Source: Pseudomonadota bacterium
GTDB taxonomy: Bacteria; Pseudomonadota; Gammaproteobacteria; Burkholderiales; Burkholderiaceae_C
Assembly (NCBI GenBank): GCA_018241185.1
Contig: JAFEEH010000263.1
Coordinates: 1 to 63,678, forward strand
Direction of reading: 5' to 3'
DNA length: 63,678 bases
Shown in pieces: positions 1 to 63,678 of this stretch. The position numbers and the translations under genes were made by a program. The notes beneath the pieces were generated by a model, which saw only the letters and a program-made list of their open reading frames with translations, was not told where the DNA came from and made no database searches. The stretch's first letter is position 1. The number at the start of each line of letters is the position of its first letter.

Positions 1-2
1 TG

Positions 3-527
3 GCGAGCACGGCGGCGGGTGTTGCTGGCTATGTGCCGACGGGGGCGACCGCATCGCAGGCGGCGGCCATTGCGGCCACGACCAGCACGCAAGCGGCCGT
101 GTCGGTGGGCAATGCCTCCGCGGGCCAGTACCGCCAGATCACGGGTGTGGCGGCCGGTACAGCCGACGGCGATGCGGTCAACGTCTCGCAGTTGCGCGCG
201 GTCAACAGCGACATCACGCAGCTGAACTCGCAGGTCAACTACCAGGGCGCGCAGATCGGGGCCCTGCAGAACCAGATCGGCGACGTGGCGCGCATCGCAT
301 ACTCCGGCACCGCGATGGCCTTCGCGATGGCGGGCACGTACCTGCCGACGCTGTACCCCGGTGAGAAGACGGTCGGCGTCGGCATCGGCAACTACAAGGG
401 CTACTCGGCCGTCGGCCTGACGTTCAAGGCCCTGTCCAACGACGGCAAGATGTCGTGGGGCGCGGGCATCTCCACCACCGGCAAGGAGTGGGGCATCAAC
501 GCGGGCATCGGCTGGAAGTGGCGTTGA
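3..527 (+). CDS. Trimeric autotransporter adhesin (YadA-like), C-terminal part only
   Basis: This is the 3' end of a gene that enters from the left edge; the reading frame is open from base 3 and ends at TGA 525-527. The visible 174 residues show an Ala-rich head or neck segment with the collagen-head style motif ITGVAAGTADGDAVNVSQLR, a short coiled coil (SDITQLNSQVN to QNQIGDVA), and a Gly/aromatic-rich stretch of about 75 residues ending in GIGWKWR. The last part fits the four-strand YadA anchor that forms a trimeric outer-membrane barrel. The protein would be a surface adhesin. Its head and length cannot be judged from this window. A strong terminator follows directly. Confidence 0.85.
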   Translation, partial: ASTAAGVAGYVPTGATASQAAAIAATTSTQAAVSVGNASAGQYRQITGVAAGTADGDAVNVSQLRAVNSDITQLNSQVNYQGAQIGALQNQIGDVARIAYSGTAMAFAMAGTYLPTLYPGEKTVGVGIGNYKGYSAVGLTFKALSNDGKMSWGAGISTTGKEWGINAGIGWKWR

Positions 528-563
528 GCATCCGCTGACCCACGGGCTGCACGCTGGCCCGTC

Positions 564-600
564 GTGGCCCCCGCGTCTTGAACCGGGGGCCACTTTTTTT
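564..600 (+). terminator. Rho-independent terminator after the adhesin gene
   Basis: A perfect 10-bp stem (GTGGCCCCCG at 564-573 with CGGGGGCCAC at 584-593) encloses a 10-base loop and is followed by seven T (594-600). It ends 17 bases before the next start codon, so the downstream DUF2827 gene must either be read through or have a promoter inside this short gap. Confidence 0.92.
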
Positions 601-616
601 GGTACACACTCCGACC

Positions 617-1762
617 ATGCGAATCGGCATCTCCGTCATCTCCCACGCCGGCCAGAACATCTGGGAAAACGGCCTGGGGCAGAACGTCATCTTCCTGGCC
701 CAGCTGTTCCGGCGTTTGCCCTTCGTCACCGAAATCTGTCTGATCGATGTAGGCGATCAACGGGCCATGCCGCAGCAGGTCGACCTGGATGCGATGGGCG
801 TGCGTCTGATTCCGTTCGGCGACGCCGCCGACCAAGTCGATGTCGTCATGGAGATGGCAGGTGCATTGCCCCCACAGTGGATGGCACTTCAGCGCGCGCG
901 TGGCAAGAAGATCGCCTACTACTGCGCGGGACAGCCCTATGTGGGACTGACGGAGTCGTCGGTGTTCGACAAGCCCGGTGCGTTTCCGGCAGCGGACCGG
1001 TGCGACGAGATCTGGTTGCTTCCGAAGGACGAGGGTCTGGCCCCTCTGATGCGCGTCATCCACCGATGCCCCGTGCAGGTCGCACCCTACCTATGGCACC
1101 CGCAGTTTGTTCAACGGCGCGTCGAGGAAGTACACGCCCTGAGCAGCGCGCGCTTCGGCTGGGCCGAGCGTGCAGAGGCTGCGCCGACGGGTTTGCGCGT
1201 CGCGATCTTCGAGCCCAATGTCTCGGTGGTCAAGACCAGCAACATCCCCATGCTCGCCTGCGACGAAGCCTACCGTGCCGATCGCAGCAGCGTGCAGATG
1301 ATGCACGTGCTCAACACGGTCCACATGAAGGACCACCCGACCCTGCTTTACCTGGCCAATTCGCTCGACCTGGTGCAGCAGCACAAGGCCTGCTTCCATG
1401 GCCGGCACGACATCGTGGGCTTCATGGTGCAGCACGCCGACGCCGTGGTGTCGCACCAGTGGACCAACGATCAGAACTACAGCTACCTCGACGCGCTGTA
1501 CGGCGACTACCCGCTGGTGCACAACTCGCCCTGGCTGCACGGCTTCGGCGCCGGCTACTACTACCCGGGCTTCGAGGCGGCCGAGGGCGGGCGCCAGTTG
1601 CTGTTGGCCGCGCGCGAGCACGACGCCCGCCTGGCCGACCAGCGCCGTGCCGCGCGGGCCGTCTTCGCTGCCGTCGATCCGTTCTCCGATGCCAACCTGC
1701 AGGCCTATGCGCAGATGCTGCAACGCCTGTGCCACGATGCGCCGCAGCTGCTGAACGCCTGA
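617..1762 (+). CDS. DUF2827 family protein, first copy
   Basis: The protein has 381 residues, no signal peptide and no membrane segment, so it is probably cytoplasmic. The ATG at 617 (MRIGISVISHAG) is preferred over an in-frame start at 578, because 578 lies inside the terminator. It is homologous along its length to the next gene: both share WENG, FEPN, VKTS, NxxHMKDH and a C-terminal block HQW-N-QNY, ALYGDYPL-HNS, GF-EGG. That last block resembles the nucleotide-sugar site of GT-B glycosyltransferases, which is inference only. I know DUF2827 as an uncharacterised family of Burkholderiales. Its place behind a trimeric autotransporter suggests a role in modifying that adhesin. Confidence 0.8.
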   Translation: MRIGISVISHAGQNIWENGLGQNVIFLAQLFRRLPFVTEICLIDVGDQRAMPQQVDLDAMGVRLIPFGDAADQVDVVMEMAGALPPQWMALQRARGKKIAYYCAGQPYVGLTESSVFDKPGAFPAADRCDEIWLLPKDEGLAPLMRVIHRCPVQVAPYLWHPQFVQRRVEEVHALSSARFGWAERAEAAPTGLRVAIFEPNVSVVKTSNIPMLACDEAYRADRSSVQMMHVLNTVHMKDHPTLLYLANSLDLVQQHKACFHGRHDIVGFMVQHADAVVSHQWTNDQNYSYLDALYGDYPLVHNSPWLHGFGAGYYYPGFEAAEGGRQLLLAAREHDARLADQRRAARAVFAAVDPFSDANLQAYAQMLQRLCHDAPQLLNA

Positions 1763-1768
1763 TTTGCC

Positions 1769-2905
1769 ATGAGCCTGCCCAACAAGAAACTCAAGGTCGG
1801 CGTGTCGCTCTTCGTGCGCAAGGGCGAACAGTCGCTGTGGGAGAACGGCATCTTCCAGAACGTGCTGTTCCTCGCGATGCTGCTGCGCCAGTCGCCCATC
1901 GTCGGCCAGGTGGTGATCGTCACCGGCGGCGGCGACGGCGGCCCGCAGGAAGCCAAGCGCATGCTCGAGGAATCGCCGGTGCCGGTGATCGACATGGCCA
2001 CCGCCATGCAGGAACTCGACCTGATGATCGAGATGAGCGCCCAGCTCGGCAAGGACTGGGTGGTCGAGTTCCGCGGCCGCGGCGGCAAGGTCATCTCCAT
2101 GCGCGTGGGCAACGACTACGTGATCGACATCGAGCGCATGGTCTTCGACAAGCCGCACGCGCTGCTGATCAGCGGCGCGCCGTACCACGAGGTGTGGACG
2201 CTGCCTGAGTACGCAACGACTTGCGTGCCGTACTTCGAGAGCGCCTTCCGCGCACCGGTGCGCACAATGCCGCACCTGTGGCACCCGGTGGTGCTGGAGC
2301 GCGCCATCGGCAAGCTGCCCGACGGCCAGGGCTTCGCCTACCAGCCCGGCCGGCGGCGCTGGCGCATGGGCATGTTCGAGCCCAACATCTGCATGGTGAA
2401 GACCAGCCACATTCCGATGCTGGTGTGCGAGGTGGCGCACCGCGCCAACCCCGACATCACCGAGCACGTGCACGCGTACAACACCTTCCACATGAAGGAC
2501 CACGCCACCTTCAACGGTTTTGCCAACAGCCTGGACATCGTGCGGCACGGCCTGGCGACCTTCGAAGGGCGCTTTCCGATCTGGCACGTGCTGGCGCTGC
2601 ATTGCGACGCGGTCATCAGCCACCAGTGGGAGAACGCGCAGAACTATGTCTACTACGAGGCCCTGTACGGCGACTACCCGCTCATCCACAACTCGCACCT
2701 GATCGGCGACTGTGGCTACCGCTACCACGGCTTCGACTGCGAGGAGGGCGGCGCCGCGCTGCTGCGCGCTTTTGCCGAGCACGATGCCAACCTGCCGGCG
2801 TACCGCGAGACGGCGCGCCGCTTCCTGTCCACGCTCGATCCCGAGGCCGAGGCCAACGTGCGCACCTACACCGCCGCGATCGAACACATCTACACCACCG
2901 CATGA
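1769..2905 (+). CDS. DUF2827 family protein, second copy
   Basis: This 378-residue paralogue starts 6 bases after the stop of the first copy and is surely co-transcribed with it. Its N-terminus (KLKVGVSLFVRKGEQSLWEN) matches the first copy. It keeps the same FEPN-VKTS-IPML core and the C-terminal HQWENAQNY / ALYGDYPLIHNS block. No signal peptide is seen. A tandem pair that has diverged moderately suggests two related but distinct steps, for instance two sugar transfers, rather than a recent duplication. No function has been shown. Its stop overlaps the next start in an ATGA. Confidence 0.8.
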   Translation: MSLPNKKLKVGVSLFVRKGEQSLWENGIFQNVLFLAMLLRQSPIVGQVVIVTGGGDGGPQEAKRMLEESPVPVIDMATAMQELDLMIEMSAQLGKDWVVEFRGRGGKVISMRVGNDYVIDIERMVFDKPHALLISGAPYHEVWTLPEYATTCVPYFESAFRAPVRTMPHLWHPVVLERAIGKLPDGQGFAYQPGRRRWRMGMFEPNICMVKTSHIPMLVCEVAHRANPDITEHVHAYNTFHMKDHATFNGFANSLDIVRHGLATFEGRFPIWHVLALHCDAVISHQWENAQNYVYYEALYGDYPLIHNSHLIGDCGYRYHGFDCEEGGAALLRAFAEHDANLPAYRETARRFLSTLDPEAEANVRTYTAAIEHIYTTA

Positions 2906-3504
2906 CGACGAACGCCGCTGGCTTCTCCCTTCGCTCGCTGCACGCGGCCCTGGCCGGCGTGGCGATGTTCGCCGCAGGCACCGCCGCCGCGCAGGGCGTG
3001 CTGGCCGCGCCTGCGCCCGCGCAGGACACGCTCACGCGCGCCGTCACCTCCGTGGGGGTCAAGCGCTGCCTGCCTGCGGTGAGCCGGCTGGCCACGCTCA
3101 CCGTGCAGGGCGCGCGCGCGCACGACGTGCTGCTCGACTGGGACCGCGCACGCCCCGACGCGGGGCCGCTGTTCTCGCTCATCGGCCTGGAGTTTCCGAA
3201 CGCCGGCGTCGCGGCGTCGATCACGGCCGTGCCCGATGTGGCCAACAACACCTGCACCGTCGCGGCCGAGCGCATCTCGGTCGCGCCCTTCACCTGCGCC
3301 AGCATCGCGCAGCAGGAACTGCCCGGCTACCAGATGACGCGGCTGCTGCCCATCTATGCGGTCTACACCGACCCGAAAGAGCCCACCTCCTCGGTGTCGC
3401 TCATCGACTCGCCACCGGGCTGCCTCGTCATCCGCCGCTTCGTCGAATACAACTGGAAGGATCCGGCCGCCACGGCGGCGCCCGCCGCGCCGGTGCGCCG
3501 CTGA
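2902..3504 (+). CDS. Small secreted protein of unknown function
   Basis: The gene encodes 200 residues and starts at an ATG that overlaps the previous stop (ATGA, 2902-2905), so it is translationally coupled to the DUF2827 pair. Residues 1 to about 30 form a signal peptide (SLHAALAGVAMFAAGTAAA-QG). The mature part has four cysteines (in KRCLPA, NNTCTV, PFTCAS and PGCLV), enough for two disulfides, and a Pro/Ala tail. I do not recognise a domain. Coupling to the DUF2827 genes and nearness to the adhesin suggest a periplasmic accessory of the same system. Confidence 0.7.
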   Translation: MTTNAAGFSLRSLHAALAGVAMFAAGTAAAQGVLAAPAPAQDTLTRAVTSVGVKRCLPAVSRLATLTVQGARAHDVLLDWDRARPDAGPLFSLIGLEFPNAGVAASITAVPDVANNTCTVAAERISVAPFTCASIAQQELPGYQMTRLLPIYAVYTDPKEPTSSVSLIDSPPGCLVIRRFVEYNWKDPAATAAPAAPVRR

Positions 3505-3548
3505 CACTCGCGAAGACGGAGGTCCGGAGATCGTCACGGATGTGACGA

Positions 3549-3599
3549 ATTCGGCCGCAACGCCCGCGGGACGGGCGCTGCAGGCCGATTGCACTTGGC
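3549..3599 (+). repeat. Dispersed hairpin repeat, copy A
   Basis: The core is CGCCCG-N5-CGGGCG followed by CTGCAGGCCGATTGCACTT. The same 50-base stretch recurs at 5131-5181 in the same orientation, so the two copies flank the hydrolase and its collapsed neighbour. It is a short form of the two-hairpin repeat found elsewhere in the window. Confidence 0.75.
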
Positions 3600-3647
3600 C
3601 TGCCGGATGCTCCGGGCGCCGTGCAAGACGGGCGCGCCCGCCCGCGC

Positions 3648-4664
3648 TCAGCTCTTGAAGAAAGCCAGCAGGTCGGGGTTGATCACGTCGGCGTGCGTCG
3701 TCAGCATGCCGTGCGGGTAGCCCTTGTAGACCTTGAGCGTGCCGTTCTTGAGCAGCTTGACTGACTTCAGCGCCGCGTCGGCGATCGGCACGATCTGGTC
3801 GTCGTCGCCATGCATCACCAGCGTGGGGATGGTGATGGCCTGCAGGTCCGCCGTCTGGTCGGTTTCCGAGAAGGCCTTGATGCCGTCGTAGTGGGCCTTG
3901 GCGCTGCCGATCATGCCTTGGCGCCACCAGTTCTGCACCACGCCCTGCGACACCTTCGCACCCTCGCGGTTGAAGCCGTAGAAGGGGCCCGAGGCCACGT
4001 CGAGGAACAGCTGCGCGCGGTTGTCGGCCACGCCCTTGCGAAAGCCGTCGAACACCTCGATCGGCAGGCCTTCGGGGTTGCTGGCGGTCTTGAGCATCAG
4101 CGGCGGCACCGCACTCACCAGCACCGCCTTGGCGGCGCGGCCGCTGGGCTGGCCGTGCTTGGCCACGTAGCGCGCCACCTCGCCGCCGCCGGTCGAATGG
4201 CCGACGTGGAAGACCTTCTTGAGGTCCAGCGCCTCGACCACCGCGAAGGCGTCGGCGGCGTAGTGGTCCATGTCGTGGCCTTCGCTCACCTGTGTGGAGC
4301 GGCCGTGGCCGCGGCGGTCGTGCGCGATCACGCGGTAGCCGCGCTGCACGAAGTACAGCAGCTGCGCGTCCCAGTCGTCGCTCGACAGTGGCCAGCCGTG
4401 GTGGAACATGATGGGCTGGCCGTCGCGCGGCCCCCAGTCCTTGAAGAAGATCTCGACGCCGTCTTGGGTGGTGACCGTGTTCATGGCTTTCTTTCCTTGG
4501 TGGTTGCGCGCACGGTGCGCGCGGGGGGGTGAATCGGCAGCCTGGGCGAGGGCGGGCAGGCCGGCCAGCGAGGCGGCGGCCGCGCTGCCCAGGAGCAGGC
4601 GTCGCCGGCCATCGTCGATCTCGCGGGGCGCTTGGTTGTCGTTCATTGTTCCGGTTCCTGGCAA
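3648..4664 (-). CDS. Alpha/beta hydrolase, chloroperoxidase/arylesterase type, with a twin-arginine leader
   Basis: The 338-residue frame ends in a complete alpha/beta hydrolase: oxyanion-loop HHGWPL, nucleophile elbow GHSTGGGE, acid MHGDDDQ and base GYPHGM. This matches cofactor-free haloperoxidase-like esterases of about 275 residues, which normally begin near MNTVTTQDG. Here that Met is residue 61 and is preceded by a Tat-like leader (GRRRLLLGSAAAASLAGLPA). A GGAAAG ribosome site lies just before the internal ATG, so two products, one exported and one cytoplasmic, are possible. The first ATG (4664) and the Met at residue 7 are both candidate outer starts. The catalytic triad is intact; the substrate is unknown. 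Confidence 0.82.
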   Translation of the reverse strand: MPGTGTMNDNQAPREIDDGRRRLLLGSAAAASLAGLPALAQAADSPPRAHRARNHQGKKAMNTVTTQDGVEIFFKDWGPRDGQPIMFHHGWPLSSDDWDAQLLYFVQRGYRVIAHDRRGHGRSTQVSEGHDMDHYAADAFAVVEALDLKKVFHVGHSTGGGEVARYVAKHGQPSGRAAKAVLVSAVPPLMLKTASNPEGLPIEVFDGFRKGVADNRAQLFLDVASGPFYGFNREGAKVSQGVVQNWWRQGMIGSAKAHYDGIKAFSETDQTADLQAITIPTLVMHGDDDQIVPIADAALKSVKLLKNGTLKVYKGYPHGMLTTHADVINPDLLAFFKS

Positions 4665-4701
4665 GTTCCGTCGCGTAAGCGGATGTTGGCGGGACGGGCG
4701 C

Positions 4702-4869
4702 TCAACCCTGCACGGCGCGCATGGCGTCGAGGATCACGTCCGCCACCGCCTGCGGCTTCACCGGGACGCCGGCGCGTTGCAGCAGGGGAACCATCCGGGC
4801 CCCGCTCGAGGCGTCGGCCCAGGCGCCGTGGACGAGGACGACGCTGGGGGCGGGCGTGGAAGAGGGCAT
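4702..4869 (-). pseudogene. Collapsed alpha/beta hydrolase remnant (in-frame internal deletion)
   Basis: The frame has only 55 codons. Its first 37 read like the N-terminus of an esterase (VVLVHGAWADASS, then MVPLLQRAGVPV). Its last 18 (PQAVADVILDAMRAVQG) read like the C-terminal helix of the same family. The central 150-200 residues with the Ser, Asp and His are missing. The simplest reading is an in-frame deletion joining the two ends. It lies next to an intact alpha/beta hydrolase. A real small protein cannot be excluded but could not be an esterase. Confidence 0.65.
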
Positions 4870-5204
4870 GGCGGTTCCTGGGTCGGCATGGGCGCCTGCC
4901 GGGTGCGCGCCGCTTCGATCCGTGCCGGCCGTGCACCCGGCCGAGGCGCGGGAAGGCCCGTACTGTCTTGTCCTGACGGCGCCGCGTCTTGCAGAAAATT
5001 CTGCGGCTATGGATGTTTGCCGCGCCGCATGCGGACGGTGCGCTGGCTGGCGCACGGCCGCGCAGATGCGGCAGGGCTGCACCGCAGCGGGGGCGGCGCC
5101 GTGTCATCAACGAATTGGTAACGAACGTGACGATTTCGGCTGCAGCGCCCGTCTGACGGGCGCTGCAGGCCGATTGCACTTTCGGCGAAAGGTCGGGGAA
5201 AAGC
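4870..5204. other. Intergenic stretch without a recognisable gene
   Basis: No convincing coding frame was found in these 335 bases. They hold a short inverted repeat GCAGAA-AA-TTCTGC (4991-5004), which could be an operator, and one dispersed hairpin repeat (5131-5181). The stretch may be the former upstream region of the collapsed hydrolase. Confidence 0.6.
5131..5181 (+). repeat. Dispersed hairpin repeat, copy B
   Basis: It is nearly identical to copy A over about 50 bases (GACGATTTCGGCTGCAGC, a GCGCCCG/CGGGCGC hairpin, then CTGCAGGCCGATTGCACTT). It ends 24 bases past the stop of the minus-strand M20 gene, where its hairpin could act as a 3'-end structure for the ureide operon. Confidence 0.78.
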
Positions 5205-6443
5205 CTAGGCCAGCAGGTCGGCGAGGGTGCGCGCGATCACCTGGGTGGCGCGGCGCAGATCCTCGAGGTCGATGCGCTCGTCGTTGCGCTTGGCGTGCGA
5301 TTCCAGCACGGTGCGCGGGCCGGCACCGTAGATCACGCCGGGGATGCCCGCCTCGCCGTACAGCCGCACATCGGTGTACAGCGGCGTGCCCATCGCCGGG
5401 ATCGGTTGGCCGAAGAGTTCGGCGCCGTGCTTCTGGATCGCATCGACCAGCGGCCGGTTGCCGGCCAGCGGCTTCATCGAATTGGCCAGCAGCAGGCGCT
5501 TGACCTCAACCGAGATGCCGCCGGCGGGCGTGGTGAATTCCGCCGCGGCCTTCGCGATCACATCGCGGATGTCGGCCTCGACCTCGGCCGGGTTCTCCTC
5601 CGGGATCATGCGGCGGTCGAGCTTGAACATGACCTTGCCGGGCACCACGTTGGTGTTGGTGCCGCCCTCGATGCGGCCGACGTTCAGGTAGGGGTGCGTG
5701 ATGCCCGCGACCTTCGACGTCACTTGCTGGTAGCGCGTGTTCTGCGCGTACAGCGCGTTGAGGATGTGCACCGCGCCCTGCAGCGCGTCGACGCCGGTGG
5801 CCGGGATGGCGGCGTGCGCCATCTTGCCGTGCACCGTCACCTCCATCTGCAGGCAGCCGTTGTGGGCCGTCACCACTTCGTAGCTGAAGCCGGCGGCGAT
5901 CATCAGGTCGGGCTTCGTCAGTCCCTTCTTCAGTAGCCAGCCCGGGCCGAGCAGGCCGCCGAACTCCTCGTCGTAAGTGAAGTGCAGCTCCACGCTGCCC
6001 TTCGTCGGTCTGGCCACGGCTTCGAGCGCGCGCACCGCGAAGGTGAAGCTCGCGAAGTCGCTCTTGCTCACCGCGGCGGCGCGTCCGAAGAGCTGGCCGT
6101 TCTCGATCTCGCCGCCATAGGGGTCGTGCGTCCAGCCTTCGCCGGGTGGCACCACGTCACCGTGGGCGTTCAGGGCCACGGTGCGGCCGGCGTCGCCATA
6201 TTTGCGGCGCACGATCAGGTTGGTGATCGACTCCAGGCCGTAGTCCTTCACGTCCTGCGCCGGCACCGCATGCTTCTCGGCGTCGAAGCCCCAGGCGGCG
6301 ATCAGCTCGGCCGTGCGCTCGGCATGCGGCGCGTTGTTGCCGGGCGGCGTGTCGGTGGGCACGCGCACCATCTCCTGGAGGAACTTCACTTCCTCGTCGA
6401 AGTGGGCGTCGATCCAGGCGTCGAGCTTGGCGTAGTCGGTCAT
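5205..6443 (-). CDS. M20 family metallohydrolase at the end of the ureide operon
   Basis: The protein has 412 residues, a usual length for ArgE/DapE-like amidohydrolases. Metal ligands visible are NAHGD (H94, D96), YDEE (E159, E160) and a C-terminal SHAKRNDE; the dimerisation-domain motif GKMAHAAIP is also present. The bridging-Asp motif, normally GRG-x-x-D-x-K, reads GRAAAVSKSD, so Val125 sits where the metal-bridging Asp is expected. The start overlaps the stop of uraD-allC by four bases (ATGA), so the gene is the fourth member of that operon. Context suggests a carbamoyl or ureido substrate made from allantoate. The substrate is not known. Confidence 0.82.
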   Translation of the reverse strand: MTDYAKLDAWIDAHFDEEVKFLQEMVRVPTDTPPGNNAPHAERTAELIAAWGFDAEKHAVPAQDVKDYGLESITNLIVRRKYGDAGRTVALNAHGDVVPPGEGWTHDPYGGEIENGQLFGRAAAVSKSDFASFTFAVRALEAVARPTKGSVELHFTYDEEFGGLLGPGWLLKKGLTKPDLMIAAGFSYEVVTAHNGCLQMEVTVHGKMAHAAIPATGVDALQGAVHILNALYAQNTRYQQVTSKVAGITHPYLNVGRIEGGTNTNVVPGKVMFKLDRRMIPEENPAEVEADIRDVIAKAAAEFTTPAGGISVEVKRLLLANSMKPLAGNRPLVDAIQKHGAELFGQPIPAMGTPLYTDVRLYGEAGIPGVIYGAGPRTVLESHAKRNDERIDLEDLRRATQVIARTLADLLA

Positions 6444-8245
6444 GGGGTCTGTTCTTTCGCCAGGTTGTCGAGCAGCCGCTGGAAGGCTTCCACGGCCAGC
6501 TGGATGTCGTCGTTGGTGCTCATCTCGAGCGGGTTGTGGCTGATGCCGGAATTGATGCCGCGCACGAAGAGCATGGCCTGCGGCATCACCTCATGCAGCT
6601 TCATCGCATCGTGGCCGGCACCGCTGGGCATGCGGAAAAGCGGCACGCCCAGCGCGTCGACGGCCTGCTCCCACCGCCGCTGCAAGGCCGGGTCGCTCGG
6701 GGCCGCACTGGCGCGCATCGTCTCTTCGAGCGTGTAGCGCACGCCGCGGCGCGCGCAGATGTCCTTCAGTGCCGCCAGCACGTCGGCCACCACGGCGTCG
6801 CGCTGCGCGTCGATGGGCGCGCGGATGTCCAGGCTGAATTTGCAGTTGCCGGGCACCACGTTGATGGAGCCGTTGGGCACCTGCAGCATGCCGACGGTGG
6901 CCACGGAGTCCTTGTCACGGCCGGCGCGCTGCTCGGCGAAGAGGATCAGCTCGGCCACCGCGCAGGCGGCGTCGCGGCGCCGGTCCATCGGCGTGGTGCC
7001 TGCATGGCTGGCCATGCCGATCACCTCGCCGACGAAGCGCACGCCGCCGTTGATGGAGGTGACGATGCCCAGCGGCAGGTCCAGCTCGTTGAGCACCGGG
7101 CCCTGCTCGATGTGCACCTCGACGAAGCCGAGGTACTTCGACGGATCGCGCTGGATCTTCGCAATCTCGTCCACCTTCAGCCCCGCGTGGGCCATCGCCT
7201 CGCGCATGGTCACGCCGTCGGCGTCCTGCTGGTCCAGCCAGGCGGGGTTGAAGTGGCCGATGAGCGCACCCGAGCCCAGGAAGGTGGCCTTGTAGCGCTG
7301 GCCCTCCTCCTCGGCGAAGCCGACGACTTCGAAGGCGAAGGGCAGGCGGCGGCCCTGCTTCCTGAGTTCGCGCACGCAGGCCATCGGCACGAAGATGCCC
7401 AGGCGCCCGTCGTACTTGCCGCCGTTGCGCACGGTGTCGTAGTGGCTGCCGGTCAGCAGCGTCTTCGCGCCGGGGGTAGCGCCCGAACCCGGAATGAAGC
7501 CTTCGGCTTCATAGCGCCCCACCACGTTGCCCACGGCGTCGATCTCCACCGAGTCGAAGCCGCATGCGCGCATGTCGGCCGCGATCTGCGCCGCCGCCGC
7601 GCGGTGTGCGTCGGTGAGGTAGGTGACGGTGAGCTGGCCCAGTTCGGCATAGCCCGGGTCGGTGTGCGCGGCCAGCGCCTCGTGCCAGTCCCACACGCCG
7701 TTGCCCAGCTCGGGCGAGACGCCGAACTTGTCGTTCAGCCGGATCTCGGCGATGCGGTGGATGTTGCGCAGCGATTCGGCGCGCTCGAAGTCGGGGTGGT
7801 GGTGCAGCCGGCGCTCGAAGGTGGCGATGATCTCCTTCTTCATGAGGCCGGTGCCGCGCGGCCCGCGCACCGCCAGGATGAAGGGGAAGCCGAACTTCTC
7901 GCCGTAGGCCTGGTTGAGCGCGCGGATGTGCGCCAGCTCCTCGGGCGTGCAGTTCGTGAGGCCCGCCTTGCCCTGCTCGTTGGTCGACTCGGCCGTGAGC
8001 GTGTTGGTCTCCATCTGCTTGCCCGCGAGCTCCGGGTGCATGCGGATCAACGAGAGCTGCTGCTCGGCCGACGCCGTGGCCACGGCCTGCGCCATCGCAT
8101 GCTTGAGGTGCTGCAGCGAGCGGAAGGGGCGCGCGGCGATCGCCTTCTCGGCCACCCAGGGCGAGTGTTCGTAGATGCCGTCGAGCAGCGCGACCGCGTC
8201 GGTGGCGGACGCGCCGTTGAGCGCGTCGAGGGTGAGCGTCGGCAT
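6440..8245 (-). CDS. uraD-allC: Fused OHCU decarboxylase and allantoate amidohydrolase
   Basis: The 601-residue protein joins two steps of urate breakdown. Residues 1 to about 170 are UraD, which decarboxylates 2-oxo-4-hydroxy-4-carboxy-5-ureidoimidazoline to S-allantoin; the catalytic-type His70 lies in HPELAG and the TNEQGKAGL motif follows. From about residue 180 to the end it is an M20 allantoate amidohydrolase, releasing ammonia and CO2 from allantoate; visible ligand motifs are GSHYDT, KYDGRLG, AEEEGQ, HIEQGP and GAGHDAM. PuuE, whose gene ends 4 bases upstream, acts between these two activities. The fusion is seen directly in one open frame. Confidence 0.93.
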   Translation of the reverse strand: MPTLTLDALNGASATDAVALLDGIYEHSPWVAEKAIAARPFRSLQHLKHAMAQAVATASAEQQLSLIRMHPELAGKQMETNTLTAESTNEQGKAGLTNCTPEELAHIRALNQAYGEKFGFPFILAVRGPRGTGLMKKEIIATFERRLHHHPDFERAESLRNIHRIAEIRLNDKFGVSPELGNGVWDWHEALAAHTDPGYAELGQLTVTYLTDAHRAAAAQIAADMRACGFDSVEIDAVGNVVGRYEAEGFIPGSGATPGAKTLLTGSHYDTVRNGGKYDGRLGIFVPMACVRELRKQGRRLPFAFEVVGFAEEEGQRYKATFLGSGALIGHFNPAWLDQQDADGVTMREAMAHAGLKVDEIAKIQRDPSKYLGFVEVHIEQGPVLNELDLPLGIVTSINGGVRFVGEVIGMASHAGTTPMDRRRDAACAVAELILFAEQRAGRDKDSVATVGMLQVPNGSINVVPGNCKFSLDIRAPIDAQRDAVVADVLAALKDICARRGVRYTLEETMRASAAPSDPALQRRWEQAVDALGVPLFRMPSGAGHDAMKLHEVMPQAMLFVRGINSGISHNPLEMSTNDDIQLAVEAFQRLLDNLAKEQTP

Positions 8246-8249
8246 GGGT

Positions 8250-9218
8250 TCAGTCTCCTTGTCGTGCGGTGGCGAACGGGTGCTCCGCGTGCCAGTGGTG
8301 TGCGATGTCCAGGCGCCGGCAGACCCACACCCTGTCGTGCGACTGGACGTGGTCCAGGAAGCGCTGCAGTGCGGTAATGCGGCCCGGCCGCCCCAGCAGC
8401 CGGCAATGCATGCCGATGCTCATCATCTTGGGCCGGTCCTCGCCCGCCGGATCGCCCTCGGCATACAGCGCGTCGAAGCTGTCCTTGAGGTACTGGTAGA
8501 AGGGGTCGGCATGCGAATAGCCCTGCGGCAGCGCGAAGCGCATGTCATTGCAGTCGAGCGTGTAGGGCACGATGAGCTGCGGCACCTTGCTGCCGTCGGT
8601 CTTCTGCACCAGCATCCAGAAGGGCAGGTCGTCGCCGTAGTAGTCGCTGTCGTAGGCGAAGCCGCCGTAGTCGGCCACCAGGCGGTGCGTGCGGGGGCTG
8701 TCGCGGCCGGTGTACCAGCCCAGCGCGCGTTCGCCGGTGAGCTGCTCGATCGCTTCCATGCCCAGGCGCATGTGCTCGCGCTCCACGGCTTCGTCCACGT
8801 TCTGGTAGTGGATCCAGCGCCAGCCGTGGCAGGCGATCTCGTGGCCCAGTTGCTTGAAGGCGGCACTGAGTTCGGGATGTCGCTGCAGAGCCATGCCGAC
8901 GCCGAAGACCGTGAGCGGCAGTCCGCGCTTCTCGAACTCGCGCAGGATGCGCCAGACGCCCGCGCGGGAGCCGTAGTCGTAGATCCCGTCCATGCTCATG
9001 TGCCGGTCGGGGTAGCTCGCGGGGTTGAACATCTCCGACAGGAACTGCTCGGAGCCCGGGTCGCCGTGCAGCACGTGGTTCTCGCCGCCCTCTTCGTAGT
9101 TGAGGACGAACTGCACCGCGATGCGTGCGCCGCCCGGCCAGCGGGCATGCGGCGCGTCGCGGCCGTAACCGACCAGGTCGCGCGGGTAGGGCAGGGTGGA
9201 GTCGTAGACCTGGGCCAT
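8250..9218 (-). CDS. puuE: Allantoinase, polysaccharide-deacetylase type (PuuE)
   Basis: PuuE is a cofactor-free allantoinase of the NodB/polysaccharide deacetylase fold that opens allantoin to allantoate; it is unrelated to the AllB amidohydrolases. The 322-residue length and the blocks YPRDLVGYGRDAPHARWPGG, NYEEGGENHVLHGD, HEIACHGWRW and GMHCRLLGRPGR fit the family well. It lies between gntR (12 bases) and uraD-allC (4 bases) on the same strand, so the operon reads gntR-puuE-uraD/allC-M20. Confidence 0.95.
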   Translation of the reverse strand: MAQVYDSTLPYPRDLVGYGRDAPHARWPGGARIAVQFVLNYEEGGENHVLHGDPGSEQFLSEMFNPASYPDRHMSMDGIYDYGSRAGVWRILREFEKRGLPLTVFGVGMALQRHPELSAAFKQLGHEIACHGWRWIHYQNVDEAVEREHMRLGMEAIEQLTGERALGWYTGRDSPRTHRLVADYGGFAYDSDYYGDDLPFWMLVQKTDGSKVPQLIVPYTLDCNDMRFALPQGYSHADPFYQYLKDSFDALYAEGDPAGEDRPKMMSIGMHCRLLGRPGRITALQRFLDHVQSHDRVWVCRRLDIAHHWHAEHPFATARQGD

Positions 9219-9230
9219 GGATGGATCTCT

Positions 9231-9896
9231 TCAGGAAAGTGCGAGCGAGATGTCGCTCGTCGGCACCTTGCGGTCGAAGGTCAGGTTGGCTTCGACGTTC
9301 AGCAGGTGCTCGGTCATCAGGCGCACGGCGCGTTCCTCGTCCTTGGCCGCCAGGGCCTTGACGATGTCGGCGTGCTCGTCGTTCGAATGTTCGGCGGCGC
9401 TGGAGCTCTGGTACATGAGCGTGATGAGGGCGCAGCGCGAGATCAGCTCGCCCAGCATCTGCGCCAGCACCTGGTTGCCCATGAGTTCGGCCATGCGCAC
9501 ATGGAAGTCGCCCAGCAGTTCGGTGCGCCCCGAGACGTCCTGGCCGTCGACGGCCGCCTTCTCCTGCGCCACATGCTCACGCAGTGCGCGGATCTTGGCG
9601 GGCGTGACCTGGCGCACGAATTCGCGCGTCATCGCCGCCTCGAGCATGCGGCGCACCGCGAAGACCTGGCGGGCCTCGTCGACCGCCGGTGCGGCCACGA
9701 AAGCGCCGCGTGCGGGCTCGAGCCGGATCAGCCGGTTCTGCGAGAGCTGGAACAGCGCCTGGCGCACCAGCGTGCGCGAGACGCCGAAGTGGTCGGCCAG
9801 CTTCTGCTCGGCGAGCTTGCTCCCCGGCTGCAGCCGGTGCTCCACAATGGCCTTGGTCAGGGCATCGACGATCGCGCGTGTCGTGGTCGGCTCCAT
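9231..9896 (-). CDS. GntR-family transcriptional regulator (FCD type), probable urate/allantoin regulator
   Basis: The protein has 221 residues if it starts at the Met at 9896 (MEPTTTRAIV); in-frame Mets at 9905 and 9935 are less likely because they run into the operator. It has an N-terminal winged helix (EQKLADHFGVSRTLVRQAL) and a C-terminal FCD ligand-binding domain with FHVRMAEL and HADIVKALAAKD. It heads the minus-strand ureide operon and is divergent from uraH. The palindrome TGTATACA in its own promoter recurs before puuD, so it probably represses this set and responds to a pathway intermediate. HpxS/HpxU-type roles are an analogy only. Confidence 0.87.
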   Translation of the reverse strand: MEPTTTRAIVDALTKAIVEHRLQPGSKLAEQKLADHFGVSRTLVRQALFQLSQNRLIRLEPARGAFVAAPAVDEARQVFAVRRMLEAAMTREFVRQVTPAKIRALREHVAQEKAAVDGQDVSGRTELLGDFHVRMAELMGNQVLAQMLGELISRCALITLMYQSSSAAEHSNDEHADIVKALAAKDEERAVRLMTEHLLNVEANLTFDRKVPTSDISLALS

Positions 9897-9926
9897 GCGG
9901 GGCATGATAGTGCTGCACGGCAAATC

Positions 9927-9934
9927 TGTATACA
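9927..9934. promoter_or_regulatory. Probable GntR operator between gntR and uraH
   Basis: TGTATACA is a perfect 8-bp palindrome of the type FCD-GntR proteins bind, in the 91-base gap between gntR and uraH. The ten bases TGTATACACT recur before puuD at 11950-11959. The site overlaps plausible -10 positions for both genes, which would fit repression. Confidence 0.6.
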
Positions 9935-9987
9935 CTTTTGTCGACCAAACCCCATCATTGAATCTTCAGCCAGCAAGGAGTAGCCCC

Positions 9988-10338
9988 ATGGGCCTGAGCA
10001 CCCACGTACTGGACACGATGCACGGCTGCCCCGCGGCGGGCATGGACGTCGCGCTCTACACCACCGAGGGCGAGGCCGCGACGCTGGTGCGCCGCTTCAC
10101 GCTCAACCACGACGGGCGCAGCGATGCGCCGCTGTACGACAACAGCAACTTGAAGGTCGGCACCTACCGGCTGGTGTTCGACGTGGCGGGCTACTTCAAG
10201 GCGCGCGGTGTCGAACTGCCGCAGCCCAACTTCCTGAATCGCGTGGCGCTGGACTTCGGCATCGCGCACACCGACCAGCACTACCACGTGCCCCTGCTGG
10301 TGAGTCCGTGGAGCTATTCCACGTACCGCGGCTCCTGA
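9988..10338 (+). CDS. uraH: 5-hydroxyisourate hydrolase (transthyretin-like)
   Basis: UraH hydrolyses 5-hydroxyisourate to OHCU, the substrate of UraD. The 116-residue length, the N-terminal STHVLDTMHGCPA, the central RRFTLNHDGR and the C-terminal tetrapeptide YRGS are the family hallmarks. The start has a clear AAGGAG ribosome site (9975-9980). The gene is divergent from gntR-puuE-uraD/allC and shares their control region. Confidence 0.96.
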   Translation: MGLSTHVLDTMHGCPAAGMDVALYTTEGEAATLVRRFTLNHDGRSDAPLYDNSNLKVGTYRLVFDVAGYFKARGVELPQPNFLNRVALDFGIAHTDQHYHVPLLVSPWSYSTYRGS

Positions 10339-10350
10339 GCAGATTTCATG

Positions 10351-10409
10351 GACGAATCGGGCTGCAGCGCCCGCAGGACGGGCGCCACCAGCTATCTTTT
10401 CGATAGCAA
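10351..10409 (-). repeat. Dispersed two-hairpin repeat, copy C
   Basis: It lies 12 bases after uraH and holds both stems: GCGCCCG/CGGGCGC near 10368-10384 and GCTATC-TTTTC-GATAGC at 10391-10407. Read on the minus strand it has the same order as the copies at 16197, 17599 and 53728. It sits between convergent genes and could terminate either. Confidence 0.8.
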
Positions 10410-10428
10410 GGCGATGTGCGTCGCCGCT

Positions 10429-10929
10429 TCAGGGCGCCGCCTGCAACTGCCCTTCGCTCAGCGTGTCGAGCTGAAAGCGGCCACTCTCGTCCCACAGCCA
10501 GGTGTCGGTCCACACGACGGCGCCGAGGCGTGGAGACACGGGGTAGGGCGCTGCCGCGAGCACCGTGCGCTCGATGCCGGCGATCGCGTCGGGCGCATGC
10601 TGGGGTGCGCGCAGCCAGTGCAACGACGTCACCTGGCCCGCCGCGTCGATGCTCACCTGCAGCGTGCCGATGGCGTACAGCAGCGGCGGCAACTGGCCGC
10701 GGTAGATCCGGCTGCCGTTGAGCGCATAGATATGGCGGGCGGCATCGCGCTTGTAGTCGCGCGCGCTGGCGGCGCTGGAGCTGGCCGCGCGCCCGCCCGA
10801 GGCGGTGGGCGCCGCATCGGACAACTGGCCGGGGACCTTGCCGCCGGTGCCGCAGCCGGCGAGCCACAGGGCAGCGAGCAGCGCCGCGCCCATCGAGAGC
10901 CGGCGGATCGAGGTGGACGAACGCATCAT
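10429..10929 (-). CDS. Predicted lipoprotein with a TonB-C-like domain
   Basis: The 166-residue protein begins MMRSSTSIRRLS and has a lipoprotein signal with the lipobox LAGC, so it is probably anchored in the periplasm. A low-complexity Ala/Ser linker is followed by about 95 residues (IYRGQLPPLLYAIGTLQVSI, then a helix, then PRLGAVVWTDTWLWD). This pattern resembles the C-terminal domain of TonB/TolA-like energy transducers. It is convergent with uraH and divergent from xdhC, and nothing links it to purines. Confidence 0.72.
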   Translation of the reverse strand: MMRSSTSIRRLSMGAALLAALWLAGCGTGGKVPGQLSDAAPTASGGRAASSSAASARDYKRDAARHIYALNGSRIYRGQLPPLLYAIGTLQVSIDAAGQVTSLHWLRAPQHAPDAIAGIERTVLAAAPYPVSPRLGAVVWTDTWLWDESGRFQLDTLSEGQLQAAP

Positions 10930-10993
10930 GCGCGGGGTTATACCTGCTGCCTGCCCGCACGCGGTGACGGAAGGTGTCGCGTGAACGCAGCGC

Positions 10994-11064
10994 CGGGCCG
11001 CCCCCAGCACATTCGCGCCCCCTTGGGGGGCAGCGAGGACACGCAGTGCCGAGCCTGGGGGCCC
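10994..11064. repeat. GC-rich hairpin repeat (type II) directly before xdhC
   Basis: CCCCCAG (11001-11007) pairs with CTGGGGG (11055-11061) around an inner CCCCC-TT-GGGGG. The reverse complement of 14841-14909, inside the glycerate kinase gene, aligns to it with GGGCCGCCCC at one end and CCTGGGGGC at the other. The only Gly-rich ribosome-site candidate for xdhC lies in this stem. Confidence 0.6.
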
Positions 11065-11066
11065 TC

Positions 11067-11897
11067 ATGACCGTCGGTGTGGGCGCGCTCGACGAGTGCC
11101 TGGCGCGGCTCGCGCGCGAGGACGGCGTGCTGGTGCGCGTCGACGCCACGCAGGGCTCGGCCCCGCGCGAGGCCGGCACCTGGATGGCCGTGTGGCGCAA
11201 CGCGCTCACCGGCACCATCGGCGGCGGGCAACTCGAGTTCCAGGCCATCCAGGCGGCACGTGCGCTGCTCGATCGTGAAGCCGGGGCGCCGCCCGAATCG
11301 GCCCCGTCGCGCTACCCGCTCGGCCCCAGCCTGGGCCAGTGTTGCGGCGGCGTCGTGTTCCTGCGCTATGAACGCATCGGCCCGGCCGACGCCCATCGCC
11401 TGCGCCGCGAACTGACCGAGCATCTTCGCCCCGTGGCGCTCTTCGGCGGCGGCCACGTCGGTGCGGCCATCGCACGGCTGCTGTCGAAGCTGCCGTACGC
11501 GGTGCGCTGGATCGACAGCCGCGACGGCGTGTTTCCGCTCGAACTGCCCGCCCAGGTGCACACCGAGCACAGCGAGCCGGTGCAGGACGCGGTGGCCGAC
11601 CTCCCGGCCGGCTCGCACGTGCTCATCATGAGTTTCAGCCACGCCGAAGACCTGGACATCGTCATCGCCTGCCTCAGGCGCCTGCGCGAGCGCGCCGACC
11701 TGCCCTACGTCGGCCTCATCGGCAGCAGGACCAAGTGGGCCACCTTCCGCCATCGCCTGGAGGCGCGCGGCTTTGCGGAGGCGGAGATGGACCGCATCAC
11801 CTGTCCCATCGGCGTGCCGGGCATCACCGGCAAGGAGCCCGAAGTGATCGCGGTCGCGGTGGCGGCACAGTTATTGCAAATTCGCGAACGGGCCTAG
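11067..11897 (+). CDS. xdhC: Xanthine dehydrogenase accessory protein XdhC
   Basis: XdhC binds molybdenum cofactor, helps install its terminal sulfur, and loads it into XdhB. The 276-residue protein has the N-terminal XdhC/CoxI domain with TIGGGQLE and the cysteine motif LGQCCGGV, and a C-terminal Rossmann-like domain starting LFGGGHVGAAIA. The family's GLIGS and CPIGVPG-ITGKEPEVIA motifs are also present. The ATG at 11067 directly follows a GC-rich hairpin. The gene lies about 24 kb from xdhA-xdhB, beside urate genes instead, which is less common than an xdhABC operon. Confidence 0.94.
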   Translation: MTVGVGALDECLARLAREDGVLVRVDATQGSAPREAGTWMAVWRNALTGTIGGGQLEFQAIQAARALLDREAGAPPESAPSRYPLGPSLGQCCGGVVFLRYERIGPADAHRLRRELTEHLRPVALFGGGHVGAAIARLLSKLPYAVRWIDSRDGVFPLELPAQVHTEHSEPVQDAVADLPAGSHVLIMSFSHAEDLDIVIACLRRLRERADLPYVGLIGSRTKWATFRHRLEARGFAEAEMDRITCPIGVPGITGKEPEVIAVAVAAQLLQIRERA

Positions 11898-11949
11898 GGT
11901 TTCCCACGAGAGGGTGCCGAACGAAAAACCACGATGCAAGCCCTCAAAC

Positions 11950-11957
11950 TGTATACA
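11950..11957. promoter_or_regulatory. Probable GntR operator before puuD
   Basis: TGTATACA lies in the 198-base gap before puuD, inside the same ten bases (TGTATACACT) as the gntR-uraH site. This links puuD to the ureide genes. No other copy was noticed in the intergenic gaps by eye. Confidence 0.6.
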
Positions 11958-12095
11958 CTCCAGTCCACAACACGCCGCAGCGGAGCGCGATGCATCCCCA
12001 CGATGCCGACGTTCGCGGCCCTTTCTCTGCTCACAGAGCCCGCGGTGGTGAGCAGGCCGGAATGCGGCGCCATGGCGCGCCGCGAGGGTTGAGCG

Positions 12096-13301
12096 ATGGA
12101 AAGCTATTACCTCGACTGGGCCAACCTGCTGCTGCGCTGGGTCCACGTCATCACCGCGATCGCATGGATCGGCGCGTCCTTCTACTTCGTGATGCTGGAC
12201 AACAGCCTCGAGAAGCCGCAGGACCAGGAATCGCTCGACAAGGGCGTGGGCGGCGAGCAGTGGGCCGTGCACGGCGGCGGCTTCTACAACATGCAGAAGT
12301 ACCTGCTGGCCCCGAAGAAGCTGCCCGACCACCTGCACTGGTCGTACTGGGAGAGCTATTCCACCTGGATCTCGGGCTTCACGCTGTTCACGATGTCCTA
12401 TCTGTGGAACGCGAGCACCTACCTGATCGACAAGTCCAAGATGGACTGGCAGCCCGGCGCCGCCATCGGCGTGGCGCTGGCCTTCTTCGTCGTCTTCTGG
12501 ATGGTGTACGACGGCATCTGCCAGGTCTTCGGGCGCCGCAAGAACGGCGACACCATCGTCGGCGTGCTGGTCGCGCTCTTCATCGCCTTCGCGACCTGGC
12601 TGGCCTGCCAGTGGTTCGCCGGGCGCGCGGCCTTCCTGCTGGTGGGCGCGATGATGGCCACGACCATGAGCGCCAACGTGTTCTTCTGGATCATCCCCGG
12701 TCAGCGCAAGAACGTGGCGGCGCTGCGCGAGGGCAAGCCCGTCGACCCGGTGCACGGCCAGCGCGGCAAGCAGCGCAGCGTGCACAACACCTACTTCACG
12801 CTGCCGGTGCTGTTCGCGATGCTGAGCAACCACTACAGCTTCACCTACACGCACAAGTACAACTGGATCGTGCTGCTGCTCATCATGCTGGGCGGCGCGG
12901 CGATTCGCCAGTTCTTCGTGGTGCGGCATCGCTTCAAGCTGGGCAATGCGAAGAACCCGCTGCCCTACGCACTCTTCGGCATCGCCGTGCTGGGCCTGAC
13001 CATCGTGTGGATGAAGCCCGAGCCGCTCGCCGCGCCGGCGCCGTCGGCTGCCGCGGCGCCGGTCTCCTACGCTGAAGTCCAGAAGGTGCTCGAGCAGCGC
13101 TGCTACATGTGCCACGGTGCCGCCGTGCAGATGAAGAACGTGCGCCTGGACACCCCCGACCAGGTGGCCGCCCATGCGCAGGCTGTCTACCAGCAGGTGG
13201 TCGTGACGAAGATCATGCCGATGAACAACGCCACCGGCATCACCGATGCCGAGCGCGCGCTGGTCGGCAAGTGGTTCAACAGCGGCGCCAAGACGAACTG
13301 A
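12096..13301 (+). CDS. puuD: Membrane urate hydroxylase with C-terminal cytochrome c domain (PuuD)
   Basis: PuuD oxidises urate to 5-hydroxyisourate in the inner membrane and passes electrons to a cytochrome instead of oxygen. The 401-residue protein has about eight hydrophobic helices (first one WVHVITAIAWIGASFYFVM) and then an Ala/Pro linker. A C-terminal heme-c domain carries CYMCH at residues 336-340 and a likely axial Met in KIMPMNN. The product feeds UraH. The gene is monocistronic-looking and has the TGTATACACT site upstream. It replaces the soluble uricase found in other bacteria. Confidence 0.94.
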   Translation: MESYYLDWANLLLRWVHVITAIAWIGASFYFVMLDNSLEKPQDQESLDKGVGGEQWAVHGGGFYNMQKYLLAPKKLPDHLHWSYWESYSTWISGFTLFTMSYLWNASTYLIDKSKMDWQPGAAIGVALAFFVVFWMVYDGICQVFGRRKNGDTIVGVLVALFIAFATWLACQWFAGRAAFLLVGAMMATTMSANVFFWIIPGQRKNVAALREGKPVDPVHGQRGKQRSVHNTYFTLPVLFAMLSNHYSFTYTHKYNWIVLLLIMLGGAAIRQFFVVRHRFKLGNAKNPLPYALFGIAVLGLTIVWMKPEPLAAPAPSAAAAPVSYAEVQKVLEQRCYMCHGAAVQMKNVRLDTPDQVAAHAQAVYQQVVVTKIMPMNNATGITDAERALVGKWFNSGAKTN

Positions 13302-13335
13302 GGTGCGGCCGCCGCGGCGACCGCACATCGGACAC

Positions 13336-14754
13336 TCAACGCGCGGCTTCCGCCAATTCCACCGCGAGCCGGTTGTGACGCTCGATCAGCGGTTCCAGTT
13401 CGACGGTGGCCAGGCGCCCTTGGCGCACCACCACGCGACCGTTGACCACCGTGTACGCCGCCTGCGGGCTGGCGCACAGCAGCAGGCTGGCGACCGGGTC
13501 GTGCACCGCGCCGCCGGCGAAGGCGAGGGTGCGCAGGTCGAACAGCGCCAGGTCGGCGCACATGCCCGGGGCCAGGTGGCCGATGTCGCTGCGGCCCAGC
13601 ACCTGCGCACCGCCGCGGGTGGCCACCTCGAGCACGTTGCGCGCCGTCATCTCGGCCGGGCCGTGGTCGCAGCCGAAATCCCAACGGCCATCGGGCCCGA
13701 TGGCCGGGGCGTCCAGCGAGCGCCGCACGCGCGCCAGCAGCAGCGCCTGCCGCGCCTCGCCCACCATGTGCGCGCCGTCGTTGCTGGCGCTGCCGTCCAC
13801 GCCCAGGCCCACGGACACGCCGGCGTCGAGCATCTGCCGCAGCGGTGCGATGCCCGAGGCCAGCCGCATGTTGCTGCAGGGGCAGTGGGCCACGCCCGTG
13901 CGCGTGCGCGCGAAGAGGCCGATGCCCGGCGCGTCGAGCTTCACGCAGTGCGCGTGCCACACGTCCTCGCCCAGCCAGCCCAGGTCCTGCGCGTACTCGG
14001 CCGGCGTGCAGTCGAACTTCTCGCGCGTGTAGGCGATGTCGTGGTCGTTCTCGGCCAGGTGGGTATGCAACCGCACCTTGTACGCGCGTGCGAGCCGGGC
14101 CGACTCGCGCATCAGGTCGCGGCTGACCGAAAAGGGCGAGCACGGCGCCACCGCCACGTTCACCATCGCGCCGTGCGACACGTCGTGCCACGCCTCGATG
14201 AGGCGCTGCGTGTCGGCGAGGATGGCGTCCTCCTTCTCGACCACGCGGTCGGGGGGCAACCCGCCCTGCGAGGCGCCCAGGCTCATGCTGCCGCGCGATG
14301 CGGTGAAGCGCATGCCGATCTGCGCGGCGGCCTCGATGCTGTCGTCCAGCCGCACGCCGTTGGGATAGATGTAGAGGTGGTCGCTGCTGGTGGTGCAGCC
14401 CGACAGCAGCAACTCGGCCATCGCCACCTGCGTCGACACCTGCACCATCTCCGGCGTCAGCCCGGCCCAGATCGGGTACAGCCCGCGCAGCCAGCCGAAG
14501 AGCTCGGCGTCCTGCGTCGCGGGGATCGCCCGGGTCAGCGATTGATACATGTGATGATGCGTGTTGACCATGCCCGGCATGACCAGATGGCCCCGCGCAT
14601 CGATCACCTCGTCGGCCTCGGCGGGCAGATCGGCCGCCGGGCCGATGGCCGCGATGCGATGTCCGTCCACCAGCACCGAGGCGCCGCGCAGCTCGCGCCG
14701 CTGATCGTCGAATGTGGCCACGCAGTCGGCGTTGTGGATCAGCAAGGTCGTCAT
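13336..14754 (-). CDS. Amidohydrolase, probable 8-oxoguanine deaminase
   Basis: The 472-residue protein belongs to the ATZ/TRZ-type amidohydrolases. Metal-site motifs are NTHHHMYQSLTRA, HTHLAENDHD, the WHAHCVKLD block and GVDGSASND. These, with FGWLRGLYPIW and TSSDHLYIYPNG, resemble characterised bacterial 8-oxoguanine deaminases, which turn 8-oxoguanine directly into urate. Lying next to puuD fits that product. The start MTTLLIHNADC at 14754 is clear; the open frame runs on upstream antisense to the kinase, but that part is not coding. A hydroxyatrazine-type chlorohydrolase is the main alternative. Confidence 0.85.
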   Translation of the reverse strand: MTTLLIHNADCVATFDDQRRELRGASVLVDGHRIAAIGPAADLPAEADEVIDARGHLVMPGMVNTHHHMYQSLTRAIPATQDAELFGWLRGLYPIWAGLTPEMVQVSTQVAMAELLLSGCTTSSDHLYIYPNGVRLDDSIEAAAQIGMRFTASRGSMSLGASQGGLPPDRVVEKEDAILADTQRLIEAWHDVSHGAMVNVAVAPCSPFSVSRDLMRESARLARAYKVRLHTHLAENDHDIAYTREKFDCTPAEYAQDLGWLGEDVWHAHCVKLDAPGIGLFARTRTGVAHCPCSNMRLASGIAPLRQMLDAGVSVGLGVDGSASNDGAHMVGEARQALLLARVRRSLDAPAIGPDGRWDFGCDHGPAEMTARNVLEVATRGGAQVLGRSDIGHLAPGMCADLALFDLRTLAFAGGAVHDPVASLLLCASPQAAYTVVNGRVVVRQGRLATVELEPLIERHNRLAVELAEAAR

Positions 14755-14799
14755 TGAGCAAAGCCTTTTCTTGTTGTCGAACAAAAACGGAGACCGACC

Positions 14800-16212
14800 A
14801 TGATGGCATCGAAGCTGCCAACACCCAAGCCGAACGGCAGCCCCCAGGACTCGGCTGCGCCGACTCCGTCCCCCGAGGGGAGCAAGAAAACTTGGGGCGG
14901 CCCGGCGTTTTCTTGTGAGAACCCGCGCGGCTTCCTCGAATACCTTTACCGCGCCGCTGTCACGCGCGCGCTGCCGCTGGCCAACATGGGCGCCTTCCTG
15001 CCGCGGCCGCCGAAGGGCCGCACGCTGGTGCTGGGTGCCGGCAAGGCGGGCGGGTCGATGGCGCAGGCGCTCGAAGCGCTGTGGCCGGCCGATGCGCCGC
15101 TCGAAGGCCTGGTGGTCACGCGCTACGAGCACATCCCGCCGCGGCCCGAAGGATTGAAGCAGCGCATCGAGGTCGTCGAGGCCGCGCATCCCGTGCCCGA
15201 CGAGGCCGGGCAGCGCGCCGCCGAGCGCATGCTCGCGCTCACCGACGGGCTGACCGCCGACGACCTCGTGCTGTGCCTCATCTCGGGCGGCGGCTCGGCC
15301 CTGCTGACGCTGCCCGCAGAGGGCCTGACGCTGGCCGACAAGCAGCGCATCAACAGGGAGCTGCTCGAATCGGGCGCGCACATCGGCGAGATGAATTGCG
15401 TGCGCAAACACCTTTCGCGGATCAAGGGCGGTAGGCTGGCGGCAGCGTGCGCACCGGCGCAGGTGGTCACGCTCACCATCAGCGACGTGCCGGGCGACGA
15501 CCCGGCCATCATCGCCAGCGGCCCCACCGTGCCCGACGCCACCACCTGCGCCGATGCGCTGGCCATCCTTGCGCGCTACCGCATCGACGTGCCGCCCGCC
15601 GTGCGCGCGGCGCTCGAAAGCGGCGCGCTCGAAACCCCCAAGCCGGGCGATGCCGTCTTCGCCGGCCACGTGACGCAGCTGATCGCCACGCCGCAGCAGT
15701 CGCTCGAGGCCGCAGCCGAGGCGGCGCGCGCCGCGGGCATCGAGGCGCACATCCTCAGCGACGAGATGGAAGGGGAGTCGCGCGAGGTCGGCAAGGTGCA
15801 CGGCGCGCTGGCCCGCGCCGTCGCGCAGCGCGGTGCGCCCTTTGCGCGGCCCTGCGTCATCCTGTCGGGCGGCGAGACCACCGTCACCATCCGGCAGCGC
15901 CCCGCGGGCGCGCCGAAGGGCCGCGGCGGGCGCGCGGGCGAGTTCTGCATGGGCCTGGCCGGCGCTCTCATGGGCCAGCCCGGCGTGTGGGCGCTGGCGG
16001 CCGACACCGACGGCATCGACGGCGTCGAGGACAACGCAGGCGCCGTCGTGACGCCCGACACGCTGGCCCGCGCCGAAGCGGCCGGCCACAAGCTGGCCGC
16101 CTTCATGGACCGCAACGACGCCTACGGCTACTTCGACGCCCTCGGCGATCTCGTCGTCACCGGCCCCACGCACACCAACGTCAACGACTTCCGGGCGCTA
16201 TTGATTCTGTAG
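14800..16212 (+). CDS. Glycerate 2-kinase (MOFRL family)
   Basis: This kinase phosphorylates D-glycerate to 2-phosphoglycerate and would collect carbon from glyoxylate. Of 470 residues, those from about 43 on match the family: LVLGAGKAGGSM, LISGGGSALLTLP, SGPTVPD, the C-terminal MOFRL domain with LSGGETTVTI, and ADTDGIDG. The first 40 or so residues (Pro/Ser/Gly-rich, ending SKKTWGGPAF) come from a GC-rich repeat and are not typical. No in-frame start lies after them and before the conserved FLEYLYRAAV, and a GGAG site precedes the ATG at 14800. The stop codon TAG falls inside a second repeat. Confidence 0.9.
   Translation: MMASKLPTPKPNGSPQDSAAPTPSPEGSKKTWGGPAFSCENPRGFLEYLYRAAVTRALPLANMGAFLPRPPKGRTLVLGAGKAGGSMAQALEALWPADAPLEGLVVTRYEHIPPRPEGLKQRIEVVEAAHPVPDEAGQRAAERMLALTDGLTADDLVLCLISGGGSALLTLPAEGLTLADKQRINRELLESGAHIGEMNCVRKHLSRIKGGRLAAACAPAQVVTLTISDVPGDDPAIIASGPTVPDATTCADALAILARYRIDVPPAVRAALESGALETPKPGDAVFAGHVTQLIATPQQSLEAAAEAARAAGIEAHILSDEMEGESREVGKVHGALARAVAQRGAPFARPCVILSGGETTVTIRQRPAGAPKGRGGRAGEFCMGLAGALMGQPGVWALAADTDGIDGVEDNAGAVVTPDTLARAEAAGHKLAAFMDRNDAYGYFDALGDLVVTGPTHTNVNDFRALLIL
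14841..14909. repeat. GC-rich hairpin repeat (type II) inside the 5' end of the kinase gene
   Basis: The stretch CCCCCAGGACTCGG to CTTGGGGCGGCCC is an inverted relative of 10994-11064. It is translated as the Pro/Ser/Gly-rich N-terminal extension of the glycerate kinase. Confidence 0.55.
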
Positions 16213-16258
16213 CGCCTTGCGCAGGCAGGGCGCGCGCTGCAGGCCATTTTTCTTTGAA
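16197..16258 (+). repeat. Dispersed two-hairpin repeat, copy D, supplying the kinase stop codon
   Basis: GCTAT-TGATTCT-GTAGC forms the first stem and overlaps the last codons of the kinase gene; the TAG stop at 16210-16212 is part of the repeat. A weaker second stem and the conserved GCTGCAGGCC and TTTGAA tail follow. Because the stem begins in coding sequence, the last three residues (Leu-Ile-Leu) are repeat-encoded. Confidence 0.75.
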
Positions 16259-16306
16259 TCCACCCATTCGAACGCATAATTGGACGCCGTCCACATCGAT
16301 CCTGCC

Positions 16307-16993
16307 GTGAGCTCCGACCCCGTCCGTCCGCCCCCGCCGCCGCGCAGCACCTACCGCCACGGCGACCTGCGCCGCGCGCTGTTGGAAGCGGGCATCGACC
16401 TGGCACGCGAAGGCGGCCCCGATGCCGTGGTGTTGCGCGAGGCCACGCGCCGCGCGGGCGTGGTGCCCAACGCCGCGTACCGCCACTTCGGCAGCCGCGA
16501 CGCCCTGCTGGAGGCCGTGCGCTCGGCCGCTCTGGCCGCGGCGGCACGCGCGATGGAGGATGCCTGGCGTGCCGCGGGTGCCGACCTCCCTCGCGCCGAT
16601 GCGCGCGGCGCGGCGACGGGCGCCGACGCCATCGCGTCCGCGCGCGCCGCAGTGCGCGCCGTGGGCGACGGCTACCTGCGCTTCGCGCGCCGCGAGACCG
16701 GTTTGTTCCGTACCGCTTTCGCTTCCGTGACCCCGGTGACAGGCGTGCGCGACCCGGCCAAGGCCGGCGCCAGCGGGCTCAACCCCTTCGAACTGCTGGG
16801 CAGCGCGCTGGACCGGCTCGTCGCCGCCGGCGGGATGCCTGCCGAGCGCCGCCCGGGCGCCGAGTACCTCGCATGGTCGGCCGTGCACGGCATGGCGATG
16901 ATGGCCATCGACGGCCCGCTGCGCGGCCTGGACGATGCGCAGCTGGACGCGCTGGGCCAGCGTCTGCTGGACATGGTGGAGCGTGGGCTATGA
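16307..16993 (+). CDS. TetR/AcrR-family transcriptional regulator
   Basis: The protein has 228 residues from a GTG at 16307; a TTG at 16280 is also possible. The N-terminal helix-turn-helix is clear (TYRHGDLRRALLEAGIDLA, then ATRRAGVVPNAAYRHFGSRD). The C-terminal ligand domain ends with WSAVHGMAMMAIDGPL and LLDMVERGL. Its stop overlaps the first of two repeat-encoded mini-ORFs in an ATGA, and these lead to the phosphatase gene, so the pair is probably one transcript. The target is unknown. Confidence 0.83.
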   Translation: MSSDPVRPPPPPRSTYRHGDLRRALLEAGIDLAREGGPDAVVLREATRRAGVVPNAAYRHFGSRDALLEAVRSAALAAAARAMEDAWRAAGADLPRADARGAATGADAIASARAAVRAVGDGYLRFARRETGLFRTAFASVTPVTGVRDPAKAGASGLNPFELLGSALDRLVAAGGMPAERRPGAEYLAWSAVHGMAMMAIDGPLRGLDDAQLDALGQRLLDMVERGL

Positions 16994-17058
16994 GCGCCGC
17001 CCGGCCGCTCCGAAGGCGCTCGCACCCGCAGTGCGCAGCACGGAGGGTGGGTCGATGA
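16990..17058 (+). CDS. Repeat-encoded mini-ORF 1 (22 residues)
   Basis: The ATG overlaps the TetR stop (ATGA), and the TGA at 17056-17058 overlaps the ATG of mini-ORF 2. The product is Arg-rich (starting MSAARPLRRRS, with HPQCAARRVGR at the end). It may be only a translated coupling device and not a functional peptide. The 69-base frame minus the 4-base overlap gives the 65-base period. Confidence 0.45.
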   Translation: MSAARPLRRRSHPQCAARRVGR

Positions 17059-17119
17059 GCGCCGCCCGGCCGCTCCGAAGGCGCTCGCACCCGCAGTGCG
17101 CAGCACGGAGGGTTTTGCA
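16990..17119 (+). repeat. Two tandem 65-bp repeat units between a TetR gene and a phosphatase gene
   Basis: Unit 1 is 16990-17054 and unit 2 is 17055-17119. The first 58 bases are identical in both; only the last seven differ (TGGGTCG versus TTTTGCA). Each unit starts with ATGAGC and carries GGAGGG near its end, so each provides a start codon, a ribosome site for the next frame, and an ATGA junction. Confidence 0.92.
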
Positions 17120-17123
17120 ATGA
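17055..17123 (+). CDS. Repeat-encoded mini-ORF 2 (22 residues)
   Basis: This frame is identical to mini-ORF 1 through 20 residues and differs in the last two (LQ instead of GR). Its TGA (17121-17123) overlaps the ATG of the phosphatase gene at 17120. Ribosomes ending on it would be placed exactly at the phosphatase start, with GGAGGG seven bases upstream. Confidence 0.45.
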   Translation: MSAARPLRRRSHPQCAARRVLQ

Positions 17124-17596
17124 GCAGCGGCCCGCCACGCATCCTGTTCATCTGCACCGGCAACATCTGCCGCTCGCCGACGGCGCACGCGCTGCTCGTG
17201 CACCGGGCCGACGCGCTGGGTTGGCCGGTCGAGGTCGACAGCGCCGCCATCTCCGACGAGGAGCGTGGCAACCCTTTCGACCGACGGGCCGCGGCGGAAC
17301 TGCGCCGCCGTGGCGTCCCGATGCATGCGCATCGCGCCCGGCAGGTGCGGCGCGAGGACTTCACACGTTTCGATTGGCTCGTGGGCATGACCCAGGCGCA
17401 CTGTGCGGCGCTGCGCCGCCTGGCGCCGCCCGGTGCCGCTGACCGCGTGCTGCTGCTGATGGACGGAGTGCCGGGCCACGAAGGCCAGGACGTGCCCGAC
17501 CCGTGGTACGGGGGCGAGGCGGACTTCCGCCACGCATTCGACCTCATCGCGCTGGGTGTCGATGCCCTGGCGGGACGCCTGCGTCCGGCCGCCTGA
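17120..17596 (+). CDS. Low-molecular-weight protein tyrosine phosphatase
   Basis: The 158-residue protein has the phosphatase loop CTGNICRS (Cys12 and Arg18 of the CX5R motif) and the general acid in DPWYGG, so it should be active. Such enzymes dephosphorylate tyrosine kinases or small substrates in the cytoplasm. The GGAGGG ribosome site lies inside the tandem repeat. No polysaccharide genes lie nearby, so an exopolysaccharide link is not supported. Confidence 0.92.
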   Translation: MSSGPPRILFICTGNICRSPTAHALLVHRADALGWPVEVDSAAISDEERGNPFDRRAAAELRRRGVPMHAHRARQVRREDFTRFDWLVGMTQAHCAALRRLAPPGAADRVLLLMDGVPGHEGQDVPDPWYGGEADFRHAFDLIALGVDALAGRLRPAA

Positions 17597-17598
17597 GT

Positions 17599-17660
17599 GC
17601 TATCGATTTCGTAGCTGCCCACGCAGGCGGGGCGGGCGCTACAGCCTCTTTTGCCTTGAA
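17599..17660 (+). repeat. Dispersed two-hairpin repeat, copy E
   Basis: It starts 2 bases after the phosphatase stop with GCTAT-CGATTTC-GTAGC, then a GC stem ending CGGGCGCTACAGCC, and the TTGCCTTGAA tail. It separates convergent genes (phosphatase and LysE exporter). Confidence 0.78.
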
Positions 17661-17670
17661 CCGAGGGCGT

Positions 17671-18300
17671 TCAGCCGGGTCGCCGCGCCATCAGCGCCCA
17701 GACGCCCGCCGCCGACAGCAGCGAACCGCCCGCGAGATGGAAGCGCCGCTGCGCCCGCGGCGAGCTGAGCAGCTTGCGGGCCGAGGCCGCGAACACCGCG
17801 TAGAGCGTGGCATTGAGCGTCGCCAGCACCACGAAGGTAAGGGCCAGCACCCACAGCTGGCGCGTGACCTCGGCTGCGGGCGAAATGAACTGCGGGAGGA
17901 AGGCGACGAAGAAGACGATGCCCTTGGGGTTGAGCGCCGTCACCAGCCAGGTGTTGAAGAACAGGCGCCAGCGCGACTGCGGTGCCGCCGGGGCCGCCAG
18001 CTGCGCGACCGGCGACACGCCCGCGCGCAGCAGCTTGATCCCCAGGAAGATGAGGTACGCGCCGCCGACCCACTTGATGAGCGTGAACCAGAGGGCCGAG
18101 GTGGCCAGCAGCGCGCCCAGGCCCAGCAGTGACAGCACCAGCGCCGTCGAGTCGCCCAGCGCCACGGCCGCGACCAGCGGCACATTGGCCTTGCGGCCGT
18201 GCGCCATCGAGTAGCTGATGACGGTGAGGATCGTCGGGCCGGGAATGACCAGCATCACCGCCGAGGCAGCGACGAAGGCGAGCCAGAGTTCGAGGGGCAT
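17671..18300 (-). CDS. LysE/RhtB-family amino-acid exporter
   Basis: The 209-residue inner-membrane protein has about six hydrophobic helices and the family N-terminus (LAFVAASAVMLVIPGPTIL, then AHGRKANVPLVAAVALGD). GGAYLIFLGIKLLRAG and FFNTWLVTALNPKGIVFFVAFLPQF are also LysE-type blocks. It would export a small neutral amino acid or similar compound. It is followed on the same strand by no other gene, and a thioesterase gene lies 51 bases upstream. Confidence 0.88.
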   Translation of the reverse strand: MPLELWLAFVAASAVMLVIPGPTILTVISYSMAHGRKANVPLVAAVALGDSTALVLSLLGLGALLATSALWFTLIKWVGGAYLIFLGIKLLRAGVSPVAQLAAPAAPQSRWRLFFNTWLVTALNPKGIVFFVAFLPQFISPAAEVTRQLWVLALTFVVLATLNATLYAVFAASARKLLSSPRAQRRFHLAGGSLLSAAGVWALMARRPG

Positions 18301-18351
18301 GGTCGGCGATCTCCGTGGAGTGTGGCGCCGCGATTGTGCGGCGCGCGGACG

Positions 18352-18777
18352 CTATTCGCAGAGCGCCCGGATCTCTGGCGGAACCGGCAACGCGCGCAGC
18401 CGGCCGTCGGGCCGTTTGCCGCCGAAGATGCGCACGTCCTCGGCCTCCAGGATCAGGGTCTCGCCCTGCGGGTCGTCGCGCGTCACGCGGTAGCTCTGCA
18501 CGAAGCTCTTCTCGCGCCACTCGCGCACCGTCACGGCGATGTTCAGCGTGTCGCCGTAGCTGGCGGTGTTGACGAAGCGCGACTTCGTGTCGACCAGCGG
18601 CGTGCCGATCACGCCCAGCGTCTTCGTCGTCTCTTCCCAGCGCGGCACGCCGCACTCGGCGAAGAAGTGGCGCGAGGCCGCGTCCATCCAGCCGAAGAAG
18701 TTGGGATACCAGACGATGCCGGCCGGATCGCAGTCGCCGAACTCGACGCGGGCGGTGTAGATGATCTGCTTGCTCAT
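18352..18777 (-). CDS. Acyl-CoA thioesterase, 4-hydroxybenzoyl-CoA type (hot-dog fold)
   Basis: The 141-residue protein has the YbgC/4-HBT signature VEFGDCDPAGIVWYPNFFGW, with the catalytic Asp of GDCDPAG. Such enzymes cleave aryl- or short acyl-CoA esters. It lies next to a Bug binding protein and iorBA on the same strand. It could therefore recover CoA from arylacetyl-CoA made by IorAB; that link is inference from position. Confidence 0.87.
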   Translation of the reverse strand: MSKQIIYTARVEFGDCDPAGIVWYPNFFGWMDAASRHFFAECGVPRWEETTKTLGVIGTPLVDTKSRFVNTASYGDTLNIAVTVREWREKSFVQSYRVTRDDPQGETLILEAEDVRIFGGKRPDGRLRALPVPPEIRALCE

Positions 18778-18793
18778 GCGTGCAGGTTAACGC

Positions 18794-19795
18794 TCAGTCG
18801 GCCCGGATCCCGCGCTCCTTGATGATGGCCCCGAAGCGCTGCGAATCGGCCATCGCCTTGTCGTGGAAGGCCGCGGGCGTGCCGGGCGCCGCTTCGCCGC
18901 CCAGCTGCGCGATGCGCTCGCGCACCATCGGCATCGCCAGCACCTTGTTGATCTCGGCGTTGAGCTTCGCGATCACGGGCTGCGGCGTACCGGCCGGCGC
19001 GTAGAAGCCGAACACGGTGTCGGCGTCGAAGCCCTTCAGGCCCGCCTCTTCAAGGGTCGGCACGTCCGGGAAGAGGGGCGAGCGCTTGGGGCTGCCCACC
19101 GCCAGCAGCCGCAGCTTGCCGGCCTTGACCTGCTGCAGCGCGATGCCGGGGTCGAAGTAGAAGTCGATCTGCCCGGCCAGCAGGTCCTGCAGCGCGGGCG
19201 CGGCGCCGCGGTAGGGCACGTGCGTGGCGAAGGTGCCGGTCTGCGACTTGAACATCTCGCCCGCCAGGTGCGGCGAGCTGCCCACGCCCGGCGAACCGTA
19301 CGAGAGTTGGCCCGGGCGTGCCTTGAGGTAGGCGATGAACTCCTGGATGTTCTTCGGCGGCAGCTCCGGCCGTTCGACCAGGAACACCAGCACCCGTGCC
19401 GCGGCGGCCACGGGCACCAGGTCCTTCGCCGGGTCGAAGGGCATCTTCTGGTAGAGGTGCGGGTTCACCGAGACCATGCCGCCGCTGCTCATCAGCAGCG
19501 TGTAACCGTCGGGCGCCGCCCGGGCCACCGTCTCGCCGCCGATGTTGCCGTTGGCGCCGCCGCGGTTCTCGATCACCACCGGCTGGTGCAGCGCCTCCGA
19601 CAGGGGTTGCCCGATCAGGCGCGCCAGCTGGTCGGCTGCGCCGCCCGGCGGGAAATTGACGACCACCTTGATCGGCTTGTCGGGCCAGGTCTGGGCGGCA
19701 GCGGGCAGCGGCAGCGCGAGCGCGGCGGCGAGCAGGCCGGCGGTGCTCCAGGCAAAGCCGCGGCGCGAGAGCAGAGGGGAAGCATGGCGTTTCAT
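18794..19795 (-). CDS. Tripartite tricarboxylate transporter binding protein (Bug family)
   Basis: The 333-residue periplasmic protein has a leader with twin arginine (LLSRRGFAWSTAGLLAAALA) and the Bug mature start WPDKPIKVVVNFPPGGAADQ, then VIENRGGANGNIG and the SYGSPGVGSSPHLAGE block. Bug proteins bind carboxylates and are often orphans in Burkholderiales, as here: no TctA/TctB genes are nearby. It lies 36 bases after iorB and is likely co-transcribed, which suggests an aromatic or keto acid ligand. Confidence 0.92.
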   Translation of the reverse strand: MKRHASPLLSRRGFAWSTAGLLAAALALPLPAAAQTWPDKPIKVVVNFPPGGAADQLARLIGQPLSEALHQPVVIENRGGANGNIGGETVARAAPDGYTLLMSSGGMVSVNPHLYQKMPFDPAKDLVPVAAAARVLVFLVERPELPPKNIQEFIAYLKARPGQLSYGSPGVGSSPHLAGEMFKSQTGTFATHVPYRGAAPALQDLLAGQIDFYFDPGIALQQVKAGKLRLLAVGSPKRSPLFPDVPTLEEAGLKGFDADTVFGFYAPAGTPQPVIAKLNAEINKVLAMPMVRERIAQLGGEAAPGTPAAFHDKAMADSQRFGAIIKERGIRAD

Positions 19796-19831
19796 CGTGT
19801 TTGTCTCCTGTGTGTTCTTGTGGAAGGCGGG

Positions 19832-21448
19832 TCAGGACGGCCGCGTCGCGGGCGGTCGGCGCATCCATCGGATCGGCTGCTCGCGCACCGGCCGCGGCGG
19901 CGCGCCGTGCTGTCGCAGCGTGGCGTCGAGCGCGGTGCCGGCCTCGTCGGCCAGCGCGGCGGTGCGTGCGGCAGCGACCGCCGCCGCACGCTCGGCCGGC
20001 GTGCGGCCCGGGTTGCGCGCCAGGTGGTCGACGATGTGCAGCAGGTTCGTCTTGCCGCGCTCATTGGTGCTGCCGTAGCCCTTGATCAGCCGGCCGCACA
20101 GCGCGAGCTCGTGGCCCAGTTCCCAGCCTTCGCGCGTGCCGGACTCCACCGCTGCGAGCCAGCGTTCGATCAAGGCCTGCTCCTCGGCGAAACGACTGCC
20201 GCGCCGGCGCAGGCCCCTGAGCGAGGCGAGCGTGCGCAGCGCGGCCATGCCCAGCACCGAATGGCTGCCCACCTTCAGCGGCATCGCCCAGGGCTGCAGG
20301 CCACGGCGCTGGCGGGCGGTGTCCCAGGCGGTGAGGCGGTGCGCCAGCGCGGGCGGCAGCAGGGCGGCGAACTCGGGCACGCCGGGCTTGAAGTGGTCGT
20401 ACACGCGCAGCAGCTCGTCGTCGCCGGCCTTCACCTCGGTGCGCACCCGCTCGGCCCGGCTGGCGCGGGCCTTGAGTGCGGCCACGCGCACGATGTCGTC
20501 GAAGGCCATCCACAGCGCCAGCCAGCGCGCCATCTCGCGCGTGATCGCATGGCCCTTCTCGCCGGCCGGGTCGTCCGCCCGCTCGGCCTGCAGCACGCGG
20601 GCCAGCCGGTCGACGTACAGCTGCGCGTAGGTGGCATCCTGGTAGTCGAGCACGCGGGCGTGGCCCAGCGCCAGCATTTCGTGCAAGGCGGCGGGAAACT
20701 TGCGAGCCAAATCGGACTCCAGCGCCCGCGGGATGGGCGCGGAGTGCTCCTCTTTCGATAGCAAACGCTCGACCATCGCGGCCTGCGAGCGCGCCGCTGC
20801 GACGGCATCGAAGGCCGCAGAGAAACCGCGCAGGCTGGCCTGGGCGGCGCCGCCCGGGGTCGCGTCCGGCCCTCGGATCGCCGCCTCGAAGCTCTCGCGG
20901 CCGAAGGGCAGCAGGCCGCTGCCCGCGATGGCGCCCAGCATCACGCTGCTGACGATGGTGCCGTGCGTGCGCGCCAGCGTGCCCATGTCGAGCAGGTGAT
21001 GCTCGCGGCTGAAGCGGCGCACCACCTCCAGCAGGCGCTCGGCGTCCATGCGCCCGTCGCCCGGCACCATGCGCTCGGCGGTGGTGAGGCTGCGGCCGGT
21101 CGAGGTGATGACGCAGGTGCGCTCGGCGCTGGCCATGCCGTGGCCGATCTGGCGCACCGTTTCCATCAGCTCGGACGAGACCACGGCGTCGAGCGTGCCG
21201 GCCGCCGGCGTGAGGCTGAACACCGGGCGGCGGCCGCCGAGCTGCGCGAGTGGCACCGGGAACACCTCGACGTAGTAGGTCGTCGCGCCGGTGCGCTGCG
21301 CCACGCCGGGGATGGAGGTGCTTTGCGCCGCATGGCCGGCGTGGCGCGCGGCCTCGATCAGCCATTCGGTCAGCACGCCACCGCCTTCGCCGCCCAGGGC
21401 GCACAGCAAAAGGGTGATGGGCCGGGGGGCGGTCGTCGTCGTGTTCAT
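19832..21448 (-). CDS. iorB: Indolepyruvate oxidoreductase subunit B (gamma domain plus long C-terminal domain)
   Basis: IorB works with IorA to convert arylpyruvates to arylacetyl-CoA. Residues 1 to about 200 are the 2-oxoacid:acceptor oxidoreductase gamma domain (LLLCALGGEGGGVLTEWL, PGVAQRTGATTYYVE). The remaining 330 residues are the extra domain typical of proteobacterial IorB, ending in RLIKGYGSTNERGKTNLLH. The start at 21448 lies 10 bases after iorA. Codons for residues about 229-250 coincide with a copy of the dispersed hairpin repeat, an in-frame insertion that leaves the gene open. Confidence 0.9.
   Translation of the reverse strand: MNTTTTAPRPITLLLCALGGEGGGVLTEWLIEAARHAGHAAQSTSIPGVAQRTGATTYYVEVFPVPLAQLGGRRPVFSLTPAAGTLDAVVSSELMETVRQIGHGMASAERTCVITSTGRSLTTAERMVPGDGRMDAERLLEVVRRFSREHHLLDMGTLARTHGTIVSSVMLGAIAGSGLLPFGRESFEAAIRGPDATPGGAAQASLRGFSAAFDAVAAARSQAAMVERLLSKEEHSAPIPRALESDLARKFPAALHEMLALGHARVLDYQDATYAQLYVDRLARVLQAERADDPAGEKGHAITREMARWLALWMAFDDIVRVAALKARASRAERVRTEVKAGDDELLRVYDHFKPGVPEFAALLPPALAHRLTAWDTARQRRGLQPWAMPLKVGSHSVLGMAALRTLASLRGLRRRGSRFAEEQALIERWLAAVESGTREGWELGHELALCGRLIKGYGSTNERGKTNLLHIVDHLARNPGRTPAERAAAVAAARTAALADEAGTALDATLRQHGAPPRPVREQPIRWMRRPPATRPS
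20700..20764 (-). repeat. Dispersed two-hairpin repeat, copy F, in frame inside iorB
   Basis: Read on the minus strand this is GCTATCGAAAGAGGAGC, then GCGCCCATCCCGCGGGCGCT, then GGAGTCCGATTTGGCTCGCA. It matches the free copy at 53728 block by block (GCTAT, GCGCCCG..CGGGCGCTG, GCCGATTTGGCTTG). It encodes about 22 residues (LLSKEEHSAPIPRALES and on). The first stem has decayed, so coding constraint may have changed it. Confidence 0.7.
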
Positions 21449-21458
21449 CGTGCGGTCC

Positions 21459-23615
21459 TCAGGCAGGGCGCAGCGCGCGCACCACTGCGCCCTGCAGTGA
21501 GTGCAGCAGCCGTTCGTGCCAGCGCGGGTTCTGCACCACCTCGGCGCGGTAGAAGCTCGGGCACAGCGTGGCGGCATGCGCGTTGGCGCCGCACAGGCCG
21601 CAGCCCACGCAGCCGTCGATCACAGTGGCAACGGGGTCGACCTTGAGCGGGTCGGGGTTGTCCTTGAGCGTGAGCGTGGGGCAGCCCGACAGCCGGATGC
21701 AGGCGTGGTCGCCGTTGCACACGTCTTCGTCCACGCCGTACTTCACGCGCACCACGCGCTGGCCCTTCTTGAGCAGGCTGGCGATCCAGGGCTTGATGCG
21801 GCGCTGGCGCTCCAATTGGCACTCGCCCTCGGCAATGATCACCTTCAGGCCCTCGAAGGGGCTGGTGAAGGCCTCGGTGAGGGTGGCGCGCATGGCCTCC
21901 ACCTCGTAGGTATGGACCGTCCGCATCCATTTCACGCCCAGGCCGTTGAGCGTGCTCTCGATGGTCTGGTTCTTGTGCGCCAGGCTCTGCTGCTTGTCCT
22001 CGGCGCGGGCCTTCACCTCCTCGTCGGGTGTGGAGATGATGTCCTGTGTGCCGGTGGCGCTGGTGTAGCCGTTCTTGAAGATCAGCAGCACCGCGTCGTC
22101 ACCGTTGAAGAGCGCGCTCTGCACGCCGGTCAGCAGCCCGTTGTGCCAGAAGCCGCCGTCGCCCATGATCGACAGCACGCGCCGCTGCATCATGGGCGAC
22201 ACGCCCGCGCGGCTGGCCAGGCTCATGCCGTAACCCAGGATGGAGTGGCCCATGCCGAAGGGCTCGAAGGTGCCCAGTGCGTGGCAGCCGATGTCGGCCG
22301 CCACGTGCACGGGCCCGACCTCCTGCTGCGCCAGCTTCAGGGCCGAGAACACCGGCCGTTCCGGACAGCCGATGCAGAAGCCCGGCGGGCGCGCGGGCAG
22401 GGGCCGGCCCAGCATCGCCGCCACGGCGCGGCGCCGCTCGTCGTTGCCGGCCAGCCATTGCGACGCGGCCTCGGTCTGGGCCGTGGCTGGCAGGTAGCGC
22501 GCCGCGAAGGCGCCGACGCCGCGCGCCATGACTTCCGTCGTGTACTCGCCGGCCATCTGCAGCAGGTCCTTGCCGTGCAGCGCGGTCTGGAGGTCGCGCC
22601 GGCGCAGCAGCGTGGCGATGTCCTGCTCGATGTACTCGGGCTGGCCTTCCTCGACCACCAGCAGCGCGCGCTTGGCCGATGCGAACTCCGCGACCTGCTC
22701 CGGCACCAGGGGGTACGTGACGTTGAGCACGAGGATCGGGATCTCGCTCTCGCCGTAGGCATCGGCCAGCCCCTGCTGCTGCAGGGCGCGGACGAGCGCG
22801 TTGTACAGCCCGCCCTGCACCACGATGCCGAGATCGTCGCGCCGGCCGGGCATGAGTTCGTTGAGCTGGTGCTCGGCGATGTAACGCTGCGCGGCCGGGA
22901 TGCGCTCGGCCGTCTTGCGCTTCTCGTGGCCGAAGGTCACGGGCGGGTGCGCGAGGCGGTCGTAGTCGAAGCCGGCCGGCTCGGTCATCAGTGCGCGGGT
23001 CGACACGGCCGGCGCCCGGTTGTCCTTGCATTCGAAGCTGCCGCGCACGTGGCAGGTGCGGATGCGCAGCTCCATCACGCAGGGCATGTTCGAGGCTTCG
23101 GACAGGTTGAAGCCTTCTTCCACCATGCGCACCATCACTGGCAGGTCGGGCCGGGGGTCGAGCAGGCACAGGCTGGACTTGAGCGCATAGGCGTGCGTGC
23201 GTTCCTGGATCACGCTGGCGCCCTCGCCATAGTCTTCGCCCACCACGACCAGCACGCCGCCGCGCACGCCGGGCGAGGCCAGGTTGGACAGCGCATCGGC
23301 CGCCACGTTGGTGCCGACGATGGACTTCCAGGTCACGGCGCCGCGCAGCGGGTAGTGGATCGAGGCGCCCAGCATCGCGGCGGCCGAGGCCTCGTTGGAG
23401 CAGGCCTCGACGTGCACGCCGAGCTCGTCCATGTAGTCCTTGCCCTGGACCATCACGTCCAGCAGGTGCGACACGGGCGCGCCCTGGTAGCCGCCGACGT
23501 AGGCCACGCCAGCCTGCAGCAGGCCCTTGGTGATGGCGAGGATGCCCTCGCCGTGGAAGGTGTCGCCGGCGCCCAGGCGCAGCGCGCGCACCTCCTTGCT
23601 GAAGGAAACTTCCAA
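21459..23615 (-). CDS. iorA: Indolepyruvate oxidoreductase subunit A
   Basis: The 718-residue thiamine-diphosphate subunit has the pyrimidine-binding domain at the N-terminus (VGGYQGAPVSHLLDV), the TPP domain with MGDGGFWHNGLLTGV and NGYTSATG, and a C-terminal ferredoxin-like domain. One cluster motif is canonical (CVGCGLCGANAHAATLCP). The other reads CNGDHACIRLSGCP, with altered spacing. The start appears to be TTG at 23613-23615 with GGAG seven bases upstream; no ATG fits. It is divergent from a LysR gene that probably controls it. The substrate is an arylpyruvate by family. Confidence 0.92.
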   Translation of the reverse strand: MEVSFSKEVRALRLGAGDTFHGEGILAITKGLLQAGVAYVGGYQGAPVSHLLDVMVQGKDYMDELGVHVEACSNEASAAAMLGASIHYPLRGAVTWKSIVGTNVAADALSNLASPGVRGGVLVVVGEDYGEGASVIQERTHAYALKSSLCLLDPRPDLPVMVRMVEEGFNLSEASNMPCVMELRIRTCHVRGSFECKDNRAPAVSTRALMTEPAGFDYDRLAHPPVTFGHEKRKTAERIPAAQRYIAEHQLNELMPGRRDDLGIVVQGGLYNALVRALQQQGLADAYGESEIPILVLNVTYPLVPEQVAEFASAKRALLVVEEGQPEYIEQDIATLLRRRDLQTALHGKDLLQMAGEYTTEVMARGVGAFAARYLPATAQTEAASQWLAGNDERRRAVAAMLGRPLPARPPGFCIGCPERPVFSALKLAQQEVGPVHVAADIGCHALGTFEPFGMGHSILGYGMSLASRAGVSPMMQRRVLSIMGDGGFWHNGLLTGVQSALFNGDDAVLLIFKNGYTSATGTQDIISTPDEEVKARAEDKQQSLAHKNQTIESTLNGLGVKWMRTVHTYEVEAMRATLTEAFTSPFEGLKVIIAEGECQLERQRRIKPWIASLLKKGQRVVRVKYGVDEDVCNGDHACIRLSGCPTLTLKDNPDPLKVDPVATVIDGCVGCGLCGANAHAATLCPSFYRAEVVQNPRWHERLLHSLQGAVVRALRPA

Positions 23616-23707
23616 GCCGTGTCTCCGGTGTGTTCGTGTCGATCGTGGGCCGCGTCGGTCGACGCAGCGGGCGCAGTGTGGGGCCGCGGCTTCGTGCGCT
23701 CAATACA

Positions 23708-24640
23708 ATGAAGCCGCTATCCGACATGCATGCCATGCATATCGACCAACTCGACCTCAACCTGCTGCGCCTGTTCGATGCCGTCTACCGCAGCCGCAAC
23801 GTCGGCCGCGCGGCGGAGGCGCTGGGCATCACCCAGCCCGCGGCGAGCCACGGCCTGACACGGCTGCGCCTGGCGCTGGGCGATGCGCTGTTCACCCGGG
23901 CGCCCGGCGGCGTGTCGCCGACGCCGCGCGCCGAGCGGCTGGCCACCGCGGTGCAGGCCGCGCTCGGCACGCTGGCGCAGGCATTGGCCGAGCCTGGCCG
24001 CTTCGATCCCGCGGCGTCGAGCCACAGCTTTCGCATCCACATGAGCGACATCGGCGAGAGCCGCTTCCTGCCGCCCCTGATGCAGCGCCTGCGCGAGACG
24101 GCGCCGGGCGTGCGGGTCGAGACGCTGCCGCTGCGCCCGGCCGACATCGCCGTGGCGCTCGACGAAGGGCGCATCGACTTCGCCTTCGGCTTCCTGCCCA
24201 AGGTGAAGGACACGCGCCGTCAGCACCTGCTCCAGGACCGCTACATCGTGCTGCTGCGCGCCGACCACCCCTTCGCGCGACGGCGCCTGCGCGGCGCCGC
24301 CTTGCTGCGTGCGCTGCGCACGCTCGACTACGTGGCCGTGCGCACCCACACCGACACGCTGCGCATCCTGGAACTGCTGGGGCTGGACGACCGCGTGCGG
24401 CTCGTGACCGAGCACTTCATGGTGCTGCCGGCCATCGTGCGCGAGACCGACCTCGCGGTGGTCATGCCGCGCAACATCGCGCGCGGCTTCGGCGAAGGCG
24501 CGGGCTTCGCGATCGTGCAGCCCGACTTTCCGCTGCGCGACTTCGGCGTCTCGCTGCACTGGAGCCGGCGCTTCGAGGACGACGCGGCGAACCGCTGGCT
24601 GCGCCAACTGATCGTAGGGCTGTTCGGCGAGGCGGCCTGA
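23708..24640 (+). CDS. LysR-family regulator divergent from iorAB
   Basis: The protein has about 310 residues from the Met at 23708; Mets at 23726 and 23735 (MHIDQLDLNLLRLFDAVYR) are also possible. It has the N-terminal winged helix (RNVGRAAEALGITQPAASHG) and a PBP2-type effector domain. A TACAAT -10-like hexamer overlaps the proposed ATG at 23708, so one of the later starts may be the real one. Divergence from iorA across 92 bases is the classic LysR arrangement and suggests control by an aromatic keto acid. Confidence 0.87.
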   Translation: MKPLSDMHAMHIDQLDLNLLRLFDAVYRSRNVGRAAEALGITQPAASHGLTRLRLALGDALFTRAPGGVSPTPRAERLATAVQAALGTLAQALAEPGRFDPAASSHSFRIHMSDIGESRFLPPLMQRLRETAPGVRVETLPLRPADIAVALDEGRIDFAFGFLPKVKDTRRQHLLQDRYIVLLRADHPFARRRLRGAALLRALRTLDYVAVRTHTDTLRILELLGLDDRVRLVTEHFMVLPAIVRETDLAVVMPRNIARGFGEGAGFAIVQPDFPLRDFGVSLHWSRRFEDDAANRWLRQLIVGLFGEAA

Positions 24641-24658
24641 GACGCCCCGCAAGCGCGT

Positions 24659-25087
24659 TCAGTCGATGCGCTCGAAGACGATGTCCTGCGCGCCTTCCCA
24701 CAGCACCTTCACGCCCAGGGCGCGCAGGTTCTCCTTGCCCTCCACGATCGTCAGGAAGTGGTTGCCCGCGAGTTGCCCCATCTTGCTGGCGAAGCTGCAG
24801 GCGCCGTAGGCCATGATGATCTCGGTCTCGCTGTAGCCGCCGGGGTAGAAAAGGATGTCGCCCACCGAGGGGTGGCTGGTGTGGTTCTCGAAGCCCACCG
24901 GCTGGCCGTCGAGCGCGAGCTTCCACTCGCCCAGCGGCACCCAGCAGCCTTCGCCGCTCCAGCGCACATGGATGATCTTCTGCCGGTAGGGCAGCAGGGT
25001 GAGGAAGGCTTCGACCGTCTTGGGCGCGTCGGGATGCGTTTCGGCGATGAAGCTGTGGCCGGCGGCCTGGATGCGGATGCGGGTCAT
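24659..25087 (-). CDS. DUF3830 family protein (cyclophilin-like fold)
   Basis: The 142-residue protein fits DUF3830: an N-terminal beta strand set (IRIQAAGHSFIAETHPDAPK), IIHVRWSGEGCWVPLG, the Gly/Pro-rich VGDILFYPGGYSETEI and the core YGACSFASKMGQLAGNHF. The family has a predicted cyclophilin-like barrel and no proven reaction. It lies 10 bases after the ABC ATPase gene on the same strand, so it is the last gene of the LacI-controlled minus-strand arm. An enzyme acting on the imported compound is plausible. Confidence 0.82.
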   Translation of the reverse strand: MTRIRIQAAGHSFIAETHPDAPKTVEAFLTLLPYRQKIIHVRWSGEGCWVPLGEWKLALDGQPVGFENHTSHPSVGDILFYPGGYSETEIIMAYGACSFASKMGQLAGNHFLTIVEGKENLRALGVKVLWEGAQDIVFERID

Positions 25088-25097
25088 GGGAGAAGCA

Positions 25098-25880
<783 letters not shown>

Positions 25881-25897
25881 GCGATGTGCTCCGCAGT

Positions 25898-26794
25898 TCA
25901 GGAAGACGAAGGGAGGGTGGCGCTCAGGCCCAGCTCGGCCACGATGCGGCGGGCGGCGGCATGGCCTTCGGCATCCAGCGGCAGGCGCGGCGGGCGCGGG
26001 TTGCCCACCGGCAGGCCCATCGCCGCGAGCAGCGCCTTGGTGCCCGCCACGTAGGACTGGCCGGCCACGAAGTCGATCATGGGGAAGTGGCGGAATGCGA
26101 TCTCGCGGGCCTCCACGAAACGGCCTGCCTGCACGAGGTCGTGGATGCGTGCCATCTCGCCCGGCGCACCGTTGGAGGGCACGGCCGCCCAGCCCACGGC
26201 GCCCTCGACGTAGGACTCGTAACCCATGATCCCGCCGAACACGTTCATCCGGCCGTCGGTCAGGCGCACGATGTCGCGCACGCGCGTCACTTCCAGCGTC
26301 GATTCCTTGATGTAGCGGCAGTTGTCGATCTCCGACAACCGGGCCACCAGCGGCGGGCGCAGGTCGATGTTGGTCACGGCCGGGTTGTTGTAGACCATGA
26401 TCGGGATGCCGATCGCGTCCGAGATGGCGCGGTAGTGCGCCAGCACCTCGGCATCGGTGGGCGTGCAGTAGAAGGGCGGCAGCACCATCACGCCGTCGGC
26501 ACCCAGGGCCTCGACCTGGCGGCTGCGTCGGATCGCCACGCGCGTGTCCTCGGCCGTGGTGCCGATGAGGACCGGCACGCGCCCCGCCGCGCGGCAGATC
26601 ACGGTGGTCGCGACCTGCTCGAACTCCTCGTCGCTCAGCGACAGGAACTCGCCGGTCGATCCCAGCGGAATGAGGCCGTGGATGCCGGCCTCGATCTGCC
26701 AGTCGACGTAGCGCTCCAGCGTGGGGAGGTCCACCGCGCCTTCGGCATCGAAGGGCGTGACCATGATGGTGTAGGTGCCGCGGAAGGTCTTCAT
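25898..26794 (-). CDS. Dihydrodipicolinate synthase/N-acetylneuraminate lyase family protein, copy 1
   Basis: The 298-residue class I aldolase-like protein has the family's GSTGEFLSL carboxylate loop, the catalytic Tyr in VYNNPA and the Schiff-base Lys in YIKEST. It should be an active aldolase, decarboxylase or dehydratase acting on a 2-oxo acid; location in a catabolic island argues against a lysine-biosynthesis role. It lies 14 bases after its paralogue and 17 before the ABC ATPase. Confidence 0.88.
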
Positions 26795-26808
26795 ATGGAT
26801 TCGTTCTT

Positions 26809-27741
26809 TCACGCGGTGAGCAGACCGGTCGCAACGAGGGCGGCATGGACGCGCGTGGTTTCCGCATCGTCCAGCGGCAGCAGCGGCAGGCGCGGCGCGG
26901 CGTGCGGCAGGCGGCCCAGCAGCTTCAGGGCGGTCTTCATGCGGTTGTGGATGTCGACCCCCGGCGCACGGTAGAAGGCGCGGCACAGCGGTACGAGGCG
27001 CGCATTCACCTCGCGCGCCTTGACCAGGTCGCCGGTGGCCATCGCCTCGTGCAGCGCGACCAGGAGCGGCGCCGCCACGCTGCCCAGGCCCGACAGGATG
27101 CCGTCGCCCCCGCAGGCCAGCGAGGCCATCAGCCAGCCGTTGTTGCTGGTGAGCATGGCCACCGGGCGCGGCAGGCCACGCAGCACGGCCAGCACGTCTT
27201 CGTAGAGCTCGGGTGAGTCGCTGCCGTCCTTAACGGCCACGATCTGCGGCACCTCTTCACACAGGCGCTGCACCAGCGCCGGCGCGAAGGCCTGCCCGGA
27301 GGCGCGCGAGAGCTGGAACAGCACGATCGGCAGATCGCTCGCGGCCGCCACGTCGCCGACGAAGCGCCGAACCATGTCGGGCCGCAGCGCCGCGCCGTGG
27401 GCGAAGAGCGCAGGCGGAAAGAGCAGCAGGCCCCTTGCGCCGGAGGCTGCGGCCTCGCGGGCCAACCGGCGGGCGTCGCGCGGGTCTTCGGCCACCACGC
27501 CGGCCACCACGGGCACATCGCTGGCCGCTTCGACCGCGAGCGCGATCACGTCGCTGCGCTCGGCGAAGTCGAGCGAGCTCGTCTCGCCGGCATGGCCGTT
27601 GACGACCACGGCGCGCACGCCGCGTGTGCCGGCGACTTGAGCGACGTGGGCCTGGAGCGCAGCGGCGTCGATGCCGCCTTCAGGCGCGAAGGGAGTGAGG
27701 GTGGCCGGCCATACGCCGCCACCGGAAAGATGCAAGGCCAT
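26809..27741 (-). CDS. Dihydrodipicolinate synthase family protein, copy 2
   Basis: The 310-residue protein is a distant paralogue of the next gene. It keeps the Schiff-base Lys (IVAVKDGSD) and a carboxylate loop variant GHAGETSSL. The position of the catalytic Tyr reads [10 protein letters not shown], a Phe in place of Tyr. This suggests a changed reaction or substrate. It is the first gene of the minus-strand arm, and its start at 27741 lies 42 bases from the nearer LacI-type palindrome. Confidence 0.85.
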
Positions 27742-27783
27742 GTCGATCCACGGTTCGATGAAGACGGTGAGTATGGAACATCG

Positions 27784-27799
27784 TTGCAATCGATTGCAA
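27784..27799. promoter_or_regulatory. LacI-type operator O1
   Basis: TTGCAATCGATTGCAA is a perfect 16-bp palindrome with the central CG typical of LacI/GalR operators. It lies between the minus-strand aldolase-like gene and the LacI gene. It shares TGCAATCGATTGCA with a second site 88 bases away, centre to centre. Confidence 0.82.
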
Positions 27800-27872
27800 T
27801 GAGATTGGCATGATTCCGACTGAAACGTCATGGAATTGCAAAATCCACCTTTGAGGAGTTAGCATCTAGAAA

Positions 27873-27886
27873 TGCAATCGATTGCA
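27873..27886. promoter_or_regulatory. LacI-type operator O2
   Basis: TGCAATCGATTGCA is a perfect 14-bp palindrome, 38 bases before the LacI start codon at 27925. With O1, spacing is about 8.4 helical turns. The pair would let one LacI tetramer or two dimers control both divergent promoters, with looping possible. Confidence 0.82.
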
Positions 27887-27924
27887 ATAAATGCCCAAAT
27901 TTGGGGCGCTCACGGGGATGCACC

Positions 27925-28935
27925 ATGGCGGTGACACTGCGCGACGTCGCGCGTGCTGCCGACGTGTCGGTGGCCACGGCCTCCCGGGCCCTCGCGGGCT
28001 CCAGCCTCATCAACCACGCGACCCAGCGCCATGTGGTGCAGGTCGCGGCGGCGCTGGGCTACCGCACCAACACCTTCGCCCGCGCGCTCAAGACGAAGAG
28101 TTCGCGGCTGGTGGGCCTCACGGTTCACAACCTCGACAACGCCTCCTTCCAGGTGCTGGCCTCGGTGGTCCAGGCGCGCGTACAGGCCGCGGGCTACCAG
28201 GTCATCCTCAGCATCAGCGGCGACGACCCCGCGCAGGAGAAGGAGATCCTGCGCACGCTGGTCGACCACAGCGTCGACGGCCTGATCGCCGTGCCCACGG
28301 GCGCCAACGGCGCACAACTGCTGGCCATGGAGCACGCCGAGATCCCGGTGATCTGCGCGGTGCGCCGGGTCGAAGGGGCCTCGCTCGAATCGGTGCTGGC
28401 CGGCGACCTCGACGGCGCCTACAACGGCACGCGCCACCTGCTGGGGCTGGGGCACCGGCGCATCGGGCTGATCGTCGGCCCCGGCGAGACCACCTCCGGC
28501 AAGGAGCGCCTGGCGGGCTACCGGCGTGCCTTGCAGGAAGCGGGCCTGCCCATCGATCCGACGCTGATCCAGACCGGGCGCTACCTGCCGGCGACCGGCG
28601 TCGCCGCGGCCAATGCCCTGCTGTCGCTGTCCGAGCCGCCGACGGCGCTGTTCGTCGCCAACCACGAGTCCTCCGTCGGCGTGCTGCGCGTGATCGCCGA
28701 GCGCGGCATCTCGGTGCCGCAGGACCTGTCGCTGCTCTTCTACGAGGACTCGCCCTGGTTCGAGTGGCAGCGCCCCGCCATCAGCGTGGTGGACAGCGGC
28801 GCCGCCGAAATGGCCAACCTCGCCGTCGACCGCCTGATGCAGCGCCTGGGCGGCGTCGCCAACAGCGGCCGCGAATACCGCGTGGGCTCGCGCCTGATCG
28901 AGCGCGCGTCCTGCCTCAACCTCTCCAACCCTTGA
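27925..28935 (+). CDS. LacI-family transcriptional regulator of the divergent catabolic island
   Basis: The 336-residue protein starts at ATG 27925 (MAVTLRDVARAADVSVATAS), which begins directly with the LacI helix-turn-helix; the hinge helix (TFARALKTKSSRLVGLTV) and the periplasmic-binding-like effector domain follow. Two identical palindromes upstream are its likely operators, so it is probably autoregulated and controls both arms. It is followed after 5 bases by a tautomerase gene. The inducer is unknown. Confidence 0.92.
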   Translation: MAVTLRDVARAADVSVATASRALAGSSLINHATQRHVVQVAAALGYRTNTFARALKTKSSRLVGLTVHNLDNASFQVLASVVQARVQAAGYQVILSISGDDPAQEKEILRTLVDHSVDGLIAVPTGANGAQLLAMEHAEIPVICAVRRVEGASLESVLAGDLDGAYNGTRHLLGLGHRRIGLIVGPGETTSGKERLAGYRRALQEAGLPIDPTLIQTGRYLPATGVAAANALLSLSEPPTALFVANHESSVGVLRVIAERGISVPQDLSLLFYEDSPWFEWQRPAISVVDSGAAEMANLAVDRLMQRLGGVANSGREYRVGSRLIERASCLNLSNP

Positions 28936-28940
28936 GCCGC

Positions 28941-29333
28941 ATGCCTTACGTCGAAATCCTGGCGCCTCGCGCCGACAGCTCCCGCAAACGAGAACTCGCC
29001 GACGTCGTGACGCGCGGCATCGTCGACGGCTTCGGTGTCGCGCCGTCCACCGTCACGATCTACTTCCAGCCCATCGAGCCTGCCGACTATGCGCACGAGG
29101 GCGAACTGGGCCAGCCCGACGCCGGCTCGCGCGTGTTCGTGAAAGTGCACGCCTACCGCCGCACCCCGGACCAGCGGCGCGCCGTTGCCGAGGCCGTCAC
29201 GCCGGCCCTGGCCGCCTGCTTCGACACCACCGGCCACAACGTGGCGGTGTACTTCCTCGACCGTGAGCGCGACGAGGTCGCGCACGACGGCCACCTCGCC
29301 AGCGACGAACCGGTCGCTCACCCCGCCGCCTGA
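28941..29333 (+). CDS. Tautomerase-family protein
   Basis: The 130-residue protein starts MPYVEILAPRADS, so Pro would be exposed as residue 1 after Met removal, as required in 4-oxalocrotonate tautomerase/MIF-like enzymes. Length fits the two-motif (cis-CaaD or MSAD-like) subgroup. It is probably co-transcribed with lacI and would act on an enol/keto intermediate of the island's pathway. The stop is followed by a repeat-rich gap of 200 bases. Confidence 0.83.
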   Translation: MPYVEILAPRADSSRKRELADVVTRGIVDGFGVAPSTVTIYFQPIEPADYAHEGELGQPDAGSRVFVKVHAYRRTPDQRRAVAEAVTPALAACFDTTGHNVAVYFLDRERDEVAHDGHLASDEPVAHPAA

Positions 29334-29348
29334 GCCGGAAATGCAACA

Positions 29349-29500
29349 CCCCCCATGCCGCTTCGCGGCTCCCCCCTCTCTGGCGCCTTCGGCTTGGAGG
29401 GGGGCGCACCCAGAGGCCTGGCGGAGCCAGTTCCTCGGGTGCTCTGGCTTGGCCTGCCCCGGGGCCGCTCAACCCTCGTCGCCATTTGGGCTTCACGCCA
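29349..29500. repeat. GC-rich hairpin repeat region before the acyl-CoA dehydrogenase gene
   Basis: CTCCCCCC pairs with GGAGGGGGG across a 24-base CT-rich spacer (TCTCTGG to CGGCTT), and further short inverted blocks follow (GGCCTGGCGGAGCC; CCCCGGGG). No convincing gene is present. The element resembles the type II hairpins at 10994 and 14841 in composition, but I could not align them throughout. Confidence 0.5.
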
Positions 29501-29533
29501 TGCGGGTGGCGCCCAGTGCTATGGACAACTGAA

Positions 29534-30676
29534 ATGAATCACTTCTACACCGAAGACCAGATATCCCTGCGCGACACCGCGCGCCGCTTCGCCGAGGCCG
29601 AGGTGCTGCCGCGCGCCGCCGCCATCGACCGCGAGGACGCCTTCGACCGCACGATCTACCGCGGCATGGCCGAGCTCGGTCTGTTCGGCACCAGCCTGCC
29701 CGAGGTCGCCGGCGGTTCGGGCTTCGACACCGTCGGCACCTGCCTGGTGATGGAGGAGCTGGCGCGCTGCTCCGGCGCCATCGGCAACGCGTTCGCGATC
29801 CCGGTCGAAGCGGCACTGTTCCTGCACCACCACGGCAACGAGAGCCAGAAGGCGCTGATTCCCAGCATCCTCGACGGCTCCATCCTCATGGCCACGGCCA
29901 TGACCGAGCCCGACTACGGTTCGGACACGGCCAGCATCACGACGTCGGCCCGGCGCACGGCCGAGGGCTGGGTCATCAACGGCACCAAGGCCTGGGTCAC
30001 GCTGGGCGGTGTGGCCGACCGGATCATGGTCTTCGCGCGCACCGGCAAGGACGCGGGTCACAAGGGCATCAGCTGCTTCATGGTCGATGCGCGCCAGCCG
30101 GGCGTGAGCCGCGGCAAGAACGAGGAGCTGCTGGGCATGCACGGCCTGGAGGACTGCCAGATCATCCTCGAGGACGTGCTTGTGCCCGAAGAGGCCATGA
30201 TCGGCGCCGAGAACACGGCCTTCAAGACGGCCATGGGCAACTTCAATTTCAGCCGGCTGCTGATGTCGTCGATGGCCCTGGGCATGGCGCAGGCCGCGAT
30301 GGAGGATGCGGTGGCCTACGCCACCACGCGCAAGCAGTTCGGCGGCCCGATCATGGGCTTCCAGGCCATCCAGTTCATGGTGGCCGACATGTCCACCGAC
30401 ATCGCCGCCGCGCGCCTGCTGATCCACCACGCCGCGCGCCTGTACGACGCCGGCCAGCCCTACGCCAAGGAAGCCGCGCACGCCAAGCTCTTCACCACCG
30501 ACATGGCGATGAAGCACGTGTCGAACGCGTTGCAGATCCACGGCGGCAACGGCTACTCGCGCGATTACCGCATCGAGCGCCTGTTCCGCGACGTGCGCCT
30601 GGCGCAGATCTACGAAGGCACCAACCAGATTCAGCGCGTGATCATCGCGCGCCAGGTCGAGAAAGAGCTGGCCTGA
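29534..30676 (+). CDS. Acyl-CoA dehydrogenase
   Basis: The 380-residue FAD enzyme removes two hydrogens from an acyl-CoA and passes electrons to ETF. The N-terminal helical domain starts YTEDQISLRDTARRFAEAE. The FAD/substrate block is TAMTEPDYGSDTASITT, and the C-terminus has ALQIHGGNGYSRDY and YEGTNQIQRV, the Glu of which is the usual catalytic base. Followed after 11 bases by a CoA-transferase and then a hydratase, it forms a beta-oxidation-like unit. The acyl group is not known. Confidence 0.93.
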   Translation: MNHFYTEDQISLRDTARRFAEAEVLPRAAAIDREDAFDRTIYRGMAELGLFGTSLPEVAGGSGFDTVGTCLVMEELARCSGAIGNAFAIPVEAALFLHHHGNESQKALIPSILDGSILMATAMTEPDYGSDTASITTSARRTAEGWVINGTKAWVTLGGVADRIMVFARTGKDAGHKGISCFMVDARQPGVSRGKNEELLGMHGLEDCQIILEDVLVPEEAMIGAENTAFKTAMGNFNFSRLLMSSMALGMAQAAMEDAVAYATTRKQFGGPIMGFQAIQFMVADMSTDIAAARLLIHHAARLYDAGQPYAKEAAHAKLFTTDMAMKHVSNALQIHGGNGYSRDYRIERLFRDVRLAQIYEGTNQIQRVIIARQVEKELA

Positions 30677-30687
30677 GGGAGCGTGCC

Positions 30688-32295
30688 ATGATCAGTTGCA
30701 TCACGGCCGACGAGGCCGCCGCCCTCATCCGCGACGGCGACTTCGTCATCACCGGCGGCAATGGTGGTTCCGGCGTGCCGGAGGCGCTCTTCGAGGCCGT
30801 CGAGCGCCGCTTCCTCGCCGGCCAGGGGCCGCACGCCATCACGCTGTTCCACATCACCGGCGTGGGCGCGCTGACCGAGAAGGGCCTGTGCCGCTTCGCG
30901 CACCCGGGCCTGGTGAAGCGCGTCATCGGCGGCAACTTCGGCATGCAGCTTCCGTTCATCCAGATGATCGTGAACAACGAGGTCGAGGCGTACAACTTCC
31001 CCCAGGGCGTGATGACGCACCTGTGCCGGGCGATGGCCGGCCGCCAGCCCGGCATCCTCACGCACGTGGGCCTGGGCACCTACATGGACCCGGAGCAGGA
31101 CGGCGGCCGCATGAACGCCCGCACCACCGAGCCGCTGGTCGAGCGCGTGCACGTGGCCGGTGCCGACTACCTGTTCTATCGCGCCCCGGGCGTGCCCACG
31201 GTGGCGCTCATCCGCGGCACCTCGGTCGACGAGGACGGCTACGTGAGCATGGAGCACGAGGCCACCGCGCGCGAGGACCTGTCGATGGCGCAGGCCGTGC
31301 ACAACGCCGGCGGCACGGTGATCTGCCAGGTCAAGCGCCGTGTGCGCCGCGGCACGCTGCATCCGCACATGGTGAAGATCCCCGGCTTCCTGATCGACCG
31401 CGTGGTGGTCGAGCCCGAGCAGCTGCAGACCTACACCACACGCTACGATCCGGCCCGCTGCGGCGAGACGCGCCTGCCCGCGTCGGGCATCGCGCCCGAC
31501 CCGCTGGATGCGCGCCGCGTCATCGCGCGCCGCGCCGCCTTCGAGCTGCGGCCGGGCGACGTGGTGAACCTGGGCGTCGGCATCTCGGCCATGATCCCCA
31601 ACGTCGCTGCGGAAGAGGGCATCGACGAGCTCATCACGCTCACGGTGGAATCGGGTGTGGTGGGCGGCGTGCCGGGCCATGCCCGCGAGTTCGGCACGGC
31701 GGTGAACCCGCGCGTCATCCTCGACCAGGGCTACCAGTTCGACTTCTACGACGGTGGCGGCCTGAGCTGCGCCTTCCTGTCCTTCGCCGAGGTCGATGCC
31801 GAAGGCAACGTCAACGTGACGCGCTTCGGCCGCCGCTACGACGGCGCGGGCGGCTTCATCAACATCACGCAGAACACGCGCCGGCTGGTGTTCAGCGGCT
31901 CGCTCACCGGCGGCGACGCCGACATCCGGGTGGAAGGCGGCCAGCTCGCGATCCATCGCGACGGCAAGTTCCGCAAGTTCGTGCCCACGGTGGGGCAGAT
32001 CAGCTTCTCGGGCAAGCTGGCGCGCCAGCGCGGCCAGCAGGTGAGCTTCGTCACCGACCGTGCCGTCTTCGAGCTGGAGGCCGACGGCATCGTGCTGACC
32101 GAGATCGCACCGGGCGCGCGCCTGAAGGAGGACGTGCTCGACCACATCGGCTTCGAAGTCCGCATGAGCGCATCGCTCGGGACGATGGATCCGCGCATCT
32201 TCCGCGCCGGGCCGATGGGCCTGCACGATGCCTTCGTCGCGCAGCCGCCGCGCCATGTCGCGCGCGATGCGGATCAGCAGGAGGCGGCACGATGA
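30688..32295 (+). CDS. Acyl-CoA:carboxylate CoA-transferase, fused alpha and beta subunits (family I)
   Basis: The 535-residue protein has the alpha half (VITGGNGGSGVPEALFEAVE) and the beta half (GDVVNLGVGISAMIPNVAAE) in one chain. The active-site Glu is in TVESGVVGGVPG. It would activate a carboxylate by taking CoA from another acyl-CoA, feeding the dehydrogenase and hydratase beside it. It ends in ATGA overlap with the MaoC gene. Confidence 0.92.
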   Translation: MISCITADEAAALIRDGDFVITGGNGGSGVPEALFEAVERRFLAGQGPHAITLFHITGVGALTEKGLCRFAHPGLVKRVIGGNFGMQLPFIQMIVNNEVEAYNFPQGVMTHLCRAMAGRQPGILTHVGLGTYMDPEQDGGRMNARTTEPLVERVHVAGADYLFYRAPGVPTVALIRGTSVDEDGYVSMEHEATAREDLSMAQAVHNAGGTVICQVKRRVRRGTLHPHMVKIPGFLIDRVVVEPEQLQTYTTRYDPARCGETRLPASGIAPDPLDARRVIARRAAFELRPGDVVNLGVGISAMIPNVAAEEGIDELITLTVESGVVGGVPGHAREFGTAVNPRVILDQGYQFDFYDGGGLSCAFLSFAEVDAEGNVNVTRFGRRYDGAGGFINITQNTRRLVFSGSLTGGDADIRVEGGQLAIHRDGKFRKFVPTVGQISFSGKLARQRGQQVSFVTDRAVFELEADGIVLTEIAPGARLKEDVLDHIGFEVRMSASLGTMDPRIFRAGPMGLHDAFVAQPPRHVARDADQQEAAR

Positions 32296-32759
32296 GCGCG
32301 TCGAAGGAACTCTGGTTCGAGGACGTGGTGGTCGGCACCGAAATGCGCAGTGCCGTGCACACCGTCAGTGCAGAGGCCATCGCACAGTTCTGCAACCTCA
32401 CGCAGGACCACCATCCGCTGCACACCGACGCGGCCTATGCGAAGTCGCGCGGCTTCCCGGGCGTCATCGCCCATGGCCTGTTCGGGCTCGCACTCATGGA
32501 GGGCCTGAAGACGGCGATGGGCCTCTACGAGAACAGCTCCATCGCCTCGCTCGGTTGGGACGGCGTTCGCTTCGTGCGCCCCGTGGTCGCTGGCGACGAG
32601 GTGCATGTGCGCTTCCGCTTCGTCGACAAGCGCCTGTCGTCCAAGGGCGGGCGCGGCGTGGTGACCGAGGCCTTGCAGCTCGTCAACCAACGTGGCGAGT
32701 GCGTCATCGAGGCACAGCACGCAGCGCTTGTCGCGTGTCGCAACGACGCAGCGCGCTGA
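32292..32759 (+). CDS. MaoC-like enoyl-CoA hydratase
   Basis: The 155-residue hot-dog protein has the hydratase-2 motif (QFCNLTQDHHPLHTDAAYAK, with Asp and His catalytic) and the FPGVIAHGLFGLAL block. It would hydrate the enoyl-CoA formed by the dehydrogenase. The start overlaps the CoA-transferase stop by four bases. The last A of its stop codon is the first base of a 160-bp palindrome. Confidence 0.9.
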   Translation: MSASKELWFEDVVVGTEMRSAVHTVSAEAIAQFCNLTQDHHPLHTDAAYAKSRGFPGVIAHGLFGLALMEGLKTAMGLYENSSIASLGWDGVRFVRPVVAGDEVHVRFRFVDKRLSSKGGRGVVTEALQLVNQRGECVIEAQHAALVACRNDAAR

Positions 32760-32918
32760 GAAGCTGTGAACGAACCGACCACGCCCGCTCGGCGCGCCCT
32801 GACGACGCCCTCGTCGTTGCAAATGCTCGCCATAGCCCGAGCTATGGCTGCGCTTTGCGCCTCGATGGGCGCCGCCCTGGCGCGCCGCTCGAACGCGGCC
32901 GATTCATTCACAGCTTCT
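32759..32918. repeat. 160-bp imperfect palindrome
   Basis: The ends are AGAAGCTGTGAA and TTCACAGCTTCT, and the middle is CATAGCCCGAGCTATG (32831-32846). Both pairs are centred exactly on 32838.5, so the two 80-base arms pair with mismatches but no net gap. As RNA it would form a very long hairpin. It lies between the MaoC gene and the ABC binding-protein gene. No transposase is present, so it may be a non-autonomous element. Confidence 0.85.
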
Positions 32919-33010
32919 GAGTCGAATTCTTTTCTTTTCTTTCGTTCCTGCGTGCCCGCTTCTTGCTAACTGCTTCCTGTCCTTCAACAACCCCGCTCCA
33001 TCGCTTCATC

Positions 33011-33853
33011 ATGAAACACACCCACCTCATCACCGGCCTCGTGCTCGGTGCCGTCGCGACCCTTCCGGCCTTCGCGCAGAGCTGCACACCCAAGGTCGCA
33101 GCCGATCAACTGGTCACGCCCGGCAAACTGCAGATGTCGATCAACCCCACGCTGCCGCCGCAGCAGTTCGTCGACGAGAAGGGCGAGCTGCAGGGCCTGA
33201 ACGTCGAACTCGGCAAGGCCGTGGCCAAGAAGCTGTGCCTGGAGCCGGTCTTCATCCGCATGGACATGCCGCCCATGATCCCCGCCATGCAGGCCGGCCG
33301 CTTCGACCTCATCAACACCGGGATGTTCTGGACCGAGGAACGTTCCAAGCTCATGTTCATGATTCCCTACGGGCAGCAGGCCATGAGCATCTACACGGTG
33401 CCGGGCAGCAAACTGAAGATCACCAAGTTCGAAGACCTCGCGGGCCACGTGGTGGGCATCGAGACCGGCACCTACCAGGAGCGCAAGGCGCGCGAATACA
33501 ACGCGGCCATGGTCGCCAAGGGCGAGAAGACCATCGACTTCCGCACCTTCGCCACGGCGTCGGAAACGACCGCGGCCCTGCGCGCTGGCCAGCTCGAGGC
33601 GGGCATCAACATCGACGAGACCGCCAAGGCCTTCGAAGAGCGCGGCATCGCCAAGATCTGGCTGAGCGGCATCAACGGAACCGACATCACGCTGGCCTTC
33701 CGCACCAAGGGCGCGGCCGACGCCGCAGCCAAGGCGCTGGACGAGCTGAAGGCCGAGGGCGTCTACGACCAGCTCTTCGACAAGTTCAAGATGACGCGCC
33801 TGAAGGACGTCAAGAACTTCGCCATCCGCGGCACCGGCCCGGCACCCAAGTAA
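33011..33853 (+). CDS. ABC transporter substrate-binding protein, polar amino acid type
   Basis: The 280-residue protein has a signal peptide (MKHTHLITGLVLGAVATLPA-FAQS) and an SBP family 3 fold: INPTLPPQQFVDEKGELQGL, GRFDLINTGMFWTEER, AGHVVGIETGTYQE. The start at ATG 33011 follows an unstructured lead of about 90 bases after the palindrome. It pairs with the permease 18 bases downstream and the ATPase on the opposite arm. Ligand unknown; a small zwitterion or cyclic amide is suggested by the hydantoinase that follows. Confidence 0.9.
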   Translation: MKHTHLITGLVLGAVATLPAFAQSCTPKVAADQLVTPGKLQMSINPTLPPQQFVDEKGELQGLNVELGKAVAKKLCLEPVFIRMDMPPMIPAMQAGRFDLINTGMFWTEERSKLMFMIPYGQQAMSIYTVPGSKLKITKFEDLAGHVVGIETGTYQERKAREYNAAMVAKGEKTIDFRTFATASETTAALRAGQLEAGINIDETAKAFEERGIAKIWLSGINGTDITLAFRTKGAADAAAKALDELKAEGVYDQLFDKFKMTRLKDVKNFAIRGTGPAPK

Positions 33854-33871
33854 GCATCCCGAGGACCGGCC

Positions 33872-34582
33872 GTGTTCAACGTCGACGCATTCCTGTCGTA
33901 CCTGGTCAACCCGTACCTGCTGGGCGGCGTCGGCATCACGATCGGCCTGACGGTCGCCACCATCGCCATCGGCCTGGTGCTGGCCCTGCCGCTGGCGCTG
34001 GGCAGCATGTCGAGCAACCGGCTGTTCAACGCGCCGGCACGCTTCTACGTGTGGGTGTTCCGCGGCACGCCGCTGCTGGTGCAGCTGGTCATCATCTACA
34101 CCGGCCTGCCGCAGCTGGGCATCCGGCTGGACGTGCTCACCTCGGCGGTGCTGGCGCTGAGCCTCAACGAGGCGGCCTACCTGTCGGAGACCATCCGCGC
34201 CGGCTTCTCGGCGGTGGCCAAGGGCCAGGTCGAGGCGGCCAAGGCGCTGAGCCTGTCGCGCGTGGCGACGCTGCGGCTGGTCACGCTGCCGCAGGTGATC
34301 CGCATCATCATCCCGCCGCTGGGGAATTCGGTGAACGGCCTGCTCAAGGCGACCTCGCTCGCGTCGGTGATCTCGATGGAAGAGCTCATGCGACGCAGCC
34401 AGGTGCTGATGCAGATGAAGTTCGAGGTGCTCGAGCTTTACTGCGTGGCGGCCTGTTACTACCTCGTGCTCACGACGCTTTGGAACCTCGTGCAGGTGCG
34501 CCTGGAACGCCACTATGGCAAGGGCTATGCGCCTCGCAGCACGAAGAAGGCTCCGATCCCCCGCGTCGCGATGGCGCGCTGA
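33872..34582 (+). CDS. ABC transporter permease, HisM/GlnP type
   Basis: The 236-residue inner-membrane protein starts at GTG 33872, preceded by a GAGGA site. It has about five helices (first GGVGITIGLTVATIAIGLVL), FRGTPLLVQLVIIYTGLP, and the EAA loop (EAAYLSETIRAGFSAVAKGQ then EAAKAL). Only one permease gene is present, so the transporter probably uses a homodimer. It is followed after 18 bases by the hydantoinase gene. Confidence 0.93.
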   Translation: MFNVDAFLSYLVNPYLLGGVGITIGLTVATIAIGLVLALPLALGSMSSNRLFNAPARFYVWVFRGTPLLVQLVIIYTGLPQLGIRLDVLTSAVLALSLNEAAYLSETIRAGFSAVAKGQVEAAKALSLSRVATLRLVTLPQVIRIIIPPLGNSVNGLLKATSLASVISMEELMRRSQVLMQMKFEVLELYCVAACYYLVLTTLWNLVQVRLERHYGKGYAPRSTKKAPIPRVAMAR

Positions 34583-34600
34583 CCCGACGACCCGAGAGCC

Positions 34601-36034
34601 ATGGCCGACTTCGACCTTGTCATCCGCAACGCGCAGGCCGTGACGGCCAGCGACATCTTCCACTGCGACATCGGCGTGCGCGATGGTCGCGTGGTCCAGC
34701 TCGGGCTGGGCCTGGGCCCCGGCACGCGCGAGATCGATGCGGCCGGCCGCGCCGTGACGCCCGGCGGCGTCGACACGCACTGCCACCTCGACCAGCCGCA
34801 GGCCCCGCCCGTGGTGTCGGCCGATGACTTCCTCACCGGCTCGCGCTCGGCCGCCTGCGGGGGCACGACCACGGTCATTCCCTTTGCAGCCCAGCGCAAG
34901 GGCCAGTCGCTGCGCGACGCCGTGGACGATTACCACCGCCGCGCGAACGGCAAGTCGTGCATCGACTATGCCTTCCACCTCATCGTGAGCGACCCCACGC
35001 CGACGGTGCTGCAGGAGGAGCTGCCGGCCCTGATCGCCGAGGGCTACACGTCGTTCAAGATCTACATGACCTACGACGACATGAAGCTGGACGACCGGCA
35101 GATCCTCGAGGTGCTGGACGTGGCACGCAGCCATGGCGCCATGGCCATGATCCACGCCGAGAACTCCGACTGCATCGCCTGGCTCACCGGCCGCCTGCAG
35201 GCCGCCGGCAAGACGGCGCCGCGCTACCACGCGCACGCCCGGCCGCTGCTGGTGGAGCGCGAGGCCACGCACCGCGCGATCGCACTCTCGGAACTGGTCG
35301 ACGTGCCGATCCTCATCGTGCACGTGTCGGGCCGCGAGGCGGTCGAGCAGATCCGCTGGGGGCGGGCGCACGGCTTGCAGGTCTTCGCCGAGACCTGCCC
35401 GCAGTACCTGTTCCTGACGGCGGAGGACCTGGGCATCGACGACAGCTACGAGGGCGCCAAATGCGTCTGCAGCCCGCCGCCGCGGGACAAGGCGAACCAG
35501 CAGGTGATCTGGGACGGCCTGGCCGACGGGCTGTTCACCGTGATCTCGTCCGACCATGCGCCCTACAACTTCGAGGGCGAGGGAGGCAAGCATCCGGCCG
35601 GCGAGGAAGTGCCCTTCAACCACATCCCCAACGGCATTCCCGGCATCGAGACCCGCATGGCGCTGCTGTGGTCCGAGGGGGTGCTGGGCGGGCGCATCAC
35701 CCCGCAGAAGTTCGTCGAGCTCACTGCCACGAACCCCGCCAAGGCCTATGGCCTGCACCCGCGCAAGGGCACCATCGCGGTGGGCGGCGATGCCGACCTG
35801 GTCATCTGGGACGAGCGCGAGTTCGTGCTGAACAACGGCATGCTCCACCATGCCGTCGACTACACGCCCTACGAGGGCATGCGCCTGGCGGCCTGGCCCG
35901 GCACGACCATCGCGCGCGGTCAGGTCGTGTGGGACGGCACGCACTACCTCGGGCAGGCAGGCCATGGCCAGTTCCTGCCCTGTGGTCTGCCCACGCTGTT
36001 GCCTGCACGGCGCGAGATGGCCGGCGCTCGCTGA
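34601..36034 (+). CDS. Hydantoinase/dihydropyrimidinase-family amidohydrolase
   Basis: The 477-residue cyclic amidohydrolase has the metal motif DTHCHLDQPQ, the lysine to be carbamylated in YTSFKIYMTYDD, HAENSD, IVHVSG and ISSDHAPYN. It opens cyclic ureides or imides to N-carbamoyl or amide acids. It is the last gene of the plus-strand arm, so it likely acts on what the ABC importer brings in. A dihydropyrimidinase role in uracil breakdown is possible, but no beta-ureidopropionase or dihydropyrimidine dehydrogenase gene lies nearby. Confidence 0.88.
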   Translation: MADFDLVIRNAQAVTASDIFHCDIGVRDGRVVQLGLGLGPGTREIDAAGRAVTPGGVDTHCHLDQPQAPPVVSADDFLTGSRSAACGGTTTVIPFAAQRKGQSLRDAVDDYHRRANGKSCIDYAFHLIVSDPTPTVLQEELPALIAEGYTSFKIYMTYDDMKLDDRQILEVLDVARSHGAMAMIHAENSDCIAWLTGRLQAAGKTAPRYHAHARPLLVEREATHRAIALSELVDVPILIVHVSGREAVEQIRWGRAHGLQVFAETCPQYLFLTAEDLGIDDSYEGAKCVCSPPPRDKANQQVIWDGLADGLFTVISSDHAPYNFEGEGGKHPAGEEVPFNHIPNGIPGIETRMALLWSEGVLGGRITPQKFVELTATNPAKAYGLHPRKGTIAVGGDADLVIWDEREFVLNNGMLHHAVDYTPYEGMRLAAWPGTTIARGQVVWDGTHYLGQAGHGQFLPCGLPTLLPARREMAGAR

Positions 36035-36275
36035 GGGGCAGGACGGCGGGCCTGCACGGGGCGCGCGGGTGCACAAGGCCGGGCCGCGCGGAGCGCGGGA
36101 AGGTGCGTGGCGCGAGAATTGCTCGACGCCCATGCGGGCTTACCCGTATGCTCCATACCGGCCCTCGCATAAGTCCTATGGACCGGGGCGTATGCCTGGC
36201 GCCGGTGCAGGGGCGAACATCCCGGCCAGGGGCCCGGACGCCATGCCGGCCCGTCGCCCGCCCACGAACGCCCAC

Positions 36276-37859
<1,584 letters not shown>

Positions 37860-37875
37860 ACGACGGGAGCCCACG

Positions 37876-40302
37876 ATGAACAAGCCGATCGACCCCGCCC
37901 TGCTGCAGTCCGCGGAGGCCTTTGCCGACTACCTGGCCAACACTGCTGCGCGCATCGACACCGATGCCGAGGCCCAGGCGCTCGCGCAGGGTGCCCGGGT
38001 AGGCATCAGCCGTCCGCACGAGTCCGCGCATCTGCATGTGGCTGGCGAAGCGACCTACACCGACGACCTGCCCGAGCTGGCCGGTACGCTGCATTGCGCG
38101 CTGGGCCTGTCGCCCGTGGCGGCAGGGCGCCTGACGGGCCTGAAGCTTGACGCCATCCGTGCCATGCCCGGTGTGGTGGACGTCATCACCGCAGCCGACG
38201 TGCCGGGCGCCAACGACTGCGGCTCCATCGTTCACGACGACCCCTTGTTGTGCGATGGTGAGATCCGGTACCTGGGCCAACCGCTCTTCGCCGTGATCGC
38301 CCGCACCCGCACCGAGGCCCGCCGCGCCGCGGCACGTGCCAAGGAGGCGGCGCAGGTCGAGGCCGCCGAGCCGGTGATCACGCCCCAGCAGGCCCATGCG
38401 CGCGGCCAGTACGTGGTGCCGCCGATGCACCTCAAGCGCAGCGCGCAGGGCATCGAGGTGCGTGCCGCCATCGACGCCGCGCCGCATCGCCTGAAGGGTG
38501 AACTCGACGTGGGCGGGCAGGAGCAGTTCTACCTGGAAGGGCAGATCAGCTACGCCATCCCGAAGGAGGGCGGAACGATGCACGTGCATTGCTCCACCCA
38601 GCACCCGAGCGAGATGCAGCACTTGATCGCCCATGCGCTGCACCTGCACTCGAACGAGGTGCATGTCGAGTGCCGCCGCATGGGCGGCGGTTTCGGCGGC
38701 AAGGAGTCGCAATCCGGCCTGTTCGCCTGCATCGCCGCAGTGGCGGCCGCCAAGCTGCGCCGTCCGGTCAAGCTGCGGCCCGACCGCGACGACGACTTCA
38801 TGATCACCGGGCGCCGCCACTGCTTCTGGTACGAGTACGAGGTCGGCTACGACGACGAGGGCCGCATCCTCGGCGCCGAGATCTCTATGGTCTCGCGCGC
38901 CGGCCACTCGGCCGACCTCTCCGGCCCGGTCATGACGCGCGCGCTGTGCCACTTCGACAATGCCTATTGGCTGCCCGAGGTGTCGATGCACGGCTTCTCG
39001 GGCCGCACCAACACCCAGAGCAACACCGCCTTCCGCGGGTTCGGCGTGCCGCAAGGCGCGATCCCCGTCGTCTACAGCCTGGACTCGGTGCCGCGCCCCC
39101 TGCGCCGCGATGCACTGGCCGTGCGCCAGGCCAACTTCTACGGCACGACCGAGCGCAACGTCACGCCCTACGGACAGACGGTGAGCGACAACGTGATCCA
39201 CGCGCTGGTCGGGCAACTGGCCGAGAGCGGCGCCTATGCCCAGCGGCGCGAGGCGGTCAACGCCTTCAACGCGAGCAGCCCGGTGCTCAAGCGCGGCCTG
39301 GCGCTCACGCCTCTGAAGTTCGGCATCAGCTTCAACGTGCCGCACTTCAACCAGGCCGGTGCGTTGGTGCATGTCTACACCGACGGCTCGATCCTCGTGA
39401 ACCATGGCGGGACCGAAATGGGCCAGGGCCTGAACACCAAGGTGGCCCAAGTCGTCGCGCATGAGCTGGGGGTGGAGTTCGAGCGCGTGCGCGCGAGCGC
39501 CACCGACACCACCAAGGTCGCCAACACCTCGGCCACCGCCGCGTCGACGGGCGCCGACCTGAACGGGAAGGCGGCCCAGGACGCGGCGCGCCAGATCCGC
39601 GAGCGCCTGGCGGCCTGCGCAGCCAGGCGCCACGGCGGCAAACCGGAAGACGTGCGCTTCGCCAATGGCAAGGTGCATGTGGCAGGCCGCGAGCTGCCCT
39701 TCGCCACCCTGGTCGGCGAAGCCTACGTGGACCGCGTGCAGCTGTGGTCCGACGGCTTCTATGCCACGCCCGGCGTGCACTGGGATTCGAAGACCATGCA
39801 GGGCCACCCGTTCTACTACTTCGCCTACGGCGCGGCGCTGAGCGAGGTGGTGGTGGACACGCTCACCGGCGAATGGAAGCTGCTGCGGGCCGACGTGCTG
39901 CACGATGCGGGCCGCTCGCTCAACCCGGCCGTGGACATCGGCCAGGTGGAAGGCGCCTTCATCCAGGGCATGGGCTGGCTCACCACCGAAGAGTTGGTGT
40001 GGCACCCCACGAGCGGCAAGCTCACGACCCACGCGCCGAGCACCTACAAGATCCCGACGGCCAACGACTGCCCGCCGGTGTTCAACGTCCGCCTGTTCGA
40101 CGGCCCGAACGTCGAGGACTCCATCCACCGCAGCAAGGCGGTGGGCGAGCCGCCGCTGCTGCTGCCCTTCTCGGTGCTGTTCGCAATCCGCGACGCCGTC
40201 TCGTCGGTTGGCGGGCATCGCATCGATCCGCCGCTGCGCGCGCCGGCCACCAGCGAAGCCATCCTGTCGGCGATCACCGCCGTGCAGCAGCGCGCCGGCT
40301 GA
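37876..40302 (+). CDS. xdhB: Xanthine dehydrogenase large subunit (molybdopterin)
   Basis: The 808-residue subunit oxidises hypoxanthine and xanthine to urate. It has the substrate/Moco motifs HVAGEATYTDDLPE, RRMGGGFGGKES, FRGFGVPQG, TEMGQGLNTKVAQ and the active-site Glu in KAVGEPPLLL. It forms an operon with xdhA. The sulfurase partner XdhC lies about 26 kb upstream rather than next to it. Confidence 0.95.
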   Translation: MNKPIDPALLQSAEAFADYLANTAARIDTDAEAQALAQGARVGISRPHESAHLHVAGEATYTDDLPELAGTLHCALGLSPVAAGRLTGLKLDAIRAMPGVVDVITAADVPGANDCGSIVHDDPLLCDGEIRYLGQPLFAVIARTRTEARRAAARAKEAAQVEAAEPVITPQQAHARGQYVVPPMHLKRSAQGIEVRAAIDAAPHRLKGELDVGGQEQFYLEGQISYAIPKEGGTMHVHCSTQHPSEMQHLIAHALHLHSNEVHVECRRMGGGFGGKESQSGLFACIAAVAAAKLRRPVKLRPDRDDDFMITGRRHCFWYEYEVGYDDEGRILGAEISMVSRAGHSADLSGPVMTRALCHFDNAYWLPEVSMHGFSGRTNTQSNTAFRGFGVPQGAIPVVYSLDSVPRPLRRDALAVRQANFYGTTERNVTPYGQTVSDNVIHALVGQLAESGAYAQRREAVNAFNASSPVLKRGLALTPLKFGISFNVPHFNQAGALVHVYTDGSILVNHGGTEMGQGLNTKVAQVVAHELGVEFERVRASATDTTKVANTSATAASTGADLNGKAAQDAARQIRERLAACAARRHGGKPEDVRFANGKVHVAGRELPFATLVGEAYVDRVQLWSDGFYATPGVHWDSKTMQGHPFYYFAYGAALSEVVVDTLTGEWKLLRADVLHDAGRSLNPAVDIGQVEGAFIQGMGWLTTEELVWHPTSGKLTTHAPSTYKIPTANDCPPVFNVRLFDGPNVEDSIHRSKAVGEPPLLLPFSVLFAIRDAVSSVGGHRIDPPLRAPATSEAILSAITAVQQRAG

Positions 40303-40391
40303 CCATGTCGTGTCGTGCCTGTGGCGCGGCCCCGGTGGCCCGCGCGCTATAACCACGCCCGCCTTCATTCGACGATGAAAGGGATGTGGCC

Positions 40392-41333
40392 ATGAGAGAC
40401 CAGGCGCTGTTCGACAAGATCGATCTTCATCTCATCCGCGTGCTGCACACCGTGCTGACCGACCGCAGCGTCTCGCGCGCCGCCATCCGCCTGGGCATGT
40501 ACCAGCCGGCCGTGTCTGCCGCGCTCAAGCGCCTGCGGGAGCTGGCCGGCGACCCGCTGCTGGTGCGCTCGGGCTCCGGCATGGTGCCCACCGACGCCGG
40601 CCTGCGCATGATCGAGCCGGCGGCCAGCATCCTGCGGGCGGCCGAGATGCTGTTCTCCGACGCGCGCGGGTTCGACCCGCAAACGGCGGGCACCACCTTT
40701 CGCATCGCCGCCAACGATTCGCTGGACCCACTCTTCCTGCCGATGGTGGTCACCCAGGTCAAGCGCCTGGCGCCCATGGCGCGCATCGAGATCCATCCGC
40801 TCTCGTCCGACGGGGACTACCACGCCCACCTGGCCCATGGCGAGCTCGACCTGGTCATCGGCAACTGGCTCAAGCCGCCGGAAGACCTGCACATCTCGCG
40901 CCTGTTCGGCGACGAGGTGGTGTCGATGGTGAGCGCCGACCACCCCGCCGTGCGCCGTGGCTGGACGCTGGACAGCTGGCTCGAGGCCGAGCATCTCGCA
41001 CCCACGCCCACGCACCCCGGGGCGCGCGGGATCATCGACCAGATGCTCGACACGCTGGGGCGTCAGCGCAACATCACGGCGCGCTGTGCGCACTTCGGGC
41101 TGATGCCCGACATGGTCGCCTCGAGCCTGCTGGTGCTGACCACCGGCCGGCAGTTCTGCGAGCGCTTCGCCGAACGGTTGCCGCTGCAGATCCTCGAGTG
41201 CCCGGCCACGCTGCCGCGGCTGCTGTATTACCAGCTGTGGCACGAGCGCACGCATTCGTCGAGCGCGGCGCAGTGGCTGCGCGAGCAGGTCAAGGGCGTG
41301 GCGGCCTCGCTGCGCCCGCCGCCGCCGTCCTGA
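40392..41333 (+). CDS. LysR-family regulator between xdhB and the purine permease
   Basis: The protein has 313 residues from ATG 40392; a GTG at 40386 is an alternative. The N-terminal helix-turn-helix (RSVSRAAIRLGMYQPAVSAA) and the effector domain (FRIAANDSLDPLFLPMV) are of the NodD/NahR-like type. Lying 89 bases after xdhB and 41 before a purine permease on the same strand, it may control purine uptake or xdh expression. No divergent partner exists. Confidence 0.88.
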   Translation: MRDQALFDKIDLHLIRVLHTVLTDRSVSRAAIRLGMYQPAVSAALKRLRELAGDPLLVRSGSGMVPTDAGLRMIEPAASILRAAEMLFSDARGFDPQTAGTTFRIAANDSLDPLFLPMVVTQVKRLAPMARIEIHPLSSDGDYHAHLAHGELDLVIGNWLKPPEDLHISRLFGDEVVSMVSADHPAVRRGWTLDSWLEAEHLAPTPTHPGARGIIDQMLDTLGRQRNITARCAHFGLMPDMVASSLLVLTTGRQFCERFAERLPLQILECPATLPRLLYYQLWHERTHSSSAAQWLREQVKGVAASLRPPPPS

Positions 41334-41374
41334 ACGCCGGCGCTTCCCGAACACACAACAAAAGGAGACAACCC

Positions 41375-42676
41375 ATGAACTGGATCGAGCGCATCTTCAA
41401 GCTGCGCGAACACGGCACGACCGTGCGCACCGAGGTGGTGGCAGGCATCACCACCTTCCTCACGATGGCCTACATCATCTTCGTCAACCCCTCGATCCTG
41501 GGCGACGCGGGGATGCCGAAGGAATCGGTCTTCGTCGCCACCTGCCTGATCGCGGCGCTGGGCACCGCCATCATGGCCCTGTACGCCAACTACCCGATCG
41601 CGCTGGCACCGGGCATGGGCCTGAACGCCTACTTCGCCTACGTGGTGGTGCTGCACATGGGCTTCACCTGGCAGGCGGCACTGGGCGCGGTGTTCGTGTC
41701 GGGCTGCCTGTTCCTGCTGGTCACGCTGTTCCGGCTGCGCGAGCTGATCATCCGCGGCATCCCGCTGTCGCTGCGCTATGCCATCACGGTGGGCATAGGG
41801 CTGTTCCTCGCGCTGATCGCGCTCAAGAGCGCCGGCATCGTGGCGCCCTCGAAGGCGACCTACGTGACGCTGGGCGACCTGCACACGCCGCAGGCGGTGC
41901 TGGCCATCCTGGGCTTCTTCCTCATCGTCGTGCTCGACCGGCTCAAGGTCCCCGGTGCCATCCTGATCGGCATCGTGAGCGTCACGCTGGCCAGCTTCTT
42001 CTTCGCCGGCAACGAATACCGCGGCATCTTCTCGGCGCCGCCCTCGATCGCGCCGACCTTCCTGCAGCTGGACATCAAGGCGGCGCTGGCGGGTGGCATC
42101 CTCAACGTGATCCTGGTGTTCTTCCTGGTCGAGCTGTTCGACGCCACCGGCACGCTGATGGGGGTGGCCAAGCGGGCCGGCCTGCTCGTGCCCGGCAAGA
42201 TGGACCGGCTCAACAAGTCGCTGCTGGCCGATTCGGCCGCCATCTTCGCGGGCTCGCTGCTGGGCACCTCGAGCACCACGGCCTACGTCGAGAGCGCCGC
42301 TGGCGTGCAGGCCGGCGGTCGCACGGGCCTCACGGCGCTCACGGTGGCGGTGCTGTTCCTGGCCTGCCTGTTCATCGCGCCGCTGGCCGGCGTGGTGCCG
42401 GCCTACGCGACTGCGCCGGCATTGTTCTTCGTGGCATGTTTGATGCTGAGGGAACTGACGGAACTGAACTGGGACGAGACCACCGAGGTGGTGCCGGCCG
42501 CCGTGACGGCGCTGGCCATGCCCTTCACCTACTCCATCGCCAACGGCCTGGCCTTCGGCTTCATCACCTATGCGGTGCTCAAGCTGTTCACCGGCCGGGC
42601 ACGCGAGGTGCACTGGATGGTGTGGGTGATCGGCGGGATCTTCCTGTTCAAGTTCATCTGGATCGAAGGCCATTGA
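41375..42676 (+). CDS. NCS2-family purine permease (AzgA type)
   Basis: The 433-residue inner-membrane transporter has the AzgA/GhxP signatures EVVAGITTFLTMAYIIFVNP, APGMGLNAYFAY, LVELFDATGTLMG and GTSSTTAYVESAAG. These proteins import adenine, guanine or hypoxanthine with protons. The start has AAAGGAGA ahead of it. Location beside xdhAB fits delivery of substrate to xanthine dehydrogenase. Confidence 0.93.
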   Translation: MNWIERIFKLREHGTTVRTEVVAGITTFLTMAYIIFVNPSILGDAGMPKESVFVATCLIAALGTAIMALYANYPIALAPGMGLNAYFAYVVVLHMGFTWQAALGAVFVSGCLFLLVTLFRLRELIIRGIPLSLRYAITVGIGLFLALIALKSAGIVAPSKATYVTLGDLHTPQAVLAILGFFLIVVLDRLKVPGAILIGIVSVTLASFFFAGNEYRGIFSAPPSIAPTFLQLDIKAALAGGILNVILVFFLVELFDATGTLMGVAKRAGLLVPGKMDRLNKSLLADSAAIFAGSLLGTSSTTAYVESAAGVQAGGRTGLTALTVAVLFLACLFIAPLAGVVPAYATAPALFFVACLMLRELTELNWDETTEVVPAAVTALAMPFTYSIANGLAFGFITYAVLKLFTGRAREVHWMVWVIGGIFLFKFIWIEGH

Positions 42677-42724
42677 GCTGGCGGCCGCCGGCTCGGGAGC
42701 GGTGACAATGCGGAAACGTTGCAT

Positions 42725-42779
42725 GCTATTGTTTTCATAGCTGTTGGCGCCCGCCCCGCGGGCGTTTCGAGGGTTTTTC
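42725..42779 (+). repeat. Dispersed two-hairpin repeat, copy G
   Basis: GCTAT-TGTTTTC-ATAGC is followed by GGCGCCCG/CGGGCG and a diverged tail ending GGGTTTTTC. It lies between the purine permease and the nucleoside ABC genes, where it could act as a terminator. Confidence 0.78.
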
Positions 42780-42813
42780 ATACATAAAACAGAGCGACGA
42801 CCGAAGGCCACCC

Positions 42814-44367
42814 ATGTCCACCCCCAGACTCCAGCTCGCGGGCATCACCAAGCGCTACCCCTCCGTGGTGGCCAACAGCGGCGTGTCGCTGACGGTGCAG
42901 CCGGGCGAAACCCACGCCGTGCTCGGCGAGAACGGCGCCGGCAAGTCCACGCTGATGAAGATCATCTACGGCTCCGTCAAGCCTGATGAGGGCACGGTGA
43001 GCTTCAACGGCCAGCCGGTGCACATCCGCAATCCGCAGGAGGCGCGGGCGCTGGGCATCAGCATGGTGTTCCAGCATTTCAGCCTGTTCGACACGCTCAC
43101 GGTGGCCGAGAACGTCTGGCTGGGGCTGGACAAGAGCCTCAGCCTCGCCGAGGTCACGCGCCGCATCGTTGCCAAGGCCGGCGAGTACGGGCTGGAGATC
43201 GACCCCCAGCGGCCCGTGCACACGCTCTCCGTGGGCGAGATGCAGCGCGTCGAGATCATCCGCGCATTGCTCACCGACCCGAAGCTGCTGATCCTCGACG
43301 AGCCGACCTCGGTGCTGACGCCACAGGCCGTGCTCAAGCTCTTCGTCGTGCTCAAGCAGCTCGCGTCGGAGGGCTGCTCGATCCTCTACATCAGCCACAA
43401 GCTGCACGAGATCCGCGAGCTGTGCACCGCCTGCACCGTGCTGCGCGGCGGCAAGGTCACCGGTGTCTGCAACCCGCAGCAGGAGACCAACGAGTCGCTG
43501 TCGCGCCTGATGATCGGCGCCGAACCGCCACCGCTGCAGCACCGGCCGTCGAACGTCGGTGCCGTTGCGCTGCGCGTCGACGGCCTCAGCCTTGCGCGCG
43601 AAGACCAGTTCGGTGTCGACCTCGAAGACATCGCGATGCAGGTGCGCGGTGGCGAGGTGGTCGGGGTGGCCGGCGTGTCGGGCAACGGGCAGAAGGAACT
43701 GCTCTATGCCCTGTCGGGGGAGGACGTGCGGGCCGAGCCCGGCATGGTCGAGCTCTTCGGCCAGCCGGCCGGCCGCCTGCGCCCGCGTGCGCGGCGGCGG
43801 CTGGGCCTGCATTTCGTGCCCGAGGAGCGGCTCGGCCGCGGCGCCGTCCCCACGCTGGGCCTGGCGCACAACCTGCTGCTCACGCGCGACGACGCGGTGG
43901 GCGCGGGCGGCTGGCTGCGCACCGGCCAGATGGAGCGCCAGGCACGCGCCATCATCGAGCGCTTCAAGGTCAAGGCTGGCGGGCCGTACGCAGCCGCCAA
44001 GTCGCTGTCGGGCGGCAACCTGCAGAAGTTCATCGTCGGCCGCGAGATCGACGCCAACCCCAAGCTTTTCATCGTCTCGCAGCCGACCTGGGGCGTGGAC
44101 GTCGGGGCCGCAGCACTGATCCGCGCCGAGATCCTGGCGCTGCGCGACGCTGGCTGCGCGGTGCTGGTGGTGAGCGAGGAACTGGACGAACTGTTCGAGA
44201 TTTGCGACCGGCTGCACGTGATCGCCAAGGGGCGGCTGTCGCCCTCGGTCGACCGCGCCGCGGCCACCGTGCCGCAGATCGGCGAATGGATGAGTGGGCT
44301 GTGGGACGGCGCGGCCGCTGCGCGTCCGGTGCACAACGTGGAGGAGGGCGTCCATGCTCAAGCTTGA
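42814..44367 (+). CDS. Nucleoside ABC transporter ATPase (double domain)
   Basis: The 517-residue protein has two ABC domains, as in RbsA/NupO-type importers. Domain 1 has GENGAGKSTLMK, SVGEMQRVEI and LLILDEPTSVLTP. Domain 2 has a degenerate Walker A (GVSGNGQKELL), signature LSGGNLQKFIVGRE and a Walker B where SQPTWGVD replaces DEPT, normal for these. With two permeases and a BMP lipoprotein it makes a complete nucleoside importer. The next start lies inside its 3' end. Confidence 0.93.
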   Translation: MSTPRLQLAGITKRYPSVVANSGVSLTVQPGETHAVLGENGAGKSTLMKIIYGSVKPDEGTVSFNGQPVHIRNPQEARALGISMVFQHFSLFDTLTVAENVWLGLDKSLSLAEVTRRIVAKAGEYGLEIDPQRPVHTLSVGEMQRVEIIRALLTDPKLLILDEPTSVLTPQAVLKLFVVLKQLASEGCSILYISHKLHEIRELCTACTVLRGGKVTGVCNPQQETNESLSRLMIGAEPPPLQHRPSNVGAVALRVDGLSLAREDQFGVDLEDIAMQVRGGEVVGVAGVSGNGQKELLYALSGEDVRAEPGMVELFGQPAGRLRPRARRRLGLHFVPEERLGRGAVPTLGLAHNLLLTRDDAVGAGGWLRTGQMERQARAIIERFKVKAGGPYAAAKSLSGGNLQKFIVGREIDANPKLFIVSQPTWGVDVGAAALIRAEILALRDAGCAVLVVSEELDELFEICDRLHVIAKGRLSPSVDRAAATVPQIGEWMSGLWDGAAAARPVHNVEEGVHAQA

Positions 44368-45493
44368 ACTGCGCCCGCAGCTGTCGCGCTTCTGGAGCTA
44401 CGGCTCGCCCATCCTCGCACTGGCGATCACGGTGGTGATCGGCATCGCGCTCTTCGCCGCCCTGGGCAAGGACCCGGTGCGCGGGCTGCAGGTCTTCTTC
44501 TGGGAGCCGATCAAGAGCCCCTACGCCATCGGCGAACTGCTGGTGAAGGCGACGCCGCTGCTGATCATCGCGCTGGGCCTGGCCGTGTGCTTCCGCTCCA
44601 ACGTCTGGAACATCGGCGCCGAGGGCCAGTTCGTCCTGGGCGCCATCGCCGCCGGCGGCGTGGCGCTGCTGGCCGGCAAGGGCACTGGCCCGTGGATCAT
44701 CCCGGCCATCCTCGTGGCAGGCATTCTGGGCGGCATGCTGTGGGCGGCCATCGTGGCCTGGCTGCGCGACGTGTGCAACGCCAACGAGATCCTCACCAGC
44801 CTGATGCTGGTCTACGTGGCCACGCTGCTGCTGCTGTGGCTGGTCGGCGGGCCGTGGAAGGGCCCGGCGGGCTCCAACTTCCCGCAGACCAAGACCTTCG
44901 AGGCCGTGACGCAGATCCCGCGGCTCATGAAGGGTTCGCGCGTGTCGATCGGCGTGCCGATCGCGCTGGTGGGCGTGGCGGTGCTCTGGGTCTTCCTGTT
45001 CCGCACGCGCCTGGGCTTCGCGCAGCAGGTCGGTGGGCTCGCGCCGGCGGCGGCGCGCTACGCGGGTTTCTCGGCGCGGCGCGCGGTGTGGATCGCGCTG
45101 CTGACCTCAGGCGCGGCCGCCGGTCTGGCGGGCGCGCTCGAAGTGGCGGGCCCCATCGGCCAGCTCACGCCGTACGTGCCCGCGGGCTACGGCTTCGCGG
45201 CCATCATCGTGGCCTTCGTGGGCCGGCTGCATCCGGTGGGCATGGTCTTCTCGGCCATCCTGATGAGCATGTTCTACATCGGCGGCGAACTCGCGCAGTC
45301 GCGCCTGGGCCTGCCCAAGTCGCTCACCGCGGTGTTCCAGGGCCTGCTGCTGTTCACGCTGCTGGCCTGCGACACGCTGGTGGCGTATCGCATCCGCATG
45401 AAGGCGAATGCGCGGCCGGTGTCGCCCACGGCGGGCACAGCCTCGTTGCAGGCTTCCACGCCTGACGTCGCCACGCAAGCGAAGGGAGCCTGA
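44354..45493 (+). CDS. Nucleoside ABC transporter permease 1
   Basis: The 379-residue membrane protein (about ten helices) has the BMP-partner permease signature NVWNIGAEGQFVLGAIAAGG and a second-half block AGYGFAAIIVAFVGRLHP. The ATG at 44354 overlaps the ATPase gene by 14 bases. The last 30 or so residues are a low-complexity Ala/Thr tail in the cytoplasm. Confidence 0.92.
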   Translation: MLKLELRPQLSRFWSYGSPILALAITVVIGIALFAALGKDPVRGLQVFFWEPIKSPYAIGELLVKATPLLIIALGLAVCFRSNVWNIGAEGQFVLGAIAAGGVALLAGKGTGPWIIPAILVAGILGGMLWAAIVAWLRDVCNANEILTSLMLVYVATLLLLWLVGGPWKGPAGSNFPQTKTFEAVTQIPRLMKGSRVSIGVPIALVGVAVLWVFLFRTRLGFAQQVGGLAPAAARYAGFSARRAVWIALLTSGAAAGLAGALEVAGPIGQLTPYVPAGYGFAAIIVAFVGRLHPVGMVFSAILMSMFYIGGELAQSRLGLPKSLTAVFQGLLLFTLLACDTLVAYRIRMKANARPVSPTAGTASLQASTPDVATQAKGA

Positions 45494-45494
45494 C

Positions 45495-46415
45495 ATGGAA
45501 AACTACGCACTCCTCCTGGGCGCCATGCTCAGCGCCGGCACCGTGCTGGCCATCGCAGCGCTGGGCCTGCTCATCAACGAGAAGGCCGGCATCGTCAACC
45601 TGGGCGCCGAGGGCATGATGCTGTGCGCCGCCATCGCGGGTTTCGCGGGCTACGTGCACACGCAGAACCCGTGGGTCGGCTTCCTGGCGGGCATGGCGGC
45701 CGGCGCGGCCCTGGCGGCGGTGTTCGGCGTGCTGGTGATCTGGCTCAACACCAACCAGTACGCCACCGGGCTGGCGCTGTCGCTCTTCGGTGTCGGCTTC
45801 TCGGCCTTCGTCGGCATCAACTACGTGCAGGCCAAGGCGCCGGGCGGCATGGGCTTCTCGGTGCCGGTCCTGGGCGACATCCCCTTCGTCGGGCCTGCGC
45901 TGTTCAGGCACCACCCACTGGTGTATTTCGCCGTGGTGCTGACCTTCGCGCTGGTCTGGTTCCTGTACCGCACGCGCGCCGGGCTGGTGCTGCGCTCGGT
46001 GGGCGAGGCGCCCGAGTCGGCCCACGCCCTGGGCTACCCGGTGCGACGCATACGCCTGGGCGCGGTGATGGCCGGCGGCGCGCTGTGCGGGCTGGCGGGC
46101 GCGTACCTGTCGGTGGTGTACACCGGCCTGTGGGTCGAGAACATGGTGGCCGGCCGCGGCTGGATCGCGTTGGCGCTGACCACCTTCGCCACCTGGCGGC
46201 CGGTGCGCGTGCTGCTGGGGGCCTACCTCTTCGGCGGCGTGACGCAGCTGGGCTTCCACCTCCAGAGCGCGGGGGTCGACGTGCCCAGCCAGTTCCTGGC
46301 CATGATGCCGTACCTGGCCACGGTCGTGGTGCTGGCGCTGATCTCGCGCAACCCGGCCTTCATCCGCGTGAACATGCCGGCTTCGATCGGGAAGCCGTTC
46401 TATCCCGGCTCATAA
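45495..46415 (+). CDS. Nucleoside ABC transporter permease 2
   Basis: The 306-residue membrane protein carries INEKAGIVNLGAEGMMLCAA and LRSVGEAPESAHALGYPV, the standard second permease of BMP-type nucleoside importers. It starts one base after the stop of permease 1 and is 48 bases ahead of the binding-protein gene. Confidence 0.93.
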   Translation: MENYALLLGAMLSAGTVLAIAALGLLINEKAGIVNLGAEGMMLCAAIAGFAGYVHTQNPWVGFLAGMAAGAALAAVFGVLVIWLNTNQYATGLALSLFGVGFSAFVGINYVQAKAPGGMGFSVPVLGDIPFVGPALFRHHPLVYFAVVLTFALVWFLYRTRAGLVLRSVGEAPESAHALGYPVRRIRLGAVMAGGALCGLAGAYLSVVYTGLWVENMVAGRGWIALALTTFATWRPVRVLLGAYLFGGVTQLGFHLQSAGVDVPSQFLAMMPYLATVVVLALISRNPAFIRVNMPASIGKPFYPGS

Positions 46416-46463
46416 TCGCGGCTCCCTTTTCCAGCCAACCCTGTCCTGTCGAGGATCTCTTCA

Positions 46464-47633
46464 ATGCAAGCACTGAACAAGCGCTCCCTGCTCAAGCTGG
46501 CCGCCCTGTCGGCCGTCGCGTCGGCCGCCCTGATGGGCTGCGGCAAGAAGGAGGAGGCCCCGGCGCCCGCCGCCGCACCGCCCGCGCCGGCCCCGACCGC
46601 CGCTGCGCCGGCCCCGGCACCGGCTGCGCCGCTGAACATCGCTTTCGCCTACGTCGGCCCGGTGGGCGACGGCGGCTGGACCTTCGCGCACGACACCGCG
46701 CGCAAGGCGCTGGAGAAGGAGTTCGGCGACAAGATCAAGACCACCTTCGTGGAGAGCGTGCCCGAATCGGCCGATGCCGAGCGTGTGTTCCGCGACTTCG
46801 TGGGCCAGGGCAACAAGCTGATCTTCGGCACCACCTTCGGCTACATGGAGCCGATGCTCAAGGTCGCCAATGACAACAAGGAAGTCAAGTTCGAGCATGC
46901 CACGGGCTACAAGACGGCCGAGAACATGCGCACCTACGACAGCCGCACGTATGAAGGCGCGTACATGGCCGGCATCATTGCCGGTGCCATGACCAAGTCG
47001 AACAAGCTGGGCGTGGTGGGTTCGGTGCCGATCCCCGAGGTGCTGCGCAACATCAACTCCTTCACCCTGGGCGCCCAGTCGGTCAACCCGAAGATCACCA
47101 CCAACGTGGTGTGGGTCAACGAGTGGTTCAGCCCGCCGAAGGAAACCGAGGCCGCCACGGCGCTCATCAACGGCGGTGCCGACGTGCTGTTCCAGAACAC
47201 CGACTCGCCGGCCGTGCTCAAGACCGCGCAGGAAAAGGGCAAGCGCGCCTTCGGCTGGGATTCGGACATGACCGCCTACGGCCCCAAGGCCCACCTGGCC
47301 TCGGCCATCATCAACTGGACGCCCTACTACGTAAAGGCCACCAAGGACGCGCTGGAAGGCACCTGGACCACCGGCCAGACCTGGTGGGGCGTGAAGGAAG
47401 GCGCGATCGACATCGTGTCGCTGGCCGAAGACGTGCCGGCCGACGTCAAGGCCAAGGTCGAGGAAGTCAAGAAGGGCCTGAAGGACGGCAGCTTCCAGAT
47501 CTGGAAGGGCCCGATCGTCGGCCAGGACGGCAAGGAACTCGTCGCCGCCGGCGCTGCCGCCGACGACAAGTTCCTCTCGGGCGTGAACTTCTACGTCAAG
47601 GGCGTCGAAGGCAAGGTGCCTGGAAAGAACTGA
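46464..47633 (+). CDS. BMP-family nucleoside-binding lipoprotein
   Basis: The 389-residue protein has a lipoprotein signal with lipobox LMGC (Cys26), a 25-residue Ala/Pro linker, then the BMP/PnrA domain: IAFAYVGPVGDGGWTFAHD, FGTTFGYMEPMLKVA, GSVPIPEVLRNINSF, GWDSDMTAYGP. It captures purine nucleosides for the ABC transporter encoded just upstream. A paralogue without a lipobox lies at 52623. A clear terminator ends the operon. Confidence 0.93.
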   Translation: MQALNKRSLLKLAALSAVASAALMGCGKKEEAPAPAAAPPAPAPTAAAPAPAPAAPLNIAFAYVGPVGDGGWTFAHDTARKALEKEFGDKIKTTFVESVPESADAERVFRDFVGQGNKLIFGTTFGYMEPMLKVANDNKEVKFEHATGYKTAENMRTYDSRTYEGAYMAGIIAGAMTKSNKLGVVGSVPIPEVLRNINSFTLGAQSVNPKITTNVVWVNEWFSPPKETEAATALINGGADVLFQNTDSPAVLKTAQEKGKRAFGWDSDMTAYGPKAHLASAIINWTPYYVKATKDALEGTWTTGQTWWGVKEGAIDIVSLAEDVPADVKAKVEEVKKGLKDGSFQIWKGPIVGQDGKELVAAGAAADDKFLSGVNFYVKGVEGKVPGKN

Positions 47634-47660
47634 ACGTTCCCGCGAACGACCCGATCCAGG

Positions 47661-47686
47661 AAAGGCCGCGCAAGCGGCCTTTTTTT
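47661..47686 (+). terminator. Rho-independent terminator of the nucleoside ABC operon
   Basis: AAAGGCCGC and GCGGCCTTT pair around a GCAA tetraloop (47661-47682), followed by more T to 47686. It lies 27 bases after the BMP stop. Confidence 0.94.
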
Positions 47687-47735
47687 CTTGGGTCTTGTCT
47701 GACGCGAACGTTGGGCGCGTACGGAGTGGGCATGA

Positions 47736-49517
<1,782 letters not shown>

Positions 49518-49529
49518 TCGGGACTGGGG

Positions 49530-49787
49530 ATGGCTCAAGGCAAGCGCATTTCCACGGACATCGGCGACGACGCCTTGCAAACCATCCAGGCCTTGGGCGC
49601 GGCCGCCAAGGCGGCGCGCCTGGCGGCTGGCGAAGGCCAGGCTGCCGCGGCGGCGCGGCTGGGCGTGCATGTGCAGACCATCGGCCGTGTCGAGGCGGGC
49701 GAGCCCGGCGTGTCCATCGGACATATGGTCGGCCTGCTGGCGCTCTACGGCGTCGGCGTGCGGGCGCAGCCGCCGCAGGAGCGCTGA
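49530..49787 (+). CDS. Small XRE-like helix-turn-helix protein
   Basis: The 85-residue protein has a single helix-turn-helix (AARLAAGEGQAAAAARLGVH, VQTIGRVEAGEPGVS). It lies 12 bases after the deaminase and 3 before the M16 gene. Such short proteins may be antitoxin-like or local regulators, but no toxin partner is seen. Confidence 0.7.
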   Translation: MAQGKRISTDIGDDALQTIQALGAAAKAARLAAGEGQAAAAARLGVHVQTIGRVEAGEPGVSIGHMVGLLALYGVGVRAQPPQER

Positions 49788-49790
49788 GCC

Positions 49791-51107
49791 ATGGCACGCC
49801 ATCCGGGCGAAGGTACCGCCGCAGTCCTGCGCACGCTCGCGAACGGCGTGCGCCTGCTCGCCGTGCCCATGCCGCAGGTGCAGAGCGTCAGCGTGGGCGT
49901 TTTCCTGCGGGTCGGCTCGCGCGACGAGACGCCGGCCAACAACGGCATCAGCCACGTGCTCGAGCACATGGCCTTCAAGGGGACGGCCACGCGTTCGGTC
50001 CAGGCAATCAACCTGGACGCCGAGCGCCTCGGTGCTGACGTGAACGCCTTCACCGGCAAGGATTCCACCGCGTACTTCATGACGGGCCTGGGGCGGCATG
50101 CCGACGCGCTGCTGCGCATGACGGCCGACATCGTCCTGAACAGCAGTTTTCCCGAGCACGAGCTGCAGCGCGAACTGGAGGTGATCCGCCAGGAGGCCAT
50201 CGAATACGACGAGGATCCGCAGGACAGCGCCGACGACCTGCTCGACCGCGCCATCTGGGGCGACGCCTCCATGGGCATGCCGGTGATCGGCACCCTGGCC
50301 AACATCGAAGGCTTCACGCGCGGTGATCTGGTGCGCCACGTGCAATCGCACTACGTGGCCGACAAGACGATCGTCGCCGCGGCCGGCCACTTCGATGTCG
50401 AGGCCTGGATGGCGCTCGCCGGCGAGCTGTTCGGTGTGATGCGGTCGGCGCCCGATTCCGCGACGGCCGGGGCGCCGGTCCCGGCCCCATATGTCGGCCA
50501 AGCCCTCGCGCGCCGCTTCACGCAGGTCTCTCAGGTGTTCGTGAACATCGCCTACCCGATGGCACCTGCGCTGCCCGATGCGATGCCCTCGCAACGCTGG
50601 CGTCTGGCGGCCGCGGTGGCCGCCAACCTGTTCGGCAGCGGCATGTCCTCGCCCCTGTCCGACACCATCCGTGAACAGCTCGGCCTGGCCTACACGGTGG
50701 ACGCCACGCTCGACAAGGGAGACGTCTGGGCCAACTTCGTCGTGAGCGCGGTGACCACCCCCGACAAGCTCGACGCGCTGGTCGCGGCCACGGGCGAGCT
50801 GCTGCGTGCCCAGGCGAGTGCGATCGACCCCGTGCACCTGGAGCGGGCCAGGAACCAGCTGACGGTCTCGCGCGTCCGCGCCGCGGAACGCACCTACGCC
50901 ACGATGGAGCAGGCCGTGGAGGAACTGCTTGCGACCGGCACCGTGCTGCCCGCGGCCGACACGCTGGCCCTGATCGAGGACATCGGTGCCGACGAGGTGC
51001 GCGCCGTCTTCGAACGCATGCTGACCCAGGCGCCTGCGCTGGCGATCACGGGCAAGGGGGCCACGGGGCGCGCCGCGCGCCAGCTGGCGGCGCGCCTCCT
51101 GGCCTGA
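49791..51107 (+). CDS. M16-family zinc peptidase
   Basis: The 438-residue protein has the inverted zinc motif HxxEH in SHVLEHMAFKGT and the third-ligand region EVIRQEAIEYDEDPQD, so it should be active. The C-terminal half has the M16 arginine/tyrosine block GLAYTVDATLDKGDVW. No signal peptide is visible, so it is probably cytoplasmic; M16 proteins of this type resemble mitochondrial processing peptidase subunits. Confidence 0.9.
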   Translation: MARHPGEGTAAVLRTLANGVRLLAVPMPQVQSVSVGVFLRVGSRDETPANNGISHVLEHMAFKGTATRSVQAINLDAERLGADVNAFTGKDSTAYFMTGLGRHADALLRMTADIVLNSSFPEHELQRELEVIRQEAIEYDEDPQDSADDLLDRAIWGDASMGMPVIGTLANIEGFTRGDLVRHVQSHYVADKTIVAAAGHFDVEAWMALAGELFGVMRSAPDSATAGAPVPAPYVGQALARRFTQVSQVFVNIAYPMAPALPDAMPSQRWRLAAAVAANLFGSGMSSPLSDTIREQLGLAYTVDATLDKGDVWANFVVSAVTTPDKLDALVAATGELLRAQASAIDPVHLERARNQLTVSRVRAAERTYATMEQAVEELLATGTVLPAADTLALIEDIGADEVRAVFERMLTQAPALAITGKGATGRAARQLAARLLA

Positions 51108-51129
51108 GTTCTCGGCAGGGGGACCGGCG

Positions 51130-52380
51130 TCATGACGCGGCGGCGGCGCCCTGCCTGCGTCGTCGCTGCACCCACGCATTGCCCAGTGCGCCGATCGCCA
51201 TCAGCACGCAGGTGCCGAGAAACACCGCCCGCATCCCAATGTGCCCGCCGACGTACCCGCCCATGAGCGGCCCGGCGACTTGGCCCACGTACTGCGCCGA
51301 CACCGACCAGCCCAGCATCTGCCCCGCAGCGTTCTCGGGCACGTGGTGGCGGATCACGGCGGCGATGCAGGGCAGGAGTCCGCCCAGCGACAGCCCCATG
51401 AGGAAGCGCAGCGCCACCAGCTGCCACCCAGCGGTGACGAAGGCCTGCGGCACCAGCAGCAGCGCAGACACCGCAAGGCAGGCGACGATCACGTTCCAGT
51501 GGCCGATGCGGTCGGCCAGCTTGCCCAGGCGCGCGGCCGAGAGAATGCTGCCCAGCGCGGCGGCCGACATCACCACGCCCGCCACCAGCGTGACCTGCGC
51601 CGCGTCGCGCACCAGCGTCGCGACGTAGACGGTGATGATCGGTTCGATGGACATGTTGGCCAGCATCAGCAGCATGCCGGTGACGAACATGGCCGTGACC
51701 GGTGCCTTGTCCGGGATCGCAGCCCAGCCGGCACCCATGGGCTTGCCCTTGGCGTCGCGCGGGCGCGGTGCCTCCCGAATCAGGAAGGTGGTGGCCAGGA
51801 ACGCGACGAAGATCACCGCGCCGGCGGCGAAGAAGGTGGCGCGGATGCCGATCAGCGGCGGCAGCGCGCCGCCCACCAGCGGGCCCACGAGGTTGCCCGC
51901 CATGATGGCCGATGACATGGTGCCCAGCGCCCAGCCCGAACGGGCCTTGGGCGTCTGCGTGGCCACCAGCAGCATCGAGCCCGAGGCATAGCCGCCGAGG
52001 AATCCCGCCAGCAGCCGCAGGCCGACGAGCTGGTACACGTCCTGCGCCACGCCGATGAGCGCCATCGCCACCGCCATGCCCAGGCTGGCGCGGATCAGCA
52101 TCAGCTTGCGGCCGTACAGGTCGGCCAGGCGGCCCCACAGCGGCGCCACCAGCGCGGCTGTGAGGAAGGTCGCTCCGTAGGCCGCGCCCGACCACTGCAC
52201 GATGGCTGCATGGTCCTTCACGCCCAACTGCTCGACGTACAGCGGCAGGAAGGGCAGCAGCAGGGTCATCGCCACGATGGTGGTGAACGAGCCGAACATG
52301 CACACCGCCAGATTGCGGCGCCAGGGCCCTTCGTCGTGGGGCAGGGGTGACGCGCTTGCGCCGGAGGCCGCGGAAGACAT
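51130..52380 (-). CDS. MFS transporter, multidrug MdtG-like
   Basis: The 416-residue protein has twelve predicted helices and the MFS loop 2-3 motif GRLADLYGRKLML with a second copy (GKLADRIGHWNV) in the second half. It has LPLYVEQLGV and GWALGTMSSAIMAGNLVGPL blocks of the MdtG-like drug efflux group. It is convergent with the M16 gene and divergent from the second BMP gene. No substrate can be assigned. Confidence 0.88.
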   Translation of the reverse strand: MSSAASGASASPLPHDEGPWRRNLAVCMFGSFTTIVAMTLLLPFLPLYVEQLGVKDHAAIVQWSGAAYGATFLTAALVAPLWGRLADLYGRKLMLIRASLGMAVAMALIGVAQDVYQLVGLRLLAGFLGGYASGSMLLVATQTPKARSGWALGTMSSAIMAGNLVGPLVGGALPPLIGIRATFFAAGAVIFVAFLATTFLIREAPRPRDAKGKPMGAGWAAIPDKAPVTAMFVTGMLLMLANMSIEPIITVYVATLVRDAAQVTLVAGVVMSAAALGSILSAARLGKLADRIGHWNVIVACLAVSALLLVPQAFVTAGWQLVALRFLMGLSLGGLLPCIAAVIRHHVPENAAGQMLGWSVSAQYVGQVAGPLMGGYVGGHIGMRAVFLGTCVLMAIGALGNAWVQRRRRQGAAAAS

Positions 52381-52464
52381 GCGCCCGATTCTGCGGCGGT
52401 CCCGGCGATGGCGCCCTTGCCGATGCGCGGCGGTGGGCATCGCGGGGGCAGAAGGCGCCGCTCC

Positions 52465-52622
52465 TACAATTGCGGCTCGCGCTGCAGGCGTCCCGGCTGC
52501 AGCGCTTTTGTTTTCCGTCGATGGGCCGCCCCGAGACGAAATGCATCCTCTCGGGGGATCGGTCGATGCGATGCGATCGACCGAGGGGCTTCCTTGTCAC
52601 CGGGGCCATGTAGAGGAACACC
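52465..52622 (+). promoter_or_regulatory. Structured 5' leader before the second BMP gene
   Basis: A TACAAT -10-like hexamer (52465-52470) precedes three successive perfect hairpins. They are GCGCTGCAG/CTGCAGCGC (52479-52505, then TTTTGTTTT), CCCCGAGA/TCTCGGGG (52529-52556) and TCGGTCGAT/ATCGACCGA (52559-52584). The first is terminator-like. The start codon is 39 bases after the third. This may be an attenuator or unassigned riboswitch; it does not look like the purine or NMT1 (xanthine) riboswitch motifs I know. Confidence 0.5.
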
Positions 52623-53720
52623 ATGTACAAAAACCTCGTCGGCCGCGCCTTTCTGGCGTGCGCCGCGACACTTCTTTGTCTCCCCACCCTGGCGCAGAAG
52701 CCGGCCCCCGAGCCGCTGAAGATCGGCTTCGTCTATGTGGCGCCGCTGTCCGATGCGGGGTGGGTGCGCCAGCACGACGAGGGCCGCAAGGCCATCGAAG
52801 CCGCGCTGCCGGGCCAGGTGAAGACCACCTACGTCGAGAACGTGGCCGAGGGCGCCGACGCCGAGCGCGTGATCCGCGACCTCGCGATGCAGGGCAACCG
52901 GCTCATCTTCACGCCGAGCTTCGGCTACATGGAGCCGACCCTGAAGGTGGCGAAGGACTTCCCCGAGGTGAAGTTCGAGTCCATCACCGGCTACAAGCGG
53001 GCGCCCAACGTGTCGACGGCCAATGCGCGCTACTACGAGGGCCGCTACCTCGCGGGCGTGGCGGCGGGCCGCATGACCAAATCGAACATCGCGGGCTACG
53101 TGGCGGGCTTCCCGATCCCCGAGGTGCTGCAGGGGCTCAACGCCTTCACGTTGGGGATGCGTTCGGTCAACCCGAAGGCGCAGGTCAAGGTGGTGTGGCT
53201 CAACGTCTGGTTCGATCCGCCGCAGGAGCGCGACGCCGCCATGCGCCTGTTCGACCAGGGGGTGGACGTGATCGCCTTCCACACCGGCTCCACGGCCGTG
53301 ATGAAGGCTGCGCAGGACCGCGGCCGCTGGGCCGTCGCCTACCATTCCGACATGCGCCAGGTGGCGCCCGACGCGCAACTCGTCGCCGTCACGCACCGCT
53401 GGGGCGATTACGACACGCGCCGCGCCCGCGCGGTGCTCGACGGCACCTGGAAGAGCGAGGACACCTGGGGCGGCGTGAAAGAGGGCATGGTCCGCGTCGG
53501 CGACTTCGGCCCCAAGGTGCCGGAGGCCGTGAGGAAAGAAGTGCTGGCGCGCCAGCAGGACATCGCCGACGGCAAGCTGCAGCCCTTCCGCGCCGGCGCG
53601 CAGGACGTGCGCGACAACGAGGGCCATGTGGCCATCGCCAAAGGCAGCGCGCTCACCGACGGGCACATCCTGCAGATGAACTGGCTGGCCGAGGGTGTGC
53701 AGGGGCGCATCGCCCGCTGA
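52623..53720 (+). CDS. BMP-family substrate-binding protein, second copy (no lipobox)
   Basis: The 365-residue protein is a paralogue of the BMP lipoprotein at 46464: IGFVYVAPLSDAGW, FTPSFGYMEPTLKVA and FPIPEVLQGLNAFTLGM. It has an ordinary signal peptide (ending PTLAQ) instead of a lipobox, so it would be soluble in the periplasm. No ABC genes adjoin it. It may serve the 42.8-46.4 kb transporter with a different ligand. A structured leader lies upstream. Confidence 0.9.
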   Translation: MYKNLVGRAFLACAATLLCLPTLAQKPAPEPLKIGFVYVAPLSDAGWVRQHDEGRKAIEAALPGQVKTTYVENVAEGADAERVIRDLAMQGNRLIFTPSFGYMEPTLKVAKDFPEVKFESITGYKRAPNVSTANARYYEGRYLAGVAAGRMTKSNIAGYVAGFPIPEVLQGLNAFTLGMRSVNPKAQVKVVWLNVWFDPPQERDAAMRLFDQGVDVIAFHTGSTAVMKAAQDRGRWAVAYHSDMRQVAPDAQLVAVTHRWGDYDTRRARAVLDGTWKSEDTWGGVKEGMVRVGDFGPKVPEAVRKEVLARQQDIADGKLQPFRAGAQDVRDNEGHVAIAKGSALTDGHILQMNWLAEGVQGRIAR

Positions 53721-53727
53721 GCCGGAT

Positions 53728-53790
53728 GCTATTGTTTTCATAGCTGCTCGCGCCCGATCCACGGGCGCTGCAGGCCGATTTGGCTTGAAA
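53728..53790 (+). repeat. Dispersed two-hairpin repeat, copy H (best-preserved)
   Basis: It reads GCTAT-TGTTTTC-ATAGC, then TGCTC, then GCGCCCG-ATCCA-CGGGCGC, then TGCAGGCCGATTTGGCTTG and AA. It starts 7 bases after the BMP stop and is the reference copy used to recognise the others. Confidence 0.85.
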
Positions 53791-53905
53791 AGATCGGCAC
53801 TGACCCGCGGGTGACTCGCAGCCGGGGAGGGCGCGCGGCGCGGCGCTACGATGGCGCGGCGCCTGGCCGCCCGCGCGGTGGCAGGCGCGCCCGAAGGATT
53901 CGCCC

Positions 53906-55828
53906 ATGCCCCTTGCCCCCGCCACCCCGTCGGCCGCCTTCTCGGCCGCCGCTCCCATCCGCAGCATCGACGACGTGCGGCGCCTCGAGGCCACGCCGCT
54001 GGCCGAGGCGCTGACCGTCCGCAGCACCTACGAGATCTTCCGCAACTCGGCCGCCGCCTTCGGCGAGAAGCCGGCGCTGACCTTTCTGCGCACGGGCAAC
54101 CCGGCCGACGCGCCGGTGCGCTGGAGCTATGCGCAGTTGCTCTCGGGCATTCACCAGACCGCCAATGCGCTGCACGCCCTCGGCGTGGGTCCGCAGGACG
54201 CGGTCGCCGTGCTGCTGCCCGGCTGCCTGGACTACCACCTGGCCCTGTGGGGCGGGGAGGCGGCCGGCATCGTGCAGCCGCTCAACCCGCTGCTGACCGA
54301 CGAGAAGCTGGTGTCGCTCATGAATGCCGCCCGCGCCAAGGTGCTGATCGCCTGGGGCAACGACGACGAATCGGGCATGTGGTCCAAGGCCATGCGCATC
54401 CGCGGCCAGGTGCCGACGCTGGTGCAGGTGCTGCGTGTCGCGCCGTTGGACGAAAGCACCGCGCCGCCGCTGCCCGAGGGCGTGTCCGATTTCGCGGCCG
54501 TGCGCGCCGCGCAGCCGGCCGACCGCCTGGTGAGCGGTCGCGACATCGCGCCGGCCGACATTGCCGCCTACTTCCACACCGGGGGCACCACCGGGGCGCC
54601 CAAGCTCGCGCGCCACAGCCATGGCGCCCAGGTCTTCACCGCCTGGGCTGGCGTGCAGCTCACCGGGCTGGGGCCGCAGGACATCACGATCAACGGCTAC
54701 CCGCTCTTCCACGTGGCGGGCGTGCTGCCGGCCTCGCTGGCGTCCCTGTCGGCCGGGGTCGAGGTCATCATTCCCACCACCGCGCTGATGCGCAACAAGG
54801 AAGTGCTGGCGAACTACTGGCGCCTGGTCGACACGTACAAGCCGACCTCGCTCTCGGCGGTGCCCACCGTGCTGGCCGCGCTGGCGAACGTGCCGCTGGA
54901 GGGCGCCGACATCTCCTCCATCCGCTACTGCCGCACCGGCGCGGCGGTGCTGCCGCCCGAACTCGGCCAGCGCTTCGAGCGCCAGTTCGGCCTGCACGTG
55001 CACGAGAGCCTGGGCATGACCGAGATGGCGGGCATCTCGACCATCACGCCGCCGGGCGTGGTCGGGCCTGCGGGGTGCGTGGGCTTTCGCCTGCCGTACT
55101 CGCGGCTGCGCATCGTGGCGCTCGACGCGCAGGGCGGCGCGAGCGACCGCGACGTGGCACCGGGCGAAACGGGCATGGTGCTCTTCAAGTCGCCCAACCT
55201 CTTCTCGGGCTTCCTGGACGAGAAGGACACGGCCAAGGCCTTCACGCCCGACGGCTGGCTGGCCACCGGCGACCTCGGCTGGCTCGACGGCGACGGGCGG
55301 CTCAACCTCACCGGCCGCTCCAAGGACCTGATCATCCGCAGCGGCCACAACATCGACCCCAAGACCATCGAGGACGCGCTGGGCGCGCATCCCGCCGTGC
55401 AGCTCACCGCCGCGGTGGGTGCGCCCGACGCCTACGCGGGCGAGCTGCCGGTCGTGTTCGCGACGCTGGTGCCCGGGGCGCAGGCCACGCCGGAGGAGCT
55501 GCTGGCCTTCACCGCGGAGCGCGTTGACGAGGCGCCGGCCAGGCCCAAGGCGGTGTACCTGGTCGACCACATGCCGATGACCAACGTGGGCAAGATCTTC
55601 AAGCCCGAATTGCGCCAGATGGCGACCTGCCGCGTGGCCGACGCGCTGATCGCGCAGGCCGCCGAGCGGCTGGGTGTCCCCGCGTCCGAGCGGCCGCAGG
55701 CACAGCCTGAGGGCGAGGCGGGCGTGCGCGTGGTGGTGCCGGTCGGTGCGCAGGCGGGCGAATTGCGTGCGGCGCTGGATGCCTCGATCGGCGCCCTGCC
55801 GGCGAAGGTGCGCATCGAGGGCCCCTGA
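53906..55828 (+). CDS. Acyl-CoA synthetase (AMP-binding family)
   Basis: The 640-residue enzyme activates a carboxylate via acyl-AMP. Motifs in order are the ATP loop [17 protein letters not shown], TRxGAxxL-like [24 protein letters not shown], the [10 protein letters not shown] motif and the catalytic Lys of [11 protein letters not shown]. The last 60 residues after that Lys are an extra Pro/Glu-rich tail. Guanine deaminase follows after 86 bases and is likely unrelated. Confidence 0.9.
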
Positions 55829-55914
55829 GCCCTGCGCCGGCATACACGCCGGCTGGATGGCGGCTATCCGCGCCGGCGTATCCCGCGGCGCGTGCAATTC
55901 GTTAAGCTGGGCCG

Positions 55915-57204
55915 ATGATTGCCTACCGCGCCGCCCTTCTGCGCTTCGACGATGCCGGACGCCCCCTCTACGACGCAGACGGGCTCCTGGTGGTCGCGCC
56001 CGACGCGCAGGGCCGCCAGCGCGTGCTCGATGCCGGCGACTTCCGCGCCGTGTCGGCGCGCCATCCCGACGCACCGGTGACACACCTGCCAGGGCGCATC
56101 CTGGCGCCGGGCTTCATCGACATGCACATCCACTTTCCGCAGACCGACATCATCGGCGCGCCTGCGGAAGGGCTGCTGCCCTGGCTCGAGAACTACACCT
56201 TCCCGGCCGAGAGCCGCTTCGCCGACCCGGCGCATTCGGCCGAGGTGGCCGAATTCTTCCTCGACGAACTGATGCGCAACGGCGTCACCACGGCGCTGAC
56301 CTTCGCGACCTCGCACCCGGCCTCGGTCGACGCCTTCTTCGAGGCCTCGCAGCGGCGCCAGCTGCGCATGATCAGCGGCAAGGTGCTGCAGGACCGTCAT
56401 TCGCCCGACGGCGTGCGCGACCAGACCGAGCAGAGCCTGGTCGACACCGAGGCGCTCATCCGTCGCTGGCACCAGGTCGACCGGCTGGGCTACGCGATCA
56501 CGCCGCGCTTCGCGCCCAGTTGCACCGATGCGCAACTGGCTGGCGCCGGCGAGCTGGCCACCACCTACGGCGACACCTGGATCCATTCACACGTGGCCGA
56601 GAACCTCGACGAGGTGAAGTGGGTGCGCGAGCTGTTTCCCAAGGCGCGTTCGTACCTCGACGTTTACGTGGGCTTCAGGCTGATGCGCGAGCGTGCCGTG
56701 TACGCCCACTGCATCCATTTCGACGACGCCGACCGCGCGCTGATGCGCGAGACCGGCGCGGCGGCCGCGGTCAGCCCCACGAGCAACCTGTTCCTGGGCA
56801 GCGGCTTCTTCGACTTCGAGGGCGCACAGCGGATCGGCTACCACCATGGCCTGGCCAGCGACGTCGGCGGCGGCACCAGCTTCAGCCCCTTCCACACCAT
56901 GCTGGCCGCCTATTACGTCGGGCGCGAAGGCCAGACCAAGCCGGGCCTGAGCCTCGCGCCCTCGCAGCTGTGGTGGCGCCACACCGGCGGCGCGGCCGAG
57001 GCGCTGGGCCTGGCGGGCGTGGTGGGGAACCTGCAGCCGGGCTGCGAGGCGGACTTCCTCGTGCTGAACCCTGCCGCCACATCGCTGCTCGCGCGCAAGA
57101 CGGCTCGGGCGGAAAACGTCGAGGAGCTGCTGTTCTCGATGATCGTGCTGGGCGACGACCGGCTGGTCGAGCGCACCGTGATCTCGCAGGCCGGCACGGC
57201 CTGA
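55915..57204 (+). CDS. guaD: Guanine deaminase
   Basis: GuaD turns guanine into xanthine for XdhAB. The 429-residue protein has the signature [27 protein letters not shown] and HCIHFDD. The metal Asp lies in [13 protein letters not shown]. The N-terminus [13 protein letters not shown] is typical. It lies in a separate locus of the same window as puuD and the 8-oxoguanine-type deaminase, so two routes lead to urate. Confidence 0.96.
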
Positions 57205-57338
57205 GCCGCCACGCGGGCGCCGCGTGCCAAAATGGCCGCCCTCGCGCGCGGCCGTCGCAGCCATCGCCACGTGCCGCCGGGGCGCCCCTGCACCGCAGGG
57301 CATTCGTCACCAGCACTGAACACACACACGAGGGCGGC

Positions 57339-57905
57339 ATGTCCATCAAGAGCGACAAATGGATCCGGCGCATGGCCGAGCAGCACGGCATGATCGAGCC
57401 GTTCGAGCCGGGCCAGGTGCGCGAGCAGGGCGGCCACAAGCTCATCAGCTACGGCACCAGCAGCTACGGCTACGACATCCGCTGCGCGCCGGAATTCAAG
57501 GTCTTCACCAACATCCACAGCACGGTGGTCGACCCCAAGCACTTCGACGAGAAGAGCTTCGTCGACTTCCACGGCGACAGCTGCATCATCCCGCCGAACA
57601 GCTTCGCGCTGGCGCGCACGGTGGAGTACTTCCGCATCCCGCGCAACGTGCTGACCATCTGCCTGGGCAAGAGCACGTACGCGCGCTGCGGCATCATCGT
57701 CAACGTCACGCCCTTCGAGCCCGAGTGGGAGGGCTATGTGACGCTGGAGTTCTCCAACACCACGCCGCTGCCGGCCAAGATCTACGCCGGCGAGGGCTGC
57801 GCCCAGGTGCTGTTCTTCGAAAGCGACGAGGTCTGCGAGACGAGCTACAAGGACCGCGGCGGCAAGTACCAGGGCCAGCACGGCGTGACGCTGCCCAAGG
57901 CCTGA
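57339..57905 (+). CDS. dcd: dCTP deaminase
   Basis: Dcd makes dUTP from dCTP. The 188-residue protein has the trimeric dUTPase-like fold with [31 protein letters not shown], the [13 protein letters not shown] motif and [19 protein letters not shown] with its Glu. The ATG at 57339 fits the family start [20 protein letters not shown]. Confidence 0.97.
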
Positions 57906-58013
57906 CAGGCCGAGCCATCGGCCTGCGGCGTCCTACACGGTGATGCGGGCCGCGCCGGTGGGCGTGGCGTGGGCGGCGCGCAGACCATGCCGGCAATCCA
58001 ACAAGGAGCCGGC

Positions 58014-58265
58014 ATGTCCTCTCCCTTCCACGTCGACGGCGAGTTCTCGCCTTACCGCGCACTGTTCGTGGCGGCATTGCTGGCCGTCGTGCTGGCGCAG
58101 GTCGCGGCCCTGGTGATGGTCACGCGCGGCCAGGTACTGCAGGCGGCGCAGCGTGATGCGCAGGCGCGCGTCGCAGCGGTGCCGCCGGCCACGGACCGGG
58201 TCTCGGCGGCCGGCATGGCGGCCGATCGCATGCTGGTCGCCGGGGGCGAGATTCCGGCCCGCTGA
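58014..58265 (+). CDS. Small single-pass membrane protein of unknown function
   Basis: The 83-residue protein has one hydrophobic helix (ALFVAALLAVVLAQVAALVM) after a short N-terminus and a hydrophilic tail rich in Ala/Arg. AAGGAG lies six bases before the ATG at 58014. No family is recognised. It lies 52 bases ahead of the zinc protease gene. Confidence 0.6.
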   Translation: MSSPFHVDGEFSPYRALFVAALLAVVLAQVAALVMVTRGQVLQAAQRDAQARVAAVPPATDRVSAAGMAADRMLVAGGEIPAR

Positions 58266-58317
58266 ACGCGTACCATCACGCACGTCGCGCCGTCGTGGAC
58301 GCGCCAAGGGGAACGAC

Positions 58318-59196
58318 ATGAGATGGGAAGGCAACCGCGAATCCGACAACGTTGAAGACCGCCGTTCCGGCGGCGGGGGCTTCGGCGGGCTGCCCATCGG
58401 CGGCCGGGGTGTCGGGCTGGGCACCATCGCCGTGGCCCTGATCGCTGGCTGGATCTTCGGCATCAACCCACTGACGTTGCTGAGCATGTTCGCCGGCAAC
58501 GGCGCGCCGGTGGTCCAGCAGCAACAGGGGCCGGCGCAGGCGCCGCCCGCGAACGACGAGGCGGCGCGCTTCGTCTCCACCGTGCTGGCCGACACTGAGG
58601 ACGTGTGGAAGCCGATCTTCCAGGCCGGCGGTGCCACCTACCGCGAGCCCAAACTGGTGCTGTTCCGCGGCATGACGCCGACCGCCTGCGGCACAGGCCA
58701 GAGTGCGATGGGGCCGTTCTACTGTCCGGGCGACCAGAAGGTCTACATCGACCTGAGCTTCTTCGACACGCTGCAGCGCCAATTGGGCGCCGGTGGCGAA
58801 TTCGCGCGTGCCTACGTCATCGCGCACGAGGTGGGCCACCACGTGCAGAACCAGCTGGGCATCACCGGCAAGGTGGATTCGATGCGCGGGCGCATCAGCG
58901 AGCGCGAGCAGAACGCGCTGTCGGTGCGCGTCGAACTGCAGGCCGACTGCTTCGCCGGCGTGTGGGCCAACAAGGCCAACAACGCGCGCCAGATCCTGGA
59001 GCAGGGCGACATCGAATCGGCCATGAACGCGGCCGCGAAGATCGGCGACGACGCGCTGCAGCGCTCGGCAGGCCGCGCCGTCGTGCCCGACAGCTTCACC
59101 CACGGCACCAGCGCGCAGCGCCAGCGCTGGTTCTCCAACGGCTTCAAGACCGGCTCGATCAAGGCCTGCGACACCTTCAACACCAACGCCCTGTGA
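58318..59196 (+). CDS. Neutral zinc metallopeptidase, YpfJ family
   Basis: The 292-residue protein has a Gly-rich N-terminus, one membrane helix (LGTIAVALIAGWIFGIN) and a C-terminal domain with HEVGHHVQNQLGI and the third ligand in VELQADCFAGVW. DUF344/YpfJ proteins look like zincin peptidases. It would be anchored in the inner membrane with the peptidase domain outside the cytoplasm. It ends before a dispersed repeat. Confidence 0.93.
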   Translation: MRWEGNRESDNVEDRRSGGGGFGGLPIGGRGVGLGTIAVALIAGWIFGINPLTLLSMFAGNGAPVVQQQQGPAQAPPANDEAARFVSTVLADTEDVWKPIFQAGGATYREPKLVLFRGMTPTACGTGQSAMGPFYCPGDQKVYIDLSFFDTLQRQLGAGGEFARAYVIAHEVGHHVQNQLGITGKVDSMRGRISEREQNALSVRVELQADCFAGVWANKANNARQILEQGDIESAMNAAAKIGDDALQRSAGRAVVPDSFTHGTSAQRQRWFSNGFKTGSIKACDTFNTNAL

Positions 59197-59222
59197 GCGC
59201 CTCGGGGTGCTGATTACGAGGG

Positions 59223-59276
59223 AAAAAGGCCTGCAGCGCCCGCCAGGCGGGCGCTAGTAGCTATCGTTTCGATAGC
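59223..59276 (-). repeat. Dispersed two-hairpin repeat, copy I
   Basis: It reads GGCCTGCAGCGCCCG/CGGGCGC and then GCTATC-GTTTC-GATAGC, reverse to copy H. It lies in the 143-base gap between the YpfJ and helicase genes. Confidence 0.82.
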
Positions 59277-59339
59277 AATTCGGGCCGTAACCGCACTGTC
59301 ACTGCCGCTTTTTGCGGCAGTGCGACAATCGCGGGCTTC

Positions 59340-60794
59340 ATGAGTACTCTCTATTCCGACCTCGCGCTGGCGGATCCCCTCAAGCGCGCCGTGGCCGACA
59401 TGGGCTACGAGAACATGACGCCGATCCAGGCGCAGGCCATCCCGGTGGTCCTCTCCGGTCAGGACGTGATGGGCGCCGCGCAGACGGGCACCGGCAAGAC
59501 GGCCGCCTTCTCGCTGCCGCTGCTGCAACGCCTGCTCAAGCACGAGAACGCCTCCACCTCGCCCGCCCGGCACCCGGTGCGCGCGCTGGTGCTGCTGCCC
59601 ACGCGCGAACTCGCCGACCAGGTGGCCCAGCAGGTCAAGATGTACGCCAAGTACACGCAACTGCGCAGCACGGTGGTCTTCGGCGGCATCGACATGAAGC
59701 CGCAGACGGCCGAATTGAAGCGGGGCGTCGAGGTGCTGGTCGCCACGCCGGGCCGCCTGCTCGACCACATCGAGGCCAAGAACGCCGTGCTCAACCAGGT
59801 CGAGTACGTGGTGCTCGACGAGGCCGACCGCATGCTGGACATCGGCTTCCTGCCCGACCTGCAGCGCATCCTGAGCTACCTGCCCAAGCAGCGCACCACG
59901 CTGCTCTTTTCGGCCACCTTCTCGCCCGAGATCAAGCGCCTGGCCGGCAGCTACCTGCAGAACCCGGTCACCATCGAGGTGGCGCGGCCCAACGAGACGG
60001 CGTCCACCGTCGAGCAGCATTTCTACAGCGTGGGCGACGACGACAAGCGCCGCGCGCTCAAGCAGATCGTGCGCCAGCGCGGCATCACCCAGGCCTTCGT
60101 CTTCGTCAACAGCAAGCTGGGCTGTGCCCGGCTGGCGCGCTCGCTGGAGCGCGAGGGCCTGCGCTGCACGGCCCTGCATGGCGACAAGAGCCAGGACGAG
60201 CGCCTGAAGGCGCTGGCCGCCTTCAAGGCCGGTGAAGTCGACCTGCTGGTGTGCACCGACGTGGCCGCGCGCGGGCTGGACATCAAGGACGTGCCCGCGG
60301 TCTTCAACTTCGACGTGCCCTTCAACGCCGAGGACTACGTGCACCGCATCGGCCGCACGGGCCGCGCCGGTGCCTCGGGCCTGGCGGTGACCTTTGCCGG
60401 TGGTGGCAACGACGTGCGCCTGGTGTCCGACATCGAGAAGCTCATCAAGAAAAAGATCGAGCTCGAGCCCATCGAGTTCGAGGACGAGCGTCCGCGCGGC
60501 CGCATCAACGACGGGCGCCGCCACTGGCGCGAGGCCGGCGAGGCGGGCGATGCCCGCGACGCACTCGACCGCCCGCGCGATTCGCGTTCGGAAGGCTACC
60601 GTTCGCCGCGCCCGCAGCGCACGCCGTCGGCACCGCGAGACCCCTTCTTCGACAAGCCCTACGAAGCCGGCGATCGCGAGGAGGCGCCGGCCTGGGAGGC
60701 TGCAGCCAAGGCGCCCGCGCCGCGCGTGTCGACCAACATCAAGCCCAAGCGCAAGGTGGCGGCGCTGTTCAAGTCCTCCGAACCGGCCAATTGA
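59340..60794 (+). CDS. rhlE: DEAD-box RNA helicase, RhlE-like
   Basis: The 484-residue helicase has the Q motif MTPIQAQAIP, AQTGTGKT, PTRELAD, DEADRMLD, SATF, and HRIGRTGRAG. The last 100 residues are a basic/Ser-Arg-rich tail ending KPKRKVAALF. Such helicases remodel RNA in ribosome assembly and decay. The short N-terminal flank and basic tail fit RhlE better than CsdA or DbpA. Confidence 0.92.
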   Translation: MSTLYSDLALADPLKRAVADMGYENMTPIQAQAIPVVLSGQDVMGAAQTGTGKTAAFSLPLLQRLLKHENASTSPARHPVRALVLLPTRELADQVAQQVKMYAKYTQLRSTVVFGGIDMKPQTAELKRGVEVLVATPGRLLDHIEAKNAVLNQVEYVVLDEADRMLDIGFLPDLQRILSYLPKQRTTLLFSATFSPEIKRLAGSYLQNPVTIEVARPNETASTVEQHFYSVGDDDKRRALKQIVRQRGITQAFVFVNSKLGCARLARSLEREGLRCTALHGDKSQDERLKALAAFKAGEVDLLVCTDVAARGLDIKDVPAVFNFDVPFNAEDYVHRIGRTGRAGASGLAVTFAGGGNDVRLVSDIEKLIKKKIELEPIEFEDERPRGRINDGRRHWREAGEAGDARDALDRPRDSRSEGYRSPRPQRTPSAPRDPFFDKPYEAGDREEAPAWEAAAKAPAPRVSTNIKPKRKVAALFKSSEPAN

Positions 60795-60832
60795 AACGGA
60801 GCGTCGCCGCCGAACGCGGCGGCCTGCGGAAT

Positions 60833-60894
60833 TTCAAGCCAAATCGACCTGTATCGCCCGTGCGACGGGCGCGGGCAGCTATCAAAAAAGTAGC
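60833..60894 (-). repeat. Dispersed two-hairpin repeat, copy J
   Basis: It reads TTTCAAGCCAAATCG, CGCCCG-TGCGA-CGGGCG and GCTAT-CAAAAAA-GTAGC, the reverse of copy H. It lies between the convergent helicase and apaH genes. Confidence 0.82.
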
Positions 60895-60902
60895 AATCCG
60901 CC

Positions 60903-61745
60903 TCAGCCCGGGGCCTGCGCCTGCGGACAGTGCACCTGCAGCAGCTCCCGATCGGCCAGGGTGGCGCCGATGCGCACCGCGCTGAGGCAACCGCCCCACA
61001 CGCAGCCCGTATCGGTCGACAGCAGATCCGGCCGCGACAGCCAGCCCAGCGTCGACCAGTGGCCGAAGGCGACCACCGCCTCGGCCGTGCATCGGCCCGG
61101 CACGTCGAACCAGGGCAGGTAGCCGGCGGGCGCCTCGCCGACGCCGTCCTTCGTCTCGAACTCCATCTCTCCTTCGGCGGTGCAGAAGCGCAGGCGCGTG
61201 AGCGCGTTGACGATGACGCGCAGGCGGGCGCTGCCGGTCAGGGCGTCGTCCCAGCGGGCCGGTTCGTTGCCGTACATCTCGTGCAGGAAGTCGCCGAGGG
61301 CGGGGCTGCGCAGCACGGCCCCGAGCTCGGCGGCACAGGCCATCGTCGTCGTCACGTCCCAGGCCGGCAGCACGCCGGCGTGCACCATGAGCAGGTCCTG
61401 CCCACCGATGCGCCGGTGCAGCGCCATGGATTGCGCACGCAGCCAGTCGAGCAGCGCGGCGCGGTCGGGCGCGTCGAGGATCGGTCCCAGCGTGTCGCGC
61501 CGGCCCGGCTTGCGCACGCCGTGCGCCACGCCGAGCAGGTGCAGGTCGTGATTGCCCAGCAGGCTCTGCGCCGCGCCGCCCAGCGCCTGCACGCGACGCA
61601 GCACGGCCAGCGAATCGGGGCCGCGGTTGACGAGGTCGCCGAGCAGAACGAGCTGGTCGCGGCTGGGCGAGAAGGCGATCTTGCCGAGCAGGCGGCCGAG
61701 CGCCTCGTCGCAGCCCTGCACGTCGCCGATGAGATAGAGTGACAT
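60903..61745 (-). CDS. apaH: Bis(5'-nucleosyl)-tetraphosphatase, symmetrical
   Basis: ApaH cleaves Ap4A to two ADP. The 280-residue protein starts MSLYLIGDVQGCDEALGRLL, and has LLGDLVNRGPDSLAVL and LLGNHDLHLLGVAHG, the metallophosphatase signature. It is divergent from the CNNM gene with only 23 bases between starts if the latter begins at 61769. Confidence 0.96.
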   Translation of the reverse strand: MSLYLIGDVQGCDEALGRLLGKIAFSPSRDQLVLLGDLVNRGPDSLAVLRRVQALGGAAQSLLGNHDLHLLGVAHGVRKPGRRDTLGPILDAPDRAALLDWLRAQSMALHRRIGGQDLLMVHAGVLPAWDVTTTMACAAELGAVLRSPALGDFLHEMYGNEPARWDDALTGSARLRVIVNALTRLRFCTAEGEMEFETKDGVGEAPAGYLPWFDVPGRCTAEAVVAFGHWSTLGWLSRPDLLSTDTGCVWGGCLSAVRIGATLADRELLQVHCPQAQAPG

Positions 61746-61768
61746 TCCTTCATTCTCTCCCCGCCCCG

Positions 61769-63094
61769 ATGGACGTTCTTCTGTTGGCGTTGCTGACGAC
61801 GTGCAATGCCTTGTTCGCGATGTCCGAAATGGCGCTGGCCACCAGCCGGCGCGCCCGCCTGGCCGCCCTGGCCGAAGCCGGCGATGCCGGCGCCATCGCC
61901 GCCCTCAAGCTGATGGAGTCGCCGACGCAGTTCCTGTCGACGGTGCAGATCGGCATCACGTCCATCGGCATGCTCAGCGGCATCGTGGGCGAAGCGGCAT
62001 TCGCCGGGCCGCTGGCCGTGTGGATGGCGTCGCACGGCATGGGCGAGGGCACTGCGAGCGTGGTGTCCACCGCGCTGGTGGTCACGGCCATCACCTTCTT
62101 CACCATCATCTTCGGCGAGCTGGTGCCCAAGCGCATCGGGCAGCTGTACCCGGAGCCGGTGTCGCGCTGGATCGCACGGCCCATGAGGATGCTGGCCAAG
62201 GTCGCCAAGCCCTTCGTTTGGCTGCTCTCGGGCGCCACCGCCACGGTGCTCAAGCTGCTGCGCATCGACTCGTCGGCGGCGCGGGCCGTGACCGAGGAGG
62301 AAATTTCCGCCAGCCTGGAGGAGGGCGTCGACGCCGGGGTCATCGAGCTGCACGAGCACCAGATGGTGCGCAATGTGTTCCACCTCGACGAGCGGCGCCT
62401 GTCGTCGCTCATGGTGCCGCGTGCCGACATCGAATGGATGCAGGCCAGCTTCACCGTGGCCGATGCGCTCGACAAGGTGGCGGCCGCCGCGGCACTCAAC
62501 CTCGTGCATTCCTGGTACCCGGTGTGCCGCAACTCGCTGGACGACGTGGTCGGCGTGATCAGCGTGGCGCGCCTGCTGCAGCTGGGCCGCGAGCACGAGG
62601 GCACGATCGAATCGGCGGTGCAGACCGCCTCCTTCGTGCCCGAGACGCTGACCGGGCTGGAGCTGCTCGAACAGTTCCGCGCGCGGGCCGGACGGCTGGT
62701 GTTCGTGGTCGACGAATACGGCGTTGTGCAGGGCCTGATGACGCCGCGCGACCTGCTCGAAGCCATCACCGGCGAGCTGCAGCCCGGCATGCCCGCCGAC
62801 GCCTGGGCCACGCCGGGCGAGGACGGCAGCTGGGAGCTCGACGGGTTGATGCCCGTGTCGGAGCTGCGCGCCCGCCTGGCCATTCGCGAGCTGCCCGACG
62901 AAGAGCGCGGCCGCTACAACACGGTGGCCGGCCTGCTCATGTCGGTGTCGGGCCATCTGCCCGAAGTCGGCGAGCGCATCGAATGCGCCGGCTGGCAGTT
63001 CGAGGTGCTGGCGCTGGACGGCCGGCGCATCGACCGCGTGCGGGCACGGGCGCTCGAGGAGCCGGCCGAGGCCGGCTTGTCGACCCAGGACTGA
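61769..63094 (+). CDS. CNNM/CBS-domain membrane protein (hemolysin family)
   Basis: The 441-residue protein has an N-terminal CNNM/DUF21 domain of three or four helices (ALLTTCNALFAMSEMALATS), a pair of CBS domains with VPRADIEWM and FVVDEYGVVQGLMT, and a C-terminal CorC/HlyC domain ending ALDGRRIDRVRARAL. It probably helps in Mg/Co transport. A GTG at 61739 would add ten residues but overlaps apaH; the ATG at 61769 is preferred. Confidence 0.92.
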   Translation: MDVLLLALLTTCNALFAMSEMALATSRRARLAALAEAGDAGAIAALKLMESPTQFLSTVQIGITSIGMLSGIVGEAAFAGPLAVWMASHGMGEGTASVVSTALVVTAITFFTIIFGELVPKRIGQLYPEPVSRWIARPMRMLAKVAKPFVWLLSGATATVLKLLRIDSSAARAVTEEEISASLEEGVDAGVIELHEHQMVRNVFHLDERRLSSLMVPRADIEWMQASFTVADALDKVAAAAALNLVHSWYPVCRNSLDDVVGVISVARLLQLGREHEGTIESAVQTASFVPETLTGLELLEQFRARAGRLVFVVDEYGVVQGLMTPRDLLEAITGELQPGMPADAWATPGEDGSWELDGLMPVSELRARLAIRELPDEERGRYNTVAGLLMSVSGHLPEVGERIECAGWQFEVLALDGRRIDRVRARALEEPAEAGLSTQD

Positions 63095-63115
63095 GTCGGA
63101 CGTCCTCGCGCCGCA

Positions 63116-63631
63116 TCACGGCGCAGTGGCGACCTCGGCATGGCGCGGATGCGTTCGCCGCCACTGCCAGGGCGGCGTGGCACGCGAGCCCTCGCGCCAG
63201 AGCCCGCGGCGAAGCGTGCGGGCATCGTCCTCGGCTGCGGCGTAGCGCGCACGCTCGTCAGCGGTCTGTGTCGATGCGAAATGCCGGTACCACCACGCCT
63301 GCCCGGCTTCCACCAGCGCCAGCCCGGCATCGAGCGTGGGCGGCGCGTCGGGCGTTTCGGCCGGCGCCACCCACACCTGGCAGACGCGACGTGCGTACGG
63401 GTCCGTGTCCACGCAGGCCAGGCGCACCGGCCGCCGGGCGACCAGCGACGACAGCAGCTGCCGTGCGCGCCGGCCGTAGGGCTGGCCATGCTCCGGCGCG
63501 TCGATGGCATGCAGTCGCACGGTGATGACCTCCTGCTTGGCGCCATGGCCCGCGTCGCAGCGGGCGCGCAACGTGTCGCCGTCCTGGACGGTCAGCACGG
63601 TGCAGAGGAGAAGGGTGGCGGCCAGCGGCAT
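63116..63631 (-). CDS. Staphylococcal-nuclease-like thermonuclease
   Basis: The 171-residue protein has the SNase fold motifs VQDGDTLRARC, VRLHAIDAPE, YGRRARQLL and DPYARRVCQVWV, with the catalytic Asp and Arg visible. A short hydrophobic start (MPLAATLLLCTVL) may be a signal peptide for export. It is convergent with the CNNM gene across 21 bases, and the 47 bases to the window edge show no other gene. Confidence 0.9.
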   Translation of the reverse strand: MPLAATLLLCTVLTVQDGDTLRARCDAGHGAKQEVITVRLHAIDAPEHGQPYGRRARQLLSSLVARRPVRLACVDTDPYARRVCQVWVAPAETPDAPPTLDAGLALVEAGQAWWYRHFASTQTADERARYAAAEDDARTLRRGLWREGSRATPPWQWRRTHPRHAEVATAP

Positions 63632-63678
63632 GGAAGGGGACTCGGGGCGTGGGGCGTGGGGATGCCTGTGGCTACACT

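What the first reader, a model, noticed from the sequence alone, without database searches (positions are those of the whole stretch)
16990..17123. Tandem 65-bp repeat that preserves ATGA translational coupling between two genes
Two units (16990-17054, 17055-17119) are identical in 58 of 65 bases. Each starts ATGAGC, encodes 22 residues, ends in TGA overlapping the next ATG, and carries GGAGGG as ribosome site for the next frame. So TetR, mini-ORF 1, mini-ORF 2 and the phosphatase are joined by three ATGA junctions. The odd period of 65 is exactly 69 minus the 4-base overlap. An element that can copy itself and keep coupling at any number of units would be a novel kind of selfish or regulatory repeat.
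Basis: partly seen in the sequence, partly recalled or inferred. Interest (0 to 1): 0.8.

Follow-up and report, generated by a model that had tools for sequence, protein, structure and literature searches.

The report
Repeats that slip between coupled genes
A short DNA repeat, found in many relatives of this bacterium, usually sits exactly where one gene's stop signal overlaps the next gene's start and rebuilds that overlap, so neighbouring genes can stay linked in translation even when copies stack up; how it moves is unknown.

Summary
The unit belongs to an interspersed repeat family found in 15/15 sampled genomes of the genus and 152/299 (83/141 genera) of the family. A context-free census of two genomes found 63 copies: 62 begin xTGA and 55 ATGA; leaving out five second units of arrays, the upstream gene stops exactly at that TGA in 49 of 58 and within 10 nt in four more. 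Only 13 of 326 ATGA sites in the window are gene ends. Relatives show the empty ATGA/GTGA overlap at 8 of 9 readable junctions; one junction has 0, 1 or 2 units; arrays reach five. Most units let the reading chain reach the next gene, as mini-ORF or in-frame leader; the frame-breaking class is rare. Two hairpins covary; the peptide differs between subfamilies. Best reading: a small mobile or once-mobile repeat specialised for stop-start overlaps, whose mini-ORF relays ribosomes. The moving enzyme is unknown; Y1 (RAYT-like) transposases do not track it. Relay is inferred, not measured. Ten paper searches and Rfam gave no description.

The parts
16280..16993 (+). Upstream gene, TetR-family regulator; its TGA stop overlaps the start of unit 1
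   Evidence: ORF; Pfam TetR_N 1.5e-09 and TetR_C_33 9.5e-18
16990..17054 (+). Repeat unit 1 (65 bp, 22-codon mini-ORF, stop overlaps unit 2 start)
   Evidence: model R1 73.4 bits
16992..17021 (+). Unit 1 hairpin 1 (stem 16992-16998 with 17015-17021)
   Evidence: covariation across the family
17031..17041 (+). Unit 1 hairpin 2 (stem GTGC/GCAC, loop GCA)
   Evidence: covariation across the family
17042..17047 (+). Unit 1 Shine-Dalgarno-like GGAGGG
   Evidence: sequence
17055..17119 (+). Repeat unit 2 (65 bp, 22-codon mini-ORF, stop overlaps the phosphatase start)
   Evidence: model R1 91.6 bits
17057..17086 (+). Unit 2 hairpin 1 (stem 17057-17063 with 17080-17086)
   Evidence: fold of this unit
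17096..17106 (+). Unit 2 hairpin 2
   Evidence: fold of this unit
17107..17112 (+). Unit 2 Shine-Dalgarno-like GGAGGG
   Evidence: sequence
17120..17596 (+). Downstream gene, low-molecular-weight phosphotyrosine phosphatase family
   Evidence: ORF frame; Pfam LMWPc 9.4e-33

Best explanation
It is a family of small (mostly 59-66 bp) interspersed repeats that lie, and by empty-site evidence insert, at stop-start overlaps (xTGA) of co-directional genes. Each unit supplies a start codon inside the upstream gene's ATGA, a roughly 20-codon open frame, two hairpins, a Shine-Dalgarno sequence and the next ATGA. SHOWN by sequence: the position, the restored junction at both ends, copy-number variation and tandem arrays, covarying hairpins, and depletion of the length class that would break the reading chain. 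INFERRED: ribosomes ending the upstream gene reinitiate on the mini-ORF, melt the hairpins, end at the next ATGA and reinitiate downstream, so several units are tolerated. INFERRED: the family spread within genomes by a mechanism that recognises gene ends, acting with selection against units that interrupt translation; the enzyme is unknown.
For: Dispersed copies: 15/15 genus genomes with 7-60 matches at E<=0.01; 152/299 family genomes. Core model without either ATGA: 63 copies in G000 and G005; 62 with xTGA, 55 with ATGA, upstream gene on the same strand in 63; 49 of 58 copies that are not second units follow a gene stopping exactly there, 4 more within 10 nt. Base rate: 13 of 326 ATGA sites in the window by the frame-only test (the same frame-only test gives 55 of 63). 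A genome-collection scan with a pattern lacking ATG: 88 of 94 matches left after four chance hits have xTGA in range. Empty sites: window junction empty with GTGA overlap in 3 relatives at 87-89%; L066 junction empty with ATGA in 5 genomes at 92-94%; L095 junction empty in 3 genomes at 88-93%, one unit in G007, two in G001 and G012. Downstream frame over 125 clear forward junctions: relay 88, fused 29, breaking 8. Covariation: 141 cells changed on both sides against 48.4 in shuffles. The gene table of a Variovorax plasmid puts one gene end and the next gene start at the two ends of a unit.
Against: No mobilising enzyme identified. 5 of 58 census copies lie 17-85 nt from the upstream stop and 5 have a reverse-strand neighbour, where there is nothing to couple. 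17 of 142 reading chains fail the strict ATGA test; five of these use TGATG or TAATG overlaps by eye. At one of 9 readable junctions (L053, 77-80% identity) relatives lack an overlap, and at four others (window, L066, L120, L136) some more distant relatives lack it too. Copies are related by descent, so frame counts are not independent; one search set aside six pattern matches without TGA in range, and R1 itself was built from ATGA-flanked copies. Covariation could reflect DNA hairpins rather than RNA. Folding energy of four single units is unexceptional (z -0.70 to -1.77), as is that of the tandem pair (z 0.79). No expression data.
Confidence: 0.7

Rival explanations
1. Insertion is not site-specific; the repeat lands anywhere and only copies at stop-start overlaps survive, because there it does no harm.
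For: The frame-breaking class is depleted; all three CTGA copies in the census, which have no start codon, lack a clear coupled downstream gene.
Against: Harmless non-coding sites should also hold copies, yet 58 of 63 census copies are at the upstream stop, within 10 nt of it, or are second units of arrays. Copies before reverse-strand neighbours still coincide with the upstream stop although no coupling needs protecting.
Confidence: 0.25
2. It is a domesticated regulatory element: hairpin 2 and the Shine-Dalgarno form a translation attenuator, kept where graded expression of the downstream gene is useful.
For: RNAalifold pairs CC before hairpin 2 with GG of the ribosome site; hairpins covary.
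Against: Presence varies 0/1/2 among relatives at one junction, and the host genes look unrelated: regulator/phosphatase, permeases, others by my own reading of the sequences (acyl-CoA genes, an antiporter, a phage operon).
Confidence: 0.3
3. It is a REP/REPIN-type element moved by a Y1 tyrosine transposase (RAYT).
For: Two hairpins per unit; a Y1_Tnp gene in 14/15 genus genomes, one match each.
Against: Across 299 family genomes the repeat is not positively associated with Y1_Tnp: both 105, repeat only 47, Y1 only 117, neither 30; odds ratio 0.57, p 0.047. At the 14 Y1 loci of the genus R1 gave only weak matches, best 15.4 bits, E 0.0023 in L323. G003 has 16 matches and no detected Y1_Tnp.
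Confidence: 0.07
4. The mini-ORF encodes a functional conserved small protein.
For: Open frame of about 20 codons; one frame-0 stop among 80 distinct units of length 2 mod 3. Two of the three main peptide types share the stretch ARTA(V/A)RS(T/A)EV by eye.
Against: The window's own subfamily reads another frame over most of its length, because single-base differences shift the frame inside the unit while total length stays 2 mod 3; other frames also seldom hold stops (4 and 9 of 80).
Confidence: 0.05

Closest known systems
REP / REPIN elements and RAYTs (PMC3116915, PMC2817692: listing and start of abstract; PMC3733652: abstract start and one passage)
   Same: Small interspersed palindromic repeats; [quoted passage not shown]
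   Different: Here the element supplies stop, start, ribosome site and open frame, lies mostly at gene ends in one orientation, and is not positively associated with Y1_Tnp genes
Rickettsia palindromic elements (as described in review PMC10969869, passages seen)
   Same: Mobile palindromic repeat tolerated because translation continues through it
   Different: RPEs insert in frame inside ORFs; these lie between genes at the stop-start overlap, with in-frame leader fusions as a minority class
Prokaryotic MITEs such as ERIC, Correia and Chunjie (PMC10969869, passages)
   Same: Short non-autonomous repeats in many copies
   Different: No parent transposon found here (only Y1_Tnp was searched for); the site is a stop-start overlap
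Termination-reinitiation at ATGA overlaps (PMC6728339, abstract and passages)
   Same: The junction used at both ends of most units
   Different: The parts I saw concern native gene pairs, not a repeat that inserts into and regenerates the overlap

Membership tests
REP/REPIN | Palindromic repeat, many copies per genome | tested here: met
   hairpins covary; 7-60 matches per genus genome
REP/REPIN | Genomic association with a RAYT (Y1_Tnp) gene | tested here: not met
   no positive association across 299 genomes; only weak model matches at the 14 Y1 loci of the genus
REP/REPIN | Intergenic (extragenic) location | tested here: not met
   49 of 58 census copies overlap the upstream stop; 9 lie 4-85 nt past it
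MITE | Terminal inverted repeats shared with an autonomous element | tested here: inconclusive
   no inverted repeat of 12 nt or more joins the ends of the window units; shorter ones and parent elements other than Y1_Tnp were not tested
MITE | Target-site duplication | tested here: inconclusive
   the junction tetranucleotide occurs once in empty and twice in filled sites, but left and right letters do not agree (29 ATGA/GTGA, 6 GTGA/ATGA, no GTGA/GTGA among 157)
Rickettsia palindromic element | In-frame insertion inside an ORF | tested here: not met
   census copies follow the upstream gene's stop; leader fusions at the downstream gene's start occur
Any Rfam family | Match at or near the gathering score | tested here: not met
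   no match to E 10 on window 16500-17700; none at the repeat in 10 loci at gathering

The most novel reading that the evidence does not exclude
A new class of mobile repeat whose target is the translational stop-start overlap itself and which regenerates that target at every insertion. It could stack without limit and stay nearly invisible to operon translation: a translation-transparent selfish element.
Probability: 0.5. Interest if true: 0.88.

Novelty: new variant of a known kind. Interest (0 to 1): 0.76.

Why it matters
Operons are hard places for insertions, because breaking translation tends to cause polarity (general knowledge). A repeat found in more than half the sampled genera of a bacterial family, placed at the one spot where stop, start and overlap can be rebuilt, suggests how mobile DNA can colonise operons with little damage. 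It offers natural series of 0, 1, 2 and more units to measure termination-reinitiation, and raises the question of what recognises gene ends.

Tried and rejected
Local tandem duplication only: rejected, the unit is dispersed. RAYT mobilisation: tested and disfavoured. Known RNA family: none. Plasmids and viruses as main carriers: one plasmid record of the collection and one genuine viral-contig copy (L478; the other hit, L477, is a chance match); the phage collection was not searched. Target duplication against an element-borne ATGA: undecided, since the left/right letters, the window junction (relatives GTGA, filled ATGA) and the L095 junction (relatives ATGA, filled right end GTGA) point different ways. 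Literature: ten searches gave no description of such a repeat in what I saw; only open-licence papers are held, and except for the passages cited I saw listings and abstract starts.

Weak points of my own counts. In one search my script preferred frame-2 start candidates, so frame statistics come (93 model-defined junctions). Rows dropped: four chance pattern matches (L229, L247, L259, L263) and six matches without a TGA in range (second units in L199 and L222, L206, L233, L251, and one cut at a locus end in L238); its 217 items merge to 157 distinct junctions. A recheck tightened the census: the frame-only count of 55 of 63 falls to 49 of 58 when five second units are set aside and an open upstream frame of 50 codons is asked for; in the 157-junction set 113 of 126 clear upstream frames end at the unit, 105 of them with 50 open codons. 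In one search the control with one base added still passes in 89 of 125, because that makes in-frame fusions; only the base-removed control (14 of 125) is informative. Two Zoogloea MAG contigs carry copies, although the class sample found none outside the window's family; contamination or transfer was not tested.

Full report
The observation. Window 16990-17119 holds two head-to-tail 65-bp units that agree at 60 of 65 positions (compared by eye). They lie between a TetR-family gene and a low-molecular-weight phosphatase gene. Each unit is an open frame of 22 codons whose TGA lies inside the next ATGA, preceded by GGAGGG.

It is a family. A search of the window's own genome with one unit found about a dozen strong copies. 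A covariance model, R1, from 28 copies found matches in 15 of 15 genomes of the genus, 7 to 60 each at E<=0.01, and in 152 of 299 genomes (83 of 141 genera) of the family. In a sample of 369 genomes of the class only 2 had it, both of this family. Matching contig lengths indicate that G005 is Xenophilus azovorans DSM 13620 and G013 is Comamonadaceae bacterium ALPHA2B, so the window lies in that genus; this naming is an inference.

Where it sits. To avoid circularity I built R2 from the core only, without either ATGA, and took all 63 matches in G000 and G005. Of these 62 are preceded by xTGA: ATGA 55, GTGA 3, CTGA 3, TTGA 1. The best upstream coding frame is on the same strand in 63 of 63. Five copies are second units of arrays. 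Of the other 58, the upstream gene stops exactly at the unit's TGA in 49, 4-10 nt before it in 4, and 17-85 nt before it in 5. A looser, frame-only count is 55 of 63. By that frame-only test 13 of 326 ATGA sites in the window are gene ends and 10 are coupled junctions. Downstream of the 58 copies that are not first units of arrays, the next gene is in the relay frame in 39, fused in 12, in the breaking frame in 2, and on the reverse strand in 5. Over 157 distinct junctions in all data 143 begin ATGA, and 113 of 126 clear upstream frames end at the unit, 105 of them with at least 50 open codons; that set is partly conditioned on a TGA. The gene table of a Variovorax paradoxus plasmid shows a permease ending and the next permease starting at the two ends of a unit.

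Empty sites. I joined flanks without the unit and searched the genus with 16 junctions. Nine gave readable relatives; for seven the relatives were missing, fragmentary or too divergent. At eight (window, L063, L066, L095, L119, L120, L128, L136) at least one relative has an ATGA or GTGA overlap where the filled genome has the unit. The cleanest are L066 (five genomes, 92-94% identity, exact 65-bp difference), L095 (three genomes, 88-93%) and the window (three genomes, 87-89%). Results that do not fit as well: at L053 the relatives (77-80%) have no overlap; at the window, L066, L120 and L136 some more distant relatives have none; at L119 eight genomes have ATGA and four have ATGA followed by a start about 30 nt on; at L063 some relatives hold partial units; at L136 only one relative is cleanly empty. 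The L095 junction has 0 units in G006, G009 and G011, 1 in G007 and 2 in G001 and G012. Another junction, judged orthologous by its flanking letters, has 1 unit in G000, G002 and G013 and 2 in G010. An array of five occurs in one MAG contig.

Reading frame. Among 93 model-defined distinct junctions, unit length is 2 mod 3 in 66, 0 in 24 and 1 in 3. From codon-position GC of the downstream gene, independent of start choice, the relay frame has 88, the fused frame 29, the breaking frame 8; nine more look reverse-strand and 19 are weak. A simulated chain of ORFs linked by ATGA overlaps reaches the downstream gene in 125 of 142 copies with a forward neighbour. Five of the 17 failures use TGATG or TAATG instead, by eye. 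Removing one base leaves 14 of 125 intact; adding one leaves 89, since that yields fusions. Subfamilies differ by small indels in stem, loop, spacer, hairpin 2 and tail whose sum is usually 2 mod 3 in total length, while the peptide of the window's subfamily differs from the commoner types over most of its length. Copies are related, so these are not independent events.

Structure. Two hairpins are supported by 9 pairs with changes on both sides, 141 such cells against 48.4 in shuffles, and 96.0% paired cells against at most 49.8% for slid versions (that alignment is fitted to the model; one search gives the same direction on a MAFFT alignment of 28). RNAalifold also pairs CC with GG of the ribosome site. 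This may reflect mRNA structure or a DNA hairpin used in movement. Four single units fold little better than shuffles (z -0.70 to -1.77), and the tandem pair no better (z 0.79).

Function. The simplest reading is relay: termination at ATGA, reinitiation on the mini-ORF, opening of the hairpins and the next ribosome site, termination at the next ATGA. Coupling by termination-reinitiation is reported for native overlapping gene pairs (PMC6728339, abstract and passages). The relay through these units is inferred. In the census all three copies with CTGA, which have no start codon, lack a clear coupled downstream gene, as expected if the start is kept by selection at coupled junctions. The five copies before reverse-strand neighbours still coincide with the upstream stop, which suggests that the insertion step itself, not only selection, recognises gene ends; descent from formerly coupled sites is not excluded.

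Movement. Identical cores at unrelated junctions of one genome (L094, L118, L120; and sequences printed there), empty sites, copy-number differences and a copy in a viral contig between two ORFs of what looks like a phage structural operon (L478; gene identity from recall) argue for mobility. Y1_Tnp genes give one match in 14 of 15 genomes of the genus, with only weak model matches nearby. Across 299 genomes they do not track the repeat: 105 both, 47 repeat only, 117 Y1 only, 30 neither, odds ratio 0.57. The enzyme remains unknown. Whether ATGA is duplicated target or carried by the repeat is undecided.

Known or new. Rfam has no match, and ten searches of open-licence papers gave no description in what I saw. 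REPs (which may supply a stop codon), Rickettsia palindromic elements and MITEs are the nearest kinds; for REPs and Rickettsia elements a defining feature was tested and not met, and for MITEs the tests were inconclusive. I file it as a new variant of small interspersed mobile repeats, with a distinctive site and a coupling-preserving design.

Noticed in passing
L012, around 1501-1524: A related hairpin core (GCCCGGCCGCTCCGAAGG) followed by CCCCCTCGGGGGG occurs in another repeat context; the family may be modular, with a non-coding branch.
   Followed up: no
L146, L181, L159 (92-nt units): Three units have an extended hairpin 1 of about 27 extra nt, yet length stays 2 mod 3 and the mini-ORF (31 codons) still ends at the next start.
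   Followed up: partly
L007, L014, L140, L145 and others: Units of 60/63/66 nt whose mini-ORF is fused in frame to the downstream gene, adding an N-terminal leader of about 20 residues.
   Followed up: partly
L478, about 10750-10816 (minus strand): A viral contig carries a 62-nt unit between two ORFs in what looks like a phage head-tail operon, starting GTGA and ending at ATGA.
   Followed up: partly
L250 (G130 contig C289): Array of five units with one 66-nt unit that fuses two mini-ORFs into 44 codons.
   Followed up: partly
L118, downstream of the unit: The unit keeps its right-hand ATGAGC although a GC-rich inverted repeat and a reverse-strand gene follow, hinting that the right ATGA may belong to the element.
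   Followed up: partly
L449, L452, L455, L456 (L119 junction in G002, G008, G010, G014): Instead of the unit, a different short ORF of about 10 codons starting in the ATGA and ending in the next GTGA or ATGA seems to bridge the two genes; it could be a remnant or an unrelated relay.
   Followed up: no
L260 133-191: Rfam SECIS_3 match (85.8 bits) in a Xenophilus genome, unrelated to the repeat.
   Followed up: no
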